From assembly GCF_030295385.1 (NCBI RefSeq), contig NZ_AP027079.1:3038001-3102000 (forward strand): a stretch of 64,000 bases of DNA, written 5' to 3'. A program made the position numbers and the translations under genes. Of the stretch, positions 1-64,000 are shown piece after piece. Numbering within the stretch: position 1 is the first letter of the stretch; each line of letters starts with the position of its first letter. The DNA comes from Geothrix oryzae. Lineage in GTDB: Bacteria > Acidobacteriota > Holophagae > Holophagales > Holophagaceae. The notes beneath the pieces are model-generated. The model searched no databases, was not told the DNA's origin, and saw only the letters and a list, made by a program, of their open reading frames with translations.

Positions 1-1077
1 TACCTGTCCAGCCTCCATTACTTCGGATCGATCCAGGGCGGGCCGGCCAACGATGATGCCTTCGACGAAGGGGTGATCCTGCCCCTCCTCGGCCGGAGCC
101 TGCTCTGGGCCGGCAACAACGCCCGCACCTTCTCCACCCCGCTCGCGCCCCTGTTCCCCGTGGCCGCCGCCCTAACGGACCTGAGCCCCGACATGGCCCG
201 CATCGAAGGGCTGGCCGAGGCCATGGCCGCCAATGTCCTGAAGACCCCCTACCTGGCGGACACCCAGGGCACCGCCCTGGCCGCGCCCGCGGTCGACATC
301 CGGAACATCACCGGCCTCAGCGCCGCGCAACTCTCGCCCTATTCCGCGCCGGCCATCCGCGCCCTCGCCTGGGAGATCATCCTCAAGGCCAGCAGCGTGG
401 CCAGCCCCGGCAACCCCACCACCTGGACCAACAGCATCAACCCCCTCGCGGCCGCCCGGTTCTTCCAGGCCCCCGCCGGCTTCACCAACGGCGCCACCGA
501 TGCCACGGGCCGCGACACCGAGCCCCTCAACATCTACAACCAGCTCACCCGGCTCAAGGAATCCAAGAACCTCGGGGAACCCGCGGATCTCGTCACCATC
601 TTCACCGATGCCACCCTCACGACCCTGACCGCGCCCTTCGGCGTGCCCTGGCCGCGGCCCACCACCGGGGCCACCGCGGTGTTCGTCTCCAGCTGGGGCA
701 CGGATCCCAACGCCCTGACCACCCCGCTGGCCCCCTTCACCCTCAGCATGGCCAAGGCCATGCAGGTGCGCGGAAGCTACCCGAACGCCTCCGAGGGCGA
801 GGTGTTCTACAGCGGCTTCAGCCTGAGCGCCGACAAGCGCTACATCCTCTCCGTGGCCATCTCGCCCGCCCTGGATGCGGCCAGCCAGATCGACCTGGAC
901 CTGCCCCAGCTCGGCCGGACCTTCTCCTTCACGGGAGCCGGTGGCTCGACGGCGGCCCTCACGCTTCCCGTCGCCAACACGGCGCCCTTCTACCACCCGG
1001 TCCGGGTCCGGTTGAAGAGCCCCGCGGCCATCCAACCGGATGTGTCCGTGACCGTGAGTTTCACGCCGAGCCTCTAG
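1..1077 (+). CDS. C-terminal part of a protein of unknown function (5' end outside window)
   Basis: The reading frame is open from the first base, so the true start lies upstream; the 358 visible codons end at TAG. I recognise no family. The visible part is rich in Ala, Pro and Thr, has almost no cysteine, and its last 120 residues alternate polar and hydrophobic residues as in a beta-sandwich (e.g. KRYILSVAIS, GRTFSFTGAGG, VSVTVSF). This suggests an exported or surface protein, but the signal peptide would be outside the window. punA begins 19 bp downstream with its own Shine-Dalgarno, so the two may be co-transcribed. Function cannot be assigned from what is here. Confidence 0.75.
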   Translation, partial: YLSSLHYFGSIQGGPANDDAFDEGVILPLLGRSLLWAGNNARTFSTPLAPLFPVAAALTDLSPDMARIEGLAEAMAANVLKTPYLADTQGTALAAPAVDIRNITGLSAAQLSPYSAPAIRALAWEIILKASSVASPGNPTTWTNSINPLAAARFFQAPAGFTNGATDATGRDTEPLNIYNQLTRLKESKNLGEPADLVTIFTDATLTTLTAPFGVPWPRPTTGATAVFVSSWGTDPNALTTPLAPFTLSMAKAMQVRGSYPNASEGEVFYSGFSLSADKRYILSVAISPALDAASQIDLDLPQLGRTFSFTGAGGSTAALTLPVANTAPFYHPVRVRLKSPAAIQPDVSVTVSFTPSL

Positions 1078-1096
1078 CCCCGATCCAGGAGCCGCC

Positions 1097-1912
1097 ATGA
1101 CCGCCTCCGCCGCCCTCCAGGCCCTTCAGGCCCGGGCGCCCTTTGTGCCTGACCTCGCCATCGTCCTCGGCTCCGGCCTGGGGGCCCTGGCCGACAGCGC
1201 CGAGGCCCGGGCTGGCGTGAGCATTCCCTTCACGGATCTGCCCGGTTTCCCGGCGCCCACCGTGGCGGGCCACGGCGGCAAGCTCGTCTTCTGCGAATTC
1301 GAAGGTCGGAAGGTGGTGCTCCAGGCGGGCCGCTTCCACTTCTACGAGGGCCATCCCATGTCCCTCGTCGTCACGCCCATGCGCCTCTACGGACGGCTGG
1401 GCGCGAAGGCGGTGCTGCTGACGAACGCCGCGGGAGCCCTCAATCCCGAATTCGGCGTGGGCGAGCTCATGGCCCTCACCGACCACATCAACCTCTTCGG
1501 CACCAACCCCCTCATCGGACCCAATGTGGAACCCGGCCCCCGCTTCCCGGACATGACGGCGGTCTACGACCCGGCCTTCCGCCAGCGCCTCGCGGCCTGC
1601 GCCGCCGGCCTCGGCCAGACCCTCCGCCAGGGCGTCTACCTGGGATTGACGGGCCCCAGCTACGAAACACCCGCCGAAATCCGCGCCTTCCGCGTCCTGG
1701 GCGCAGATGCCGTGGGCATGAGTACCGTGCCCGAGGCCATCGTGGCCCGGCACGAGGGGATGCGCGTGGCCGGGATCTCCTGCCTGTGCAACATGGCCGC
1801 CGGCATCCTTCCCCAGGCCCTCACCCACCAGGAAGTGCTCGAGGCCGGAGCCGCCGCCGCCGGCCGCTTCGAGGCGCTGGTCCGGGCGTTCGTGCGGGAT
1901 CTGCAGCTGTAG
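1097..1912 (+). CDS. punA: Purine nucleoside phosphorylase (trimeric type)
   Basis: 271-residue cytoplasmic enzyme that phosphorolyses inosine/guanosine-type nucleosides to free base plus (deoxy)ribose-1-phosphate for purine salvage. Family hallmarks in order: phosphate-loop GSGLG near residue 16; GHGGKL and GRFHFYEGHP around residues 55-85; the base/ribose segment TNAAGALNP near residue 112; LTGPSYETPAEIR near residue 182; and VGMSTVPEAIVARH, with the conserved Met and Glu, near residue 200. The length is normal for the PunA/XapA family. The ATG is preceded by AGGAG at 5-bp spacing. An intrinsic terminator follows at 1935-1963. The convergent neighbour is acs. The exact base preference (guanine/hypoxanthine versus xanthosine) is not visible. 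Confidence 0.93.
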   Translation: MTASAALQALQARAPFVPDLAIVLGSGLGALADSAEARAGVSIPFTDLPGFPAPTVAGHGGKLVFCEFEGRKVVLQAGRFHFYEGHPMSLVVTPMRLYGRLGAKAVLLTNAAGALNPEFGVGELMALTDHINLFGTNPLIGPNVEPGPRFPDMTAVYDPAFRQRLAACAAGLGQTLRQGVYLGLTGPSYETPAEIRAFRVLGADAVGMSTVPEAIVARHEGMRVAGISCLCNMAAGILPQALTHQEVLEAGAAAAGRFEALVRAFVRDLQL

Positions 1913-1934
1913 CCGAGCCAAGCGGACCGGAAAA

Positions 1935-1963
1935 GCAAAAGCCCGGCTCTGCCGGGCTTTTGC
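1935..1963. terminator. Bidirectional intrinsic terminator between punA and acs
   Basis: Perfect 13-bp inverted repeat (GCAAAAGCCCGGC and its complement) with a 3-base loop. It carries A/T runs at both ends of the stem, and TTTTGCTTTT reads out on the minus strand. It sits 22 bp after the punA stop and can also serve the convergent acs transcript. Confidence 0.85.
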
Positions 1964-2000
1964 GCGGGGGCCCGAGGGTGTGCGCATCGCGCACCGCTAG

Positions 2001-2028
2001 CTCCTCGCCACGCATGCGTGGCGAGGAG
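2001..2028. repeat. 28-nt perfect palindrome downstream of acs
   Basis: The 14-base arms CTCCTCGCCACGCA and TGCGTGGCGAGGAG are exact complements with no spacer. It lies 15 bp beyond the acs stop codon on the minus strand, before the punA/acs terminator. As RNA it gives a very stable hairpin with a tight CATG loop, but no U-run follows. It could be a transcript 3'-end stabiliser, a rho-assisted end or a protein site; the sequence does not decide. Confidence 0.6.
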
Positions 2029-2043
2029 AACCCCCGGAAGGCA

Positions 2044-3996
2044 TCAATGCTGACTTTTCTGGTGCTCCTCGATGAGCTTGTTGACCACATCCGGTTCGGC
2101 CAGGGTGGAGATGTCACCCATGCCGTCGTACTCGGCCGACGCGATCTTGCGCAGGATGCGGCGCATGATCTTGCCGCTGCGGGTCTTGGGCAGGCCGGCC
2201 GCGATGTGGATGACATCCGGGGCGGCGAAGGCGCCGATGGCCTGTCGCACCTGCTCCTTGAGGGCGCCGATGAGCTGGTCCTGGTTGCCCTCGGAGAACC
2301 CGGAGTTCAGGAGGACATAGCAGTAGATGCCCTGGCCCTTGATGGGGTGCGGGTAGCCCACCACGGCCGCCTCGGCCACGGCCTCGTGGGCCACCAGGGC
2401 GCTTTCCACCTCGGCCGTGCCCAGCCGGTGGCCGGACACATTGATCACATCGTCGATGCGGCCCGTGATCCAGTAGTAGCCGTCCTCGTCGCGGCGAGCC
2501 CCGTCGCCTGTGAAATAGTAGCCCGGGTACTGGGTGAAGTAGGTCTCCCGGAACCGCTTATGATCGCCATGCACCGTGCGGGCCTGGCCGGGCCACGGGG
2601 CCCCGAGGCAGAGGGCGCCGGAGACATCGTTGCCCTCGATGGGAATGCCCGTGGCCGGGTCCACGATGACGGGCTTCACCCCGAAGAAGGGCAGCGTGGC
2701 CGAACCCGGCTTGGTGGGCGTCACACCGGGCAGGGGCGTGATGAGGATGCCACCGGTCTCCGTCTGCCACCAGGTGTCCACGACGGTACAGCGGGCATCA
2801 CCCACCACATCGTGATACCAGCGCCACACCTCGGGATTGATGGGCTCACCCACGGTACCGAGGATGCGGAGCGACTTGCGGCTGTACTTCTTGATCCAGT
2901 CGTCGCCCGCCTGGGCCAGGGCCCGCAGGGCCGTGGGCGCGGTGTAGAAGATGCTCACGCCCAGGTCGTCGATGATCTGCCAGTAGCGGCCCGGATCGGG
3001 GTAGAGGGGCGTGGATTCAAAGATGACAGTGGTGGCCCCGTTGGCCAGGGGCCCATAGACGATGTAGCTGTGCCCCGTCACCCAGCCGATGTCGGCCGCG
3101 CAGAAGTAGATGTCCTCGGGGTGGTAGTCGAAGACCAGCTTGTGGGTGAAGGCCGCGTAGGTCAGGTAGCCGCCCGTGGTGTGCAGCAGGCCCTTGGGCT
3201 TCCCGGTGCTGCCGGAGGTGTAGAGGATGAAGAGCGGGTCCTCGGCGCCCATCCACTCGTTGGTGCAGGTGGAGCGCTGCTTGGCCGTCTCCTCGTCCAG
3301 CCACAGGTCCCGGCCCGGTTGCATGGGCACCTCGCTGTCGGTCCGGCGAGCCACCAGCACGCACTCCACCAGGGACATGCCTTCGATGGCGCGGTCCACG
3401 GTGCGCTTGAGGGGCACCTTCTTGCCACCGCGCAGCCCCTCGTTGGCCGTCACCACCACCTTGCAGCGGGCGTCCACGATGCGGTCGCGCAGGGACTCCG
3501 CGGAGAAGCCGCCGAACACCACCGAGTGGACGGCGCCGATCCGGGCGCAGGCCAGCATGGTGTAGACGAGCTCCGGGATCATCGTGAGGTAGATGCAGAC
3601 CCGGTCGCCCTTCTTCACGCCGTTGTGCAGCAGGACATTGGCCACGCGGGCGACATTGTGCTTGAGGTCGCGGTAGGTGATGTGGGTGTAGACGCCCGGC
3701 TCATCCTGGGCCCAGATGATGGCGGTCTTGTCCCCCAGGTGGGGCAGGTGCCGGTCGATGCAGTTGAAGGAGGCGTTGATGCGCCCGCCCATGAACCAGG
3801 AGAAGTCCACCTCCTTGTAGTCGGCGTCGAAGACGGACTGCCAGGGGTGGAACCAAGTGAGCATCTTCGCCTGCTCGCCCCAGAACCATTCCGGATTGTC
3901 CAGGGACAGGCGGTAGAGGCGCTGGTACTCCTCCATGGTTTTGATGTGCGCCCGCTCCCGGATGTCGGGCTTCACGGGAAAGAGGTCCTGGGACAT
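2044..3996 (-). CDS. acs: Acetyl-CoA synthetase (AMP-forming)
   Basis: 650-residue cytoplasmic enzyme activating acetate with ATP and CoA to acetyl-CoA via acetyl-AMP. Seen: the N-terminal ACAS segment ([16 protein letters not shown]), the ATP loop [18 protein letters not shown], the acetate-pocket region [12 protein letters not shown], the hinge/adenylation motif [21 protein letters not shown], and the acylation-site motif PKTRSGKI with its lysine at residue 609. The length is typical of bacterial Acs. A TTG lies immediately before the ATG; I take the ATG because AAGGAG sits 7 bp upstream of it. The upstream transporter gene points the same way and is separated by a hairpin with a U-run, so acs is either read through or separately transcribed. 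The conserved lysine is a known acetylation target in this family; no acetyltransferase or sirtuin gene is adjacent. Confidence 0.96.
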
Positions 3997-4036
3997 CAAA
4001 GGACTCCTTGGCGAAAGAGCTTGGGTGGTGAGTGGG

Positions 4037-4068
4037 AAAACCCGGCGGATGGGATGCCATCCGCCGGG
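4037..4068 (-). terminator. Intrinsic terminator/attenuator between the MHS transporter and acs
   Basis: On the minus strand a perfect 12-bp stem (CCCGGCGGATGG arms, 4-base loop) is followed directly by TTTT. It lies 43 bp after the transporter stop and only 40 bp before the acs ATG, so it either ends the transporter transcript or sets the amount of acs read-through. Confidence 0.75.
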
Positions 4069-4111
4069 TGAACGGGCCCACTCAACCTCAGATCGAGCGG
4101 GCAGCGGACCT

Positions 4112-5773
4112 TCAGTGCTGATAGGTGCTGATATCCCGGTCCTTGGTTTCCTTGAGGAAGAGGAAGCCGATCACCACCGTCATGAGGGCCACGATGATGG
4201 GATACCAGAGCCCATAGTAGATGTTGCCCTTCAGGGCCACGATGGCCGTCGCGATGAGGGGCAGCATGCCGCCGAACCAGCCGTTGCCGATGTGGTAGGG
4301 CAGCGACATGGAGGTGTAGCGGATGTTGGTGGGGAAGAGCTCCACCAGGAAGGCCGCGATGGGCCCGTAGACCATGGTCACGTAGATGAGGAAGATGAAC
4401 AGGATCAACAGGGTCATGGGGTAGTTGACCTTGGACTTGTCGGCTTCCTTGGGATAGCCGAGGTCCGTCAGGGCCTTCTTGAGGGCCCCTTCCGAGGCCG
4501 CGCTCCAGCCCTCGACGCGGGTGGTGGTGACTTCCCCAGTGGTGGGATTCTTGCCCTGGATGCTGGCGACGACCTTCTTCCCGGGCTCAGGTGCGACCTT
4601 GGTGAAGTTGAGGCCCTGCTTGCCGAAGAAGTCGTTCACCCGGTCCAGCTCGGAGAACTTGCTCCAAGGCCCGACGAAGAGGTTGAAGGTCTCGTCCTTG
4701 GGATCGCCGGCCACGGTGATGACCGTGGTGTTCTGGAAGGTCTCCAGGGCGGGATTCACATAGTGGGTGAGGGCCTTGAACAGGGGGAAGAAGGTGAGGG
4801 CGGCGATGAGGCAGCCCGCCAGGATGATCTTCAGGCGGCCGATCTTGTCCGACAGCCAGCCGAAGAAGATGAAGAACGGCGTGCCCAGCAGCAGGGAGGC
4901 GCCGATGAGCATATAGGTGGTCTGGTAATCCAGCTTCAGCGTGATCTGCATGAAGAAGAGCGCGTAGAACTGGCCGGTGTACCACACCACGCCCTGGCCC
5001 GCCGTGGCGCCGAGAAGGGCCAGCAGCGCGTACTTGTTGTTGGGGTACTTCAGGAAGCTGTCGCTCAGGGGAGCCTTGGAGGTCTTCCCTTCGGCCTTCA
5101 TCTTGGTGAAGACGGGGGATTCGTGCAGCTTCAGGCGGATCCAGACGGACACGCCGAGGAGGAAGATGGACATCCAGAAGGGGATGCGCCAGCCCCAGGT
5201 CGCGAAGGCCTCCTTGGTCAGGGCCGCGCGGCAGGAGAGGATGATGCCGAGGCACAGGAAGAAGCCCACGGTGGCCGTGGTCTGGATCCAGCTGGTGTTG
5301 TAGCCGCGGCGGTCGTGGGCAGAGTGCTCCGCCACATAGGTGGCTGCTCCGCCGTACTCACCGCCCAGGGCCAGGCCCTGCATGAGGCGAAGGGTGACCA
5401 TGATGATCGGGGCCCACCAGCCGATGGAGGAGAAGGTCGGCAGGAGGCCGACGCCGAAGGTGGAGAGGCCCATCACGACGATGGTCACGAGGAAGGTGTA
5501 CTTGCGGCCGATCAGGTCGCCGATGCGCCCGAACACCAGCGCACCGAAGGGGCGCACCAGGAAGCCCGCGGCATAGGCCGCGAAGGCCGAGAGCAGGGCC
5601 GCCGTGTCGTTTCCCTTGGGGAAGAAGAGGGTCGCGAAGAAGGGGGCCAGGGTTGCATAGAGGTAGAAGTCGTACCACTCGAACACCGTCCCCACGGACG
5701 ATGCCACGATCACCATGCGTTCTTCCTTGGTGAGTGGGGTCCTCGTTGCGACTTGTTCAGTTGCGATTGCCAT
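4112..5773 (-). CDS. MFS transporter, metabolite:H+ symporter (MHS) type, possibly for acetate or another short organic acid
   Basis: 553-residue inner-membrane carrier. MHS-type marks seen: [16 protein letters not shown] in the first helix region (residues 31-46), the loop 2-3 signature [13 protein letters not shown] (82-94), a second copy [11 protein letters not shown] (305-315), and [16 protein letters not shown] (135-150). About twelve hydrophobic segments are evident. Unlike a standard ~430-residue MHS carrier, there is a hydrophilic insert of about 110 residues (roughly 337-450) between two membrane helices, predicted outside the lipid. The ATG has AAGGAGG upstream. Position just upstream of acs on the same strand suggests uptake of acetate or a related acid, but specificity cannot be read from sequence; proline, shikimate and citrate carriers share this family. 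Confidence 0.85.
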
Positions 5774-6343
5774 GTCGTGTTGCCTCCTTGGAAGTTCCTT
5801 TCGTTGAACCTGGATGCTCAGGAATCCTGCGCAGTCGAGCCGTGCGACACATCGAATGTGGAACTTTCATCTCCCCCTTCTGGATGCCGGCTCGGCGAGG
5901 GCCGGATGGGTTGGGCGACTTGCCTGGAGGATTCCAGACCGGATACGGCGAAGCTGATGCGTTATGGAAACCGCGATGGACGGACCATCGTGCGGAACTG
6001 GTTGGATGGATTGGCTGCACCTAGCTAACGCCTTCCGCCCCGGCGGGTCAAGCAGCTTCCTACCGGGAGTGAACCTTTCTCTTCGACCGGCAAGAACCGC
6101 TCGGTTGCTGATTCTTCACGACCTTCAACTCGTCTTTGAAGGTCGATTTTTATCTACTCGCCCCCATCCTCGGATCCGCCGTGCCGCTCGTAGCATATTT
6201 CCGGCGGGTCGCCCTCAAACGACCCCGATGGCCCTCGAGCGGATCACCCTCGGCGGGAACCTCCGCCCCTTCCGCCCTGGTCCCGACCCCCGGAGGCCCG
6301 CGACCCCCTATCATGGGAACCAGCCCCAGCCTCCGGAACGCCC
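5774..6343. other. 570-bp non-coding divergent region
   Basis: No convincing gene on either strand. It should hold the promoter of the minus-strand transporter and that of the plus-strand phosphoesterase (a TATCAT box at 6309-6314 is a weak -10 candidate without a clear -35). Several short inverted repeats occur (e.g. CGATGG/CCATCG near 5974-5990 and AACCG/CGGTT near 6095-6106). The region contains a plus-strand intrinsic terminator at 6120-6150 that has no visible upstream gene. Confidence 0.6.
6120..6150 (+). terminator. Orphan plus-strand intrinsic terminator
   Basis: Perfect 9-bp stem (GACCTTCAA / TTGAAGGTC), 7-base loop, followed by GATTTTTAT. No plus-strand gene ends nearby: the closest is punA, 4.2 kb upstream and already terminated. 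It may end a small RNA transcribed within about 5.9-6.1 kb, or attenuate a leader of the downstream phosphoesterase-kinase pair. Confidence 0.65.
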
Positions 6344-7084
6344 ATGCGCATCGCCCTCCTGGCCGACATCCACGCCAACCGGCGCGCGCTCGAGGCCTGC
6401 CTGGTCCATGCCCGCTCGGCCGGCGCGGACCGCCTCGTGTTCCTGGGCGACTATGTGGGCTACGGCGCCGAACCGAACGCGGTCCTGGATCTGCTCATGG
6501 CGGAAACGGCGCGCGGGGCCATTGCCGTGGCGGGCAATCACGACCAGGCCGTGGCGGAGGAGCGCGAATCCATGGTCCCGGATGCCGAGACGGCCATGGC
6601 CTGGACCCGCGGCCAGCTGGGCCCCGAGGCGCGGGAGTTCCTGTCGAGCCTGCCCCTGCGCTTCGAGGACGAAACCCGCCTCTATGTCCATGCCAGCCCC
6701 CAGACCTACCCGCCCTGGATCTACATCCGCGAGGGACGGGATGCCCGGCGCGCCCTGGAAGCCAGCCGCTCCCAAACCGTCTTCTGCGGCCACACCCATC
6801 TGCCCGCCCTTCACGGGATCACCGCCACCGGACAACTGGTCTCCTTCGATCCCGTCCCGGGCGTTCCCATCCCCCTGCCCCGCCATCGCCGCTGGCTGAC
6901 CGTGGTGGGCGCGGTGGGCCAATCGCGGGACGGCAATCCGGCCGCCGCCTATGCCCTGCTGGACACCACCCGGTCCGAGATCACGCATCTGCGCGTGCCC
7001 TACGATGTCCAGGCCGCCGCGACCGCCATCCTGGACGCCGGCCTCCCGCCGGCCCTCGCGGCCCGCCTCCTGAAGGGACACTGA
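6344..7084 (+). CDS. Calcineurin-like metallophosphoesterase (predicted protein or small-molecule phosphatase)
   Basis: 246-residue soluble protein with the full dinuclear-metal signature: D8-x-H10 (LLADIHANRRAL), G-D36 (FLGDYVGYG), GNHD at 64-67, a histidine at 116 and GHTH at 149-152. The length and the GDYVGYGAEPN variant match small bacterial members near the YfcE/PP2A-like superfamily, whose substrates range from phosphodiesters to phosphoproteins. Only 3 bp separate its stop from the next gene, a Ser/Thr kinase, so the two are surely co-transcribed. Opposing action on a shared phosphoprotein is an attractive inference but is not shown by sequence. The Shine-Dalgarno before the ATG is poor. 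Confidence 0.85.
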   Translation: MRIALLADIHANRRALEACLVHARSAGADRLVFLGDYVGYGAEPNAVLDLLMAETARGAIAVAGNHDQAVAEERESMVPDAETAMAWTRGQLGPEAREFLSSLPLRFEDETRLYVHASPQTYPPWIYIREGRDARRALEASRSQTVFCGHTHLPALHGITATGQLVSFDPVPGVPIPLPRHRRWLTVVGAVGQSRDGNPAAAYALLDTTRSEITHLRVPYDVQAAATAILDAGLPPALAARLLKGH

Positions 7085-7087
7085 ACC

Positions 7088-8545
7088 ATGGCGCCCATGC
7101 GGATCAGGCCCGGCCTCACCCTGGATGGCTTCCTCATCGGGGAGCGCCTCCATCGGGGCGGCATGGCGGAGCTCTGGACCGCATCCCGGCCCGACCTGGG
7201 CTTCCCCTTGCTGGTGAAGCTGCCCGTACTCAGCGAAGGCGTGGATCCCGCCGCCATCGTCGGCTTCGAGATGGAGCGGATGATTCTTCCGCGGCTAGCG
7301 GGCCTCCATGTGCCCCGCTTCATCGCCCAAGGCGATGCCGGGCTCCAGCCCTACCTCGTCATGGAGCGGATTCCCGGCCCCTCGCTGCTGCCCAGGCTGG
7401 AGCACCTGCCCCTGCCCTGGGAAGAGGTCGCGGCCCTGGGCACCCGCATCGCCGTGGCCCTGGACGACCTCCACCGGCAGCATGTCATCCACCTCGATGT
7501 GAAGCCCTCCAACCTGCTCACCCGCCCCACGGGCGACCTGGTGCTGGTGGACTTCGGCCTCTCCCACCACGACGAATTGCCGGACCTGATGGGCGAAGAG
7601 TTCCGCCTCCCGTACGGCACCGCGCCCTACATGGCCCCGGAGCAGGTGCTGGGTCTGCGCCGGGATCCCCGGAGCGACCAGTTCGCCCTGGGCGTGCTGA
7701 TGTATTTCTTCCTGACCGGCGTGCGCCCCTTCGGAGACCCGCAGCGCCTCTCCGGCCTGAAGCGACGGCTGTGGCGCGACCCCGTCCCGCCGCGCCGATT
7801 GCGCCCGGACTGCCCCGCCTGGCTGCAGGAGGTCATCCTGCGCTGTCTCGAAGTGCACCCGGCCTGGCGCTATCCCACGGCCGCCCACCTTGCCCTGGCC
7901 CTGCAGCACCCCGATCAGATCACCCTGACCGCCCGCTCGGAAAAGCTGAAGCAGGATCCCTTCGCCACGGTCCTCCGGCGCCGCTTCGCGGACCACCAGC
8001 TCGCCATCCCCAAGGCCAAGACGCCGGTGCGGCACGACGGAGACGCGCCGATCCTCGCTGTGGCCATCGACCTGTCCCCCGAGGCCGCCCCCATCGCCGA
8101 GACGCTCCGCACCATGGTGACCCGCATGCTCCCCGCCCTGCCCGGCGCGCGCGTGGCCTGCCTGAATGTGCTCAAGCAGGGCCGGATCACGCTGGATCAG
8201 ACCCTGGACGACCAGGGCCGGAACATCCACCTGCAGCGCCTGGCCGAGCTCCGGAGCTGGGCCACGCCACTGGAACTGGAGGACGGCCGCATCAGCTTCC
8301 ATGTGCTGGAATCGACGGATCCCGCGGCCGCCATCCTGCAGTATGTGAACGCCAACCTCGTCGATCACCTGCTGATCGGCGCCCGCGCCAGCTCCCTGCG
8401 GCGCACGCTGCTCGGCAGCGTCTCCAGCCAGGTGGCGGCCCAGGCGCCCTGCACCGTGACGGTGGCCCGCTCCCGCCGTTTGCGGAGAACGGATCCCGGC
8501 CCGGAGGCCGAGGAGAAGCCCGATGTCCCCTGGACCGTGGGATGA
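7088..8545 (+). CDS. Ser/Thr protein kinase fused to a universal stress protein (Usp) domain
   Basis: 485-residue cytoplasmic protein. Residues about 12-275 form a Hanks-type kinase: a glycine-loop remnant (RLHRGGMAELW), VxK lysine at 44, catalytic loop HLDVKPSN with D137 and K139 (HRD altered to HLD), DFG at 155-157, and APE at 183-185. Residues about 318-465 resemble a UspA fold, with the start PILAVAIDLSPEA and the C-terminal nucleotide-loop-like segment LLIGARASSLRRTLLGSVSSQVA. In the usual G-2x-G-9x-G(S/T) pattern the second glycine is alanine here, so ATP binding by this domain is uncertain. There is no membrane segment. It is coupled to the preceding phosphoesterase. An N-terminal kinase with a C-terminal Usp is an uncommon arrangement; the Usp part may be a sensor or the regulated output. 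Confidence 0.88.
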   Translation: MAPMRIRPGLTLDGFLIGERLHRGGMAELWTASRPDLGFPLLVKLPVLSEGVDPAAIVGFEMERMILPRLAGLHVPRFIAQGDAGLQPYLVMERIPGPSLLPRLEHLPLPWEEVAALGTRIAVALDDLHRQHVIHLDVKPSNLLTRPTGDLVLVDFGLSHHDELPDLMGEEFRLPYGTAPYMAPEQVLGLRRDPRSDQFALGVLMYFFLTGVRPFGDPQRLSGLKRRLWRDPVPPRRLRPDCPAWLQEVILRCLEVHPAWRYPTAAHLALALQHPDQITLTARSEKLKQDPFATVLRRRFADHQLAIPKAKTPVRHDGDAPILAVAIDLSPEAAPIAETLRTMVTRMLPALPGARVACLNVLKQGRITLDQTLDDQGRNIHLQRLAELRSWATPLELEDGRISFHVLESTDPAAAILQYVNANLVDHLLIGARASSLRRTLLGSVSSQVAAQAPCTVTVARSRRLRRTDPGPEAEEKPDVPWTVG

Positions 8546-8560
8546 GGCCTCTTTCCGTAC

Positions 8561-8594
8561 ATGACGACGCCCCGGCGGACCGGGGCGTCGTCAT
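8561..8594. terminator. Strong hairpin between convergent kinase-Usp gene and rplQ
   Basis: Perfect 15-bp stem (ATGACGACGCCCCGG arms) with a 4-base loop, lying 15 bp after each of the two convergent stop codons. No U-run follows on either side, so it may be a rho-assisted or 3'-protective hairpin closing the ribosomal superoperon. Confidence 0.65.
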
Positions 8595-8609
8595 GGGTTG
8601 GGCAGCAGG

Positions 8610-9002
8610 CTACTCGCCGTCCTCGGCCTTGGGCTCGGGGAGGGTGTAGTCCACGAACTCGATGAGGGCCATGTCGGCCGCATCGCCGAGGCGGTGGGCC
8701 ATCTTGAGGATGCGGGTGTAGCCGCCGGGGCGGCTTTCGAAACGCTTGCGGAAGTCGGCGCCGAAAAGCTTCTGGACGGCGTCCTTGCTTCCGAGACGGG
8801 CCATCGCCAGACGGCGGTTGGCCACGGAGTCCGTCTTCGCGAGGGTGATGAAGGGCTCCACATAGCTGCGGAGTTCCTTCGCCTTCACGAGGGTGGTTTC
8901 GATGCGCTCGCTCTCGATGAGAGCGGTCGCGAGGTTCTTCATGAGGGCCTTGCGCTGGTTGGTGGTGCGGCCCAGGCGCTTGCCGGAAACGTTGTGACGC
9001 AT
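8610..9002 (-). CDS. rplQ: 50S ribosomal protein L17
   Basis: 130 residues. The N-terminus [20 protein letters not shown] is diagnostic of L17, a large-subunit protein near the exit tunnel. Length is normal for the bacterial short form, with an acidic tail ([10 protein letters not shown]). Last gene of the superoperon, 9 bp after rpoA and upstream of a strong hairpin. Confidence 0.97.
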
Positions 9003-9011
9003 GGGGGCTCC

Positions 9012-9983
9012 TTACACTTCCTGCTCGAGCCGCATGCCGAGGGAGAGGCCGATACGAGCGAGCTCGTCCTTGATCTCCTGGAGCGACTTCTTGCCGAAGT
9101 TCTTGGTTTTCATCAGCTCAGCCTCGGTCCGCTGGACCAGCTCGCCGATGGTGGTGATGTTCGCGTTGCGGAGGCAGTTGTTGGCCCGGACGGAGAGCTC
9201 GAGCTCCTCGACGGACTTGCCCAGCCAGGTGTTGGCGGCTTCGGCACCCAGGGTGGCGGTGCCCATCTCCATCTCGGTGAAGTCCTCGTCCTGACGGGCG
9301 AACACGAGGAAGTGGTCGCGCAGGATGAGGGCCGCGTCGGAAACGGCTTCCTTGGGGTTGACGGCGCCGTTGGTCCAGACCTGGAGCGTGAGCTTCTCGT
9401 AATCGGTGCTCTGGCCCACGCGGGCGGGTTCGACGATGTAGTTCACCCGGATGATGGGGCTGTGGTTGGCATCCATGGGGATGAACCCGAGGCCCAGGCT
9501 CTCATCGTGGTTGCGGTCCGCAGTGACGAAACCGCGGCCCAGGCGGACCACCATCTCGATCTCCAGCTCACCTTCCTCGCCCAGGGTGGCGATGTGGATG
9601 TTGGGATCCACGACCTCCACATTCTGGTTGCAGCGGATGGCGGCGGAAGTCACCGCGCCCTCGCCCTTGGCGGAGATGGTCACCGTCTGGGGCTCGCTGC
9701 TATGCAGCTTGAAGGGCACTTCCTTGAGGTTCAGAAGGACATGGGTGATGTCCTCCCAGACCCCGGGAAGGGTGGTGAACTCGTGCATGACGCCCTTGAT
9801 CCGGACATTCGTCACGGCCGCGCCCTGGATGCTGCTGAGCAGCACCCGGCGCAAGCTGTGCCCGACGGTCGTGGCGAAGCCACGCTCGAAGGGGTAGGCC
9901 ACGAACTCCCCGTAGGAGTCGGTGAGGGACCCGGGGGTCACCTCCGCGAATCGCGGCCTCTGGAAATCGCTGAGGTTCAGCAT
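9012..9983 (-). CDS. rpoA: DNA-directed RNA polymerase subunit alpha
   Basis: 323 residues. The N-terminal domain (about 1-230) carries the dimerisation/assembly motif [21 protein letters not shown]; the C-terminal domain (about 250-315) carries [21 protein letters not shown] and [13 protein letters not shown], the UP-element and activator contact helices. Residue spacing is standard, so both domains are intact. It lies between rpsD and rplQ as in the alpha operon of most bacteria. Confidence 0.98.
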
Positions 9984-9992
9984 CCTGCCCCC

Positions 9993-10625
9993 TTACTTGG
10001 AATACAGTTCAACGATCAGCTGCTCGTTGATGTCCAGAGTGATGTCCTCGCGGGTAGGCGCGGCAAGCACCTGGCCCTTGAAGGCGGTGGCGTCCAGGGA
10101 AAGCCACTTCGGGATGCCGCGGCCGGCGGAGGTCTCGACGGAGGACTTGACGCCGTCGTTCTCCTTGGCGCGGTTGCCCAGCTCCACCGCCTGGCCAGGC
10201 TTCACCTGGAAGGAGGGGATGTCCACCCGCTTGCCGCCGACCAGCACATGACCGTGCATGACCATCTGGCGCGCGGCGGACCGGCTGGACGCGAAGCCCA
10301 GGCGATAGACCACATTGTCCAGGCGGCACTCGAGGAACCCGAGCAGGTTGTGGCCGGTGACGCCCTTCTTGGCGTCGGCCTTCTCGAAGTAGTGACGGAA
10401 CTGCTTCTCGAGCACCCCGTAGATGCGCTTCACCTTCTGCTTCTCGCGAAGCTGGAGGGCGTAGCCGGTGGGCTTCTTGATCTTCCCCGCGCCGTGCTGG
10501 CCGGGGAGCTTGCCCTTGCGGGTCTCAAACGAGCACTTCTCCTTGAAGCAGCGCTCGCCCTTCAGGTAAAGCTTCATGCCCTCGCGGCGGCAGAGGCGGC
10601 AAACGGCGTCTGTGTAACGTGCCAT
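9993..10625 (-). CDS. rpsD: 30S ribosomal protein S4 (zinc-binding form)
   Basis: 210 residues. Primary 16S-binding protein of the small subunit and, in other bacteria, repressor of the alpha operon. The N-terminus has a four-cysteine zinc site (CRLC at 9-12 and CFKEKC at 26-31), so this is the C+ form. The S4 RNA-binding domain follows (LDNVVYRLGFASSRSAARQMV and HGHVLVGGKRVDIPSF). In E. coli S4 the cysteines are mostly lost. Confidence 0.97.
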   Translation of the reverse strand: MARYTDAVCRLCRREGMKLYLKGERCFKEKCSFETRKGKLPGQHGAGKIKKPTGYALQLREKQKVKRIYGVLEKQFRHYFEKADAKKGVTGHNLLGFLECRLDNVVYRLGFASSRSAARQMVMHGHVLVGGKRVDIPSFQVKPGQAVELGNRAKENDGVKSSVETSAGRGIPKWLSLDATAFKGQVLAAPTREDITLDINEQLIVELYSK

Positions 10626-10640
10626 GTCTCTCCTCCTCTC

Positions 10641-11048
10641 TTAAACCCGGCGCCGCTTGGGCGGCCGGCAGCCGTTGTGGGGGATGGGGGTGACGTCGCG
10701 GATGCTGGTCACCTGGATGCCTGCGGCATTGAGGGCGCGGATCGCGCTCTCACGGCCGGCACCGGGGCCCTTGACGCGAACATCGACCGAACGGACGCCC
10801 TGCTCCTTGGCGGCCTCGGCAGCGATGCCGGCGGCCACCTGGGCGGCGAAGGGCGTGCCCTTGCGGGTCCCGCGGAAATTCTGGTTGCCGCTGGAAGCCC
10901 AGCAGAGCATGTTCCCCATCGGATCGGAGATGGAGATGATCGTGTTGTTGAAGGACGCCTGGACGTGAGCCACGCCATGGGGAACGTTCTTCTTTTCCTT
11001 CTTCTTGACCACCTTTTTACCGGCGGTCCGGGTCTGAGTCTTGGCCAT
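10641..11048 (-). CDS. rpsK: 30S ribosomal protein S11
   Basis: 135 residues. A lysine-rich start is followed by the S11 core: [24 protein letters not shown]-like [13 protein letters not shown] and the C-terminal [18 protein letters not shown], which forms the platform with S18/S6. Standard alpha-operon order between rpsM and rpsD. Confidence 0.97.
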
Positions 11049-11060
11049 GTGCTCCTCGCC

Positions 11061-11429
11061 TTACTTCTTCTTGCCGGCTACGGTGCGTCGCTTGCCCTTG
11101 CGGGTGCGGGCGTTGGTATGCGTGCGCTGACCACGGACGGGGAGGCCCTTCCGGTGGCGCAGGCCGCGATAGCAGCCGATGTCCATGAGCCGCTTGATGT
11201 CGAGGGAGATGTTCTTGCGGAGGTCGCCCTCCACCGTCTCCTCGGCGGTGATGACGCGGCGGATGCGACCGACCTCGTCTTCCGTCAGATCCCGCACCTT
11301 GGTGCCGAAATCGACCTTCGCGCGGGTCAGGATGCTGTGCGCCTTGGCGCGCCCGATGCCGAAAATGTAGGTGAGCGCGATCTCGATGCGCTTGCCGATG
11401 GGCAGATCAATACCTGAGATGCGTGCCAT
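11061..11429 (-). CDS. rpsM: 30S ribosomal protein S13
   Basis: 122 residues. N-terminus [21 protein letters not shown], a helix-turn-helix-like core, then [20 protein letters not shown] and a basic tail that contacts tRNA in the P site. Follows rpmJ by 9 bp; first ribosomal gene of the alpha-type segment. Confidence 0.97.
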
Positions 11430-11438
11430 CGTGTCTCC

Positions 11439-11555
11439 TTAACCCTGACGCTGCTTGTGCTTGGGGTTCTTCTTGCAGATGATCCGGTTGATGCCTTCGC
11501 GCCGGACCACTTTGCAGTGCTCGCACAGCTTCTTGATGGAGGGCCGTACTTTCAT
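11439..11555 (-). CDS. rpmJ: 50S ribosomal protein L36 (zinc-binding form)
   Basis: A 38-residue gene read directly from the minus strand: [20 protein letters not shown], then [18 protein letters not shown]. The C-x2-C...C...H zinc ligands are C11, C14, C27 and H33, so this is the C+ paralogue. It lies between infA (13 bp upstream) and rpsM (9 bp downstream), the usual place. Confidence 0.97.
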
Positions 11556-11568
11556 GGTGTCCTCTCGT

Positions 11569-11787
11569 TTACTTGAATCGGTAGATGATGCGGCCACGGG
11601 TGAGGTCGTAAGGGGTCACCTCGACGAGGACCCGGTCACCGGGAAGAATGCGGATGAAGTTCTTGCGCATCTTTCCACTGATGTGCGCCAGCACCTGGTG
11701 TTTGTTCTCGAGTTCGACCCGGAACACCGCGTTCGGCAAGGCCTCGACCACTGTGGCTTCGAGCTCAATGGCTTCTTCTTTGCTCAA
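11569..11787 (-). CDS. infA: Translation initiation factor IF-1
   Basis: 72 residues, a single OB-fold that blocks the ribosomal A site during initiation. Typical segments are [39 protein letters not shown] and [12 protein letters not shown]. Its ATG overlaps the adk stop codon (ATGA), so it is translationally coupled to adk; the map gene usually found between them is absent. Confidence 0.97.
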
Positions 11788-12455
11788 GCGCGTTCTCCGA
11801 AGACGTGACGCAGCGATTCAAACACCAGCTCCGGCGCGCGATTGCCATCCACGCTCCGGAAGTTCGGCCGATGCTTGTAGAAGCCCAGAAGGGGCTGGAA
11901 GGTCGAGTGGAACTCGCCCATCCGGCTCTGGAAGGCTTCGGCGGTGTCGTCGGAACGGTGCTTCAGGGGACTTCCGCACAGATCGCAGACACCGGCTTGC
12001 TTGGGGGGCTTGGATTCCAGATGGTAGATGGCACCGCAGGCATTGTTGCTGCAGACGCGCCGGCCCACCACACGGGCCTCCAGCACCTCCTGGGGGACAT
12101 CGACCAGCACCACGGAACCCAGCGCCATGCCCTTGGAGGAGAGGAAGTCTTCCAGGGCTTGAGCTTGTTGCAAGGTTCGTGGGTAGCCGTCGAACAACAC
12201 ATCAGAGGTCTCGTCCAGCAGCCGCGCGAAGACAAGGCCATTGACGGTGTCGTCGTCCACCAGTTTTCCTTCGGCCATGATGGCTTTCGCCCTCAGACCG
12301 ATCTCCGTCCCTTTCGAGACGGCATCTCTCAGAATGTCACCGGTTGACAGGTGAGTCAAAGAGAATGTTTCCACCAGGCGTTTGGCCTGGGTGCCCTTCC
12401 CGGAGCCGGGGGCCCCGAGGAGGATGTTCGCGACAATGTTGGCATTGCCGCTCAT
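11784..12455 (-). CDS. adk: Adenylate kinase (zinc-LID form)
   Basis: 223 residues. Interconverts ATP + AMP and 2 ADP. P-loop [14 protein letters not shown] at about 14-27, AMP-binding [13 protein letters not shown] and [14 protein letters not shown]. The LID carries four cysteines (CSNNAC and CDLC), so it binds zinc; the first pair is spaced by four residues rather than the usual two. Overlaps secY upstream and infA downstream by 4 nt each, giving a chain of coupled genes. Confidence 0.96.
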
Positions 12456-13807
12456 GCCTCACCCCTGCGGGTGGAGCGGCCGCGGATGCGGCCCTTCTCG
12501 AGGAAGCCGTCATAGCGGCGCATGACCAGCAGGCTTTCCAGCTGGGCCGCGCTGTCCATGGCCACGCCCACCACGATCAGCAGGCTGGTGCCGCCGAAGT
12601 AGAAGTTGAGGCCCTGGATGTTGTTCGTGATGAGCAGGGGCACCAGGGAGACGAGGGCGAGGTAGATGGCGCCCACGAAGGTCAGCTTGGACAGGATGCT
12701 GTCCATGAAGATGCTGGTTTCCTTGCCCGGCCGGATGCCGGGAATGTAGCCCCCGGACCGCTTCATGTTCTCGGCGGTCTCATCGGGATTGAAGACGATG
12801 CTGGTGTAGAAGAAGGCAAAGAAGATCACCACGCCCACGAAGACCGGGGTGTAGATCCAGAAGTGGGTCTGCGGGCTGAGGTAGGCCGCGACCTTGGCCA
12901 GCCACTCCCAGCGGGTGAACTGGGCGATGGTGGCAGGAAAGAAGATCACCGAACTGGCGAAGATGACGGGCATCACGCCGGCGGTGTTCAGCTTCAGGGG
13001 CATGTAGGAGCTGCGTTGGCTGGACATGCCGGCCGAATCGGCCCGGCGGGCGTAGTGGATGGGGATGCGCCGGTAGGCGTTCTCCACCAGTACCACGGCC
13101 AGCAGCACCACGATCATCGCCGCGATGAGCAGGATGAAGATGCCCGGGGGCGGGACATTCGGAGCGTTCCGCAGGGACTGGGAGATCATCACGGTCAGGG
13201 TCGTCACGGCCTGGGGAAGGCCCGCCACGATGCCGGCGAAGATCAGCAGCGAGATGCCGTTGCCGATGCCGCGCTCGGTGATCTGCTCGCCGATCCACAT
13301 GACGAAGAGCGTGCCGACGGAGAGCGTGAAGGCCGCCAGCAGCCGGAAGGCCGTCGGGGACATCGAGGAGGTCACGACTTCGAGACCCGGGGCGTTCTGG
13401 CTCTGGGCCAGGGAGGCGATGCCCATGCCCTGGACGAAGGCCAGGAACACCGTCAGATAGCGGGTCCACTGGTTGATCTTCTGGCGGCCGGCCTCGCCTT
13501 CCTTCTTCTGGAGATTCTCCAGATAGGGCACCACGGCCCCCATCAGCTGCAGCACGATGCTGGCCGTGATGTAGGGAGCGATGCCAAGGGCGAAGACCGA
13601 GAACTTCTTGAACGCACCACCGGAGAACAGGTCAACGACGTCGAAGAGCCCGCCGCCGCCGCGCTTGAGCGCGGCGGACAGGTTCTCGGCGTTCACCCCG
13701 GGCACACTAACGTGCACGCCCAGCCGGTAGATGGCCAGGAGGATCAGGGTGAAGAGGAGCCGCTTGCGCAGCTCCGGGATGGCGAAGAGGTTCCTGAGGC
13801 GGTTCAT
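12452..13807 (-). CDS. secY: Protein translocase subunit SecY
   Basis: 451 residues. The pore subunit of the SecYEG channel in the inner membrane, with ten hydrophobic helices. Recognisable parts: RKRLLFTLILLAIYRLGVHV at the N-terminus, the plug/TM2 region (FKKFSVFALGIAPYITASI), and the cytosolic loop GGYIPGIRPGKETSIFMDSI that meets SecA and the ribosome. Starts 6 bp after rplO; the 4-nt overlap with adk is typical of this cluster. Confidence 0.97.
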   Translation of the reverse strand: MNRLRNLFAIPELRKRLLFTLILLAIYRLGVHVSVPGVNAENLSAALKRGGGGLFDVVDLFSGGAFKKFSVFALGIAPYITASIVLQLMGAVVPYLENLQKKEGEAGRQKINQWTRYLTVFLAFVQGMGIASLAQSQNAPGLEVVTSSMSPTAFRLLAAFTLSVGTLFVMWIGEQITERGIGNGISLLIFAGIVAGLPQAVTTLTVMISQSLRNAPNVPPPGIFILLIAAMIVVLLAVVLVENAYRRIPIHYARRADSAGMSSQRSSYMPLKLNTAGVMPVIFASSVIFFPATIAQFTRWEWLAKVAAYLSPQTHFWIYTPVFVGVVIFFAFFYTSIVFNPDETAENMKRSGGYIPGIRPGKETSIFMDSILSKLTFVGAIYLALVSLVPLLITNNIQGLNFYFGGTSLLIVVGVAMDSAAQLESLLVMRRYDGFLEKGRIRGRSTRRGEA

Positions 13808-13813
13808 CGGCCG

Positions 13814-14275
13814 TTACTCGGCAGACTTCGCGACGGGCTCCTGAATGGTGCCGCCCTTGGCCAGGATGGCTTCCCGGGCGCCCTTGGTGATCCGATCGGC
13901 AACGACATTCACCTTGGCGGTGAGCTCGCCGCTGGCCAGCACCACGATCTTCTCCACGCGGGAGTTGACGAGCTTCTTCTCGCGGAGGGCCTCGAGCGTG
14001 ACCGTCTCGCCATCCTGGAAGTGGATGGAGATGAGGCTGAGGGTGATCTCCTTGGTCTCGGGAGCGAAGATGTTGGTGAAGCCGCGCTTGGGCAGACGGC
14101 GGACGAGGGGCATCTGGCCACCCTCGAAGCCGCGCTTGCTGCGGTAGCCGGACCGGGACTTCTGGCCCTTTTCACCGCGGCCGGAGGTCTTGCCCAGGCC
14201 GGAGCCCTTGCCTCGGCCGAGGCGCTTGCGGGACTTGGTGGCGCCCTCTGCGGGCCGGAGTTCGTTGAGCTTCAT
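13814..14275 (-). CDS. rplO: 50S ribosomal protein L15
   Basis: 153 residues. Glycine/arginine-rich extension (RLGRGKGSGLGKTSGRGEKG) followed by the L15 globular domain (FEGGQMPLVRRLPKRGFTN). A late-assembly protein of the large subunit. Spaced 3 bp from rpmD and 6 bp from secY, as in the spc operon. Confidence 0.96.
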   Translation of the reverse strand: MKLNELRPAEGATKSRKRLGRGKGSGLGKTSGRGEKGQKSRSGYRSKRGFEGGQMPLVRRLPKRGFTNIFAPETKEITLSLISIHFQDGETVTLEALREKKLVNSRVEKIVVLASGELTAKVNVVADRITKGAREAILAKGGTIQEPVAKSAE

Positions 14276-14278
14276 GAT

Positions 14279-14476
14279 CTACCCCTTCACCTGAACGCCG
14301 ATGAGATGGGGAACCAGCTTGACCATCCCATGGACATTGGGGGTGTATTCGCATTCGCGGGTGTCGCCGGGCCGCTTCAGACCGAGGGTCTGCATGAAGG
14401 CACGGTGCTTGGGAGTGGTGCAGATGATGGAGCGCTTGAGGGTCAGCACCACCTGCTTGCCGATGAACTGCGACAT
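14279..14476 (-). CDS. rpmD: 50S ribosomal protein L30
   Basis: 65 residues, slightly longer than the usual 58-60. Characteristic KQVVLTLKRSIICTTPKHRA and GLKRPGDTRECEYTPNVHGM segments. One base separates it from the rpsE stop, so translation is coupled. Confidence 0.94.
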   Translation of the reverse strand: MSQFIGKQVVLTLKRSIICTTPKHRAFMQTLGLKRPGDTRECEYTPNVHGMVKLVPHLIGVQVKG

Positions 14477-14477
14477 G

Positions 14478-15008
14478 TTAAACCTCCGCCTGATCCAGGC
14501 CCCGATTGGTCAGGACCGTGTAGGGATCCATGAGGTCCTTCAGACCCTCGAATGTGGCGCGAACCACATTGTGGGGGTTGGAGGAGCCCAGGCTCTTCGT
14601 CATCACGTTGTGGACGCCGGCCGCTTCCATGATGGCGCGCACCGCGGCGCCGGCGATGATGCCGGTGCCCTCGGGAGCCGGCTTCAGCAGCACGCTGCCG
14701 GAGCCGAAGATGCCCGTCACCGGGTGCGGCAGGCTGCCGTTCGGGGTGAGGGGGACCTTGATCATGTTGCGCTTGGCGCTCTCGATGCCCTTCTTGATGG
14801 CAGAAGGCACTTCGAGGGCCTTGCCGAGGCCGAAGCCGACCTTGCCATTGCCGTCACCGACGACCACCAGCGCGGAGAAGGAGAAGTTCTTGCCCCCCTT
14901 CACCACCTTGGTGACACGGCCGACATAAATGACCTGGTCCTTGAATTCCCCGGATTCGGAGTTGCGGGTTTCCTTGTTGTCTTTGAGCTCTGCAGTCGCC
15001 ATGGTCAT
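14478..15008 (-). CDS. rpsE: 30S ribosomal protein S5
   Basis: 176 residues. Double-stranded-RNA-like N-terminal fold ([40 protein letters not shown]) and the S5 C-terminal domain ([20 protein letters not shown]). Involved in decoding fidelity and mRNA helicase activity at the entry site. The first 20 residues, rich in Lys, Glu and Asn, form a short variable extension. Confidence 0.97.
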
Positions 15009-15011
15009 CCC

Positions 15012-15374
15012 CTAGAACTGGAGCCCGGCTTCGCGGGCGCTGTCAGCCAGCGCCTTGACGCGGCCGTGGTAAACGTAGCCGTTCCGGTCGAACACCACCG
15101 AGGTGATGCCCTTCTCCTTGAGACGGGCGGCGATGCTGGCACCGACGGCCTTGGCGGCCTCGATGTTGGCGCCATTCTTCAGGGAACCGCGGAGGTCCTT
15201 CTCGAGGCTGCTGGCGGCAGCCAGGGTGATGCCCTGGGTGTCGTCCACCGCCTGCACATAGATCCGCTTCAGGCTCTTGTAGATGGTGAGGCGGGGCCGC
15301 TCGGGGGTCCCGCTCACGCGGCCGCGGATGCGGGCCTTGGTCTTGTCGCGTCGAATGTTGATGTCGTTCGCCAT
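15012..15374 (-). CDS. rplR: 50S ribosomal protein L18
   Basis: 120 residues. 5S rRNA-binding protein: basic N-terminus ([20 protein letters not shown]), [18 protein letters not shown], and the C-terminal [22 protein letters not shown]. Normal length and place between rplF and rpsE. Confidence 0.97.
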
Positions 15375-15383
15375 GGGTTCCCC

Positions 15384-15920
15384 TTACTTCCCGGTCTTGC
15401 CGGCCTTGCGGCGGATGACTTCGCCGGTGTACATGACGCCCTTGCCCTTGTAAGGCTCGGGCTTGCGGAACTTCCGGATGTCGGCGGCGACCTGGCCCAC
15501 CAGCTGCCGGTCGATGCCGCTCACGACGATGTGCGTGGCCTTCTCGACGGCCATCTGGATGCCCGCAGGGGCCTCGTAGTTGATGGGGTGGCTGTAGCCC
15601 AGCTCCAGGCGGAGCTTGGCGCCGTCCATGGCGGCCTTGTAGCCCACGCCGACGATGTCCAGTTCCTTCTTCCAGCCCTCGGTGACGCCGGTGACGGCGT
15701 TGCCGAGAAGGGCACGGGTGAGGCCGTGGTAAGCCCGGTTCTGGGCTTCATCGTTGATGCGGGTGAGCGTGACGGAGTCGGCCTGGACATCGAGCGTGAT
15801 CCCGGCAGGGATCGGGCAGCTGAGCTTGCCCTTGGCGCCCTCGACGACGGCCTCGGACCCGGTGACTGTGACCTTCACGCCCTTGGGCAGCGTCACGGGC
15901 TTCTTTCCGATTCGAGACAT
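15384..15920 (-). CDS. rplF: 50S ribosomal protein L6
   Basis: 178 residues, two repeated RNA-binding domains. Start MSRIGKKPVTLPKGVKVTV, and the C-terminal signature RKFRKPEPYKGKGVMYTGEV that binds 23S rRNA near the factor-binding site. Located 48 bp downstream of rpsH. Confidence 0.97.
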   Translation of the reverse strand: MSRIGKKPVTLPKGVKVTVTGSEAVVEGAKGKLSCPIPAGITLDVQADSVTLTRINDEAQNRAYHGLTRALLGNAVTGVTEGWKKELDIVGVGYKAAMDGAKLRLELGYSHPINYEAPAGIQMAVEKATHIVVSGIDRQLVGQVAADIRKFRKPEPYKGKGVMYTGEVIRRKAGKTGK

Positions 15921-15968
15921 GGTTGATTCCTTAGATGAGGGCGGGGATTCCGCCCATTTCAGGATGGG

Positions 15969-16364
15969 TTACCAGATGTGGGCGAGGACTTCGCCGCCGA
16001 CATTCTGCTTCTTGGCGTCCTTGCCCGTCAGGAGACCCTTCGGAGTGGACAGGATGGCGATGCCCAGGCCGCCGTGGACCTCGGGGATCTCCTGCGCGCC
16101 GGAGTAGATGCGGAGGCCGGGACGGGACACGCGGCGGAGGCCGTGGATCACATTCTCCTTATCCTTCACATACTTCAGGTTGACGATGAGGTAGACGCGG
16201 TTCTCGTGCTCCACCTGCTTGAAGGAGTGGATGTAGCCTTCCTGCTTCAAGATGCCGCAGAGACCGGCCTTGATCTTGGAGGCGGGCACCACCACGGCAT
16301 CGTGACCGGCCATGATGCCGTTACGGATGCGGGTGAGGTAGTCAGCGATGGGATCGGTATGCAT
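15969..16364 (-). CDS. rpsH: 30S ribosomal protein S8
   Basis: 131 residues. Central-domain 16S binder and, in E. coli, translational repressor of the spc operon. Start [20 protein letters not shown] and C-terminal block [20 protein letters not shown]. Lies 12 bp after rpsN. Any S8 target site near rplE would be the place to look for autoregulation. Confidence 0.97.
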
Positions 16365-16376
16365 GGTCCCCTCTCC

Positions 16377-16562
16377 TTACCAGCTGGACTTCTGGACGCC
16401 CGGGAGCTCGCCGTTGAGGGCGAACTTGCGGAAGCACAGACGGCAGAGTTCAAACTTGCGCATGTAGCCCCGGGGACGGCCGCAGCACTTGCAACGATTG
16501 CGGTGCTGGGTCGAGAACTTCGGCTTGCGCGAATCCTTGACGATTTTGGAAATCTTGGCCAT
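16377..16562 (-). CDS. rpsN: 30S ribosomal protein S14, short zinc-binding type
   Basis: A 61-residue protein read from the minus strand: [20 protein letters not shown] at the N-terminus and LPGVQKSSW at the end. Zinc ligands are C24-x2-C27 and C40-x2-C43 (CKCC, CRLC), the S14 type Z rather than the ~100-residue zinc-free form. Placed between rplE and rpsH. Confidence 0.97.
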
Positions 16563-16579
16563 CGGTATGATCTCCTTGG

Positions 16580-17143
16580 CTATTTGCGGAAGGGCATACC
16601 GAGGTGGGCGAGCAGAGCCCGCGCTTCGGCGTCGTTGGCAGCGGTGGTCACGAAGGTGATGTTCATGCCCTTCATCTTGTCCACCCGCGAATAGTCGATC
16701 TCCTGGAAGATCAGCTGATCCTTCAGGCCCAGCGTGTAGTTGCCGCGGCCGTCGAAGGACTTGGTGGGCACGCCGCGGAAATCGCGGACGCGGGGAAGGG
16801 ACAGGGTCACCAGGCGGTCGAAGAACTCCCACATGCGGGGACCGCGCAGGGTCACCATGCAGGCGATGGGCATGCCGGCGCGCAGCTTGAACTGGGCGAC
16901 GCTCTTCTTGGCCTTGCGCACGATGGCCTTCTGGCCAGCGATGGCGGTCAGCTCGTCCACGGCCACATCCAGGACCTTGATGTTCTGGATGGCGTCGCCG
17001 ACGCCCATGTTGATGACGATCTTCTGCAGGCGGGGCACCTGCATGGCGGAAGAGAAGGCGAACTCCTCCTTGAGCTTCGACACCACCTCCTGGTGGTAGC
17101 GAGCCTTGACGCGGGGCTCCGCGTGGCCTTGCGTGGCAGTCAT
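16580..17143 (-). CDS. rplE: 50S ribosomal protein L5
   Basis: 187 residues from the ATG at 17143. The frame is open a further 30 codons upstream, but the ATG with GGAGG five bases before it gives the normal L5 length. Signatures: [56 protein letters not shown]. Binds 5S rRNA in the central protuberance. A 188-bp non-coding gap separates it from rplX, which is unusual for these two genes. Confidence 0.96.
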
Positions 17144-17295
17144 GGATTCCTCCATTTCCGTGGGGCGGCTATGCCCCAGGGGTTCGGGAGAGCGAGGGGG
17201 CTTGGGACGGCGGTCCGGCCCGTTTCCCCCCAACCTCTAGTTGTCATGGCGCAGGATGCGCCGTGGATCTCCACCCCGCGCACGGGGCAGAACGA

Positions 17296-17323
17296 CCATC
17301 CTCCCACGGAAGCGGGAGGATGG
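17296..17323 (-). other. Hairpin in the rplX-rplE intercistronic gap
   Basis: Perfect 10-bp stem (CCATCCTCCC arms) with an 8-base loop, 8 bp after the rplX stop on the minus strand, within a 188-bp gap (17144-17331) that also contains GGCGCA/TGCGCC. No U-run follows. It may be an attenuator, a processing site or a ribosomal-protein target at the S10/spc junction. Confidence 0.5.
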
Positions 17324-17331
17324 GAAGCGGC

Positions 17332-17610
17332 TTACTTGGAACGGTGGCGGGTGCCCTTGCCGGTCTTGGGGTCGAGGAGCATGACATTGGAGGCGTGGAT
17401 GGGGGCCTCCTTCTCCACGATCCCGCCGCCCTCGCCGGTCTGGGTGTTCGGCTTGGTGGCCTTCTTGATCATGTTCAGGCCGGCGACGACCACATGGTTG
17501 GTGGCGGGGCTGACCTTGGAGATGGTCCCGGTCTTGCCCTTCTCCTTGCCGGCGATGACGACGATCTGATCGCCCTTCTTGAGCTTCATCTTGGTGGTGG
17601 TGGCTTCCAT
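17332..17610 (-). CDS. rplX: 50S ribosomal protein L24
   Basis: 92 residues with the KOW motif near the start ([20 protein letters not shown]) and the central [11 protein letters not shown]-like segment. Assembly initiator of the large subunit. Shares one base with the rplN stop (TAATG), so it is coupled to rplN. Followed by a 188-bp gap with a hairpin. Confidence 0.96.
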
Positions 17611-17978
17611 TACAGCACCTCAGGGGCGAGGGAGACGATCTTCATGTACTTCCGCTCGCGCAGTTCGCGGGCCACGGGGCCGAACACGCGGGTGCCGACG
17701 GGCTCGCCATCCTTCTTGATGATGACGGCGGCGTTCTCGTCGAAGCGGATGTAGGAGCCGTCCTTGCGGCGGTAGGCCTTGCGCTGGCGGACGATCACGG
17801 CCTGGACGACGGCCTTCTTCTTGACGGTGCCACCGGGGATCGCTTCCTTGACGGAGGCGGTGATGACATCGCCAAGCTGGGCGATCTTGCCCACACCGCC
17901 GCCCAGGGGCAGGATGCAGCAGATCTTCTTGGCGCCGGAGTTGTCGGCGACGGTGAGCATGGTTCCCATCTGGATCAT
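17610..17978 (-). CDS. rplN: 50S ribosomal protein L14
   Basis: 122 residues. [20 protein letters not shown] start, then [39 protein letters not shown] and the C-terminal [19 protein letters not shown]. Interface protein contacting 16S helix 14. Normal length and order after rpsQ. Confidence 0.97.
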
Positions 17979-17987
17979 GTGAGCTCC

Positions 17988-18245
17988 TTACTCGCCGGCC
18001 TTCTGGAGGATCTCAAGGACCATCCAGCGCTTGCGCTTGGAAAGGGGGCGGGTCTCCACGATCTTGACCACATCGCCGATGGCGCAGGCGTTGGTCTCAT
18101 CGTGGGCCATGAACTTGGCAGTCTGCTTGACCGTGCGGTGGTAGAGCGGGTGCTGGAACTTGCGCTCCACCTTCACCACCACCGTCTTGTCGGCCTTGTT
18201 GGAGACCACCACGCCGTTACGAATCATCTTGTTTTCGAGGCTCAT
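17988..18245 (-). CDS. rpsQ: 30S ribosomal protein S17
   Basis: 85 residues, OB-fold. Signatures: [39 protein letters not shown], and [19 protein letters not shown]. Primary binder of the 5' domain of 16S rRNA. Lies 8 bp after rpmC. Confidence 0.96.
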
Positions 18246-18253
18246 GGGATCTC

Positions 18254-18454
18254 CTAGGCCAGCTTCGTGGCCAGGGCCGTCTTGACGCGGGCGAGTTCAC
18301 GGCGAGTCTTGCGGATCTCGGCGGTGTTCTCGACCTGGCCCACGGCGTGCTGGAAGCGGAGGGTGAAGCGCTTGGCGGCCAGTTCGGCCTCCAGCTGCGC
18401 CAGCTCCTCGACGCTCTTGCCGGTCAAATCGGAAAAGGGGTTCTTCTTGGTCAT
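18254..18454 (-). CDS. rpmC: 50S ribosomal protein L29
   Basis: 66 residues from the ATG at 18454; a GTG nine bases upstream overlaps the rplP stop but has no spaced Shine-Dalgarno, whereas GGAGG lies 10 bp before the ATG. Two-helix hairpin with [25 protein letters not shown]-type pattern and [19 protein letters not shown]. Part of the tunnel-exit ring that docks trigger factor and SRP. Confidence 0.94.
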
Positions 18455-18459
18455 GGCTC

Positions 18460-18879
18460 TCACTCCTCCGGCGGCGTGCGGCTGACGAACTCGGACGCCA
18501 CGGACAGCTTCATCTGGGCCAGGCGCAGGGCCTCGCGTGCGATTTCCTCGGTCACGCCCTCCATCTCGAAGAGGATGCGTCCGGGGCGGATCACCGCCAC
18601 CCAGCCGTCCGGAGCCCCCTTGCCGGAGCCCATGCGGGTTTCCGCGGGCTTCGAGGTGGTGGGACGATCGGGGAAGATGCGGATCCAGATCTTGCCGCCG
18701 CGCTTGATGTGGCGGGTCATGGCGATACGGGCGGCTTCGATCTCACGGTTGGTGAGCCAGCAGTGCTCCATCGCCTTGAGGCCGAAATCGCCGAAGGCGA
18801 GATCGTTGCCACGAGTGGCGACGCCGCGGGTGCGGCCCTTCTGGGTTTTACGGTTCTTGACCTTCTTGGGCATCAGCAT
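18460..18879 (-). CDS. rplP: 50S ribosomal protein L16
   Basis: 139 residues. [19 protein letters not shown] start and [20 protein letters not shown], the conserved segment near the A-site tRNA, including the Arg region hydroxylated in some bacteria. Short Shine-Dalgarno (GAGGTG) 5 bp before the ATG, overlapping the end of rpsC. Confidence 0.97.
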
Positions 18880-18888
18880 GGATTCACC

Positions 18889-19536
18889 TCAGCGCTTCAC
18901 GGTCTCGGCAACCTGGTCGCCCAGATTCACCCAAACCTTGATGCCGATGATCCCGTAGGTCGTATGGGCCTCGGCAAAACCGTAGTCAACGCCCGCGCGG
19001 ATGGTCTGCAGGGGCATCTGGCCGGAGAGGTAGTCCTCGGTCCGGGCGATCTCCGCGCCATTCAGGCGGCCGGCGACCTTGATCTTGAAACCCTTGGCGC
19101 CGAAGCGGATCGCAGCCTCCTCCGCCTTGCGCATGGCGCGGCGGAAGGCGATGCGGCGCTCGAGCTGCTGGGCGACGCCCTCGGCCACGAGCTGGGCATC
19201 CACTTCAGGCTTCTTGATCTCCTGGATGTCCACGGACACGGGACGGTTCAGGCGCTTCTGCAGGTCTTCGCGGAGCTTGTCGATCTCAGCACCCTTGCGG
19301 CCGATGACGATGCCGGGGCGGGCGGTGTAGATGCGAACGGTGACCTTGTCGGCCGCGCGCTCGATGTCGATCTTGGAAACCATCGCGTTGAGGCTGTGCA
19401 GCTGCTTCTTCAGTTCGCGACGGAGCTTGATGTCCTCGTGGAGCAGCGTGGCGTAGTCGCGCTTGGAGAACCACTTGCTGTGCCAGTTCTTCTGGTAGAT
19501 GAGGCGGAACCCGTACGGGTGGACCTTCTGACCCAT
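18889..19536 (-). CDS. rpsC: 30S ribosomal protein S3
   Basis: 215 residues from the ATG at 19536 ([12 protein letters not shown]...). The frame stays open upstream through rplV, but only this start has GGAGG and gives the family N-terminus. KH domain with the GxxG-type loop [17 protein letters not shown], then the C-terminal domain [19 protein letters not shown]. Forms the mRNA entry with S4 and S5. Starts 2 bp after the rplV stop. Confidence 0.97.
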
Positions 19537-19538
19537 GA

Positions 19539-19895
19539 CTACTCCTCCCCGGCCGCGGACGCGAGCTGGATGGTGATGTGGCAGGTGCGCTTCTGGACCC
19601 GGTAGGCGCGGCCCATGGGGGCGGGGCGGACGCGCTTCATGCGGAAGCCCTCGTCCACGAAGGCGGTCTTCACCAGAAGCTCGTCCGGGTTGACGGAGGG
19701 ATTCTTGTCGATGGCGTTGGCCACGGCGGAATCGAGGAGCTTGCGGATGGGGGCGGCAGCGTACTTCTTGGCCTGCGCGAGCACCCACTGGGCCTCGCCG
19801 ACATGCTTGCCGCGGATGAGGTCCACCACGAGGCGGGCCTTCTGGGCCGAACCGCGCAGGTGGCGAACGGTGGCGGTGGAAACGATCTCAGCCAT
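19539..19895 (-). CDS. rplV: 50S ribosomal protein L22
   Basis: 118 residues. [20 protein letters not shown] core and the beta-hairpin that lines the exit tunnel, with [20 protein letters not shown] near the C-terminus. Macrolide-resistance changes are known in this loop in other species; it looks wild type here. Two bases after rpsS. Confidence 0.97.
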
Positions 19896-19897
19896 CG

Positions 19898-20182
19898 CTA
19901 CTTCCCCTTCGCCTTGGAATCGGACTTGCCGGCGTGACCCTTGAAGGTGCGGGTCAGCGAAAATTCGCCGAGCTTGTGTCCGATCATGTTCTCAGTGACA
20001 TACACGGGAATGAACTTGTTGCCGTTGTGCACGGCGAGGGTCAGTCCGATCATCTGCGGGACGACCGTCGACCGGCGGGACCAGGTCTTGATCACGCGCT
20101 TGTCGTTGGCCGCCTGGGCGACTTCCACCTTCTTCTGGAGGTGGGCGTCAATGAACGGGCCTTTTTTCAGGGATCGTGCCAT
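19898..20182 (-). CDS. rpsS: 30S ribosomal protein S19
   Basis: 94 residues from the ATG at 20182 ([19 protein letters not shown]); the open frame upstream runs through rplB and is not used. ITWSRRS-like [20 protein letters not shown] and [19 protein letters not shown] are diagnostic. Head protein that meets the A-site finger of the large subunit. Confidence 0.97.
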
Positions 20183-20193
20183 TGTCGTGTCTC

Positions 20194-21015
20194 CTAGTTG
20201 ATCCGCTTGACGATGAACTTGTCCGTGCGACGGTTGCCACGGGTCTTGTAGCCACGGGTCGGCTGACCCCAGGGCGTCACGGGGTGACGGCCACCGGAGG
20301 TGCGGCCCTCGCCACCACCGTGCGGGTGGTCGACGGGGTTCATGACCACGCCGCGGACGGTCGGGCGGATGCCCTTCCAGCGGGTGCGGCCGGCCTTGCC
20401 GATCTGGATGTTCTCGTGCTGCAGGTTGCCGACAGTGCCGATGGTCGCGTAGCACTCGAGGTGGATCTTACGGATCTCACCGGAGGGCATGCGAAGCTGG
20501 GCGTAATCGTCTTCCTTGGCCACGAGCTGGGCGAATGTGCCGGCGGCGCGGGCAATCTGGCCGCCCTTGCCGGGCTTCATCTCGATGTTGTGAACGGTGT
20601 TGCCCACGGGGATGTTCCGCAGGGGGAGCGCATTGCCCACCAGGATGTCGGCGTTCTTGCCGGCCACCACGGTGCGGCCCACTTCCAGGCCGTCGGGGGC
20701 CAGGATGTAGCGCTTCTCGCCATCCGCATAGACCAGCAGGGCGATGCGGGCGGTGCGGTTGGGATCGTACTCGATGGTGGCCACCTTGGCGGGCACCTCG
20801 AGCTTGTTGCGCTTGAAGTCGATGATGCGGTACTGGCGCTTGTGGCCACCGCCGATGTGGCGGGTGGTGATCCGGCCGGTGTTGGAACGGCCGCCAGTGC
20901 GGTTCTTCTTGGCAATCAACGAACGCTCAGGCGTGTCCGTGGTGATTTCCTCGAAGCCGAACTTGGACATGCCGCGCTGACCAGGGGTCGTGGGCTTGAG
21001 CTGCTTGATGCTCAT
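20194..21015 (-). CDS. rplB: 50S ribosomal protein L2
   Basis: 273 residues. RNA-binding domain with [20 protein letters not shown] and the C-terminal [20 protein letters not shown] containing the conserved histidine near the peptidyl-transferase centre. Normal length. Separated by 75 bp from rplW, a slightly longer spacer than elsewhere in the cluster. Confidence 0.98.
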
Positions 21016-21090
21016 GGTTGTCCTCTTGCCTCAGGGTTGAAAGGGGCGGGCGATAGTGGGCAAAGCTTTTCCGTCCGCCATGAAGTCGCC

Positions 21091-21366
21091 TTATTCGGAC
21101 GCGGGCGCGCCCTCGACGAGTTCGACATAGGCCTTCTTGCGAGGGCTGGAAGTCCCCACGAAACGGCCCAGACGCTTGGTCCGGCTGGGGATCCGCACGG
21201 TGCGGATGCCCTTCACCTTGGACTGGAGCAGGAGCTCCACGGCTTCCTTGATCTGGTGCTTGGTGGCCCAGGTGGCCACTTCGAACACCTGGATGTTCTT
21301 CTCCCGGAGGATCTGGCCCTTTTCGGTGAGAAGGGGCTTGCGGATCACATCGAAGATCTTGGTCAT
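21091..21366 (-). CDS. rplW: 50S ribosomal protein L23
   Basis: 91 residues. IRKPLLTEKGQILREKNIQVFEV start and the loop GIRTVRIPSRTKRLGRFVG that protrudes into the tunnel. Main docking site for SRP and trigger factor at the tunnel exit. Overlaps rplD by 4 nt (ATGA). Confidence 0.96.
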   Translation of the reverse strand: MTKIFDVIRKPLLTEKGQILREKNIQVFEVATWATKHQIKEAVELLLQSKVKGIRTVRIPSRTKRLGRFVGTSSPRKKAYVELVEGAPASE

Positions 21367-21998
21367 GGCTTCACCACTTCCTGGAGGGCCAGGACGGCTT
21401 CCTTGGAGAAGATCACCTGGTCGTACTTGAGGAGCTCATAGACATTGACGCCCAGGCTCTCGATCGTCTGCAGCTTGGGGTTGTTGCCGGCGGCCATGGA
21501 GAGCTTCTCGCTGGCCTCGGTGCCCACCAGGAGCGCCGAACCGGTCACGCCGAGCTTGCCGAGGGTCTGGATCAGGGACTTGGTCTTGTGGGAGGTCACA
21601 TCCCAGTTCTCGACCACCACGATCTGGCCGCTCGCCAGCTTGGCCGACAGCGCGTTGCGCAGGGCGGCGCGGCGGGCCTTCTTGGGGAAGGCGTAGTCGT
21701 AGGAACGGGGGTGCGGACCGTGGGTGGTGCCGCCGCCCTTCCACAGCGGGCTGCGGATGGAGCCCACGCGGGCGCGGCCGGTGCCCTTCTGCTTCCAGAG
21801 CTTCTTGCCGGAGCCGCTCACTTCCCACTTGTCCTTGGTCTTGGCGGTGCCGGCGCGGCGCTTGGCCAGGAAGTGGCGGACCGCTTCCCAGATCAGGTGC
21901 TGGTTCACATCCTCGAGCTTGAAGACTTCGGCCAACAACTCAACAGTGCCCGCGGGCTTGTTCTCGAGATTGACGACGGGGTGCTGGAACGCTGCCAT
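21363..21998 (-). CDS. rplD: 50S ribosomal protein L4
   Basis: 211 residues from the ATG at 21998 with AGGAGG six bases upstream; an open extension of 28 codons into rplC is not used. The internal loop KKLWKQKGTGRARVGSIRSP reaches the tunnel constriction. In E. coli free L4 represses its own S10 operon; here the leader of rpsJ has a switch-like fold, so similar control is possible but unproven. Confidence 0.97.
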   Translation of the reverse strand: MAAFQHPVVNLENKPAGTVELLAEVFKLEDVNQHLIWEAVRHFLAKRRAGTAKTKDKWEVSGSGKKLWKQKGTGRARVGSIRSPLWKGGGTTHGPHPRSYDYAFPKKARRAALRNALSAKLASGQIVVVENWDVTSHKTKSLIQTLGKLGVTGSALLVGTEASEKLSMAAGNNPKLQTIESLGVNVYELLKYDQVIFSKEAVLALQEVVKP

Positions 21999-21999
21999 C

Positions 22000-22626
22000 C
22001 TAGGCCTCCTGCTTGATGACGATGTACCCACCCTTGGGGCCGGGGACGGCGCCCTTGATGAGCAGCAGGTTGTTCTCGACATCCACCTTCGCGATCTCCA
22101 GGTTGCGCACGGTCACCTGGGCGTCGCCCATGTGGCCGGCCATACGCATCCCCGGGAACACGCGGCTGGGGTAGCTGGACTGGCCGATGGAGCCAGGCGC
22201 GCGGTGGAACATGGAGCCGTGGGTCGCACGGCCGCCGGCGAAGTGGTGCCGCTTGATGACGCCGGCGAAGCCCTTGCCCTTGCTGATGCCGGTGACATTG
22301 ACCTTGGTCTTCGCCTCGAAGGCGCTGGCCAGGACGCTGTCGCCGGGCTTGGCGGCGTCGGAGGCATCGACCTTGATCTCGCGGAGAACGCGGACCGGGG
22401 CGACGCCCAGCTTCTCGCAGTGGCCCTTTTCGGCCTTGGAGGCGCGCTTGCCGCCGTTGGGATCGACGAATCCGATCTGGACGGCCTCGTAGCCATCCTT
22501 CGCGGAAGTCTTGCGCTGCACGACCACGCAGGGGCCGGCCTGGATGACCGTCACGGGGACGATCTGGCCCTGCTCATTGAAGATCTGGGTCATCCCCAGC
22601 TTCTTTCCGATGATTCCTTTGGACAT
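22000..22626 (-). CDS. rplC: 50S ribosomal protein L3
   Basis: 208 residues from the ATG at 22626 ([20 protein letters not shown]). The conserved loop [20 protein letters not shown], with the Gln/His region near the peptidyl-transferase centre, is present, as is [21 protein letters not shown]. One base separates its stop from the rplD start region. Confidence 0.97.
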
Positions 22627-22640
22627 GTTTTCTCCCCCCT

Positions 22641-22967
22641 CTACCGGTTGCCCTGACGGCTGAAGACCTTGATCTCCACGTCGACGCCAGCGGGCAGGTC
22701 CAGGCGCATGAGAGTGTCCACGGTGTTCTGAGTCGGGTTCAGGATGTCGAGCAGCCGCTTGTGCGTGCGGATCTCGAATTGGTCCCGGCTCTTCTTGTCC
22801 ACGTGGGGGGAACGGTTGACGGTGTACTTGTTCGTCCGGGTGGGGAGGGGAATCGGTCCCGCCACCTGGGCGCCCGTGCGCTTGGCGGTGTCCACGATCT
22901 CGCGGGTGCTCTGATCGAGCAGACGGTGGTCGAAGGCACGCAAACGGATGCGGATGTTGTCTTTCAT
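22641..22967 (-). CDS. rpsJ: 30S ribosomal protein S10
   Basis: 108 residues from the ATG at 22967 ([20 protein letters not shown]), slightly longer than the ~103 of most bacteria. [20 protein letters not shown] is the S10 signature. The protein is also the NusB partner in antitermination. It is the first gene of the S10 segment, with a promoter at 23057-23084 and an 80-base structured leader that reaches its Shine-Dalgarno. Confidence 0.97.
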
Positions 22968-22977
22968 GCTCACTCCA

Positions 22978-23036
22978 TTGGGACGGCGACCGTCCATAGA
23001 CGTGGGGCGCTGACCGCCCATGTAAATCCGTCCCAA
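22978..23036 (-). promoter_or_regulatory. rpsJ leader: two mutually exclusive helices next to the Shine-Dalgarno
   Basis: In the mRNA, segment A (TTGGGACGG, 23036-23028) pairs perfectly with segment C (CCGTCCCAA, 22986-22978). Segment B (GGACGG, 22995-22990) can instead pair with the first six bases of C through a 3-base loop. C ends right beside the Shine-Dalgarno TGGAGTG (22977-22971). A small GGGCG/CGCCC hairpin lies between A and B. This layout fits a translational or transcriptional switch, such as ribosomal-protein autoregulation. Confidence 0.55.
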
Positions 23037-23056
23037 CGACAGGGACAGGGCTGATC

Positions 23057-23084
23057 AGCATAACAAAAGCCGCTGGAAATTCAA
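23057..23084 (-). promoter_or_regulatory. Promoter of the S10 segment (rpsJ)
   Basis: Sigma70-type: -35 TTGAAT (23084-23079), 16-base spacer, -10 TATGCT (23062-23057). Predicted start near 23050, giving a leader of about 80 bases before the rpsJ ATG. Confidence 0.7.
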
Positions 23085-23268
23085 CGGCTATTTGAGAGAA
23101 CGCACGACCTCCCGGGGGAGGAAGCGGTGGATCAAGAGGCCCGGCAACCTTGCGGCTCGAGTGATGGCCTCACCCCGAGAGGGGCTAAAACTGCAAATAA
23201 AGCTAGTTACTATGTCTGGCAGAGTAATGACCAACGAGGACTGGCTTCGCCAGGCCGAGTGGTGGGGG

Positions 23269-23302
23269 TCCGGGGGTGCGTGCGAAGCACGGAACCCCCG
23301 GA
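23269..23302 (-). terminator. Hairpin after fusA, possible factor-dependent terminator
   Basis: Perfect 9-bp outer stem (TCCGGGGGT arms) enclosing a 5-bp inner stem (CGTGC/GCACG, loop GAA), 11 bp after the fusA stop on the minus strand. No U-run follows, so complete termination is doubtful. Confidence 0.5.
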
Positions 23303-23312
23303 GAACACCGAC

Positions 23313-25421
23313 CTACTTGGAACCCTTCACTTTGGCCACGATTTCTTCGGCCACATTCCGGGGTGCTTCTTCGTAGTGCGAGAACTGCATGGTGTAGTTG
23401 CCGCGGCCCTGGGTCATGCCGCGCAGGGTGGTGGAGTAGGCGAACATCTCGGCCAGGGGCACCTTGGCGGTGACGACCTTGACGCCGGCCCGGTCTTCCA
23501 TGTTTTCGATGCGGCCACGGCGGCTGTTCAGGTTGCCGATGACATCGCCCATGTAGTCCTCGGGGACCACGACCTCGACGGCCATGATGGGCTCGAGGAT
23601 CACGGGGGAGGCCTTCTCGCAGCCGTTCTTGAAGCCCATCGAGCCGGCGATCTTAAACGCCATTTCGTTGGAGTCCACATCGTGGTAGCTGCCGTCGTAG
23701 ATGGTGATCTTGATGTCGACGCAGGGGTAGCCCGCGAGGACGCCGGACTGCATGGCCTCCTGGATGCCCTGGTCGATGGGCTTGATGTATTCCTTGGGGA
23801 TCACGCCGCCCTTGATGTCGTTGATGAACTCGTAGCCCTTGCCGGCTTCGTTGGGTTCGACATACATCTTCACGTGGCCGTACTGGCCGCGGCCGCCGGA
23901 CTGACGGACGAACTTGCCCTCGGCATCCACACGCTTCCGGATGGTCTCGCGGTAGGCCACCATGGGCTTGCCCACATTGGCCTCGACCTTGAACTCGCGC
24001 ATCATGCGATCGACGATGATCTCAAGGTGCAGCTCGCCCATGCCGGCGATGATCGTCTGGTTGGTCTCGGGATCGGACTTGACCTTGAAGGTGGGGTCTT
24101 CCTGGGCCAGGCGGCTCAGGGCCACGCCCATCTTCTCCTGGTCGGCCTTGGTCTTGGGCTCGATGGCCACCTGGATCACGGGATCCGGGAAGTCCATGGA
24201 CTCGAGGATCACGGGGTGGTTCTCGTCGCAGATGGTCTGGCCGGTGAGCACTTCCTTGAGTCCCACGGCGGCGGCGATGTCGCCCGTGCGGACCTCTTCG
24301 ATATCCTCACGCTTGTTGGCGTGCATCTGCAGCAGGCGGCCGATGCGCTCGCGGCGGCCCTTGGCGGCGTTGAAGACGCCGGAACCCGCGGCGAGGACGC
24401 CGGAATAGACGCGGATGAAGGCCAGCGAGCCCACGAAGGGATCGGCCATGATCTTGAAGATGAGGGCGGAGAAGGGCTCCTTGTCCTCGGCCTTGCGCTC
24501 GACTTCCTTGCCCTCGGAATCGACGCCCTTGATGGCGGGGATGTCCAGGGGCGAAGGCATGTAGCTCACCACCGCGTCGAGCATGGGCTGCACGCCCTTG
24601 TTCTTGAAGGCGGAGCCGCACATCATCGGCGTGAAGGTCAGGTCGATGCAGCCCTTGCGGATGCCGCTGCGGAGCTCATCCTCGGTCAGCTCCACGCCGC
24701 CGAGGTACTTGTCCATGAGCGAGTCGTCGGTTTCGGCAACCATCTCGACCATCTTCTCGCGCCACTCCTTGGCGGTGTCCACCAGCTCGCTGGGGATCTC
24801 GCCGTAGAGGACCTTGAAGCCCTTGTCGCCCTCGTCGAAGGTCAGGGCCTTCATCAGCACGAGGTCGACCACGCCCTTGAAGTCCTCCTCGGCGCCGATG
24901 GGGATCTGGATCGGCATGGGACGCGCCTTCAGGCGAGTCTTCATCATCTCGACCACGCGGAAGAAATCCGCGCCGGGACGGTCCATCTTGTTCACGAAGG
25001 CCATGCGGGGCACGCCGTACTTGTCGGCCTGGCGCCACACGGTCTCGGACTGGGGCTCGACGCCGCCCACCGCGCAGAATACGGCGCAGGCGCCGTCCAG
25101 CACGCGCAGGGAGCGCTCCACCTCGGCCGTGAAGTCCACGTGGCCGGGGGTGTCGATGATGTTGATGCGGTGCTCCACGCCCTTCAGCTGGCCCGTCTGG
25201 GGGGTCCAGGCGGCCGTGATGGCGGCGGAGGTGATGGTGATGCCCCGCTCCTGCTCCTGCACCATCCAGTCGGTGGTCGCCGCACCCTCATGCACCTCGC
25301 CGATCTTGTGGATCTTGCCGGTGTAGAAGAGGATGCGCTCCGTCGTGGTGGTCTTGCCGGCATCGATGTGCGCCATGATGCCGATGTTCCGGTAGCGCTC
25401 GAGGGGGGTCTGACGGGCCAC
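23313..25421 (-). CDS. fusA: Elongation factor G
   Basis: 702-residue translocation GTPase. G1 [16 protein letters not shown] at about 18-33, switch [11 protein letters not shown]3 DTPGHVDF, G4 NKMDRPG. Domain IV has [16 protein letters not shown], and domain V has [21 protein letters not shown]. The length and motifs indicate the housekeeping EF-G rather than EF-G2. Third gene of the str segment; no tuf follows. A large intercistronic hairpin lies just upstream. Confidence 0.98.
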
Positions 25422-25481
25422 AGCGGCCTCCTGAAAGGATCAATACGGAATCGGAGTCGGAAGTGCTTCAAAGACCTTCGC

Positions 25482-25512
25482 GGAAGGAGCCGCCGGAGGG
25501 GCGGCTCCTTCC
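25482..25512 (-). other. Intercistronic hairpin between rpsG and fusA
   Basis: Perfect 13-bp stem (GGAAGGAGCCGCC arms) with a 5-base loop, 14 bp after the rpsG stop and 60 bp before the fusA start. No U-run. It could partially terminate, mark a processing site or bind S7. In E. coli the S7 control site lies between rpsL and rpsG, so this location would be different. Confidence 0.55.
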
Positions 25513-25526
25513 GATCGGGCGGACTG

Positions 25527-25997
25527 CTACCAGCGGAAGTGGGCGAAGGCCTTGTTGGCTTCGGCCATCTTGTGGACATCGTCCTTCTTCTTGATCGCGG
25601 CGCCACGGAAGTTCATGGCGTCGAGGATCTCGCCGGCCAGCTTGTCGCGCATGGTGCGCTCGCCGCGGGAGGCGGAGTAGGTCTTCAGCCAGCGCATGGC
25701 CAGGGACTGGCGGCGGTTCTGGGGAACCTCCACGGGCACCTGGTAGGTGGCGCCGCCCACGCGGCGGGACTTGACTTCCACAGAGGGCTTGATGTTGTTC
25801 AGGGCCTTCTGGAAGGCCTCGAGGGCCTCTTCGCCGGACTTCTTGGCGACGATTTCCAGTGCTCCGTAGAGGATGCGCTCGGCGGTGGCCTTCTTGCCGC
25901 GCTCCATGAGGATGTTCACGAACTTGGACACGGTGAGGCTGTTGTAGACGGGATCCGGCAGGATCTCACGCTTGGCGGGGGCGGAACGACGGGCCAT
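25527..25997 (-). CDS. rpsG: 30S ribosomal protein S7
   Basis: 156 residues. [20 protein letters not shown] start, [26 protein letters not shown]-type core and C-terminal [14 protein letters not shown]. Nucleates assembly of the small-subunit head. Starts 12 bp after rpsL. Confidence 0.97.
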
Positions 25998-26009
25998 GTT
26001 TTACCTCCC

Positions 26010-26408
26010 CTACTTCTTCTTGGCCGGCGCAGCGCCAGCCTTGGGGCGCTTGGCGCCGTACTTGGAACGGGACTGGTTGCGGCCTGCGACGCCGGTGGCG
26101 TCCAGGGTGCCGCGGACCACGTGATAGCGCACGCCCGGCAGATCCTTCACGCGGCCGCCGCGGATGAGCACGATGCTGTGCTCCTGCAGGTTGTGGCCGA
26201 CGCCCGGGATGTAGGTCGTGCACTCGATGCCGTTGGTGAGGCGCACACGGGCCACCTTGCGGAGGGCCGAGTTCGGCTTCTTCGGCGTGGTGGTGAACAC
26301 GCGGGTGCACACGCCGCGCTTCTGCGGGCAGGCGTCGAGCGCGGGGCTCTTGGTCTTGTTCTGGAAGGTCTTCCGCCCGAGGCGGATCAACTGATTGATG
26401 GTAGGCAC
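26010..26408 (-). CDS. rpsL: 30S ribosomal protein S12
   Basis: 132 residues from a GTG at 26408 ([24 protein letters not shown]). The frame extends 26 codons further upstream, but GGAGG sits five bases before this GTG and the family N-terminus begins here. Decoding-centre loops [15 protein letters not shown] and [13 protein letters not shown] carry the lysines known for streptomycin resistance (wild-type pattern seen). First gene of the str segment. Confidence 0.96.
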
Positions 26409-26531
26409 ACCATCCTCCAAGGAAGGCACCGGGTTGTCCGGGCCTGGGCCCGAGAGGTTCACCGGGATGCTGGCTTCGGGGAACATCGGACGGATGAAAT
26501 CTTGCGCCGGCCCACGGGGCCGGAACCATCT

Positions 26532-26559
26532 AGGCTATCGGAACGGCCTGGAAAGTCAA
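26532..26559 (-). promoter_or_regulatory. Promoter of the str segment (rpsL)
   Basis: On the minus strand -35 TTGACT (26559-26554), 16-base spacer, -10 TAGCCT (26537-26532). Predicted start near 26525, leader about 117 bases, beginning with a GC-rich hairpin (CCGGCCC/GGGCCGG around 26507-26523). Confidence 0.65.
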
Positions 26560-26576
26560 CGCATCAACGGAAAAAC

Positions 26577-26599
26577 GAGGCCCGGGTCACCGGGCCCTC
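26577..26599 (-). terminator. Intrinsic terminator of the FmdB-like gene
   Basis: GC-rich stem (GCCCGG/CCGGGC core with flanking pairs and one bulge) followed on the minus strand by CGTTTTTCC. It touches the stop codon of the zinc-ribbon gene and lies just upstream of the rpsL promoter, insulating it. Confidence 0.75.
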
Positions 26600-26879
26600 A
26601 CCCCGCGAGGGGGCATCCGCATCCGCCGGCCGCACAGCCATGGCCGCTCTTGGCTGCCTCGGCCCCGGATGTGGACGAGGGTGCAGACGAGGCGGGTTCG
26701 GAGGCCGCGCCCTTGTACCAGCCGCCGCCGGCGAGGGCGAACGCCGAGACGGACACCTGCCGCTTCATGGCTTCGGCCACCCCGCAGGCGGGGCAGGCAT
26801 GGGCCTCGGGGGCCGACAGGCTTTCGAGCTTCTCCTCGGCCTGGCCGCAAGCTTCACAACGGTATTCGTAGAGGGGCAT
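26598..26879 (-). CDS. FmdB-family zinc-ribbon protein with a cysteine-rich tail
   Basis: 93 residues. N-terminal zinc ribbon MPLYEYRCEACG with C8, C11, C29 and C32, typical of the FmdB/regulatory-protein family, whose role is largely unknown. A low-complexity linker follows (about 40-75), then a second cysteine/histidine cluster GHGCAAGGCGCP, which could bind another metal. Its promoter overlaps that of the divergent rfaE2. AGGAG precedes the ATG by 10 bases. Confidence 0.85.
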   Translation of the reverse strand: MPLYEYRCEACGQAEEKLESLSAPEAHACPACGVAEAMKRQVSVSAFALAGGGWYKGAASEPASSAPSSTSGAEAAKSGHGCAAGGCGCPLAG

Positions 26880-26915
26880 GGCAGACTTCTCCTGGGAATC
26901 ATCCCCGAGCCGATC

Positions 26916-26944
26916 ATTTTATCCTGGTCCTTAGATGCCGTCAC
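26916..26944 (-). promoter_or_regulatory. Promoter of the FmdB-like gene, overlapping the rfaE2 -10
   Basis: Minus strand: -35 GTGACG (26944-26939, inside the rfaE2 coding start), 17-base spacer, -10 TAAAAT (26921-26916). On the plus strand TATCCT (26920-26925) lies 9 bases before the rfaE2 ATG, so the two -10 boxes share bases and the promoters should interfere. Confidence 0.55.
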
Positions 26945-27435
26945 CGATCCCTTTCTTCCAAAGCCCCGAAGCCTTTCTCGCGGCCGTGCCCCGGCCGAGG
27001 GTGCTCTGCTTCACCAATGGCTGCTTCGACCTCATCCATCCCGGCCATGTGCAGTACCTGGCCGATGCCCGCGCCCTGGGCGACTTCCTGGTGGTGGGCC
27101 TGAACAGCGATGCGTCGGTGGCGCGGCTCAAGGGAACCGGCCGCCCCGTGCAGGATGAAGCCGCCCGCGCCGCGGTCCTGCTGGGCCTGCGCAGCGTGGA
27201 CGCCGTGGTGCGGTTCGACGAGGACACGCCGCTGGAGCTCATCCGGGCCCTCCAGCCCGAGGTCCTGGTGAAGGGCGGAGACTATACGCCGGAGACCGTG
27301 GTGGGCCGCGAGATCGTGGAGGGCCGGGGCGGGAAGCTCGTCCTGATCCCCTTCCTGCCCGGGCACAGCACCTCGCGCATCGAGCAGCGGATCCGCAGCG
27401 GGCGCGGCGTCACGCTGGAGCAGCGGCCCGGGTAG
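26935..27435 (+). CDS. rfaE2: D-glycero-beta-D-manno-heptose 1-phosphate adenylyltransferase
   Basis: 166-residue stand-alone nucleotidyltransferase, equivalent to the C-terminal half of HldE. It makes ADP-heptose precursor for the LPS inner core. Motifs: [16 protein letters not shown] (HxGH equivalent), [28 protein letters not shown] and the C-terminal [13 protein letters not shown]. The partner kinase domain (RfaE1) is not in this window. There is no Shine-Dalgarno; a TATCCT box ends 9 bases before the ATG, compatible with a nearly leaderless mRNA. Confidence 0.92.
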
Positions 27436-27518
27436 TCCCTTCGGATGACGCCCCGATGACGAATCCTCGCTAGGCTGGGACCGGCCTCGTTCTGGGGCCC
27501 GCATTTGTCGGAGGTTTC

Positions 27519-28109
27519 ATGCGTCACCGCGTTGCCCTCACCCTCGCCCTTCTGGGCCTGCCCCTCGCCGCCCAGGACATCACCGGCGGCCTGCAGACCG
27601 GCCTTTCCCTGCCCGTCGGGGATCTGAAGGATAAGTCCGGCCTGGGCACCAACCAGTTCTTCGGTGCCCATGTGGGCGGTCATCTCGACTTCAATCTCAC
27701 TTCGCACCACCAGGTCCGCGGTCAGCTGACCTACCACAGCCTCCCGGGCTCCGGCTGGGGCGGCTTCGTGGACAACCAGAACGACTACAAGGTGCTGCAG
27801 GTCGGTGCGGACTGGGTCTACAACTTCCAGAGCCCCAACCAGGGCTGGTACACCATCGCCGGCGCTTCCATCAACAGCATCAAGGATGACTGGGAATTCA
27901 CCAACGGGGCCGGCTTCCGCGTCAGCGGCAGCGCCAGCCAGAGCGGCAAGCTCGGCATTCGCGGAGGGGGTGGCTACACCTTCAACCGGAACTTCTCCCT
28001 CGAAGGTACCCTCAACCAGATCTTCGTGGACAAGAACGGCAGCGACGGCTTCGGCTTCGATACCGCCACATGGGCCCAGGTGAGCGCCGTCTTCCGCTTC
28101 GGGCGGTAG
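27519..28109 (+). CDS. Small outer-membrane beta-barrel protein
   Basis: 196 residues. Signal peptide of about 18 residues (MRHRVALTLALLGLPLAAQ). The rest alternates polar and aromatic residues in about eight strands and ends in an aromatic-rich strand (WAQVSAVFRFGR), as for an OmpA/OmpX-size barrel. No channel or enzyme motif is recognised. GGAGG precedes the ATG; a TAGGCT box at 27471-27476 is a possible -10. Followed by a strong bidirectional hairpin. Role unknown: porin-like or structural. Confidence 0.8.
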   Translation: MRHRVALTLALLGLPLAAQDITGGLQTGLSLPVGDLKDKSGLGTNQFFGAHVGGHLDFNLTSHHQVRGQLTYHSLPGSGWGGFVDNQNDYKVLQVGADWVYNFQSPNQGWYTIAGASINSIKDDWEFTNGAGFRVSGSASQSGKLGIRGGGGYTFNRNFSLEGTLNQIFVDKNGSDGFGFDTATWAQVSAVFRFGR

Positions 28110-28122
28110 GCTTTCTCCCGCA

Positions 28123-28157
28123 TGCAGAAACGGGCCGCGATGCGGCCCGTTTCTGCA
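28123..28157. terminator. Bidirectional hairpin between the barrel gene and glnN
   Basis: Perfect 16-bp stem (TGCAGAAACGGGCCGC arms) with a GAT loop, 13-16 bp from both convergent stop codons. The stem has A/T-rich outer ends but no long U-run. Confidence 0.75.
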
Positions 28158-28173
28158 CCTAACGGAAAGTCCC

Positions 28174-30333
28174 CTAAAGCAGCGGGGACAAGAGCTGCCA
28201 GTACTTCGGCAGGGGCCAGAGGTCGGCGTCGCAGGCCTCCTCCAGGTGGTCCAGCACCTCGCGGAGGGCATGCTTGGCCTCGTTGACCTTCTTTCCGAAG
28301 GCCTCGGTGCGGGCGTGGTTGTCCTCGATGGCCTCGGCGGCGGCCAGGGCGACCTTCATGGCCGTGAGCCGGGCCTGGGCCTCGCCCGCCAGCGTCGCCT
28401 GGGCCTGGAGGGCGGCCTTCAGCGTCTCGGGCACGGTGATGCCGGCCGCGGCCAGGCGGCCCAGGCTCTTGGCGCGGGCGCCGAGATCCGCCGTGATGGA
28501 TGGCAGGATCTGGGTTTCCGCCATCTCGCGCAGGACCTGGGTCTCGATGGCGATGGCCTTCTGGTACTGCTCATGGCGGATGTGGACGCGCGACTCCAGC
28601 TCGCCCTCGGAAAGGATTCCGGGCTTGGAGAACACGGCCTTGGACGCGGGGTTCTCCCAGATGTGGAGGGCGGCCACGGTGTCCTTGGCATGGGGCAGGC
28701 CGCGGCGCTCGGCCTCGACCTTCCATTCCTCCGCATAGCCGTTGCCTTCGAAGCGGATGGCCTTGGTCTCGATGATGGCCTGGCGCACCACGGTCAGCAC
28801 GGCGGCCCGGTGGTCCTTGCCGGCCTTGATCTCGGCATCCAGCTTGCCGTTCAGGTCATCCAGGGCCTCGGCCACGGCGGCGTTGATCACGGTCAGGGAC
28901 AGCGCGATGGGCTGGCTGGAGCCCACGGCGCGGAACTCGAACTTGTTGCCGGTGAACGCGAAGGGGCTGGTGCGGTTGCGGTCCGTGGCGTCCTTCTCGA
29001 TGCGGGGCAGGTTGCCGATGCCCAGGTCGAGGATGCGCTGGGTGGAGGCATCGGCCGCATCGCCCTTCTCGATGGCGTTCAGGATGTGGCTGAGCTGGGC
29101 ACCCAGGAAGGCCGACATGATGGCCGGCGGCGCCTCGTTGGCGCCCAGGCGGTGGTCGTTGCCCGCGCTGGCGATGGCGGCGCGCAGGAGGCCGCCGTGG
29201 GTGTGGATGGCCTTCAGCGTGGCGCTCAGGAAGTAGAGGAACTGCAGGTTCTCCTCGGGGGTCTTCCCGGGTTCCAGCAGGTTGTGGCCCTCATCGGTGG
29301 CGAGGCTCCAGTTCACATGCTTGCCGCTGCCGTTGACGCCCGCGAAGGGCTTCTCGTGCAGCAGGATGGCCAGGCCGTGCCGCTCGCCCACGGACTTCAG
29401 AAGCTCCATCAGCAGCTGGTTGTGGTCGCTGGCGATGTTGGCGGCTTCGTAGATGGGCGCGATCTCGAACTGGTTGGGGGCGACCTCGTTGTGCCGGGTC
29501 TTGGCGGGGATGCCGAGCTTGAAGCACTCCAGCTCCACTTCCTGCATGAAGCCCAGCACGCGCTCCTTGATGCTGCCGAAGTAGTGGTCCTCCAGCTCCT
29601 GGCCCTTGGGCGGCTTGGCGCCCTGCAGGGTGCGGTTGGCGAACATGAGGTCGGGCCGCTGCTGGGCCAGGTCCAGGTCCACCGCGAAGTACTCCTGTTC
29701 GGGACCGCACTGGGCGATGACCGCCTCGGCCTTGACGCCGAAGTGGGCGAGGCCCTCCACGGCCCGCCGGGACACCACCTCCATGGAGCGCAGCAGCGGC
29801 ACTTTGTGGTCCAGCGCCTCCCCGTGATACCCAACGAAGGCCGTGGGGATGCAGAGTGTCTTGCCCAGGGGCCCTTCCATCAGGAAGGCCGGGCTGGCGG
29901 GGTCCCAGGCAGTGTAGCCGCGGGCCTCGAAGGTGGCGCGCAGGCCGCCGCTGGGGAAGGAGCTGGCATCCGGCTCGCCCTGGATGAGCTGGCTGCCGCT
30001 GAAGCGCTCGATGACCTGGCCAGGCTCGTCCCAGGTGATGAAGGCGTCGTGCTTCTCGGCGGTGGCGCCGGTCATGGGGAGGAACCAGTGGGTGAAGTGG
30101 GTGCAGCCCTGCTCCAGGGCCCACTCCTTCATGGCGAGGGCGACGCTCTTGGCCACCTCCGGCGACAGGGCCTCGCCGCGCTTCAGCGCCTGGCGGTAGG
30201 CCTTGTAGACATCCTTCTGGAGCCGCTCGCGCATGGTGCGCTCACTGAAGGTGTTGCAGCCGAAATACTGGCTGATCTTGACCTGATCCAGCCGTGAGAT
30301 GCTGGATGTCTCTGACGCCTGCGCCTTGGCCAT
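28174..30333 (-). CDS. glnN: Glutamine synthetase, type III (GlnN)
   Basis: 719 residues, the size class of the dodecameric GSIII family rather than GlnA (~470). Makes glutamine from glutamate, ammonia and ATP in the cytoplasm. Seen: the GSIII N-terminal domain (FGCNTFSERTMRERL), CTHFTHWFLPMTG, DEPGQVIERFSGSQLIQGEPD, catalytic-domain CGPEQEYFAVD and KTRHNEVAPNQFEIAPIYE, FAGVNGSGKHVNWSL, and NRTSPFAFTGNKFEFRAVGS. Start taken at 30333, where GGGGGG precedes the ATG; the frame extends 29 codons further without family similarity. Stands alone; no glnB or amtB nearby. Confidence 0.95.
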   Translation of the reverse strand: MAKAQASETSSISRLDQVKISQYFGCNTFSERTMRERLQKDVYKAYRQALKRGEALSPEVAKSVALAMKEWALEQGCTHFTHWFLPMTGATAEKHDAFITWDEPGQVIERFSGSQLIQGEPDASSFPSGGLRATFEARGYTAWDPASPAFLMEGPLGKTLCIPTAFVGYHGEALDHKVPLLRSMEVVSRRAVEGLAHFGVKAEAVIAQCGPEQEYFAVDLDLAQQRPDLMFANRTLQGAKPPKGQELEDHYFGSIKERVLGFMQEVELECFKLGIPAKTRHNEVAPNQFEIAPIYEAANIASDHNQLLMELLKSVGERHGLAILLHEKPFAGVNGSGKHVNWSLATDEGHNLLEPGKTPEENLQFLYFLSATLKAIHTHGGLLRAAIASAGNDHRLGANEAPPAIMSAFLGAQLSHILNAIEKGDAADASTQRILDLGIGNLPRIEKDATDRNRTSPFAFTGNKFEFRAVGSSQPIALSLTVINAAVAEALDDLNGKLDAEIKAGKDHRAAVLTVVRQAIIETKAIRFEGNGYAEEWKVEAERRGLPHAKDTVAALHIWENPASKAVFSKPGILSEGELESRVHIRHEQYQKAIAIETQVLREMAETQILPSITADLGARAKSLGRLAAAGITVPETLKAALQAQATLAGEAQARLTAMKVALAAAEAIEDNHARTEAFGKKVNEAKHALREVLDHLEEACDADLWPLPKYWQLLSPLL

Positions 30334-30653
30334 GTGTCCCCCCCTTGGACGATGAGGCATGAATCCAAATAAACCTGGACCGATGTCCATCCCCGGGGGG
30401 CGGTCATCGGATTCCCACATCCATCTGGACCCTGCGATCCAAGCCCAGGATAGCCCAAACGCGCTTGTGGCGACAGGCTTTCCTGTCCAGGAACGGGCCC
30501 TGGCCCTCCTGCAGACCCTCCGGCGCCGCCAGGCGGGGACGGTCCGGGCCGCCGCCCTCGCCTGGGAGCGGGCGGCCTTCGCCGAGGTGTTCGACCACCC
30601 GGAGCCCGGTCAGCGGATCCGCCGGTTCCTTGAGAAGGCCTAGAATGGAAGGC
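30334..30653. other. Divergent glnN / nadA region
   Basis: Contains the glnN leader and promoter (no clear sigma70 match; a TGGAC/GTCCA hairpin near 30382-30395), and a short questionable frame reading toward nadA. TAGAAT at 30641-30646 lies 7 bases before the likely nadA start. Confidence 0.5.
30467..30643 (+). CDS. Possible short protein resembling an enoyl-CoA hydratase C-terminus
   Basis: A 58-codon frame from a GTG at 30467 (a longer version could begin at 30359). The residues EERAAFAEVFDHPEPGQRIRRFLEK-like end (seen here as WERAAFAEVFDHPEPGQRIR) recall the last helices of crotonase-fold proteins, which end in ...F.D.EG..AFLEKR. No catalytic part is present, so it is either a remnant, a small unknown protein or chance. 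Its TAG stop overlaps the TAGAAT box before nadA. Kept at low confidence. Confidence 0.3.
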   Translation: MATGFPVQERALALLQTLRRRQAGTVRAAALAWERAAFAEVFDHPEPGQRIRRFLEKA

Positions 30654-31622
30654 ATGGACCTGACCGCCCCCTATGTCCCCGACCTCGAAAGCATCCCCGC
30701 GGGGATCGATCTGCCCGCCGAGATCCGGCGGCTGAAGGCCGAGCGCCGGGCGGTACTCCTGGCCCACTACTACCAGGAGCCCGAGATCCAGGACCTGGCG
30801 GACTTTGTGGGCGACAGCCTCCAGCTCAGCCAGCAGGCCGCCAAGGCCGATGCCGAGGTCATCGCCTTCTGCGGTGTCCACTTCATGGCCGAGACCGCCA
30901 AGATCCTCAACCCTGGCAAGACCGTGGTGATCCCCGACATGGACGCCGGCTGCAGCCTGGCGGACCGCTGCCCAGCGGACTACTTCGAACAATGGCTGAA
31001 GCAGTACCCCGATCACGATGTGGTGAGCTACATCAACTGCTCGGCAGGTGTGAAGGCCCTCAGCACCGTCATCTGCACAAGCAGCAACGCCGTGCGCGTG
31101 GTGGAGAGCCTGCCGAGGGACCGCAAGATCGTCTTCGCCCCGGACCGCCACCTGGGCAAGTGGGTCATGAAGCAGACCGGCCGGGACATGGTCCTGTTCC
31201 CGGGCTTCTGCATCGTGCATGAGCAGTTCACGGCCAAGCGCCTGGCGGCCCTCAAGGCCCAGCACCCCGAGGCCAAGCTCATCGCCCACCCCGAGTGCGA
31301 TGCCACGGTCAGCCAGCTGGCGGACTTCGTGGGCAGCACGGCGGCCCTGCTCAACTTCGTGGCCAAGGACAGCGCCCGGGCCTTCATCGTGGCCACCGAG
31401 GCGGGCATTCTCCACCAGATGCGCCAGCGGCGGCCCGACGCGGAATTGATCCCCGCCCCGGCAGACAGCGGCTGCAACTGCAGCCTCTGCCCCTACATGA
31501 AGCTCAACAGCCTCGAGAAGCTCTACCTCTGCCTGCGCGACCTCAAGCCTGAGATCCGCCTGGACGAATCCGTGCGGGTGAAGGCCCTGAAGCCCCTGGA
31601 GCGGATGCTGGCCCTCGGCTGA
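30654..31622 (+). CDS. nadA: Quinolinate synthase A
   Basis: 322 residues. Condenses iminoaspartate and DHAP to quinolinate for de novo NAD; oxygen-sensitive [4Fe-4S] enzyme. Cluster cysteines visible: C73 (AFCGVHFMAETAK), C215 (AHPECDATVSQL) and one of the C274/C276/C279 group (SGCNCSLCPYMKLN). Substrate motifs LLAHYYQEPEIQDLADFVGDS and YINCSAGVKALSTVICTSSNA are present. Two in-frame ATGs occur, at 30645 and 30654. I choose 30654 because TAGAAT (30641-30646) overlaps the first and lies 7 bases before the second; neither has a Shine-Dalgarno. nadB and nadC are not in the window. Confidence 0.94.
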   Translation: MDLTAPYVPDLESIPAGIDLPAEIRRLKAERRAVLLAHYYQEPEIQDLADFVGDSLQLSQQAAKADAEVIAFCGVHFMAETAKILNPGKTVVIPDMDAGCSLADRCPADYFEQWLKQYPDHDVVSYINCSAGVKALSTVICTSSNAVRVVESLPRDRKIVFAPDRHLGKWVMKQTGRDMVLFPGFCIVHEQFTAKRLAALKAQHPEAKLIAHPECDATVSQLADFVGSTAALLNFVAKDSARAFIVATEAGILHQMRQRRPDAELIPAPADSGCNCSLCPYMKLNSLEKLYLCLRDLKPEIRLDESVRVKALKPLERMLALG

Positions 31623-31678
31623 TCGCCGGACGGGCCCGCGGCCGTTAAGCTGGCAGGAATCCTTCCTGTCGAGCCCCC

Positions 31679-33250
31679 ATGCACCACCACCGCACCTCCC
31701 GCTACCGAGCCCTCCATCCCAGCCTGGGGCCCTCCCGCTGGCAGCGCCTCCAGCAGCGCAGCGGCATCGCCCTGCTCGTCCTGGCGGGGCTGGTCCTGGG
31801 GGCCCTGCTGATCGCCGTGCCCCGGTACTACCGCCTGGATCAGGTCGACAAGGGTCGCCAAGCCTACATGGAAGCCCACTGGGTGGATTTCGAGGCCGTC
31901 GAACGCCACTGGAAGAGCCTGCCGGTGCTCCAGAGCATCCGAACGGGCGACGAGCCGGATGTGCGGCGGTTCCTGGCGGACCAGCCCCTGGTGGTGGCCC
32001 TCCTGGACCGCTTCGAGGAACGCAACCTCTGGATCCGCGATGGGCAGAAGCTCGCCCGGCCCAAGGACCCCGCCCTGGTGCAGCAGTACCTGGGCTGGAT
32101 GGCCCACGCGGAAACGGCGCAGCGCTTCGAGTGGAATCCCCCCCGCGAGCAGGATCCGGACTTCGGGAAGGTGGCCACGGTGGTCCTGCTCTCGGACCGC
32201 TGGCTGGTCATCAAGCGCTGGCGACCCGGGGCGCCGGAAGTGGAGCGGGAACTGGGCATCGCCCTGGCGCCCCACCGGACCCTGCGCATGGGCCTGGCCC
32301 GGGAAAGCGACCTCGAGCGGGGCGACCTGAAGCTCCAGCCCTGGGGCGCCGAGCCCAACCTCCAGGCCGACCCCCAGCGCATCGCCACCCTGCCCCTGGG
32401 CACCGCCACCAAGACCAATGCCTTCGGCGATGGCTGGAACCTGGGGGGCGTCGGCTTCGACGCCGAGCAGAAGGCCTTCCGGAGGAAGCTGAAGCACCAG
32501 TACTGGATGATCTCGGGAATCTCCGCCCTGGTGGGCGCGGCCATCCTCCTGGGCCTCTGGCTGCGCCACCGCACCCGGCGCAAGGCCGTGCTGGATGGGG
32601 ATCGCCTCGCCTCCATGACCCACAGCCTCAAGACGCCCCTCGCCATCCTCAAGTTCCGCTGCGACTCCCTGCGCCTGGGCCGGCTCAGCCCGGACCGCGC
32701 CGACGAGGAGCTGCTGAAGATCGGCGAAGAGGTGGACCACCTCACCACCATCATCGAAACCGGCCTGCGGGTGATTCGGGGCGGCGGGGCCTCCGGCCCC
32801 CCGGGGCAGGCCACCCCCGCCTGGTTCGAGGAGGTCGTCGATGACCTGCGGCCCGGGTTCGAGCTGGAGGGGCGCCTTCTGGACCTCCGCCTGGCGGAGG
32901 CCAGCGGCCGGGCCCCCCTCTCCTCCCTGCGTTCGGCGGTGCTCACCCTGGTGGAGAACGCCCTGGGCCACGGCAAGGGCCGCGTCACCCTGGAGACCTG
33001 GCGCGCCCGGCGTCGCTTCTGCATCCGGGTGACCGACGAGGGCGAAGGCCTGGAGCCCCATCAGTTGAAGGCCCTCGGCAAGCCCTTCCAGCGCCTCCGC
33101 ACCCAGGGGAGGGAGGGCTTTCTGCGGGAAGGCCAGGGGTTGGGCCTGAGCCTGCTGGTCCAGGTGGCCGAACAGGAGGGCTGGGGCCTCACCTTCTCCT
33201 CGGGACCGGGCGAGGGGTTCTCGGCCCTCCTGGAGATCCGGGCCAGCTGA
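31679..33250 (+). CDS. Membrane sensor histidine kinase
   Basis: 523 residues. One membrane helix at about 29-48, a periplasmic region of about 225 residues (50-273) with no recognised ligand domain, and a second helix at about 275-296. Cytoplasmic HisKA follows, with the phosphorylated H315 in LASMTHSLKTPLAIL, then an HATPase with N-box LVENALGHGKG, DEGEGL and GQGLGLSLLVQVAEQ. No HAMP or PAS is evident. The gene is followed 96 bp later by an OmpR-type regulator, surely its partner, but that gene has its own upstream inverted repeat. The signal is unknown. Confidence 0.9.
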   Translation: MHHHRTSRYRALHPSLGPSRWQRLQQRSGIALLVLAGLVLGALLIAVPRYYRLDQVDKGRQAYMEAHWVDFEAVERHWKSLPVLQSIRTGDEPDVRRFLADQPLVVALLDRFEERNLWIRDGQKLARPKDPALVQQYLGWMAHAETAQRFEWNPPREQDPDFGKVATVVLLSDRWLVIKRWRPGAPEVERELGIALAPHRTLRMGLARESDLERGDLKLQPWGAEPNLQADPQRIATLPLGTATKTNAFGDGWNLGGVGFDAEQKAFRRKLKHQYWMISGISALVGAAILLGLWLRHRTRRKAVLDGDRLASMTHSLKTPLAILKFRCDSLRLGRLSPDRADEELLKIGEEVDHLTTIIETGLRVIRGGGASGPPGQATPAWFEEVVDDLRPGFELEGRLLDLRLAEASGRAPLSSLRSAVLTLVENALGHGKGRVTLETWRARRRFCIRVTDEGEGLEPHQLKALGKPFQRLRTQGREGFLREGQGLGLSLLVQVAEQEGWGLTFSSGPGEGFSALLEIRAS

Positions 33251-33264
33251 AGGCCTTTCAGAGA

Positions 33265-33301
33265 TTGGGAATTTTATTGGACTTGAAACTTGTATTCCCA
33301 A
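33265..33301. promoter_or_regulatory. Inverted repeat upstream of the response-regulator gene (possible operator)
   Basis: Exact 8-bp arms TTGGGAAT (33265-33272) and ATTCCCAA (33294-33301), 29 bp centre to centre, in an AT-rich spacer between kinase and regulator genes. The spacing is close to three helical turns, as expected for a dimeric regulator; autoregulation is an inference. Confidence 0.5.
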
Positions 33302-33346
33302 GAAAAGGGCGCGATCTTGATCCCAACGATCCTTGAGCGAGACGCC

Positions 33347-34060
33347 GTGACCCACATCCTCGTGGTGGAGGACGAGCCCTCCCTCTGCCAGCTCCTCGTC
33401 AACAATCTGGGCTTCGAAGGCTATTCCGTCGAGGCGGTGGGCGATGGCCTGCCCGCCCTGGCGGCCCACGCGGCCCACCGGGCGGATCTCATCGTGCTGG
33501 ACCTGATGCTGCCCCAGCTCGATGGCTTCGAGGTCCTCCGGATCCTACGGGAGGGCAAGGACGAGGTGCCGGTCCTCATGCTCACCGCCCGGGGGGAGGA
33601 GACGGACCGGGTGCAGGGCCTGAGCCTGGGGGCCGACGACTACCTGGTGAAGCCCTTCTCGGTGCTCGAGCTCATGGCCCGCGTGAAGGCCATCCTCCGC
33701 CGGACCCGTCCGCTGGACCGCCCGCCCCTGCTGCGGTCGGGGCCCTTCCGCTTCGACCTCCCGCGCCTGGACGCCCGGCGGGACGGGAAGCCGCTGGAGC
33801 TCACGCCCCGGGAATTCCGTCTGCTGGAGATCCTCATCACCCACGCCGGCCGGACCCACAGCCGCAAGGAGCTGCTGCAGCTGGCCTGGGAGCGGGACGC
33901 CCGGCCCAGCGCCCGCACCGTGGATGTCCACATCGCCAACCTGCGCCGCAAGCTGGGCGAGGAACAGGGCGCCCCCTGGATCGCCACCGTGGGCGGCGAG
34001 GGCTACCGCTGGGTCACGCCGGTGGCCACGGAACCCGGAGAAGGTCCGTCCGGCAAGTAG
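33347..34060 (+). CDS. OmpR-family response regulator
   Basis: 237 residues from the GTG at 33347 (VTHILVVEDEPSLCQLL); a TTG further upstream would lie within the inverted repeat and is unlikely. Receiver domain about 3-115 with acidic pocket EDE, phosphoacceptor Asp in DLIVLDLMLPQLDG, Thr in LMLTARG and Lys in DYLVKPFS. C-terminal winged helix about 135-225 (LTPREFRLLEIL, ARTVDVHIANLRRKLGEE, TVGGEGYRW). Works with the adjacent kinase; target genes are not known. Confidence 0.93.
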   Translation: MTHILVVEDEPSLCQLLVNNLGFEGYSVEAVGDGLPALAAHAAHRADLIVLDLMLPQLDGFEVLRILREGKDEVPVLMLTARGEETDRVQGLSLGADDYLVKPFSVLELMARVKAILRRTRPLDRPPLLRSGPFRFDLPRLDARRDGKPLELTPREFRLLEILITHAGRTHSRKELLQLAWERDARPSARTVDVHIANLRRKLGEEQGAPWIATVGGEGYRWVTPVATEPGEGPSGK

Positions 34061-34126
34061 GAAGACCGGGCCCAGGCAGGGCCCAAGGGGGGCTCAGGTA
34101 GACTGGTCCTTCGCCACCGAGGCCCG

Positions 34127-35455
34127 ATGATCCCCTGGAATCCCCATAGCTGGCAGCGCTTCCCCGCGATGCAGCAGCCGACCTACACCGACCCTTCGGA
34201 ACTCGAAGGCGTGCTCGCGCGCCTTCGCCGCATGCCCCCCCTGGTGGTGCCCCAGGAGGTGGACCGGCTCCGCGGCCTGCTGGCCGAGGCCGCGGCGGGC
34301 CGACGCTTCCTGCTCCAGGGCGGCGACTGCGCCGAGCAGTTCAAGGACTGCCTCCCCGAGGCCATCGAAGGCAAGCTGCGGGTGCTGCTCCAGATGTCGG
34401 TGGCCCTCACCCATGGCGGGCGCAAGCCCGTGGTGCGGGTGGGCCGCATCGCCGGCCAGTTCGCCAAGCCCCGCAGCAAGCCCACCGAGCTGGTGCGCGG
34501 CCGCGAGCTGCCCAGCTACCGGGGCGACCTCATCAACGGCCTGGAGGCCGACGAGGCGGCCCGGCGGCCCGACCCGGGCCGCATGCTCGAGGCCTACTTC
34601 CACGCCTCCGCCACGCTGAACCATCTGCGGGCCCTCACGGCGGGGGGCTTTGCGGACCTGCACCACCCCGAGCGCTGGGAGCTGCCGGGCGGCACCGGCG
34701 AGGTGCCCGCCTACCGCCGCACCCTCGACCAGGTGCGCGAATCCCTCGATTTCCTGGAGGCCCTGGGCGGCGTGCAGCGGGAGGTGCTGGAGCGCATCGA
34801 CTTCTTCACCAGCCATGAGGCCCTGCTGCTGCCCTATGAGGAGGCCCTCACCCGCTGGATCGGGGAGGCCTCCGCCTACTACAACCTCGGCGCCCACACG
34901 CTCTGGGTGGGCGAGCGCACCCGCCAGCTGGACGGCGCGCATCTGGAATACCTGCGGGGCATCCGCAACCCCATCGGCGTGAAGGTGGGACCCAGCGCCA
35001 CGCCGGACCACCTGGTGGCGCTCCTGGATCACCTCGATCCCCAGCGGGAGCCCGGCCGCATCACCCTCATCTCGCGCTTCGGCGCGACGAAGATCCAGGC
35101 GGCCCTCCCCCCCCTGCTGAAAGCGGTCCAGGGCACGGATCACCCCGTGCTGTGGAGCTGCGACCCCATGCACGGCAACGGCGCCGAGAGCGCCACGGGA
35201 CTGAAGACGAGGGACTTCGGCGCCATCCTCTCGGAGCTCCGTCAGGCCTTCGAGATCCACCGGGCCGCCGGCTCGCACCTGGGCGGCGTCCACATCGAGC
35301 TCACGGGCGAGGCCGTCACCGAGTGTACCGGCGGCAGCGAGGGGCTGTCCGAAGCCGACCTCGCCAAAGCCTACGAAACGGGCTGCGATCCCCGCCTCAA
35401 CGGCACGCAGAGCCTCGAGATGGCCTTCCTCATCGCCGCGATGATGCGGGGCTGA
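34127..35455 (+). CDS. 3-deoxy-7-phosphoheptulonate synthase, class II (plant type)
   Basis: 442 residues. First step of the shikimate pathway, joining PEP and erythrose 4-phosphate. Class II motifs: FLLQGGDCAEQF near residue 63 (metal cysteine), KPVVRVGRIAGQFAKPRS near 100, ITLISRFGATKIQ, VLWSCDPMHGNG and HIELTGEAVTECTGG. Start at the ATG giving the family N-terminus IPWNPHSWQRFPA. No strong Shine-Dalgarno; TAGACT at 34099-34104 may be the -10. It does not share an operon with other aro genes here. Feedback sites are not visible. Confidence 0.94.
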   Translation: MIPWNPHSWQRFPAMQQPTYTDPSELEGVLARLRRMPPLVVPQEVDRLRGLLAEAAAGRRFLLQGGDCAEQFKDCLPEAIEGKLRVLLQMSVALTHGGRKPVVRVGRIAGQFAKPRSKPTELVRGRELPSYRGDLINGLEADEAARRPDPGRMLEAYFHASATLNHLRALTAGGFADLHHPERWELPGGTGEVPAYRRTLDQVRESLDFLEALGGVQREVLERIDFFTSHEALLLPYEEALTRWIGEASAYYNLGAHTLWVGERTRQLDGAHLEYLRGIRNPIGVKVGPSATPDHLVALLDHLDPQREPGRITLISRFGATKIQAALPPLLKAVQGTDHPVLWSCDPMHGNGAESATGLKTRDFGAILSELRQAFEIHRAAGSHLGGVHIELTGEAVTECTGGSEGLSEADLAKAYETGCDPRLNGTQSLEMAFLIAAMMRG

Positions 35456-35471
35456 TCCAGGGCTGATCCAG
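35450..35471 (+). repeat. 11-bp tandem duplication at the DAHP synthase stop
   Basis: GGCTGATCCAG occurs twice head to tail; the first copy supplies the TGA stop codon. A small slippage duplication without obvious function. Confidence 0.6.
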
Positions 35472-35530
35472 GTCGATGCGCCTCAACCCCGGAAGCGCGC
35501 GCAGGGTCCAACGGTCATCCTGGAGCCCCC

Positions 35531-36646
35531 ATGCGGCACGCCCTGATCAGCCTTTGCCTCTTGGCATTCGCCGCTTGCGGCGGTGGCGGAACCTCCGCTA
35601 CGCCCCTGGCCCCCGCCTCGGCGGGGGATCCTTGGGGGGCCGCCACCGCAGCCATCCAGGCCGCCCAACCCCAATTTCCCGCCGGACTCTGCGTGGAGGT
35701 CGCGACCCCTGCGGGCGTCGTGTATTCCCGCAGCTTCGGCGGGTTCACCAACCAGGACTCGGTGCTGGTCGCCTCCGGTTCCAAGTGGGTCAGCAGCACC
35801 GTCATCCTGCGCCTCGTGAATGCCGGCGCCTTCGCCCATGGCCTTGACACCCAGGCCAAGGAGCTCCTGGTCGACGCCAACGGGAAGCCCTGGACCGGAA
35901 ACATGGGCGACATCACCCTGCGGCAGCTGCTCAGCTTCACCTCCGGCATCAGTGGGGACGACGCGGCTTCCGACAACCTGTTCATCACTCTCGACGAGGC
36001 CGTGCGGCAGATCTATGCCGATTTCGCCGCCACCGCCTCCCGGCCGGGCAGCTATTTCTACTACGGCAGCACTCACCTGCGCATCGCCGCACGCATGGCC
36101 GAAGTCGCCACTGGCAAGTCCTGGTCGCAGCTCTTCGCCGAGCAGCTCCACGACCCCATGGGCTGGGCGGGGACCAGCATCTACAGCAACAACGGCCCCA
36201 ATCCGAATCCGGCGGGCGGGCTGAAGTGCACGGGCCTGGAATACATGCGGTTCCTGATGATGCAGCTGCGCAATGGGATGGACGGAACGCACCTCTTCCT
36301 TCCCTCACCGCTGATCGTGGCCCAGCGCACCGACGGGTACGGTCCCGCCACCACGCTGGCCTACAGCCCCTTCCAGGAGGCGGCGGGATGGACCTACCAC
36401 TACGCCCTCGGCAACTGGCTGGAGACCAGCGATGGCACCGGCACTGGCACCGTCGTCCGCTACTCCAGCACCGGCACCTTCGGTTGGGGCCCCTGGGTGG
36501 CTGCGGACGGGAAGTACGGCGCGATCATCATGACCAAGCAGGCTCAGGGGCTAATCCTCCCCACCGAGCAACTCAAGGCCCAGCTAGACCCGCTCATCCG
36601 CACGGCCCTGGCGCAGAATCCGCCTGTGATCCGCGCCGTGCCCTGA
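35531..36646 (+). CDS. Serine hydrolase lipoprotein (class C beta-lactamase/DD-peptidase fold)
   Basis: 371 residues. Lipoprotein signal with lipobox LLAFAAC (Cys at 16), followed by a Gly/Ser linker. Beta-lactamase-like domain from about residue 40: the nucleophile motif S-x-x-K is in VASGSKWVSS, LRQLLSFTSGIS is the conserved loop, the Tyr motif is YYGSTHLRIAARMAE (Y-x-S instead of the usual Y-x-N), and a late Gly-rich segment STGTFGWGPW replaces the HxG strand. Likely a periplasmic or surface esterase/peptidase rather than a resistance lactamase. GGAG precedes the ATG. Convergent with the next gene. Confidence 0.85.
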   Translation: MRHALISLCLLAFAACGGGGTSATPLAPASAGDPWGAATAAIQAAQPQFPAGLCVEVATPAGVVYSRSFGGFTNQDSVLVASGSKWVSSTVILRLVNAGAFAHGLDTQAKELLVDANGKPWTGNMGDITLRQLLSFTSGISGDDAASDNLFITLDEAVRQIYADFAATASRPGSYFYYGSTHLRIAARMAEVATGKSWSQLFAEQLHDPMGWAGTSIYSNNGPNPNPAGGLKCTGLEYMRFLMMQLRNGMDGTHLFLPSPLIVAQRTDGYGPATTLAYSPFQEAAGWTYHYALGNWLETSDGTGTGTVVRYSSTGTFGWGPWVAADGKYGAIIMTKQAQGLILPTEQLKAQLDPLIRTALAQNPPVIRAVP

Positions 36647-36660
36647 CCATCCTGCCCCGG

Positions 36661-37410
36661 CTACTGGACGGTCGGGTGGAGGCCGTCGGGTCCGCAGTGG
36701 AGGACCAGCACCTCGTGGGAAACGGTGATCTGGATGGGGCTCCCTGCCATCAGGTTCGGCAGCGGCTTCAGTCGCGGCAGGGGCAGCAGCAGGGCTTCGC
36801 CGGCATGCAACGCGGGGAGTTCCAGGTTCTCCCAGGCCTTCAGCGGGGCGCTGCGGCGAAGCCCCTCGGCCCTCAGCTCCAGGCTCCCGCCGGGCCATTC
36901 GTCCGACATCCAGGCGCCCAGGACCGCGCTTCCCGCCTCCTCCAGGGCCAGACAGAACCCGGCGATGCCGCCTCCGGCCAGGCCCACGGCCGCCAGGCCC
37001 GGCTGGGGCGGGCCGGACAGTTCCGCGCCCGGTCCCTTCACGCCGAAGCGATCGAGGCCCAGGCCGTCGGATCGGCGCAGCGCCGAGGGCCGGGGCAGAC
37101 AGGGCAGCAGGTCCGCCGATTCCGGAAGCGGCGCCAGCGTCTCGGGCAGCGTACCGCGGCGCTCCCATTTCTCGGCGTAGGCCAGGGTCTGGCGCACCCG
37201 CGTCAGGGCCCGGGGCCCCCCCTCCAGCAGGCGGCGGAGGGACGAGGGGACGAGCGCCTCCGCCAGACGCTCGGGATCGGTCTCGCCCAGCTTGCGCAGC
37301 CGGATGGCCTCGATGCGGTTCAGGTCCGCCAGGCGGCCCGAGGCCAGCCGCGCCACGAGGGCCCGGCGTTCGACGGGGCCCTCGGCCCAGGCGGCGGTGC
37401 CGAGCAGCAT
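36661..37410 (-). CDS. Protein of unknown function downstream of a thioesterase
   Basis: 249 residues; no family recognised. The N-terminal ~100 residues are charged and helical (RIEAIRLRKLGETDPERLAE, LRRLLEGGPRALTRVRQTLAY); the rest is Pro/Gly/Leu-rich with beta-like stretches. No signal peptide, cysteine motif or membrane helix stands out. Its ATG is 10 bp after the thioesterase stop, with AGGG upstream, so the two likely form an operon. Codon bias resembles the neighbours. Confidence 0.65.
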   Translation of the reverse strand: MLLGTAAWAEGPVERRALVARLASGRLADLNRIEAIRLRKLGETDPERLAEALVPSSLRRLLEGGPRALTRVRQTLAYAEKWERRGTLPETLAPLPESADLLPCLPRPSALRRSDGLGLDRFGVKGPGAELSGPPQPGLAAVGLAGGGIAGFCLALEEAGSAVLGAWMSDEWPGGSLELRAEGLRRSAPLKAWENLELPALHAGEALLLPLPRLKPLPNLMAGSPIQITVSHEVLVLHCGPDGLHPTVQ

Positions 37411-37420
37411 CGCGGAGCCC

Positions 37421-37816
37421 TCAGTCCTGCGCCGCCAGCCACTCGCGGGTGGCGGGCGCCAGGGGCTTGGGACGCTGGGTGGCGAAGTCCAGCATCACCT
37501 GGACGGTCTTCCCTTCGGCGAACAGCTCGCCATCGAGTCCCTTGGTGAGGCGGTAGCTCAATTCAAAGGAGCTGTTCCCCACCTTGGTGCAGTGCAATTC
37601 CACCCGGACATCGTCGCCCAGCAGGATGGGCATGCGGTAGTCCACCTCGGCCCGGGCGATGAGGAAGCCCTCCTCCTGGAACTTGCGCCCCCCCAGGAAG
37701 GTGCGCCACCACTGGAACCGCGCCTGCTCCATGAAGCTCACCACCACGGCGTTGTTCACATGGCCCATGGCGTCCAGGTCGCTGAACCGCACCTCGATGG
37801 GATGGGAAAAGGGCAT
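37421..37816 (-). CDS. Acyl-CoA thioesterase, 4HBT/YbgC-like hot-dog fold
   Basis: 131 residues. The segment VRFSDLDAMGHVNNAVVVSF holds the family's catalytic Asp and the HVNN turn; RMPILLGDDVRVELHCTKVG and the C-terminal half complete one hot-dog domain. Hydrolyses an acyl-CoA or acyl-ACP ester in the cytoplasm; chain specificity is not readable. Divergent from the DCC-family gene. Confidence 0.88.
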   Translation of the reverse strand: MPFSHPIEVRFSDLDAMGHVNNAVVVSFMEQARFQWWRTFLGGRKFQEEGFLIARAEVDYRMPILLGDDVRVELHCTKVGNSSFELSYRLTKGLDGELFAEGKTVQVMLDFATQRPKPLAPATREWLAAQD

Positions 37817-37868
37817 GGGGCCTCCAGTTCCTCCAACATAGCCGGATCCCGTGGCATCATGCGTCCCG

Positions 37869-38237
37869 ATGCCCGCGCCCCTGCTCCTCGCCTACGATCC
37901 CGCCTGCACCCTCTGCTGCCGCATGGCCCTGTGGCTGGCCCGACGGGACCGGCGGGGAGCCCTGCTGGTGGTGTCGCTGAAGGACCCCGAGCTGCGGATC
38001 CTGGGGGCCGAGCTGGCCGGGCGCCCCCTGGAGCGGGAGATCCACGGCCTCGACCTGGGCACGCGGCAGGTCTGGGCCGGGGCCGACCTGCTCCACCCCA
38101 TCGCCCGGCGCCTGCCGGGCTGGCGCTGGATCGCCCCGGTGTTCACCCTCCCCGGCCTGCCCCGGCTGCTGAACCGGATCTACCTGCGCTGGGCCGCCTG
38201 GCGCTTCCGCCGAACAGGAAGGCCGCCCTTCGCGTAG
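37869..38237 (+). CDS. DCC-family thiol-disulfide oxidoreductase-like protein (DUF393)
   Basis: 122 residues from the ATG at 37869. N-terminal LLLAYDPACTLCCRMALWLARRD carries the D-x2-C-x2-C motif (CTLC) typical of DUF393/DCC proteins. The later part has the R-x-PGW and W-x-P pattern (LPGWRWIAPVFTLPG) and a hydrophobic C-terminal stretch. Proposed redox function is based on the motif only. Its TAG stop is part of a TAGCCT box in front of the next gene. Confidence 0.85.
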   Translation: MPAPLLLAYDPACTLCCRMALWLARRDRRGALLVVSLKDPELRILGAELAGRPLEREIHGLDLGTRQVWAGADLLHPIARRLPGWRWIAPVFTLPGLPRLLNRIYLRWAAWRFRRTGRPPFA

Positions 38238-38246
38238 CCTTTTCCC

Positions 38247-39593
38247 ATGACCTCCGACCGCCGCGCCCCCTGGGATCCCGACCGCCGCTGGGCCGATCCC
38301 CTGATCGCCCTCCTGGCCCTCCTCGCCATGCTGGCCGTGGGGTTCACGCTGCGGGTGCGGACGAGCGCCCTGCGCCGCCCCGCAGAGCGGGCCAGCCTCC
38401 AGGGCCGGATGCTGGAAGCGGTCCTGGCGGGCCCCCACCTCCTGACCGGCGCCAAGATCGCCCCCAAGGCCTGGACCCAGGCTCAGCATCAGCTCAAGGA
38501 GCCCTGGGACCGGGCCCTGCTCGCCGTACTCATGGCCGAACTGGGCGAGGCGGACCAGTCGGACCAGGCCCGCCGGCTGGCGGCCGCCCCCACCGGCGAG
38601 GCGGCCAAGCCCTTCCAGGGCGCCTTTGCCGCGGCCTATGGGACCGGCCCCCTGCCGGACCGCGCCAGCCGCGAAGGGATCCGGCGCCGCATGGGAAGCG
38701 GCTATGCAGCCGCACTGCTGGAAGCGAGGCTGCTGGATCGGGAAGCCCCCGGCACGGGCGCCGCGCTGCGGGCCGAGGCCCGGAGCGCCCTGCTGACCCG
38801 GTTGGGGGGCCTGGGGGCCCTGGGCCTGATGGTCTTTCTCCTCGGGGCCGGGGGCCTGGCCATGGGGCTCTACCTTTGGAGCGTGCGGAAGCAGCCGCCG
38901 GCGCGGCCCCTGCCCGCCTGGGAGCTCTCCGACCGCGCGGCGATCCTGATCCTGCTGGTCTGGTTCCTGGCCTTCTTCGTGGCGGGCAACCTGGCGGCCC
39001 TCCTGCTCCTACCCTGGCCCAGCCTGCGCTGGGCCGCCGTGCCCCTGGGAACCCTCCTCCACGCCGGAGTCGGCGTACGCCTCCTCTGCGCGGCCGAGGG
39101 CCTCCGCTTCCGCGAGCTGTGGCAGCGCGTGGCGCCGGGCCCGGTCCTGAAGAACCTGGGCTGGGCCGCGGCCTTCCTGGCCCTGGCCGTGACCCTGGTG
39201 CTGGCGGTGACGCTTCTCTCGGCCCCGATCCTGAAGCCGGACCAGAACCCTCAGCGGGACCTGCAGGAGCTGCTGCGGGGGCTTTCGGGCTGGGGCCCCG
39301 CCCTGACCATGTTCGCCGTGGTGGCCGGGCTGGCGCCCCTCTTCGAGGAACTGCTCTTCCGGGGGTTCCTCCTGCCCGTGCTGGCCCGCCGGGGCCGCGT
39401 CGGCATGGCCCTGCTGGTCTCCGCCCTGGTCTTCGGCGCCATCCACCTCCAGCCCACGGGCCTGCCCACCCTCGCCACCCTGGGTCTCGTGCTGGGCCTC
39501 GCCTTGCGCCACACGGGCAGCCTCTGGCCGCCCATCCTCGTCCACGCTTGCTGGAACGGGGGGATCTTCCTGCTGATGCGCGCCCTGGCCTAG
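38247..39593 (+). CDS. CPBP-family intramembrane metalloprotease
   Basis: 448 residues. One N-terminal membrane helix (about 18-36), a soluble helical region (about 40-180), then a C-terminal bundle of about seven helices. The CPBP signature is complete: FEELLFRGFLLP (E-E-x3-R), the histidine of FGAIHLQPTGLP and HACWNG near the end. Relatives process prenylated or other membrane proteins or act in bacteriocin immunity; the substrate here is unknown. No Shine-Dalgarno; TAGCCT ends 6 bases before the ATG. Confidence 0.9.
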   Translation: MTSDRRAPWDPDRRWADPLIALLALLAMLAVGFTLRVRTSALRRPAERASLQGRMLEAVLAGPHLLTGAKIAPKAWTQAQHQLKEPWDRALLAVLMAELGEADQSDQARRLAAAPTGEAAKPFQGAFAAAYGTGPLPDRASREGIRRRMGSGYAAALLEARLLDREAPGTGAALRAEARSALLTRLGGLGALGLMVFLLGAGGLAMGLYLWSVRKQPPARPLPAWELSDRAAILILLVWFLAFFVAGNLAALLLLPWPSLRWAAVPLGTLLHAGVGVRLLCAAEGLRFRELWQRVAPGPVLKNLGWAAAFLALAVTLVLAVTLLSAPILKPDQNPQRDLQELLRGLSGWGPALTMFAVVAGLAPLFEELLFRGFLLPVLARRGRVGMALLVSALVFGAIHLQPTGLPTLATLGLVLGLALRHTGSLWPPILVHACWNGGIFLLMRALA

Positions 39594-39607
39594 GAGCCCG
39601 GCCGACC

Positions 39608-40831
39608 TCAGGACTTGAGCTGGAACCTCGACAGGGCCGGCGCCAGCCACCAGAAGACCTGGAGCAGCAGGAAGACCAGCGCGGCCCATTTCAGGACGCC
39701 GAGCCAATCCACCTCGTCGGGCTGGGGTTGGATCCGCGACCGCCGGCTGGAGAGGTAGGTCTCCACGGGATCCTCCGCCAGGGTGATCTTCACGGGCTGG
39801 GTCCCCCGGGGGGAGGCCTCGATGGGGTGCGCGCCGGTGTCCCCCATGCCCAGCTCGGCGATGCGGAAGCGGGCCGTGGAGACGCTGCTGGTGCTGTCCT
39901 CCTCGTGGCCCAGCAGGGCGAAGAGCCGCGCCCGCAGGCTGACGGGGCCTGGCAGCGTGTCGATCAGCTCTTCCATGAACTCGGGCAGCGAGGTGTAGCG
40001 ATCCTCGGGATCCACGGACAGGGCGCGCTGGAACACGCCGGCCATGCGGGGGGACATGTCCGGTGGAATGGCCACGGGCTCCTGGAGGATGTGGATGATG
40101 ATGGCGGTCAGGCCTTCGCCGGGATGGGGCAGCTGGCCCGTGAGCAGCTCGAAGGCCGTGGCGGCAAAGCTGTAGCGGTCCGAGGCCGGGGTGCCTTCGC
40201 TGCCCTTGAGCACTTCCGGCGGCGCGTAGGCCGGAGACCCCAGGAAGTCCCCGCTGGCGGTGAGGCGCAGGGCCAGCGTCTGGGCCAGGGCCTCGGTGCC
40301 CCCGCCCAGCAGGAGGGTGTCCTCCAGCGGCCCTTCGGGATCCAGGCTCATGTGGCCCATGCTGCGGGCGATGCCGAAGTCCATGAGCTTGGCGCGCCCC
40401 TCCTCGCTGAGCAGGATGTTGTCGGGTTTCACATCACGGTGGACGATGGCCCGGCGATGGGCGGCCCGCAGGGCGCGCATGGCCTGGATCAGCACCCTTG
40501 CGCTGGTTTCCAGGTCCAGGTCCTTGTCCTTGATGTGCCGGCCGAGGCTCTTGCCTTCCACATACTCCATGGTCAGGAAGGGCCCCAGGTCCTCCTCCAC
40601 CCCCACATCGAACACCGTCACCAGGTTCGGGTGGTTCAGCTGGGCGCTGATCTCGGCCTCGCGGCGGAAGCGCAGCATGGCCTGGTGCCGGGCCGCGCCG
40701 GTGACGCGGACCACCTTGATGGCCACCCGGCGCTTCAGCAGGGGATCCTCGGCCAGGTAGACGGTCCCCATGCCACCCTGGCCGATGGGTCGCAGAATCT
40801 GGTACCGCCCGATGGTTCGTGGATCCGCCAT
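39608..40831 (-). CDS. Membrane-anchored Ser/Thr protein kinase (PknB-like)
   Basis: 407 residues. Kinase domain about 8-275: glycine loop GQGGMGTVYLAED, K39 (VAIKV), HRDVKPDNILL with D133, DFG at 151-153, and an activation segment of unusual length (about 158-190, including GPLEDTLLLGGGTEALAQTL) before SPAYAPPEVLKG. A juxtamembrane region follows, then one helix near the end (GVLKWAALVFLLLQVFWWLA), leaving almost nothing outside the membrane. So it lacks PASTA or another sensor. Divergent from the EF-P gene. Confidence 0.92.
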   Translation of the reverse strand: MADPRTIGRYQILRPIGQGGMGTVYLAEDPLLKRRVAIKVVRVTGAARHQAMLRFRREAEISAQLNHPNLVTVFDVGVEEDLGPFLTMEYVEGKSLGRHIKDKDLDLETSARVLIQAMRALRAAHRRAIVHRDVKPDNILLSEEGRAKLMDFGIARSMGHMSLDPEGPLEDTLLLGGGTEALAQTLALRLTASGDFLGSPAYAPPEVLKGSEGTPASDRYSFAATAFELLTGQLPHPGEGLTAIIIHILQEPVAIPPDMSPRMAGVFQRALSVDPEDRYTSLPEFMEELIDTLPGPVSLRARLFALLGHEEDSTSSVSTARFRIAELGMGDTGAHPIEASPRGTQPVKITLAEDPVETYLSSRRSRIQPQPDEVDWLGVLKWAALVFLLLQVFWWLAPALSRFQLKS

Positions 40832-40906
40832 GGAAGAGCCATTCTAACCGCGGGACCTGCTCCCAAAGGCGAGGTAGAATGGAGGATTCGACCATCTGGA
40901 GTCCCC

Positions 40907-41482
40907 ATGGCCGCCCTTCTCGAAGCCATTGCCATCAAGCGGAAGATGTTCTTTGAACTCGAGGACACGCCCTTCCACTGCCTCGATGTGGAAATCTCCA
41001 CCCCCACGGCCCGGGGCGGCCAGACCCTCGTCCGCATCAAGATGCGGAACCTGCTCACCCGCGCCGTCTTCGACAAGACCTTCAAGGCCGGAGACAAGTT
41101 CAAGGAACCCGACCTCGCCCTGGCCCCCGCCAGCTACCTCTACAGCGACGGCGACGGCTCCCACTTCATGGACCAGGAGACCTACGAGACCCACACCCTG
41201 GGCCCCGACCTCCTGGGGGACGCCCTCGACTACCTCACCGAGGGCCTCATCGTGCAGATCCAGAAGTTCAACGGGAACCCCATCGGCCTCCAGATGCCCA
41301 CCCAGGTGGAGCTGGCCGTCACCTACACGGAACCCGGCGCCCGCGGCGACACGGCCAGCGGCAATGTCACCAAGCCCGCCAAGCTGGAAACCGGCATCGA
41401 GATCAAGGTGCCCCTCTTCATCAAGGAGGGCGAGAAGGTGAAGGTGAGTACCGAGACCGGCGAGTTTGCAGGCAGGGCATGA
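40907..41482 (+). CDS. efp: Elongation factor P-family protein with an EfpL/YeiP-type PTARG loop
   Basis: 191 residues, three OB-like domains as in EF-P, which relieves stalling at polyproline. The body looks like EF-P (YLYSDGDGSHFMDQETYE, VELAVTYTEPGARGDTA, ETGIEIKVPLFIKEGEKV). The loop that in EF-P presents the modified Lys/Arg (PGKGQ or SGRN) reads TPTARGGQTLVRIK, in exact register with the PTARG loop of YeiP/EfpL. The tip residue aligned with E. coli Lys34 is Gly, preceded by Arg. No epmA, epmB, earP or deoxyhypusine-type enzyme gene is nearby. TAGAAT at 40875-40880 and GGAG precede the ATG; it overlaps rsgA by 4 nt. Confidence 0.88.
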   Translation: MAALLEAIAIKRKMFFELEDTPFHCLDVEISTPTARGGQTLVRIKMRNLLTRAVFDKTFKAGDKFKEPDLALAPASYLYSDGDGSHFMDQETYETHTLGPDLLGDALDYLTEGLIVQIQKFNGNPIGLQMPTQVELAVTYTEPGARGDTASGNVTKPAKLETGIEIKVPLFIKEGEKVKVSTETGEFAGRA

Positions 41483-42618
41483 ACCGGAAGTTCCGCCTCG
41501 GCCAGAGCCGCGAGGCTCAGGACATGGACCACCGGGAGGTCTACTCCCATGAGCGGGGGGGCGAGAGCAAGCGGCGCCAGCGCCAGGCCGAGCGGCTGGA
41601 GACCGGCATCGAGGCCCACGATGCCGATGCCCTGCTGCGGCTCCCCGATCCCGGCCCCTGGATGCACCTGCCCGAAGCCACCCTGATCCAGCGCCACAGC
41701 CAATGGGTCGACCTGGAACTGGAGGACCACAGCGTGCTGCGCGCCACCCTGGGCGGCAAGCTCAAGGGCGTGCGGCTCGTCTGCGGCGACCGGGTGCGCT
41801 ATTCCACCATTCCGGTGGAACCGGACGACCCCCGGCTCCCCGCGCCCACCCTCCCCCGGGGCGAGGGCGGGTCCCCCGCCGCCCAGGTGGTGGCCGTGAT
41901 GCCCCGGAAGACGCTGCTCAAGCGCGGCGGGATCGATGACCGCGAACCCTGGCAGCTCATCTGCGCCAATGCCGACGAACTCTGGATCTGCGCGGCGGTG
42001 GTGGATCCCCCCCTGCGGCCCGGCCTCCTGGAGCGGGCCCAGCTGCTCGCCCTCGACGCGGGGCTCACCTTCCGCGTGCTCGTCACCAAGCGGGACCGGG
42101 CCTCGAAAAAAGACACCCTGCCGGAGCTGGATCCCCTGCGTGAACAGGGCGTGGCCATCCACGAGACCGCGGCCCTCAAGGGCGAGGGGATCGAGCCGCT
42201 GCGGAAGCTCCTACAGCACAAGGTCGTGGTGCTGCTGGGCCACAGCGGGGTGGGCAAGAGCACCCTGGTGAACGCCCTCCACCCCGAGATGGCGCTGAAA
42301 ACCGGCGGGCTCACCAAGTTCGGCACGGGCAAACAGACCACCACCTCCGCCCGCTGGCTCCCGCTGCAGTCGGGGGGGACGCTGGTGGACACCCCCGGAG
42401 TGCGCACCCTCAGCGTCCGGGGCCTCGACCGGACCCTCCTGGCCCAGGTCTTCACCGAGTTTCCCTCCGAGGTGCTGGAGGATCCCCTGGCCTTCGAGGC
42501 GGGGGACGACGCCACCCTCGAGGCCCTGAGTCTGGATTATCCCGAGCGCCTCCAGAGCCTCCAACGGCTTTGGCAGGAGATGGACGACCGGAACCCCAAC
42601 CAGAATGTCTGGCGGTAG
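41479..42618 (+). CDS. rsgA: Ribosome small-subunit-dependent GTPase A, lacking the usual zinc knuckle
   Basis: 379 residues. Assembly GTPase that checks the 30S decoding region. An N-terminal basic extension (about 1-60) precedes the OB domain (HSVLRATLGGKLKGVRLVCGDRVR). The circularly permuted GTPase has G4 VTKRD, G1 GHSGVGKSTLVNAL, the RsgA G2 segment TKFGTGKQTTT and G3 DTPGVRTL. Normally a C-x4-6-C-x-H-x5-C zinc site follows; here the C-terminal 70 residues contain no cysteine or histidine. ATG overlaps the EF-P stop, so the two translation factors are co-expressed. Confidence 0.9.
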   Translation: MNRKFRLGQSREAQDMDHREVYSHERGGESKRRQRQAERLETGIEAHDADALLRLPDPGPWMHLPEATLIQRHSQWVDLELEDHSVLRATLGGKLKGVRLVCGDRVRYSTIPVEPDDPRLPAPTLPRGEGGSPAAQVVAVMPRKTLLKRGGIDDREPWQLICANADELWICAAVVDPPLRPGLLERAQLLALDAGLTFRVLVTKRDRASKKDTLPELDPLREQGVAIHETAALKGEGIEPLRKLLQHKVVVLLGHSGVGKSTLVNALHPEMALKTGGLTKFGTGKQTTTSARWLPLQSGGTLVDTPGVRTLSVRGLDRTLLAQVFTEFPSEVLEDPLAFEAGDDATLEALSLDYPERLQSLQRLWQEMDDRNPNQNVWR

Positions 42619-42731
42619 CCCGGCGGGCCCTCCCGCGCTCCGCACATGCGGGCTGTGACACTAATTACAACTGTAGGGATCCCAGGAAGGTCCGGATTGC
42701 CAGCACTCCAAGACCCGGGAACACTCGACAG

Positions 42732-44444
42732 ATGACGGATCCATCAGGCGTGCGAGCTCCCCTGTCCGCCTCCTGGCGATCTCACCGTGGCGTACTGGCC
42801 TGCCTGATCCTCCTGCTGGCGGGGAACGCCGTCCTGCCCATGATCAACACCACCCATCCAGTGGCGCGGGTGCTGGACTACCTGGTGGCGTACGCCCTCG
42901 CCTTCCTGGCGGCGTGGCTCGCCTGGGCGAGGGCCCGACGCGAAGGCCCGGCCGCCTTCGGTCTGCTGGGGCTGGGCGCCGCCCTGGGCGGCCTGCACTA
43001 CCTGCCGACCCAGCTGCACCTCCCCCAGGCTGCCCTCGCCGGTCCGGCGATCTCCATCCTCGGCCTGCTGGCGCTGGGGGCGGGGTTCCTGCGCTGGCCC
43101 CAGCAGATCCGCATGAAACGCGACCGGGCCCGGACCGTCCTCGACGGTGTGGCCATCGCCTTGTCGATGTTCACCGCGGCCTGGCTGGCCATGGGCTCCA
43201 TGGCCTGGGTCGGCCGGCTGCCCCAGCGGGTGATGCTGATGTATGCCCTGCAGATCAGCGCCTCGCTCGGCGTCCTGGCGCTGTGGCTCCTGCAGGAAAT
43301 CCGCCTCATGCTGCCCGAGCAGTCCCAGGCCAAGGGCTATGTGCGGGCGGCCCTGATCGCCCTCCTGTGCCACGGTTCGATCTCGGCGCTGCTGCGGGTC
43401 ACGGGGCACTACCAGGGCTACACGGCCCATGGGTCCGAAGTGCTCCACCAGGCCGCCAACTTCCTCTTGGCCCTGGCGGCCCTCAGCCCGTCCTCCCCCG
43501 CCAAGCCCGAGGCAGCCAGGCGAGCCCCCTCGGCCCTGCAGGCGTTCATCCCCTCGGCCGTATCTCTGGCGGTGCTGCTCCTGGCGGCCTTCCAGATCCT
43601 CCGGCCCCACGCGGAACCCCAGCGGGCCCTGCTGGGCCTGGGCGTGGCCCTGCTCAGCGTCCTGATGCTGCGGCACGGGCTCCTGATCCTGGATCTCGAG
43701 CGGCTTTCACAGGACCTGGAAGGCCGCGTCGAAGAGCGCACCCGGAAACTCGAGGCCCACCACCACGAGGCCATGGGCGACCTGCGGATGCGCATGATGG
43801 CCGGGCTGGCGGCAGGACTCGCCCACGACCTGAACAACATCCTCGGCATCATCAGGCTCCGGGTGGATCTCCTGGAGGAGACCAGCACCCCGGTGCAGCG
43901 GGAGAACCTGGCCGTGCTGCGGGAGACCACGGAACGGGCCGCCACCATGACGCGGCGCATCCTCGCCTCCGGGCGGGCCCAGGACATCGCGCCCACGGCC
44001 TTCGATTTCACCGACTGGATGGAGTCCCGCGGGGCCCTGTTCCAGGCCCTCCTGCGACCGGACCAGACGCAGGATCTCCAGGTGTCGCGGGACCTGCATG
44101 TCTTCGCCGATCCCCAGTCCCTGGACCAGGTCTTCCAGAACCTGGTGACCAATGCCCGGGATGCCATGGGCCCGACCGGGAACCTCTGCATCCGTGCCCA
44201 GCACGGGCCGGGCTCGGTGCTGGTGGAGGTGCGGGACGACGGCCCGGGCATACCGCCCGAGCACCTGGCCCGGATGTTCGAGCCCTTCTTCACCACCAAG
44301 GCGAAGGGCACGGGCCTCGGCCTCGCCACCGTCCGCAACCTCGTGATCCAGAACCGGGGCAGCATCCGGATCGAAAGCCAGGTGGGCCAGGGCACCGCCT
44401 TCCTCCTCGAGCTGCCCGCCCCGGAACGGCTCCTGCTAGCCTGA
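42732..44444 (+). CDS. Sensor histidine kinase with a multi-helix membrane sensor
   Basis: 570 residues from the ATG at 42732 (the frame is open further upstream into rsgA). About eight hydrophobic helices between residues 20 and 322 form the sensor, with no recognised extracytoplasmic domain. A short coiled coil (325-345) leads to a HisKA domain with H365 in AGLAHDLNNILG, an NtrB/PAS-kinase type, then an HATPase: NLVTNARDAMGPTG, VRDDGPGIPPEHLARMF, FFTTKAKGTGLGLATV. No receiver domain or adjacent regulator gene, so its partner is elsewhere. Overlaps the -10-like box of the next gene. Confidence 0.9.
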   Translation: MTDPSGVRAPLSASWRSHRGVLACLILLLAGNAVLPMINTTHPVARVLDYLVAYALAFLAAWLAWARARREGPAAFGLLGLGAALGGLHYLPTQLHLPQAALAGPAISILGLLALGAGFLRWPQQIRMKRDRARTVLDGVAIALSMFTAAWLAMGSMAWVGRLPQRVMLMYALQISASLGVLALWLLQEIRLMLPEQSQAKGYVRAALIALLCHGSISALLRVTGHYQGYTAHGSEVLHQAANFLLALAALSPSSPAKPEAARRAPSALQAFIPSAVSLAVLLLAAFQILRPHAEPQRALLGLGVALLSVLMLRHGLLILDLERLSQDLEGRVEERTRKLEAHHHEAMGDLRMRMMAGLAAGLAHDLNNILGIIRLRVDLLEETSTPVQRENLAVLRETTERAATMTRRILASGRAQDIAPTAFDFTDWMESRGALFQALLRPDQTQDLQVSRDLHVFADPQSLDQVFQNLVTNARDAMGPTGNLCIRAQHGPGSVLVEVRDDGPGIPPEHLARMFEPFFTTKAKGTGLGLATVRNLVIQNRGSIRIESQVGQGTAFLLELPAPERLLLA

Positions 44445-44448
44445 CCCC

Positions 44449-45402
44449 ATGCAGGACCGCATGCAGAGCGAATCCAGGGCCCTCGGGCTCGTCTACGGGG
44501 CTGTCTTCGGCTCCCTGTTTCCCCTGTTCCACTTCGCGGCGCGGTCCTTCGCCCGGCGCGAGGCCGGCCACGCGACCGCCGATCAGATCGCCAACGCCTT
44601 CATGGCACTGCGCCCCAAGTACCTGGAGGCGATCCTCGGCAACACCGCCCAGGTGCTGGGCCTGCGGGCCACGCATCCGGCGGTGGAGCGCACCGCGCGG
44701 GAGATGGTCCGCCAGCACGCACGGGCCTGGGTGGACTTCTTCTTCTACGGACAGAGGCCCGTGGAGGAGGCCCTGGCCCAGTTCGCCAGCATCGAGGGGG
44801 CGGACCGCCTCGACGCGGCCAGGGCAGAGGGCCGCGGGGTCATCCTGCTCACGGCCCACGCGGGCAACTACGAACTGGGCGGGGTGCTGCTGCGGGCCCG
44901 GAACCTCAAGGTCCACGCGGTCTACAAGCCCGACCGCTTCGAGGCCGTGGAGCGCCTGCGGGAGAGCCTGCGCGCCCAGGGCGGCGTGGTGGGCATCCCC
45001 GTGGATGGCGTGGGCTTCTCCACCCTGCCCCTGGTGAAGCTCCTGCGGGAGGGGGCCCTGGTGGGCATGCAGGGGGACCGCGACTTCAGCCTGAACGGCG
45101 TGCCCATGCCCTTCTTCGGCCGGGAGGTGCCCTTCCCCCGGGGGCCCTGGGAACTGGCCGCCATGACGGGCGCGCCCATCATCACCAGCTTCTTCTTCAC
45201 CGACGAAGACCGGCGCTTCCACGCCCGGTTCGGGGAACCCATCCACATCCGGGGCGGCCGCGGCGAGCGCATGGCGGAAATTGAAGCGGGGATGCGGGCT
45301 TATGTGGCGGGACTGGAAACCCTGATCCGCCAGCACCCGAGCCAGTGGTACTGCTTCTATCCCTTCTGGGACGACCCGGCCCGGGAAAAATCCCAGGCCT
45401 GA
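44449..45402 (+). CDS. Lipid A-type lysophospholipid acyltransferase (LpxL/HtrB family)
   Basis: 317 residues. Inner-membrane-associated enzyme that adds a secondary acyl chain to a lipid A precursor or similar acceptor. The catalytic H-x4-E motif is in TAHAGNYELGG near residue 140; the second block VGIPVDGVGF and GALVGMQGDRDFS, followed by MPFFGREVPFPRGPWELA, matches the family. N-terminal hydrophobic segment near 12-30. No Shine-Dalgarno; TAGCCT (44437-44442) ends 6 bases before the ATG and contains the last codons of the preceding kinase gene. Confidence 0.9.
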   Translation: MQDRMQSESRALGLVYGAVFGSLFPLFHFAARSFARREAGHATADQIANAFMALRPKYLEAILGNTAQVLGLRATHPAVERTAREMVRQHARAWVDFFFYGQRPVEEALAQFASIEGADRLDAARAEGRGVILLTAHAGNYELGGVLLRARNLKVHAVYKPDRFEAVERLRESLRAQGGVVGIPVDGVGFSTLPLVKLLREGALVGMQGDRDFSLNGVPMPFFGREVPFPRGPWELAAMTGAPIITSFFFTDEDRRFHARFGEPIHIRGGRGERMAEIEAGMRAYVAGLETLIRQHPSQWYCFYPFWDDPAREKSQA

Positions 45403-45481
45403 CGGCGTGTCACCGGTCATAGGGGTTTAGACTTAATCTTTTGGCTGCCGGGATGCCCCGGTCCCCACAGGAGTCTCCCCC

Positions 45482-46255
45482 ATGCGCGGCATTCTCACCA
45501 TGTCCCTCGTGGCCGCAGCCACGCTCGCCTGCAATTCGAACAAGGGCTCGGCCCCCGTGGTGGCCGCCCCGACCCAGCCCCAGGCCGCAGCGCCCGCCGC
45601 CCCGGCCGGCCCCTCCATCACGGGCAAGCTGCTCGAGCGCATCGAGGCATCCCCCTACTGCTACCTGCGCATCCAGACCGCCCAGGGCGAGGTGTGGGCC
45701 GCGGTGCCCGAGGCCAAGATCGAGAAGGGCGCCGAGGTGACCGTCGTCAACGCCATGGTCATGAGGGACTTCGAATCCAAGACCCTGAAGAAGACCTTCA
45801 CCGAGATCTTCTTCGGCACCCTGGCGCCGGCCGGCGGTGCGGCTCCGGCGGCTGCCCCCGCGCCCATGCCGGGCCAGGCCCAGGGCCAGCCCAATCCCCA
45901 CGGCCAGCTGGCCCAGCCCGTCGAAGTGGGCAAGGTCGAGAAGGCCACCGGCGCGGATGCCCGCACCGTGGCTGAAGCCTGGGCCCAGAAGGGCAGCCTC
46001 AAGGAGAAGACGGTCACCATCCGCGGCAAGGTCGTGAAGTACAACGCCGGCGTCATGGGCAAGAACTGGATCCACCTCCAGGACGGCAGCGGCGAGGCCG
46101 CCAAGGGCACCCACGACATCACCTTCACCTCGGCGGAACAGGTCGCCAAGGGCGACACGGTCACGCTGCGCGGCACCCTCCGCACGGACAAGGATTTCGG
46201 CTCCGGCTACGCCTACGCCGTCATCGTGGAAGACGCGAAGGTCGTGAAGAAGTAG
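45482..46255 (+). CDS. Lipoprotein with two OB-fold-like domains (NrfJ-like)
   Basis: 257 residues. Lipobox AATLAC (Cys at 17), then an Ala/Pro linker. First domain about 44-112 (ITGKLLERIEASPYCYLRIQ) and second about 178-255 (VTIRGKVVKYNAGVMGKNWIHLQDG, VTLRGTLRTDKDFGSGYAYAVI) both look like small OB barrels, separated by a second Pro/Ala/Gly-rich linker (115-150). Similar domains occur beside multiheme cytochrome genes in metal- and nitrite-reducing bacteria, but there is no heme motif here. AGGAG precedes the ATG. Confidence 0.75.
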   Translation: MRGILTMSLVAAATLACNSNKGSAPVVAAPTQPQAAAPAAPAGPSITGKLLERIEASPYCYLRIQTAQGEVWAAVPEAKIEKGAEVTVVNAMVMRDFESKTLKKTFTEIFFGTLAPAGGAAPAAAPAPMPGQAQGQPNPHGQLAQPVEVGKVEKATGADARTVAEAWAQKGSLKEKTVTIRGKVVKYNAGVMGKNWIHLQDGSGEAAKGTHDITFTSAEQVAKGDTVTLRGTLRTDKDFGSGYAYAVIVEDAKVVKK

Positions 46256-46273
46256 GGTCAGTCTTCAGCCTTC

Positions 46274-46311
46274 AGAAAAGAGCGGGCGTCTTCGGACGCC
46301 CGCACTTTTCT
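46274..46311. terminator. Intrinsic terminator between the OB lipoprotein gene and nuoG
   Basis: Stem GCGGGCGTC/GACGCCCGC with a TTCG tetraloop, extended by AGAAAAG/CTTTTCT after one A-A mismatch, so both strands have a U-run. Serves both convergent genes. Confidence 0.85.
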
Positions 46312-46327
46312 GCCTTCCGCGCTTTGG

Positions 46328-47776
46328 TCAGACGGCCGCGGGAACGGCGGCCAGGTCCTTGATCCAGGCGGGCACGGTGCGGACGCCCTTGGGGGCCTGC
46401 AGGGCCTTCTGGTAGCGGCGCAGCTCCCCGTCGTGGTTGACGATGAAGTCGCTCTCCTCGGCGTAGTTGGTGATGGGCAGCCAGGCCGTGGCCGAGCGGC
46501 CCAGGTCGGAGACCTCCACCTCCAGCGCCAGGCTGAAGGCCGCGGCCTTGAGGATCTGGCCCAGCAGGTCGGCTTCCTTGGTGCTGGTGAAGGCGGCGTC
46601 GTGCAGCATCACCACGGCCTTGACCTCGCCCCGCTGCACCTTGGCCAGGAGATCCTCGAGGGCGCCGAAGCGGAATCCCCGCTCGGTGAAGCCCCGGCGG
46701 TTCAGAATGCCGTCCGCGCTGGTCTGGTACTTGGGCAGCACCACGGAGATGGTCTTGTCCCCGCTGCCGTAGCGCAGGTCGGCGGAGGCGGCCAGTTCGC
46801 CCAGGCGCTGGGCCGCGTCGCAGCCGAAGGTGCCCTGGCCGATGACGGCCACGGGACCGGCAGCCTGGAGGCCCTCGCGGATGGCGTCGAGGCTGGCGGG
46901 CGCGCCCTTCAGCAGGGGCGAGGGGGCCTGGCCGGTGCGGTTGTAGTGGGCGTAGGCGTAGCGCTCTTCATCGCTGATGAAGTGGGTGGTGTCCTTCCCC
47001 TCCAGGGGCCGCGGCCGGAAGCGGTGGATCTGGTTGCCCTCGTGGTCGATCCAGATGGGGTTGCCCAGGGCCGAGTGGCGGCTGATGGAAGGTGCGCTCT
47101 TGAGGTACCAGACCCGCTTGCGGAAGCGGAAGTCGCGGCTGGTGAGCGCGCCCACGGGGCACAGGTCCACCACATTGCCGGCGTAGGGGTTCTGGTCCAT
47201 GGATTTGCCGGTGTAGGTGGTGACTTCGAGGTGCGCGCCGCGCTGGGCCACGATGAGTTCGCCGCCGCCGCTGATCTCGCGGGTGAAGCGCACGCAGCGG
47301 GTGCAGTGGATGCAGCGGTTCTTGTCGATGACGATCTTGGCGCCCAGGTCCTCGTAGCGGTAGCGGCGCTTCACTTCGGCCATGCGGGAATCGCCGCTAC
47401 CGTAGTCGTACGAGTAGTCCTGGAGCTTGCACTCGCCGGCCTGGTCGCAGATGGGGCAGTCGAGCGGGTGGTTGATGAGCAGGAACTCCATCACGCCGGC
47501 CCGGGCATCGGCCACGGCGGGCGAGTTGGTGAGCACCTCCATCACCACGGCCTCGGGATTGTCCTTGGGCGCGGGGGGCACCGTGGTGGTGCAGCTCGTG
47601 GCGAGCTTGGGCTGGCCCTTGATCTCGACGAGGCACATGCGGCAGGTGGCCACGGGGGTGAGGGCCGGGTGGTAGCAGTAGTGCGGGATGTCGATGCCCA
47701 CCTTTCGGCAGGCATCCAGCACCAGGGTGCCGGGGTTCACGCTCAGTTCGACATCGTTGATCTTGATCGTCGGCAT
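46328..47776 (-). CDS. nuoG: Compact NuoG-like subunit of NADH:quinone oxidoreductase
   Basis: 482 residues against roughly 700-900 for typical NuoG. N-terminal [2Fe-2S] domain (CYHPALTPVATCRMCLVEI...SC), His-ligated [4Fe-4S] segment NHPLDCPICDQAGEC, and the C-x2-C-x2-C...C-P [4Fe-4S] motif (CIHCTRCVRF, DLCPVGAL). After a molybdopterin-family start (WYLKSAPSISRHSALGNPIW), the catalytic-like domain is much shortened, ending with the family's last segment (AWLPITNYAEESDFIVNHDG). An electron-transfer function is clear; whether it belongs to complex I or another NADH- or ferredoxin-linked enzyme is open because no other nuo gene is adjacent. Confidence 0.88.
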   Translation of the reverse strand: MPTIKINDVELSVNPGTLVLDACRKVGIDIPHYCYHPALTPVATCRMCLVEIKGQPKLATSCTTTVPPAPKDNPEAVVMEVLTNSPAVADARAGVMEFLLINHPLDCPICDQAGECKLQDYSYDYGSGDSRMAEVKRRYRYEDLGAKIVIDKNRCIHCTRCVRFTREISGGGELIVAQRGAHLEVTTYTGKSMDQNPYAGNVVDLCPVGALTSRDFRFRKRVWYLKSAPSISRHSALGNPIWIDHEGNQIHRFRPRPLEGKDTTHFISDEERYAYAHYNRTGQAPSPLLKGAPASLDAIREGLQAAGPVAVIGQGTFGCDAAQRLGELAASADLRYGSGDKTISVVLPKYQTSADGILNRRGFTERGFRFGALEDLLAKVQRGEVKAVVMLHDAAFTSTKEADLLGQILKAAAFSLALEVEVSDLGRSATAWLPITNYAEESDFIVNHDGELRRYQKALQAPKGVRTVPAWIKDLAAVPAAV

Positions 47777-47836
47777 GGGCCCACTCCAGGCCTTCCAGAA
47801 TGGGGCCTGCGGCCCGACAGGTAAAGAAGGAGCGGC

Positions 47837-48175
47837 TCAGTCCCCCCCGATCGCACCCACCATGCAGCGCCGGCAGAAGTCCAGGAAGTCCTCCAGATCC
47901 GCGATGTCGAGGTTCACTGTGGCGGGGATCACATTCGGGATGATGACCCGCTTCCGGAGCTCGCCGGTGGCCTCCAGGGAGAACACGAACCAGGCCTGCC
48001 GGTCCTTTTCCGAGGACAGGGTGAGGCTCACGACCTTGGTCTCGAAGAACAGGTCCGGCGCCCCGCCGCCCTCCGGCGTGCGCCAGGCCGGGATGTGGCC
48101 CCGCTGGACGAACTCCGCCTTCAGCTGGGCCAGGGTGTGCTGGACCGTGAACTGGACCTCGACCTGGACATCCAT
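47837..48175 (-). CDS. Small protein of unknown function upstream of nuoG
   Basis: 112 residues from the ATG at 48175, with GGAGG upstream (an open extension of 42 codons lacks a good start). Mostly beta-like (VQVEVQFTVQHTLAQLKAEF, DLFFETKVVSLTLSSEKDRQ, WFVFSLEATGELRKRVIIPN) and ending LEDFLDFCRRCMVGAIGGD with a C-x2-C pair. I recognise no family. 60 bp from nuoG on the same strand, so perhaps co-transcribed. Confidence 0.65.
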   Translation of the reverse strand: MDVQVEVQFTVQHTLAQLKAEFVQRGHIPAWRTPEGGGAPDLFFETKVVSLTLSSEKDRQAWFVFSLEATGELRKRVIIPNVIPATVNLDIADLEDFLDFCRRCMVGAIGGD

Positions 48176-48288
48176 GGACCCCTCCTGCCCCCTCTCTTCG
48201 GCCGGATCCCGCCCAACCCAAGCCTGGGCATCCAAACCCTTCCGAAAGCAGCCTGGGCGTGGAAAAATCAAGGGTTCAGGGGGCGGGC

Positions 48289-49833
48289 ATGCCGACGGCA
48301 TTGATCTCGGTGTACGACAAGGTGGGGCTCATCCCCCTCGCGGAGGGCCTGCTGGCCCAGGGCTGGCGCCTCCTGGCCACCGGCGGGACCCTGCGCACCC
48401 TGCAGGAGGCGAAGCTCGAGGCCCTCGAAGTGGCGGCCTACACGGGCGCCCCGGAGTGCTTCGACGGCCGCGTGAAGACCCTCCACCCCCGCATCCACGG
48501 GGGCCTGCTCTACCGCCGGGATCTGGCCGACCATGTGGCCGACGCCAAGTCCCAGGGCATCGACCCCATCGACCTGGTCGTGATCAACCTCTATCCCTTC
48601 GAGGCCACCATCGCCCGGGAGGGCGTCACGCCCGCCGAGGCCATCGAGCAGATCGACATCGGCGGTCCCAGCATGATCCGCAGCGCCTCGAAGAACCATG
48701 CCTCGGTCACGGTGCTGACCGATCCGGCCCAGTACGGCCCCTTCCTCGACAAGCTCAAGGCCGGCACCTGGAACCTCGAGGACCGGCGCCGCTGCGCCCT
48801 GGAGGCCTTCCGCCGCACGGCGGCCTACGACACGGCCATTTCGGGATGGATGGAGCGGGAACTGACCCAGGGCCAGTCCACGGATCTCCCCCATCACCTC
48901 TGCCTGAACCTGGTCCAGAAGCAGGGCCTGCGCTACGGCGAGAACCCCCACCAGCCCGCGGCCTTCTATGTGGAGCCCGGCCGCAAGGCGGAGGGCATGG
49001 CCGCCTGCCAGCAGCACCAGGGGAAGGAGTTGAGCTTCAACAACCTGCTGGATGCCGATGCCTGCGCCCGCCTGGTCTGGCAGTTCCCCGCGCCCGCCTG
49101 CGTCATCGTCAAGCACAACAACCCCTGCGGCGTGGGTCAGGGCCCACACGCGCTGGAGGCCTTCATGCGCGCCCAGGCCGGCGACCCCGTCAGCGCCTTC
49201 GGGGGCATCGTGGCCTTCAACCGGCCCGTGGGCATCGAGGTGGCCCATGTCATGGCCCAGAACTTCTGGGAAGTCATCCTGGCCCCCTCCTTCACCGGGG
49301 AGGCCCTGGAGGTCTTCGCCGCCAAGAAGCAGCTGCGCATCCTCCAGACGCCGGACCACTGGCCCCAGAGCGCCGAAGGCCTGGACACCCGCTCCATCGG
49401 CGGCGGCTACCTGGTGCAGCGGGCCGATCAGGCCTTCGTGCCCTTCGAGGACTGGGAGGTGAAAGCCAGCGGCCGCGGCGCCAAGCCCCGGGCCGAGGAC
49501 CTGATGCTGGCCCAGCGGGTGGCCAAGGCCGTGAAGTCCAACGCCATCGTGCTGGTGAAGGACGGCGCCACCGTGGGTATCGGCGCGGGCCAGATGAGCC
49601 GCGTGGATTCCGTGGAGATCGCCTGCCGCAAGGCCGGAGACCGCGCCCGCGGCGCCGTGCTGGGCAGCGATGCCTTCTTCCCCTTCGCGGATGGCCTTGA
49701 AGTCGCCGCCGGCCATGGCGTCACCGCCTTCGTGGAACCCGGCGGCAGCCTCCGCGACAGCGAGGTCATCGCCGCCGCCCAGAAGCTCGGCGTCTGGCTC
49801 TTCTTCACCGGGATGAGACACTTCCGACATTAG
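48289..49833 (+). CDS. purH: Bifunctional AICAR formyltransferase / IMP cyclohydrolase
   Basis: 514 residues. Last two steps of purine synthesis. The N-terminal cyclohydrolase (about 1-195) has ALISVYDKVGLIPLAEGL, LATGGTLRTLQEA, GRVKTLHPRIHGGLLYRRD and VINLYPFEATIA. The C-terminal transformylase has RYGENPHQPAAFYVEPG, VIVKHNNPCGVG with the Lys-His pair, DPVSAFGGIVAFNRPV, and the end LFFTGMRHFRH. ATG at 48289 follows GGGGGCGGG. A long inverted repeat follows the stop. Confidence 0.97.
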   Translation: MPTALISVYDKVGLIPLAEGLLAQGWRLLATGGTLRTLQEAKLEALEVAAYTGAPECFDGRVKTLHPRIHGGLLYRRDLADHVADAKSQGIDPIDLVVINLYPFEATIAREGVTPAEAIEQIDIGGPSMIRSASKNHASVTVLTDPAQYGPFLDKLKAGTWNLEDRRRCALEAFRRTAAYDTAISGWMERELTQGQSTDLPHHLCLNLVQKQGLRYGENPHQPAAFYVEPGRKAEGMAACQQHQGKELSFNNLLDADACARLVWQFPAPACVIVKHNNPCGVGQGPHALEAFMRAQAGDPVSAFGGIVAFNRPVGIEVAHVMAQNFWEVILAPSFTGEALEVFAAKKQLRILQTPDHWPQSAEGLDTRSIGGGYLVQRADQAFVPFEDWEVKASGRGAKPRAEDLMLAQRVAKAVKSNAIVLVKDGATVGIGAGQMSRVDSVEIACRKAGDRARGAVLGSDAFFPFADGLEVAAGHGVTAFVEPGGSLRDSEVIAAAQKLGVWLFFTGMRHFRH

Positions 49834-49842
49834 AATTGATTC

Positions 49843-49912
49843 ACCACCAAGGCCCCAAGACACCAAGAACCACTTGGCTTTTCTCTTCTTGGTGTCCTGG
49901 TGCCTTGGTGGT
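49843..49912. repeat. Long imperfect inverted repeat after purH, likely terminator
   Basis: 27-base arms (49843-49869 and 49886-49912) match at 25 of 27 positions around a 16-base loop; each is a run of CCAAG/ACACCAAG units. TTTT follows at 49917-49920 on the plus strand, so it can terminate purH just before alaS. The CACCAAG-rich composition looks like a dispersed repeat rather than a tailored terminator. Confidence 0.7.
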
Positions 49913-49936
49913 CCGCTTTTCTAGCAGGTACGCAAA

Positions 49937-52558
<2,622 letters not shown>

Positions 52559-52606
52559 AACCGTACCAAGATCAGATTTCCGCCCGGCTCGGCCGATGAG
52601 AAGCCA

Positions 52607-55009
52607 GTGAACCGCCTCGAGGGGCCTCGCCCCCTGCTTCCCATTCGCCGCCTGCTGCTGACGGATCTGCTGATCCTCATGGCCGGCGTCTCGGCGCTTC
52701 TCCTCGGGCTGTCCTGGTGGAGCCAGCAGCAGGCTCTGGAGCGCCAGGCCCGGGCCCGGGCCGAAACCGCGCTGGTCCAGCTCGAGGAAGCCGTCAGGAA
52801 CGACCTCCAGGCCTCCCAGTCCCTGGGGCTCGTGATCCGCGAGTGGTGGCTCCAGGGCGTGCTCGACCCGACCCGCCCGGCGGAGGCCGCCCGCCTGATC
52901 ACGCCCCTGCTGGCTGCCCAGCACGGAATCACCAGCGTCAACCTGGCGCGGACCGATGGCCACTCCCTGCTCCTCCTCCGCGTCGGCGGGGCCTGGTCCT
53001 TCCGCGAGCTGGACCACGCGGGGACGGAGGCCCGGATCCGCTGGCACCGCCTGGACTCCGTCGGGCAGCTGCAGTCCGAGCCCTGGACGCCCATGGCCTA
53101 CGATCCCCGGTCCCGCCCCTGGTACCAGGCGGGGGCCCTGGCCGACGCGCCGATCTGGACGGATCCCTACGCCTTCTACACCACCCAGGACCCCGGCATC
53201 ACCTATGCGCTGCCCGTCCGGGACGCGGCGGGCCTACGGGGTGTGGCCGCGCTGGATTTCCTGCTGGACGATCTCACCCAGCGGGTCTGGGCGGCCCAAC
53301 CCACCTCCGGAAGCCGCTGCCTGATCGTGGATCCCCAGGGGCAGGCCCTGATCCTTCCCCGAGAACCCGCTTTTGAGGCCAAGGAAAGCCGCCGCCAGGC
53401 CTTCCTCAAGCCCCTGGCCACGCTCCTCCCCGCGTCCCATGCGGTGTTGGCCCTGCCCGCCTCCGGGACCGAGGGGGCTCACCTGTTCTCATCCGAGGGA
53501 CGCCCGACCATGGGCCTGCTCCGGCCCTTCGAGGGGCTCCCCGGCATCCATTGGCAGCTCATGCTGACCGTGCCCATCGAAGACCTGCTCGGACCGGCCC
53601 ACTTCCGGGTGCTGAGCATGCTGGGGCTGGCCCTCCTGGGCCTGGGCCTGGCGGCTTGGCGCATCGAGCGCATCGCCCGGCGGGTGGTGGAGCCCATCAC
53701 GGAGCTCAGCGCCCTGGCCGAGGTCCTGGGGCAGGGTCAGATGCCCCCGCCCACCACCTCCCATATCCAGGAGATCCAGAGCCTGGACCGAGCCCTCCGC
53801 CAGGCCAGCGAGAGCCTGGCCGATCAGGCCCGCTTGCAGCGGCAGCTGGAGCACAGCCAGCGCATGGAGACCGTGGGCACCCTCGCGGGGGGCATCGCCC
53901 ACGATGTGAACAACCAGCTCGCGGCAATCCTGGGCCAGCTGCACCTCAGCCGGGAACTGCTTCCCGAGGGCCACCCCGTCCTGAACCGGATCCTCCGGGC
54001 CGAGGAAGCCACCAAGCGCTGCGCTCAGACCACCAAGGCCCTGCTCTCCTTCAGCCACCAGTCCCGGCCGGAGCTCCGCCCCCTGGATCTGAACGCGCTC
54101 GTCAGCGAGACGGCCAGCATCCTCGACCGCCTGCTGGGCGGACGCATCCGCCTCCAGCTCGCCCTCGAGCCGGAACTGCCTCCGGTCTCCGGCGATGCCG
54201 TCCAGCTGGAACAGGTCCTCATGAACCTGGCCGTGAACGCGCGCGACGCCATGCCCACGGGCGGAAGCCTCGGCCTGCGCACCTTCCTGGACGAAGCGGG
54301 CCAGGTCGGCCTGGAAGTCCGGGACTCGGGCACCGGCATCCCCGAAGAGCTCCTCCCGCACATCTTCGAGCCCTTCGTCACCACCAAGGACCTGGGCAAG
54401 GGCACGGGGCTGGGGCTGGCCATGGTCTTCGGCATCGTGAAGGCCCATCACGGGCAGGTTCGCGCCGAGAATGCGCCCACCGGGGGCGCCTGCTTCCGGG
54501 TCACCCTCCCCCAGGCCCGCATGAAGGGGCCGCACGAGCTCTCCTCCAGCCCCTCCAACCCCTCCGTGCCCCGCAACAGCCTGGTGGGCTGCCGGATCCT
54601 GGTGGTGGAGGACGAGGTCCTGCTGCGCGACATGCTGGCGGACGCCCTGACCCTGGCCCGGGCCCAGGTCACGGCCGCGCCCGATGGCGGCGTCGCCTGG
54701 CGGGCCTGGCAGGCGGGCACCTTCGATCTGGTGCTGAGCGATCACCGCATGCCGGACTGCACCGGTCTGGAGCTGCTGGAACGGATCCGAGCCACGGGTT
54801 CGGCCGTGCCCTTCATCCTCATCAGCGGTCAGGGACTGGAAGGCATGGAAGCGGCCCTGGCCAAGGTCCCCCGGGTCCGCCTCCTGCCCAAGCCCTTCGA
54901 GCTGCCCCGGCTCACGGCCCTCATGGCCGAGATGCTCGCGGAGCAGCCCGTCGAGCCGCCCAACATCCCCATCAGCGTTTTCCCGGACCCCCAGCACTAC
55001 CTGCCGTGA
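52607..55009 (+). CDS. Hybrid sensor histidine kinase with a CACHE-like periplasmic domain and a C-terminal receiver
   Basis: 800 residues from a GTG with GAGAA upstream. First helix about 16-38; periplasmic dCACHE-like region about 45-335 (RSRPWYQAGALADAPIWTDPY is a typical CACHE turn); second helix about 337-358; HAMP-like linker; HisKA with H432 (AGGIAHDVNNQLAAILG); HATPase (NLAVNARDAMPTGG, VRDSGTGIPEELLPHIFEPF, GKGTGLGLAMVFGIV). A receiver domain at about 660-780 has D712 in LVLSDHRMPDC. Its last 38 bp overlap the convergent membrane cytochrome gene. CACHE domains commonly bind small organic ligands; the ligand is unknown. Confidence 0.9.
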   Translation: MNRLEGPRPLLPIRRLLLTDLLILMAGVSALLLGLSWWSQQQALERQARARAETALVQLEEAVRNDLQASQSLGLVIREWWLQGVLDPTRPAEAARLITPLLAAQHGITSVNLARTDGHSLLLLRVGGAWSFRELDHAGTEARIRWHRLDSVGQLQSEPWTPMAYDPRSRPWYQAGALADAPIWTDPYAFYTTQDPGITYALPVRDAAGLRGVAALDFLLDDLTQRVWAAQPTSGSRCLIVDPQGQALILPREPAFEAKESRRQAFLKPLATLLPASHAVLALPASGTEGAHLFSSEGRPTMGLLRPFEGLPGIHWQLMLTVPIEDLLGPAHFRVLSMLGLALLGLGLAAWRIERIARRVVEPITELSALAEVLGQGQMPPPTTSHIQEIQSLDRALRQASESLADQARLQRQLEHSQRMETVGTLAGGIAHDVNNQLAAILGQLHLSRELLPEGHPVLNRILRAEEATKRCAQTTKALLSFSHQSRPELRPLDLNALVSETASILDRLLGGRIRLQLALEPELPPVSGDAVQLEQVLMNLAVNARDAMPTGGSLGLRTFLDEAGQVGLEVRDSGTGIPEELLPHIFEPFVTTKDLGKGTGLGLAMVFGIVKAHHGQVRAENAPTGGACFRVTLPQARMKGPHELSSSPSNPSVPRNSLVGCRILVVEDEVLLRDMLADALTLARAQVTAAPDGGVAWRAWQAGTFDLVLSDHRMPDCTGLELLERIRATGSAVPFILISGQGLEGMEAALAKVPRVRLLPKPFELPRLTALMAEMLAEQPVEPPNIPISVFPDPQHYLP

Positions 55010-55988
55010 GCGCCTGGGCGGCCTCCCCCTTCTTCTCGTGGCAGCCAAGGCAGACCGCGAGATGGGAATCGGGGCTCCGCCAGTAGACGCTGTCCTGGTT
55101 CTCCATGTCCTTGCGCAGCGCCTCGGGCACCCGGGGCCAGTAGAACGCGAAGGCCGTGCTGCCATCGGCCTTCGTCTCCTTCATGTAGAGGGGGCCCGGC
55201 TCATGGCTGGGCTTGCCCTTCTCGTCTTCAAAGGTCGACATCACGGCATAGGCGCCCGGGGGCAGGGGCTTGCCCGCCTGGTAGGCGTCGGCGCCGGAGG
55301 CCGTGACCCAGATGCGCCGCCAGCGATTCCCATGGGCCTTGCTCCGCACCGGCTCCGGAGTGATGGGCTCGAGGCTCGCGTAATCCAGGGCCCGGATGGG
55401 CAGGTCGGCCTCGGCGTCCGCATGCTTGGCGGCATCGGCCTCGGCCGCGGCCCGGTTGGTCTCCTCGCTTCCGAAGACCATGACGCCCCCCAGCTTGCCG
55501 CTGAGTCCCCAGCAGGCCAGCCACAGGACGCCCACCAGGAGGGGGGCCGCGCCCACGCCGCGTTCCCAGAAGCGGCGGCCGCCGTGCCTCCGGTGGGCGG
55601 CGCCGTCGTGGGCCTCCACCTGCCGCCAGGACCGCCAGAGGAGCCAGACGCAGAAGCCGCCGATGAGGAAGCCGCTGAGGGCCGCCATCTCATGGACCTG
55701 GAGGATGCGCTGCAGCACCTGCTTCTCGGTGGCCACGAGCGGGAAGAAGCCCTTGGGGGGGATGAGGGCGATCTGGCGGCCCCAGATCAGGCCGCTGAAC
55801 AGGGCCGCCGTGCTGCCCAGCCAACCCACGAGGGCGAGGAAAAACGAGGTGCCCGTCCACAGGCGGACATGCTTGGGATGAAACGAGGCCAGCATCGCCA
55901 GGGGCAGCACCGCCACCAGCCCGAGGGGGATGTGGACGAAGGCCGGATGCTCGCGGGCGACGAATTCCAGAAGGGGTGAAGCGGACAT
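54972..55988 (-). CDS. Inner-membrane DUF2231-like protein with C-terminal P460-like monoheme domain
   Basis: 338 residues. Residues 1-170 hold four or five membrane helices with the DUF2231-type start REHPAFVHIPLGLVAVLPL and SGLIWGRQIALIPPKG, including histidines that could bind heme b. After a charged loop (118-140) and another helix, residues about 195-325 face the periplasm and resemble cytochrome P460: LPPGAYAVMSTFEDEKGKP, AFAFYWPRV, and a C-terminal CLGCH heme c site. Last gene of the four-gene cytochrome operon, 12 bp after the barrel gene; a plausible quinol or electron entry point (inference). Confidence 0.8.
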   Translation of the reverse strand: MSASPLLEFVAREHPAFVHIPLGLVAVLPLAMLASFHPKHVRLWTGTSFFLALVGWLGSTAALFSGLIWGRQIALIPPKGFFPLVATEKQVLQRILQVHEMAALSGFLIGGFCVWLLWRSWRQVEAHDGAAHRRHGGRRFWERGVGAAPLLVGVLWLACWGLSGKLGGVMVFGSEETNRAAAEADAAKHADAEADLPIRALDYASLEPITPEPVRSKAHGNRWRRIWVTASGADAYQAGKPLPPGAYAVMSTFEDEKGKPSHEPGPLYMKETKADGSTAFAFYWPRVPEALRKDMENQDSVYWRSPDSHLAVCLGCHEKKGEAAQALTAGSAGGPGKR

Positions 55989-56000
55989 GAATCGCTGACC

Positions 56001-56870
56001 TCAGAAGACGCGGGTGACATTGAAGCCGATGGACCACTGGGACGAGGGCCGGGGGCCGCCGCCGTAGTCCCCGCTCAGGACCTGGTTCGCCGTGGTGCCG
56101 GGGACATTGGTGCCCACCAGGGTGAAGCGGTGCTTGAAGGTTTTGTAGGAGACGCCGGCGGCGAAGCCCCGCTGGTAGGTGGTGCCGTCGGTGATGCCGC
56201 CGGGCGCGGCCTTGGAGAACTTGGACGGCCGGGGGTAGTACTCGCTCACGAAGGAGAACTTCTCCGTGAAGCTGATGCGCAGGCCCAGGCCCACATTGAA
56301 CACCCCGCCGGTGTTGGGCGTGGTGTTGGGCGTGGCCCCAGGCGGCACCGCCAGGACCGTGTCGGTGGTGGTGGTCTTCGTGATGTAGGCCGGCACGATC
56401 GAGAAGATGATGTCGTCCGTGATGAAGATCTCCGTGGGCACCTGGAGGACGGCCCCGGAGACGCCCACTCGGCCGATGGGCGTCACGGTCTCCTTCACCA
56501 CCTCGTCGAAGCGCTCGGCCCGGACGGCCATGCGGATGCGTTCACGATCCAGCACCTGCTGCTGCAGGCCGAAGGTGAAGGTCTTGTTGTCGGCCGTACG
56601 GTAGATGAAGGCGTTCAGCCCCGGGATCGGCTTGATGCCGAAGGCGAAGCCAAGTCCCGCGTAGGTGTAGCCATCCAGACCGTAGACATCCTTCCCGTGA
56701 TCCTTCACGGGCTGGATGAACCGGTGGGTGAAGGCGACGCCGATGTCCCAGTACTGCATCCGCTCCGCCGAAGGCAGGTTCACCACCAGCGGGTACTCGG
56801 AGGACTCGGCGTGGAGCGCTCCCCCGGCCAGGAGGGAGCAGGCGAGCAGGGGAGCGATCTTTCGTGTCAT
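56001..56870 (-). CDS. Outer-membrane beta-barrel protein (DUF5777-like)
   Basis: 289 residues. Signal peptide (LLACSLLAGGALHAE), then alternating amphipathic strands with many aromatic ends (YWDIGVAFTHRFIQPV, FSFVSEYYPRPSKF) and a terminal strand ending VTRVF, the standard barrel-assembly C-terminal Phe. The early motif with AERMQYWDIGVAFTHRF and the length suit the DUF5777 barrel family, often found next to c-type cytochromes. It lies between a monoheme cytochrome gene and the membrane cytochrome; could be the porin sheath of an electron conduit (inference). Confidence 0.8.
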   Translation of the reverse strand: MTRKIAPLLACSLLAGGALHAESSEYPLVVNLPSAERMQYWDIGVAFTHRFIQPVKDHGKDVYGLDGYTYAGLGFAFGIKPIPGLNAFIYRTADNKTFTFGLQQQVLDRERIRMAVRAERFDEVVKETVTPIGRVGVSGAVLQVPTEIFITDDIIFSIVPAYITKTTTTDTVLAVPPGATPNTTPNTGGVFNVGLGLRISFTEKFSFVSEYYPRPSKFSKAAPGGITDGTTYQRGFAAGVSYKTFKHRFTLVGTNVPGTTANQVLSGDYGGGPRPSSQWSIGFNVTRVF

Positions 56871-56883
56871 CGGATCTCCAGGA

Positions 56884-57240
56884 TCAGCGCTTGGCGGCGA
56901 ACTTGCGGACGATCTCCGTGATCATCTTCTGGGCGTCGGCCTCCGACATCTTGTCCTTGAAGGCCGGCATCTTGTCCTTGCCCTCGAGGGTGACCTTCAC
57001 CCAATCGCTGTCCTTCTTCTTGTTGGCCTTGCGGCTGTCGGTGAAGTCGAAGCCCGCATCGGGCAGGGGCTTGCCGCTGTTGTCGCGGCCGTTGCCGTTC
57101 ACGCCGTGGCAGCGGGCGCAGGCATCCGTCCAGTACTTCTGGAGATCGCCACCCTGGAACTTCGGCAGGTCCTTGGCCGGATCGCCGGCGGACAGGGTCG
57201 CTCCGGCAAGCAGCAGAGCGGTGAGGATGGTGCGTCGCAT
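56884..57240 (-). CDS. Periplasmic monoheme cytochrome c
   Basis: 118 residues. Signal peptide of about 18 residues (MRRTILTALLLAGATLSAG). One heme site CARCH near residue 42, a GNGRDNSGKPLPDAGFDFTD loop, and a distal Met in DKMPAFKDKMSEADAQKMI, so a class I, cytochrome c6/cbb3-like fold. GGAGG-type sequence before the ATG. Second gene of the operon: a soluble shuttle between membrane and outer components is the natural role, not proven. Confidence 0.9.
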   Translation of the reverse strand: MRRTILTALLLAGATLSAGDPAKDLPKFQGGDLQKYWTDACARCHGVNGNGRDNSGKPLPDAGFDFTDSRKANKKKDSDWVKVTLEGKDKMPAFKDKMSEADAQKMITEIVRKFAAKR

Positions 57241-57279
57241 GGGACCTCCTAGGGGGTGGTGGAAAAGGCGAGGGGTGGA

Positions 57280-60200
57280 TCAGTTCCAGGTGTTGCCCGC
57301 CGTGGTGTGCGACTGCCCGTGGCAGGTGAGGGCGCAGCCGCCGCGGCCCTGCGTGGCCGAGGTGACGGTGTAGGTGAGCGCACCCGTGGCCGGGGTGGCG
57401 CCGCCGCCGAACTTCACGGTGTCGCTGGGGTACTGATCGGAAGGCGTACCGCTGACGCCGCTGACGGCCGTGGTGTCGAGGTACTTGAAGTGGTTCAGGG
57501 CCCCGGGCGTGGCCTGCGTCATGACATGGCAGTAGTCGCAGGTCTGGTTGTGCTGGCTCGGATTGTTGTGGCGGCCCGTGGCGTCGTTGAACTGCGTGGC
57601 CGTGGAAGCCACCTTGTGGCAGGCGATGCAGTAGGTGGTGGCGTTCACGGTCAGGGTGCCGGTCTGCCATCCGGGCGTGGTCTGGCCGCCGTGGCAGCTC
57701 ACATTGGAGCAGGTGAAGGCCGAGGCGCTGGCGGTGGTGCCGGCGGTTCCGCTCTTCGCATTGAACGCCGGATCGATCGCCACTGAGGCGGGGCCGGCCG
57801 TGATCGGCGAAGCCAGGCGCTTGTTGGCATTGCTGTAGTGCGTCTGGGCCGGATCCCCGGGCACGGAGCCCGCGTGGCAGGCGGCGCAATCCGGGTAGGC
57901 CGAGGCCGTCATCGACGCGGGCAGGGCCGGCGAGGTGCGGGTGAAGGTGAGCAGGGACAGGTGCTTGGGGTGGGAGCCCTGCAGGTTCGGCCAGGCGGTG
58001 CCGGTGGGGCCCTGGGTAGTGAAGCTGGCGCCCACATGGCAGGAGAGGCAGGTTCCCGCCGTCATGCCCGCGGCCACGGGGGAACCGAGGGTGTGGCAAA
58101 CCGTGCACACGGGCCCGCTCTTGGTGGTGGTCCCGCTCTGATCGTGGCAGTTGATGCACTCGCCGTTGAACTGGGCGAGCGTCAGGGTCTGGTGGTGGTT
58201 GCCCGCGCTGCTCACATCCGTACTCAGGAAGGGCACGGGGTGTGCGATCCCGGAGCCCTTGGGGGCGTTCCAGTGGTTGTTGACCGCGTCGTGGATCTGG
58301 TTGTGGCAGGTGAGGGCGCAGCCGCCGTCCCCTTCGGGAGTCGTGGCGCTGATCGTGTAGGTCGCGGCCCCGGTGATGGGGTAGGTGGTGTTGGTGAGCT
58401 TGAACTTGACGGTGCCGCTGGGCAGCTTGTTCGTGCTGCTGACGGCGGGGGTGTTGAGTTCGGCGAAGTGGTTGACCGCCCCGCCGCTGGTGTTGGCGGA
58501 GGTCATGTCATGGCAGAGGGTGCAGTCCAGGGTGGCGGCGCTGGCGTGCGTGCCCCAGGCATGGCGCCCGACGGCGTCGTTGAACTGCGAGGTCGCGGTG
58601 CCGCCGTTGATTGCGTGGCAGAGCGAGCACTGAGAGGTGGAGGCGATGGTGCCGGTGCGCCAGTTGGGCGTCACCTGACCGCCGTGACAGCTCGAGGCAG
58701 AGCAGGTGAGCGCGGTGGGATTGAAGGCGGCCGATCCGCCGCTCTGCGCGTTGAAGGTGGCATCCATGCTCACCGGGGCCGGCCCCGCCGGGGTCGTGAC
58801 GCGGGCGTTGGCGTTGTTGTAGTGGGTCGTCGTCCCCGCCCCGCTGCCGGCGTGGCAGGTGTCGCACTTCAGCACGGTGGGCAGCCCCATGTGCTTGGCG
58901 TGGGCGCCAGCGATGTTGGGGAAGGCGGTGCCGGTGGGACCGGCCGGAATCCCGGAGGGGCCCACATGGCAGGACAGGCAGGTGCCCGTCCCGGTGGCGG
59001 CCACGGTGGGATCGGCCAGGGTATGGCAGGTGGCGCAGAGGGGGCTGCCCGCCACGGGCGAGGTGCCGGACACGGCGTGGCAGGTGCCGCAATCCGCCGC
59101 GAAGGTGGCCTGGGTGGCCGTCAGATGGCCATTGTTCTGCGTATCGACCTGGTTGCCCAGGAAGGGCACGGGGTGGGGTGCCCCGCTGGCGGTCCAGGTG
59201 TCGAACGACACCGTGTGGATGTGGCTGTGGCAGGTGAGGGCGCAGCCGCCATTGCCCTGGGTGGCGCTCGTGACGGTGTAGGTCCCGGGGGCTGTGACGA
59301 TGGCGGGGTCGAAAACGATGGTGCCGCTGGGCAGCTGATCCGCCGGAGTCCCGGTGGAGAGACCGTCCACGGCCCCCGTGTTGAGATACTTGAAGTGGGC
59401 CAGGGCTCCGGGCGAACCGTTCCCCATGTTGTGGCAGGTGGTGCAGGCGATGGCGTTGGCAGGCACCGTGGCGTTGTGGGTGCCGATGCTGTGGCGACCG
59501 AAGGCGTCATTGAACTGGGTCGCCGTCCCGGCGCTGGTGGCCACCGCATGGCAGGCCGTGCACTGGGTGGCGGAATTGAGGGTGCCGTTCTGCCAGCCCG
59601 GCGTGACCTGGCCGCCGTGGCAGCTCACATTGGAGCAGGTGAGGGCCGATGGATTGAAGGACGGGTTGCCCCCGGTCTTGGCCATGAAGATCGGGTCCAT
59701 CGAGACGCTGGCGGGGCTCGCCGGCGCGCCGATGCGCGCGTTGGCATTCGTGTAGTGGGTGGTGGTTCCCGTCCCGCTGCCCGCATGGCAGGTGTCGCAG
59801 CTCAGCGCGGTGGCCAGGGCCATGTGCTTGGCGTGCGCCCCGGCGATGCTGGGGAAGCCCGTGCCGCCGGGTCCCTTGGGCAGGCCCGCCGTGCCGGCGT
59901 GGCAGGAGAGGCAGGTTCCGGCGTTGGTGCCGGCCGCGGTGGGGTCCGCCAGCTGGTGGCAGGCATTGCAGAGCGGCGCGGAGGCCGTGGGCGAAGTTCC
60001 CGAATAGGCATGGCAGCTGGCGCAGTCCGCGGCGAAGGCCGCCGCCGTGACGGTCATGTGTCCGTTCAGCTGGGAGTCGGTCTGACCCACCAGGAACGGA
60101 ACGGGGTGCGGCGCGGCGTTGGCGCCGTGGCAGAGGGTCGCGTTGTAGCAGCCGGGCTGGGTGCCTGCGGGTGCGGGCGTGGCGGGATGCCCGACGGGAT

Positions 60201-60750
60201 TGCTGGGCGATCCGGCGAAATGGCACTGCGCGCAGACGGCGGCATTGGACGGATCGGTGGTGATGTGGGTGAAGACGGTGCCGCCCGTGGTGCGCCAGGG
60301 CTTCGGTGGATGCGGCGCGCTGACGCCGTGGCAGGTGACGCAGGCATTGGCGGAACCTCCGCCGGCGAACGCCTTCCCGTGGCAGATCTGGCAGGAGACG
60401 AGGCTTCCGCCCGTCACGGGGCTCGCGGCCATCTTGGCGCGCACCCCATGGACGGCCGGATCGGCCCACCCGGAAACGGTCTGGTGGTGGCAGCCCGTGG
60501 TCATGCAGGTGGGCACCCCGCTGCCGACCTTGAGCACAGAGATCTCATGGCACTTGGTGCAGGCATCCACTCCCGCCACGGCCTGCCCGGCGTGGTTGCC
60601 GATCCAGCCGGCCGGGTGGTAGTTCCCGTAGTACTGGGTGACCCCGGCGGCCCCCTTGCCGCTCCCGCATCCCACCAGGACCAGGAGCGCGGCGAAGGCC
60701 AGGCCACCCAGAAGTCCCATCGTCCGGTTCCAATTCCAAGTCCTGTTCAT
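57280..60750 (-). CDS. Giant multiheme c-type cytochrome lipoprotein, 30 heme-type motifs
   Basis: 1156 residues from the ATG at 60750; the frame is open 69 codons further, but only this start gives the lipoprotein signal RTMGLLGGLAFAALLVLVGC (Cys at 28). I count 30 C-x(n)-C-H sites: 22 CxxCH, three Cx3CH (each CALTCH, residues 503, 811, 1139), four Cx4CH (residues 82, 372, 683, 1014) and one Cx5CH (residue 201). Six sites are in the first 208 residues; the rest fall in three tandem modules of eight (215-525, 526-836, 837-1156) with the same site order. The CSNVSCH...CxxCH pattern resembles the Geobacter CxxxxCH/CxxCH domain family. No other domain. Likely an outer-membrane, possibly surface-exposed, electron carrier; first gene of the operon. 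Confidence 0.92.
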   Translation of the reverse strand: MNRTWNWNRTMGLLGGLAFAALLVLVGCGSGKGAAGVTQYYGNYHPAGWIGNHAGQAVAGVDACTKCHEISVLKVGSGVPTCMTTGCHHQTVSGWADPAVHGVRAKMAASPVTGGSLVSCQICHGKAFAGGGSANACVTCHGVSAPHPPKPWRTTGGTVFTHITTDPSNAAVCAQCHFAGSPSNPVGHPATPAPAGTQPGCYNATLCHGANAAPHPVPFLVGQTDSQLNGHMTVTAAAFAADCASCHAYSGTSPTASAPLCNACHQLADPTAAGTNAGTCLSCHAGTAGLPKGPGGTGFPSIAGAHAKHMALATALSCDTCHAGSGTGTTTHYTNANARIGAPASPASVSMDPIFMAKTGGNPSFNPSALTCSNVSCHGGQVTPGWQNGTLNSATQCTACHAVATSAGTATQFNDAFGRHSIGTHNATVPANAIACTTCHNMGNGSPGALAHFKYLNTGAVDGLSTGTPADQLPSGTIVFDPAIVTAPGTYTVTSATQGNGGCALTCHSHIHTVSFDTWTASGAPHPVPFLGNQVDTQNNGHLTATQATFAADCGTCHAVSGTSPVAGSPLCATCHTLADPTVAATGTGTCLSCHVGPSGIPAGPTGTAFPNIAGAHAKHMGLPTVLKCDTCHAGSGAGTTTHYNNANARVTTPAGPAPVSMDATFNAQSGGSAAFNPTALTCSASSCHGGQVTPNWRTGTIASTSQCSLCHAINGGTATSQFNDAVGRHAWGTHASAATLDCTLCHDMTSANTSGGAVNHFAELNTPAVSSTNKLPSGTVKFKLTNTTYPITGAATYTISATTPEGDGGCALTCHNQIHDAVNNHWNAPKGSGIAHPVPFLSTDVSSAGNHHQTLTLAQFNGECINCHDQSGTTTKSGPVCTVCHTLGSPVAAGMTAGTCLSCHVGASFTTQGPTGTAWPNLQGSHPKHLSLLTFTRTSPALPASMTASAYPDCAACHAGSVPGDPAQTHYSNANKRLASPITAGPASVAIDPAFNAKSGTAGTTASASAFTCSNVSCHGGQTTPGWQTGTLTVNATTYCIACHKVASTATQFNDATGRHNNPSQHNQTCDYCHVMTQATPGALNHFKYLDTTAVSGVSGTPSDQYPSDTVKFGGGATPATGALTYTVTSATQGRGGCALTCHGQSHTTAGNTWN
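57283..58242 (-). repeat. Octaheme module 3 of the giant cytochrome
   Basis: Residues 837-1156 (320 codons). Sites: CINCH, CTVCH, CLSCH, CAACH, CSNVSCH, CIACH, CDYCH, CALTCH. The most diverged first half (a longer stretch after SHPKHLSLL), while the second half matches module 1 (HFKYLDT, TYTVTSATQG). The protein ends exactly where a fourth HPVPFL module would begin. Confidence 0.85.
58243..59175 (-). repeat. Octaheme module 2 of the giant cytochrome
   Basis: Residues 526-836, also 311 codons. Sites: CGTCH, CATCH, CLSCH, CDTCH, CSASSCH, CSLCH, CTLCH, CALTCH. Very similar to module 1 in the first half (FAADCGTCHAVSGTSP, NIAGAHAKHM, HGGQVTPNW), pointing to relatively recent duplication. Confidence 0.85.
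59176..60108 (-). repeat. Octaheme module 1 of the giant cytochrome
   Basis: Residues 215-525 (311 codons), from HPVPFL to just before the next HPVPFL. Sites in order: CASCH, CNACH, CLSCH, CDTCH, CSNVSCH, CTACH, CTTCH, CALTCH. Landmarks: IAGAHAKHM, THYTNANAR, HGGQVTPGW, TQFNDAFGRH, TYTVTSATQG. Confidence 0.85.
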
Positions 60751-61045
60751 GGCGACACCCAGGGAATGCGACTCGTGGTGGAGGAAGCTGGCGGCGGAAC
60801 GCAGGAGGGGATGGAGGACCCAAATATATGCCATCGATTTGCAACAGGAAGATCGGGGCAAAGGGAATCCTCGGGAAACGCGCAAAGATTTCGGTCGGGA
60901 CCTCAGGACCGCGGGGTGGATTGAATCACTATCTCTCCACGGCTTCCCGGCGCCCATATCCCGATTGGAACCTTACGCTTAGACCGAATGATCTATCGCC
61001 TTCTCCGTTGATCCGGCTGGCCCGATGGCCTAATCTTCAGCTTCC
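60751..61045. other. Divergent control region between the cytochrome operon and the propeller sensor kinase
   Basis: No gene seen. The minus strand has an AT-rich patch with TATATT (60828-60823) as a possible -10 for the cytochrome operon, without a good -35. The plus strand carries the sensor promoter at 61008-61036. The cytochrome ATG has only a weak Shine-Dalgarno (GGGTG). Confidence 0.5.
61008..61036 (+). promoter_or_regulatory. Promoter of the propeller sensor kinase
   Basis: -35 TTGATC (61008-61013), 17-base spacer, -10 TAATCT (61031-61036). Predicted start near 61043, two or three bases before the ATG at 61046, which has no Shine-Dalgarno; the mRNA may be leaderless. Confidence 0.65.
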
Positions 61046-64000
61046 ATGTGCCCGCAGATTGCAGGAAACCGACCTTCCCCTCGGGGGGCCTTGCGGCGTC
61101 TTGTCATCGCCCTGCCATGCCTCTGGGCCAGCGTCACGGGTTTCGCCCTGGATCCCGCCCGCCCCCTCGCCACGCATGCCAGCCATATCTGGCGCAGCGA
61201 GGATGGGCTCCTCCAGGACACGGCCACCGCCCTCCTCGAGTCCCGGGACGGCTTCCTGTGGATCGGCACGGAAGCAGGGCTGGTCCGCTTCGATGGCGCC
61301 ACCTTCGATCACTACTCCCGCCTCAATGTGCCCGGGTTCGCGCACAACGAGATCCACTGCCTGGCGGAGGGGCCCGGCGGCGGCCTCTGGATCGGCACCT
61401 CGGAGGCGGGGCTCTACCGGTTCCAGGACGGCGCGGTCCAGGCCTTCGGCGCCGCCGAGGGCCTGCCCGACCAGCCCATCCTGCGCCTGCTTCAGGACCG
61501 CAGCGGCACGCTCTGGGCGGCGCCCCAGGAGGGGCCCCTGCTCCGGTTCGACGGCGCCCGGTTCCGGGCCGTGCCCTCGGATGCGGCCCGGCTGGCCATC
61601 CGCGCCATCGTCGAGGACCCGAACGGGACGCTCTGGGTGGGCACCGCAGGGTCGGGCCTGTGGCGTCTCCAGGGGGGGCGACTGGTCCTGGCCGCGCTGG
61701 CCTCCACGGACATCACGGCCCTCGGCGCGGGCGTCGAAGGGGAGATCTGGGTGGGCACCCGCTCCCAGGGCCTGCTGACGCTCACCGAAGGCCGGCTTGA
61801 AGCGCCGGCCTGGGCGAAGGGCCTGCCTCCCCGGGCCATCAGCTCCCTGCTGGTGGACCGGCAGGGCAGCCTGTGGGTCGGGCTCGAACAGGCCGGCCTC
61901 TTCCGCCGGACGCCGGCCGGGTCCCTGGAGACCGCCACCGCGCCCGCCGGCTCCCGCTGGACGCCCCTCTCCCTGCTCGAGGACAGCTCCGGCGCCCTCT
62001 GGTCCGGCACCGAAGGCCGCGGCCTGCGCGTGCTCTACCCCGTGCCTTTCCAGACGCTCCCCGTGGTCGGGGCGGATCTCGAAGAGCCCGCCCTCATGGT
62101 CTGCCAGGATGCCCAGGGCACCGTCTGGTGCCTCACCGGGGATCAGTCCCTGGGGGAAGTCCGCCAGGGGCGCGTCCATCGCGTGGGCCCGGGAAACCCC
62201 GGGGGTCCCATCACCACCATCTGGCCCCGCCGGGCCGGGGGACTGTGGGTGGGCACCCGCAACGGCGAGCTGTACGAGCGGCACGAAGGCCAGTTCCGGC
62301 GGGTCCGCCGACCGGAGGGCCCCTCGTCGGATGCCATCGTGTCGCTGTACGAGGATCCCCAGAACATCCTGTGGGTCGCCACCTCCCGCCAGGGCCTGCT
62401 CAAGCTCGCGCCAGGCGCCGCCCCTGTGATGTTCCCGGCCGTCCAGGGCGCCCTCGCCATGACGGGGGGCGGATCGGCCCCCTTGTACCTGGCGAGCCGC
62501 ACGCAGGGGCTGGGCATTCTCGAATCCAGCACGGTGCGCTGGCTGGGCCGTGCGGAAGGACTGGGCTCAAGCGGGGCCCTGTCCCTGCACCTGGACGCCG
62601 AGGGGTTCCTCTGGATCGGAACCCCGGAGGGCCTGCGGCGCTACCGGGACGGCGCCTTCCAGACTTTCGGGGAACGCCCCGGCCCCCTGCTCCTGGCCAT
62701 CCACGGCATCCTGGAGGATGGCTCGCACCGGATGTGGCTGAGCACCGGGCAGGGCGTCTTCCGGATCCCGCGCGCGGCCCTGATCAAGAGCCTCAATGAA
62801 GCGGGCTCCATTCCGGCCGTGGTCTTCGACCACCACGACGGCATGCCCTCCCGGGAGACCCGCAACGGCCCGCAACCCGTGGCCTGGCTCACCCGCGAAG
62901 GCGATCTGTACTTCCCCACCAGCCGGGGGCTCGCGCGGCTGGACGGCCGGGCTTCCTCCCCGCCCCCGCCCAAGACCGGACCCGCGCTGCGCCTCCACAT
63001 CCTGAAGGCCGAAAGCGACGAGACGGTCCTGCCCGACACCATCCCCATCCAGGTCCCCCCGGGCACCCACCGGTTCGAGGTGTACTACACCGCCACCTCC
63101 CTCACGCGGGCGGACAAAGTCCGCTTCCGCTACCGCCTCGAGGGCCTGGAGCACATCTGGAACGAGGTGGGCGACCGCCGGTTCTCCGCCTATTCCAATG
63201 TGCCGCCGGGATCGTACCGGTTCGTCCTCCAGGCCTGGCGGCTCGACGAGGACGGCCCTCCGCAGGAGCAGTCCGTCGAGGTCCGCATCCAGCCCTACCT
63301 GTACCAGCGACCGGTCTTCTGGGTGGTGTGCGCGCTGGGCGCGGGGGCGTTCGCCTGGTGGCTCCTCCGCCTGCGTCTCCAGCAGCTGGAGGCGAAGTCG
63401 GCCGTGCTGGGCGAGCGCAACCGCATGGCCCGTGAGATCCACGATCACCTGGCCCAGGGCTTCACCGGCGTGCTGCTGCAGATCGAGGCCGCCGAAGCCA
63501 AGCTGGCCCGGCTGCAGGGCGACCCTGAGCCCGTGCTGACCCGCCTCGACCATGCCCGCAAGCTGGCCGTGGCCAGCCTGCAGGAAGCCCGCCGGTCCGT
63601 CATGGCCCTCCGTCCCCACCGGCCCGAGGGCACGAGCCTCCTGGGCGCCCTGCGCGTGCTGTCCGACCGGCTGCTGGCCGGCACGGAGATCCAGGTGGAG
63701 TTGGCCCAGACCGGCGAACCCCGCCCCCTGGGGCGGCGGGTGGAGGAAGAGCTGCTCCGCATGGCCCAGGAGGCGCTCACGAATGCCCTGCGCCACGGCA
63801 AGGCCCGCTGGGTGCGGGTGGTGCTGCAGTACGAAGGACGCCAGGTCCGCCTCAACATCGAGGATGATGGGCAGGGCTTCGACCCATCCGCCGATGCGGC
63901 GGGCTACGGCATGCGCAGCATCCGGGAAAGCGTTCGCCAGCTGCGGGGGCGCATCGACATCGACAGCAGTCCGGGGCTCGGCACCCGCATCACCATCACC
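61046..64000 (+). CDS. Reg_prop/Y_Y_Y sensor histidine kinase, NarL-partner type (3' end outside window)
   Basis: 985 codons visible, open at the window edge. A short hydrophobic signal/anchor (about 16-34) is followed by a periplasmic propeller built of repeats with the pattern D-G-LW-I-G-T-x-GL-R (e.g. ESRDGFLWIGTEAGLVRFDG, GGGLWIGTSEAGLYRFQDG), then a Y_Y_Y domain (RFRYRLEGLEHIWNEVGDRR, YSNVPPGSYRFVLQAW). One membrane helix at about 755-775 leads to a HisKA_3 domain with H799 (ERNRMAREIHDHLAQGF), and an HATPase (AQEALTNALRHGKA, EDDGQGFDPSAD, YGMRSIRESVRQL). The missing end is probably short. Such kinases pair with NarL-type regulators; none is visible. Divergent from the cytochrome operon. 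Confidence 0.93.
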   Translation, partial: MCPQIAGNRPSPRGALRRLVIALPCLWASVTGFALDPARPLATHASHIWRSEDGLLQDTATALLESRDGFLWIGTEAGLVRFDGATFDHYSRLNVPGFAHNEIHCLAEGPGGGLWIGTSEAGLYRFQDGAVQAFGAAEGLPDQPILRLLQDRSGTLWAAPQEGPLLRFDGARFRAVPSDAARLAIRAIVEDPNGTLWVGTAGSGLWRLQGGRLVLAALASTDITALGAGVEGEIWVGTRSQGLLTLTEGRLEAPAWAKGLPPRAISSLLVDRQGSLWVGLEQAGLFRRTPAGSLETATAPAGSRWTPLSLLEDSSGALWSGTEGRGLRVLYPVPFQTLPVVGADLEEPALMVCQDAQGTVWCLTGDQSLGEVRQGRVHRVGPGNPGGPITTIWPRRAGGLWVGTRNGELYERHEGQFRRVRRPEGPSSDAIVSLYEDPQNILWVATSRQGLLKLAPGAAPVMFPAVQGALAMTGGGSAPLYLASRTQGLGILESSTVRWLGRAEGLGSSGALSLHLDAEGFLWIGTPEGLRRYRDGAFQTFGERPGPLLLAIHGILEDGSHRMWLSTGQGVFRIPRAALIKSLNEAGSIPAVVFDHHDGMPSRETRNGPQPVAWLTREGDLYFPTSRGLARLDGRASSPPPPKTGPALRLHILKAESDETVLPDTIPIQVPPGTHRFEVYYTATSLTRADKVRFRYRLEGLEHIWNEVGDRRFSAYSNVPPGSYRFVLQAWRLDEDGPPQEQSVEVRIQPYLYQRPVFWVVCALGAGAFAWWLLRLRLQQLEAKSAVLGERNRMAREIHDHLAQGFTGVLLQIEAAEAKLARLQGDPEPVLTRLDHARKLAVASLQEARRSVMALRPHRPEGTSLLGALRVLSDRLLAGTEIQVELAQTGEPRPLGRRVEEELLRMAQEALTNALRHGKARWVRVVLQYEGRQVRLNIEDDGQGFDPSADAAGYGMRSIRESVRQLRGRIDIDSSPGLGTRITIT

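Follow-up and report, generated by a model that had tools for sequence, protein, structure and literature searches.

EfpL (YeiP) of E. coli has the three-domain architecture of EF-P (PDB 8S8U; Sieber et al., 2024; PMC11611912). By the published definition, an EfpL consists of three domains only, carries a β3-β4 loop of more than seven residues with an arginine at the tip and a proline three residues upstream, and belongs to the EfpL branch of the EF-P tree (PMC11611912). The E. coli protein rescues PPN stalls in vitro; its tip arginine, R33, is unmodified, as determined by mass spectrometry, and the R33K substitution abolishes function (PMC11611912). EfpL predominantly co-occurs with β-lysylated EF-P, and Acidobacteria are already among the groups known to bear it (Sieber et al., 2024; PMC11611912), a caveat to the original prediction for the locus described here, which took EfpL to be mainly gammaproteobacterial. 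Asparagine tips have been mentioned for EF-P (PMC6544042; PMC11611912), and an E. coli EF-P in which the tip lysine was replaced by asparagine is inactive (PMC6544042). Our literature search yielded no functional work on a native Asn-tip EF-P.

The efpL gene and its arginine loop

We analysed a stretch of 64,000 nucleotides (the window; positions 3,038,001-3,102,000) of the Geothrix oryzae genome, which is complete and forms a single contig of 3.27 Mb. The window gene is, in all likelihood, an acidobacterial orthologue of EfpL (YeiP), working beside an EF-P with a seven-residue, asparagine-tipped loop that is encoded elsewhere in the genome. The features of the locus are as follows:

40907..41482, plus strand: efpL, EfpL-type EF-P paralogue of 191 aa (translation, three Pfam domains over cut-off, tree)
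40925..41101, plus strand: efpL domain I (KOW-like, EFP_N), residues 7-65 (Pfam PF08207, 56.5 bits)
41129..41284, plus strand: efpL domain II (OB), residues 75-126 (Pfam PF01132, 74.5 bits)
41306..41476, plus strand: efpL domain III (C-terminal OB), residues 134-190 (Pfam PF09285, 92.3 bits)
41000..41026, plus strand: predicted nine-residue β3-β4 loop of efpL, TPTARGGQT, residues 32-40 (sequence, gapless alignment with E. coli EfpL, predicted strands, silent codon variation)
41012-41014, plus strand: Arg36 codon of efpL, CGG (sequence)
41479..42618, plus strand: rsgA-like ribosome-biogenesis GTPase (TIGR00157, 110.6 bits, cut-off 100)
39608..40831, minus strand: divergent Ser/Thr protein kinase (best NCBIfam model NF033483, 258 bits, under the cut-off of 450)

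The product of efpL, here the window protein, comprises EFP_N, EFP and Elong-fact-P_C, each over its Pfam cut-off, and the Pfam search revealed no further family. Named relatives, 91-96% identical, come from Geothrix and other Holophagaceae (Acidobacteriota). At another locus (L119), what looked like a 604-aa EfpL fusion was traced to a stretch of undetermined bases in the scaffold and is no fusion.

The ATG of rsgA overlaps the efpL stop codon by four bases (ATGA), and the two genes are therefore probably translationally coupled. Of 66 Holophagaceae efpL loci, 65 have the efpL-rsgA pair and 62 have the divergent kinase, loci of a genome that is present twice being counted twice; the pair was found at none of the 103 other acidobacterial efpL loci, some of those stretches being short. 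Kinase and rsgA are conserved neighbours of efpL in Holophagaceae, and we claim no functional link of either to EfpL. Searches around efpL for RNA families, consensus promoters and consensus terminators found none.

As originally predicted, the loop TPTARGGQ aligns to the YeiP/EfpL loop without gaps: S-TPTARGGQT-L of the window protein runs along S-PTARGAAT of E. coli EfpL, whereas the canonical EF-P loop, PGK--GQA, leaves a gap of two residues. P33, A35, R36, G37 and T40 are invariant across divergent EfpLs, the E. coli protein (PDB 8s8u) included. An AlphaFold model, for which 33 sequences were aligned (pLDDT 88), shows strands at residues 21-31 and 41-48, which would leave a nine-residue loop at 32-40 with R36 at its centre. 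The window protein thus shows the loop features of the published definition (PMC11611912), that is, a β3-β4 loop longer than seven residues, an arginine tip (R36) and a proline three residues upstream of it (P33).

Across 48 distinct orthologues from Holophagaceae, residues 31-41 show no change at all (100% invariance), and all eleven of their codons vary synonymously. This silent variation rules out chance, a sequencing error or an isolated oddity as the source of the loop, and so disposes of the sequence error that the original prediction had weighed against itself. The median pairwise dN/dS over the same 48 orthologues is 0.13, and efpL is under strong purifying selection. The loop is common to 12 of 12 representatives of Holophagaceae, and a P[ST]ARGxxT loop was found at 103 loci outside the family, some of which may be one genome present in two collections.

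An asparagine-tip EF-P in the same genomes

The original prediction had raised the case of the window protein being the only EF-P of the organism. This is ruled out by a second EF-P gene in the source genome (G000:C1:335663-336226, equivalent to L001:1285-1848). Its loop region reads HQTPGNLPAR, with a loop of seven residues (PGNLPAR) and Asn34 at the tip. All 54 distinct genes compared from Holophagaceae share this tip (dN/dS 0.16), and in the tree the Asn-tip EF-P sits in a clade separate from EfpL. None of the 48 best-quality Holophagaceae genomes lacks an EF-P-family gene, and in most of them there are two. The Holophagaceae genomes of 0.9-1.2 Mb, from genus g2 (G001-G003; L061, L062, L063), have the Asn-tip EF-P only and no EfpL. 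That these genomes keep only the Asn-tip copy suggests that this copy acts as the housekeeping factor, with EfpL as an accessory, dispensable one.

In the second EF-P of Holophagaceae, a proline stands two residues after the Asn tip (PGNLP), at a position where the EF-P loop of Corynebacterium glutamicum (PGKGP) likewise has a proline; the other acidobacterial Asn-tip EF-Ps read have an arginine where the Holophagaceae loop has this proline. The proline may stiffen the PGNLP loop of Holophagaceae; a remark on this matter is also found in PMC11611912.

The pairing extends beyond the family. Of 297 acidobacterial genomes with a completeness of 90% or higher, 95 encode a match to the window protein with an identity of no less than 52%. 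Outside Holophagaceae, the second EF-P copy has an asparagine tip (PGNLRA, PGNLRG or PGNWRG) in all 34 EfpL-bearing acidobacterial genomes read; as these were drawn from the top hits of a query that itself had an Asn tip, the sample leans to Asn tips. Lys-tip EF-Ps are also present in the phylum, most of those read coming from single-match genomes; one genome (G116) has two matches, one of them with a Lys tip. Six acidobacterial genomes with a single copy were read, and in each that copy is the Asn-tip EF-P. Since EfpL mostly accompanies a β-lysylated EF-P (PMC11611912), the acidobacterial pairing of EfpL with an Asn-tip EF-P differs. Two further observations were made in the course of this survey. 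An acidobacterial EF-P (L156:242-952, genome G086) has the odd loop HVKIANRRAV, without the usual PG before the tip, and a contig labelled Acidimicrobiia (L196), probably acidobacterial and wrongly binned, encodes an EfpL that shares 74% identity with the window protein.

When Holophagaceae are compared with other acidobacterial classes, mean identity is 72% for EfpL and 44% for the Asn-tip EF-P; within Holophagaceae the respective values are 83% and 78%. The higher identity of EfpL between classes suggests that its gene was transferred between them. Alternatively, the Asn-tip EF-P of Holophagaceae may have diverged to an unusual extent.

Could EfpL nevertheless be the main polyproline rescue factor of the organism, the Asn-tip EF-P doing little at polyproline or having another role? 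The inactivity of the E. coli Lys-to-Asn tip mutant (PMC6544042) would fit such a division of labour, as would the strong purifying selection on EfpL and the failure of the searches to turn up a modifier for the second EF-P copy. The E. coli mutant, however, was altered at the tip only, whereas the native Asn-tip loops (PGNLPA, PGNLRA, PGNWRG) differ from it at several positions. Moreover, the Asn-tip EF-P is itself strictly conserved, with an invariant tip, and it is the sole copy both in the 0.9-1.2 Mb genomes and in all six of the single-copy acidobacterial genomes mentioned above. We regard a leading role for EfpL as rather unlikely, and favour an EfpL that works as an accessory beside the Asn-tip EF-P.

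Modification enzymes

The original prediction pointed to the lack of modification genes nearby and proposed a search of the full genome for epmA, earP and ymfI homologues. No modification gene was found near efpL or elsewhere in the source genome, the search for EarP having been run without a positive control. In the source genome, the best match to EpmA scored 253 bits, under the cut-off of 287, and this candidate of 503 aa proved to be LysS (690 bits to the LysS model). The best match to YmfI scored 210 bits, under the cut-off of 238, and proved to be FabG. Neither EpmB nor any member of the wider KamA family was found in the source genome in a search whose E. coli control was positive. EarP was found in none of 77 Holophagaceae genomes, an absence that is less secure because of the missing control. 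The window protein is therefore unlike a lysine-type EF-P, as its tip is R36 and the source genome yielded no EpmA, EpmB/KamA or YmfI, and it is also unlike an EarP-type EF-P, as its loop has nine residues with P33 and no EarP was detected. A second canonical EF-P together with its modification enzyme had been named as the evidence that would speak against the original prediction; a second EF-P does exist, but its tip is asparagine rather than lysine, and no modifier was found.

The function of EfpL in Acidobacteria can be described by analogy with E. coli. The Geothrix protein would rescue ribosomes at proline stretches, and Arg36 would act without modification. The expectation that the arginine tip is unmodified is probably correct, R33 of E. 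coli EfpL being unmodified (PMC11611912).

Bacterial groups differ in their known EF-P modification systems (PMC11611912; PMC6544042), so that the absence of the known enzymes leaves room for others, and Arg36 or the Asn tip might be modified by an enzyme yet to be described. We consider such an enzyme improbable, because the arginine of E. coli EfpL is active while unmodified (PMC11611912), EfpL keeps a proline that rhamnosylated EF-Ps do not have (PMC6544042; PMC11611912) and the 77 family genomes yielded no EarP homologue, albeit in the search that had no positive control. Turning to the pair as a whole, the chances seem to us evenly balanced that the relatives of Geothrix, and other Acidobacteriota with the same two genes, rescue polyproline stalls with two unmodified factors, an Arg-tip, long-loop EfpL and an Asn-tip EF-P.

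Family assignment and comparison with known systems

The window protein passes the NCBIfam models for EF-P (201 bits for the subfamily model and 195 bits for the equivalog). In contrast, it stays under the cut-offs of the EfpL model NF003392 (151.5 bits, cut-off 216) and of the YeiP model TIGR02178 (132.5 bits, cut-off 264). These cut-offs lie outside the published definition of EfpL (PMC11611912), and we infer that the NCBIfam EfpL models are too narrow, tuned to proteobacterial sequences, which would explain why database models label the window protein EF-P. The higher EF-P scores also account for the original impression of an EfpL-type loop on an EF-P-like body. Likewise, the best matches among solved structures are EF-Ps and not 8s8u, domain tilt being a factor that affects the structural score.

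In a maximum-likelihood tree of 94 sequences, 60 long-loop rows, including E. coli EfpL, were split from 34 short-loop EF-Ps with a support of 99. The window protein falls, with all the long-loop rows, in the EfpL branch of the published definition (PMC11611912). When the loop columns were removed, or when domains II and III were used alone, only E. coli EfpL, on a very long branch, left the long-loop group. With the long-loop rows held together, the likelihood was higher by 9.1 log units (without the loop) and by 6.9 log units (without domain I). These trees were quick and had few columns, so that a single long-loop clade that includes E. coli EfpL (p-AU 0.63 without the loop, 0.61 without domain I) is to be taken as not rejected rather than proven. 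As this clade is not rejected even without the loop or domain I, the body, too, is best read as that of an EfpL. In the trees of domains II and III alone, the window protein groups with long-loop sequences (two nested sets, of 39 and 46 rows, both starred). Its closest relatives have the intermediate loops SPSARGAST and SPSARGAAT.

The resemblance of domains II and III to ordinary EF-P, then, is one of score (201 bits for EF-P against 151 for EfpL, the latter below 216) and apparently does not extend to descent, and a chimera of an EfpL-type loop and an EF-P body is disfavoured by both the loop-free and the body-only trees. That an ordinary EF-P gained an EfpL-like loop, whether through convergence or through recombination of domain I, would agree with the higher EF-P model scores and with the EF-P structures as best matches, but it is very improbable in view of the placement of domains II and III, of the single clade with E. 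coli EfpL, which was not rejected, and of the intermediate loops. As judged from its sequence, the window protein is an EfpL by the published definition (PMC11611912).

Since standard models label them EF-P, EfpLs of bacteria other than Proteobacteria are easily overlooked. That EfpL is present in the phylum was already known; what remains of interest in this conserved acidobacterial EfpL is its pairing with an Asn-tip EF-P without a known modifier. The genomes with this pair, including the source genome, in which no known modifier was found, form a set of natural test cases for the need of EF-P for modification and for the role of an asparagine at the loop tip, in contrast to E. coli, which pairs EfpL with a β-lysylated EF-P.

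Compared with E. coli EfpL, the window protein has the same three-domain architecture, the same nine-residue PTARG loop with an arginine apex and a proline three residues before it, and likewise an EF-P with a shorter loop in the same genome. The two proteins are only about 32% identical, and GQ follows ARG in the window protein where E. coli has AA. In addition, the regulatory Lys51 of E. coli aligns with Val54, and the acylation control exerted at Lys51 is therefore not conserved. The partner EF-P has an asparagine tip here and a β-lysylated lysine in E. coli, and efpL adjoins rsgA. With the canonical lysine-tip EF-Ps of E. coli and B. subtilis the window protein shares the fold, the domains and the ability to pass general EF-P models, but its loop exceeds theirs by two residues and carries arginine in place of lysine, and EpmA/EpmB or YmfI were not found in the genome. 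The EarP-type EF-P of Pseudomonas aeruginosa (PDB 3OYY) also has an arginine at the loop tip; its loop, however, has seven residues and no upstream proline, and Holophagaceae (77 genomes) gave no EarP. Finally, the Asn-tip EF-P is encoded in the same genome as the window protein and, like it, is without a residue modified by known enzymes, but it has the seven-residue loop PGNLPAR and belongs to a separate clade.
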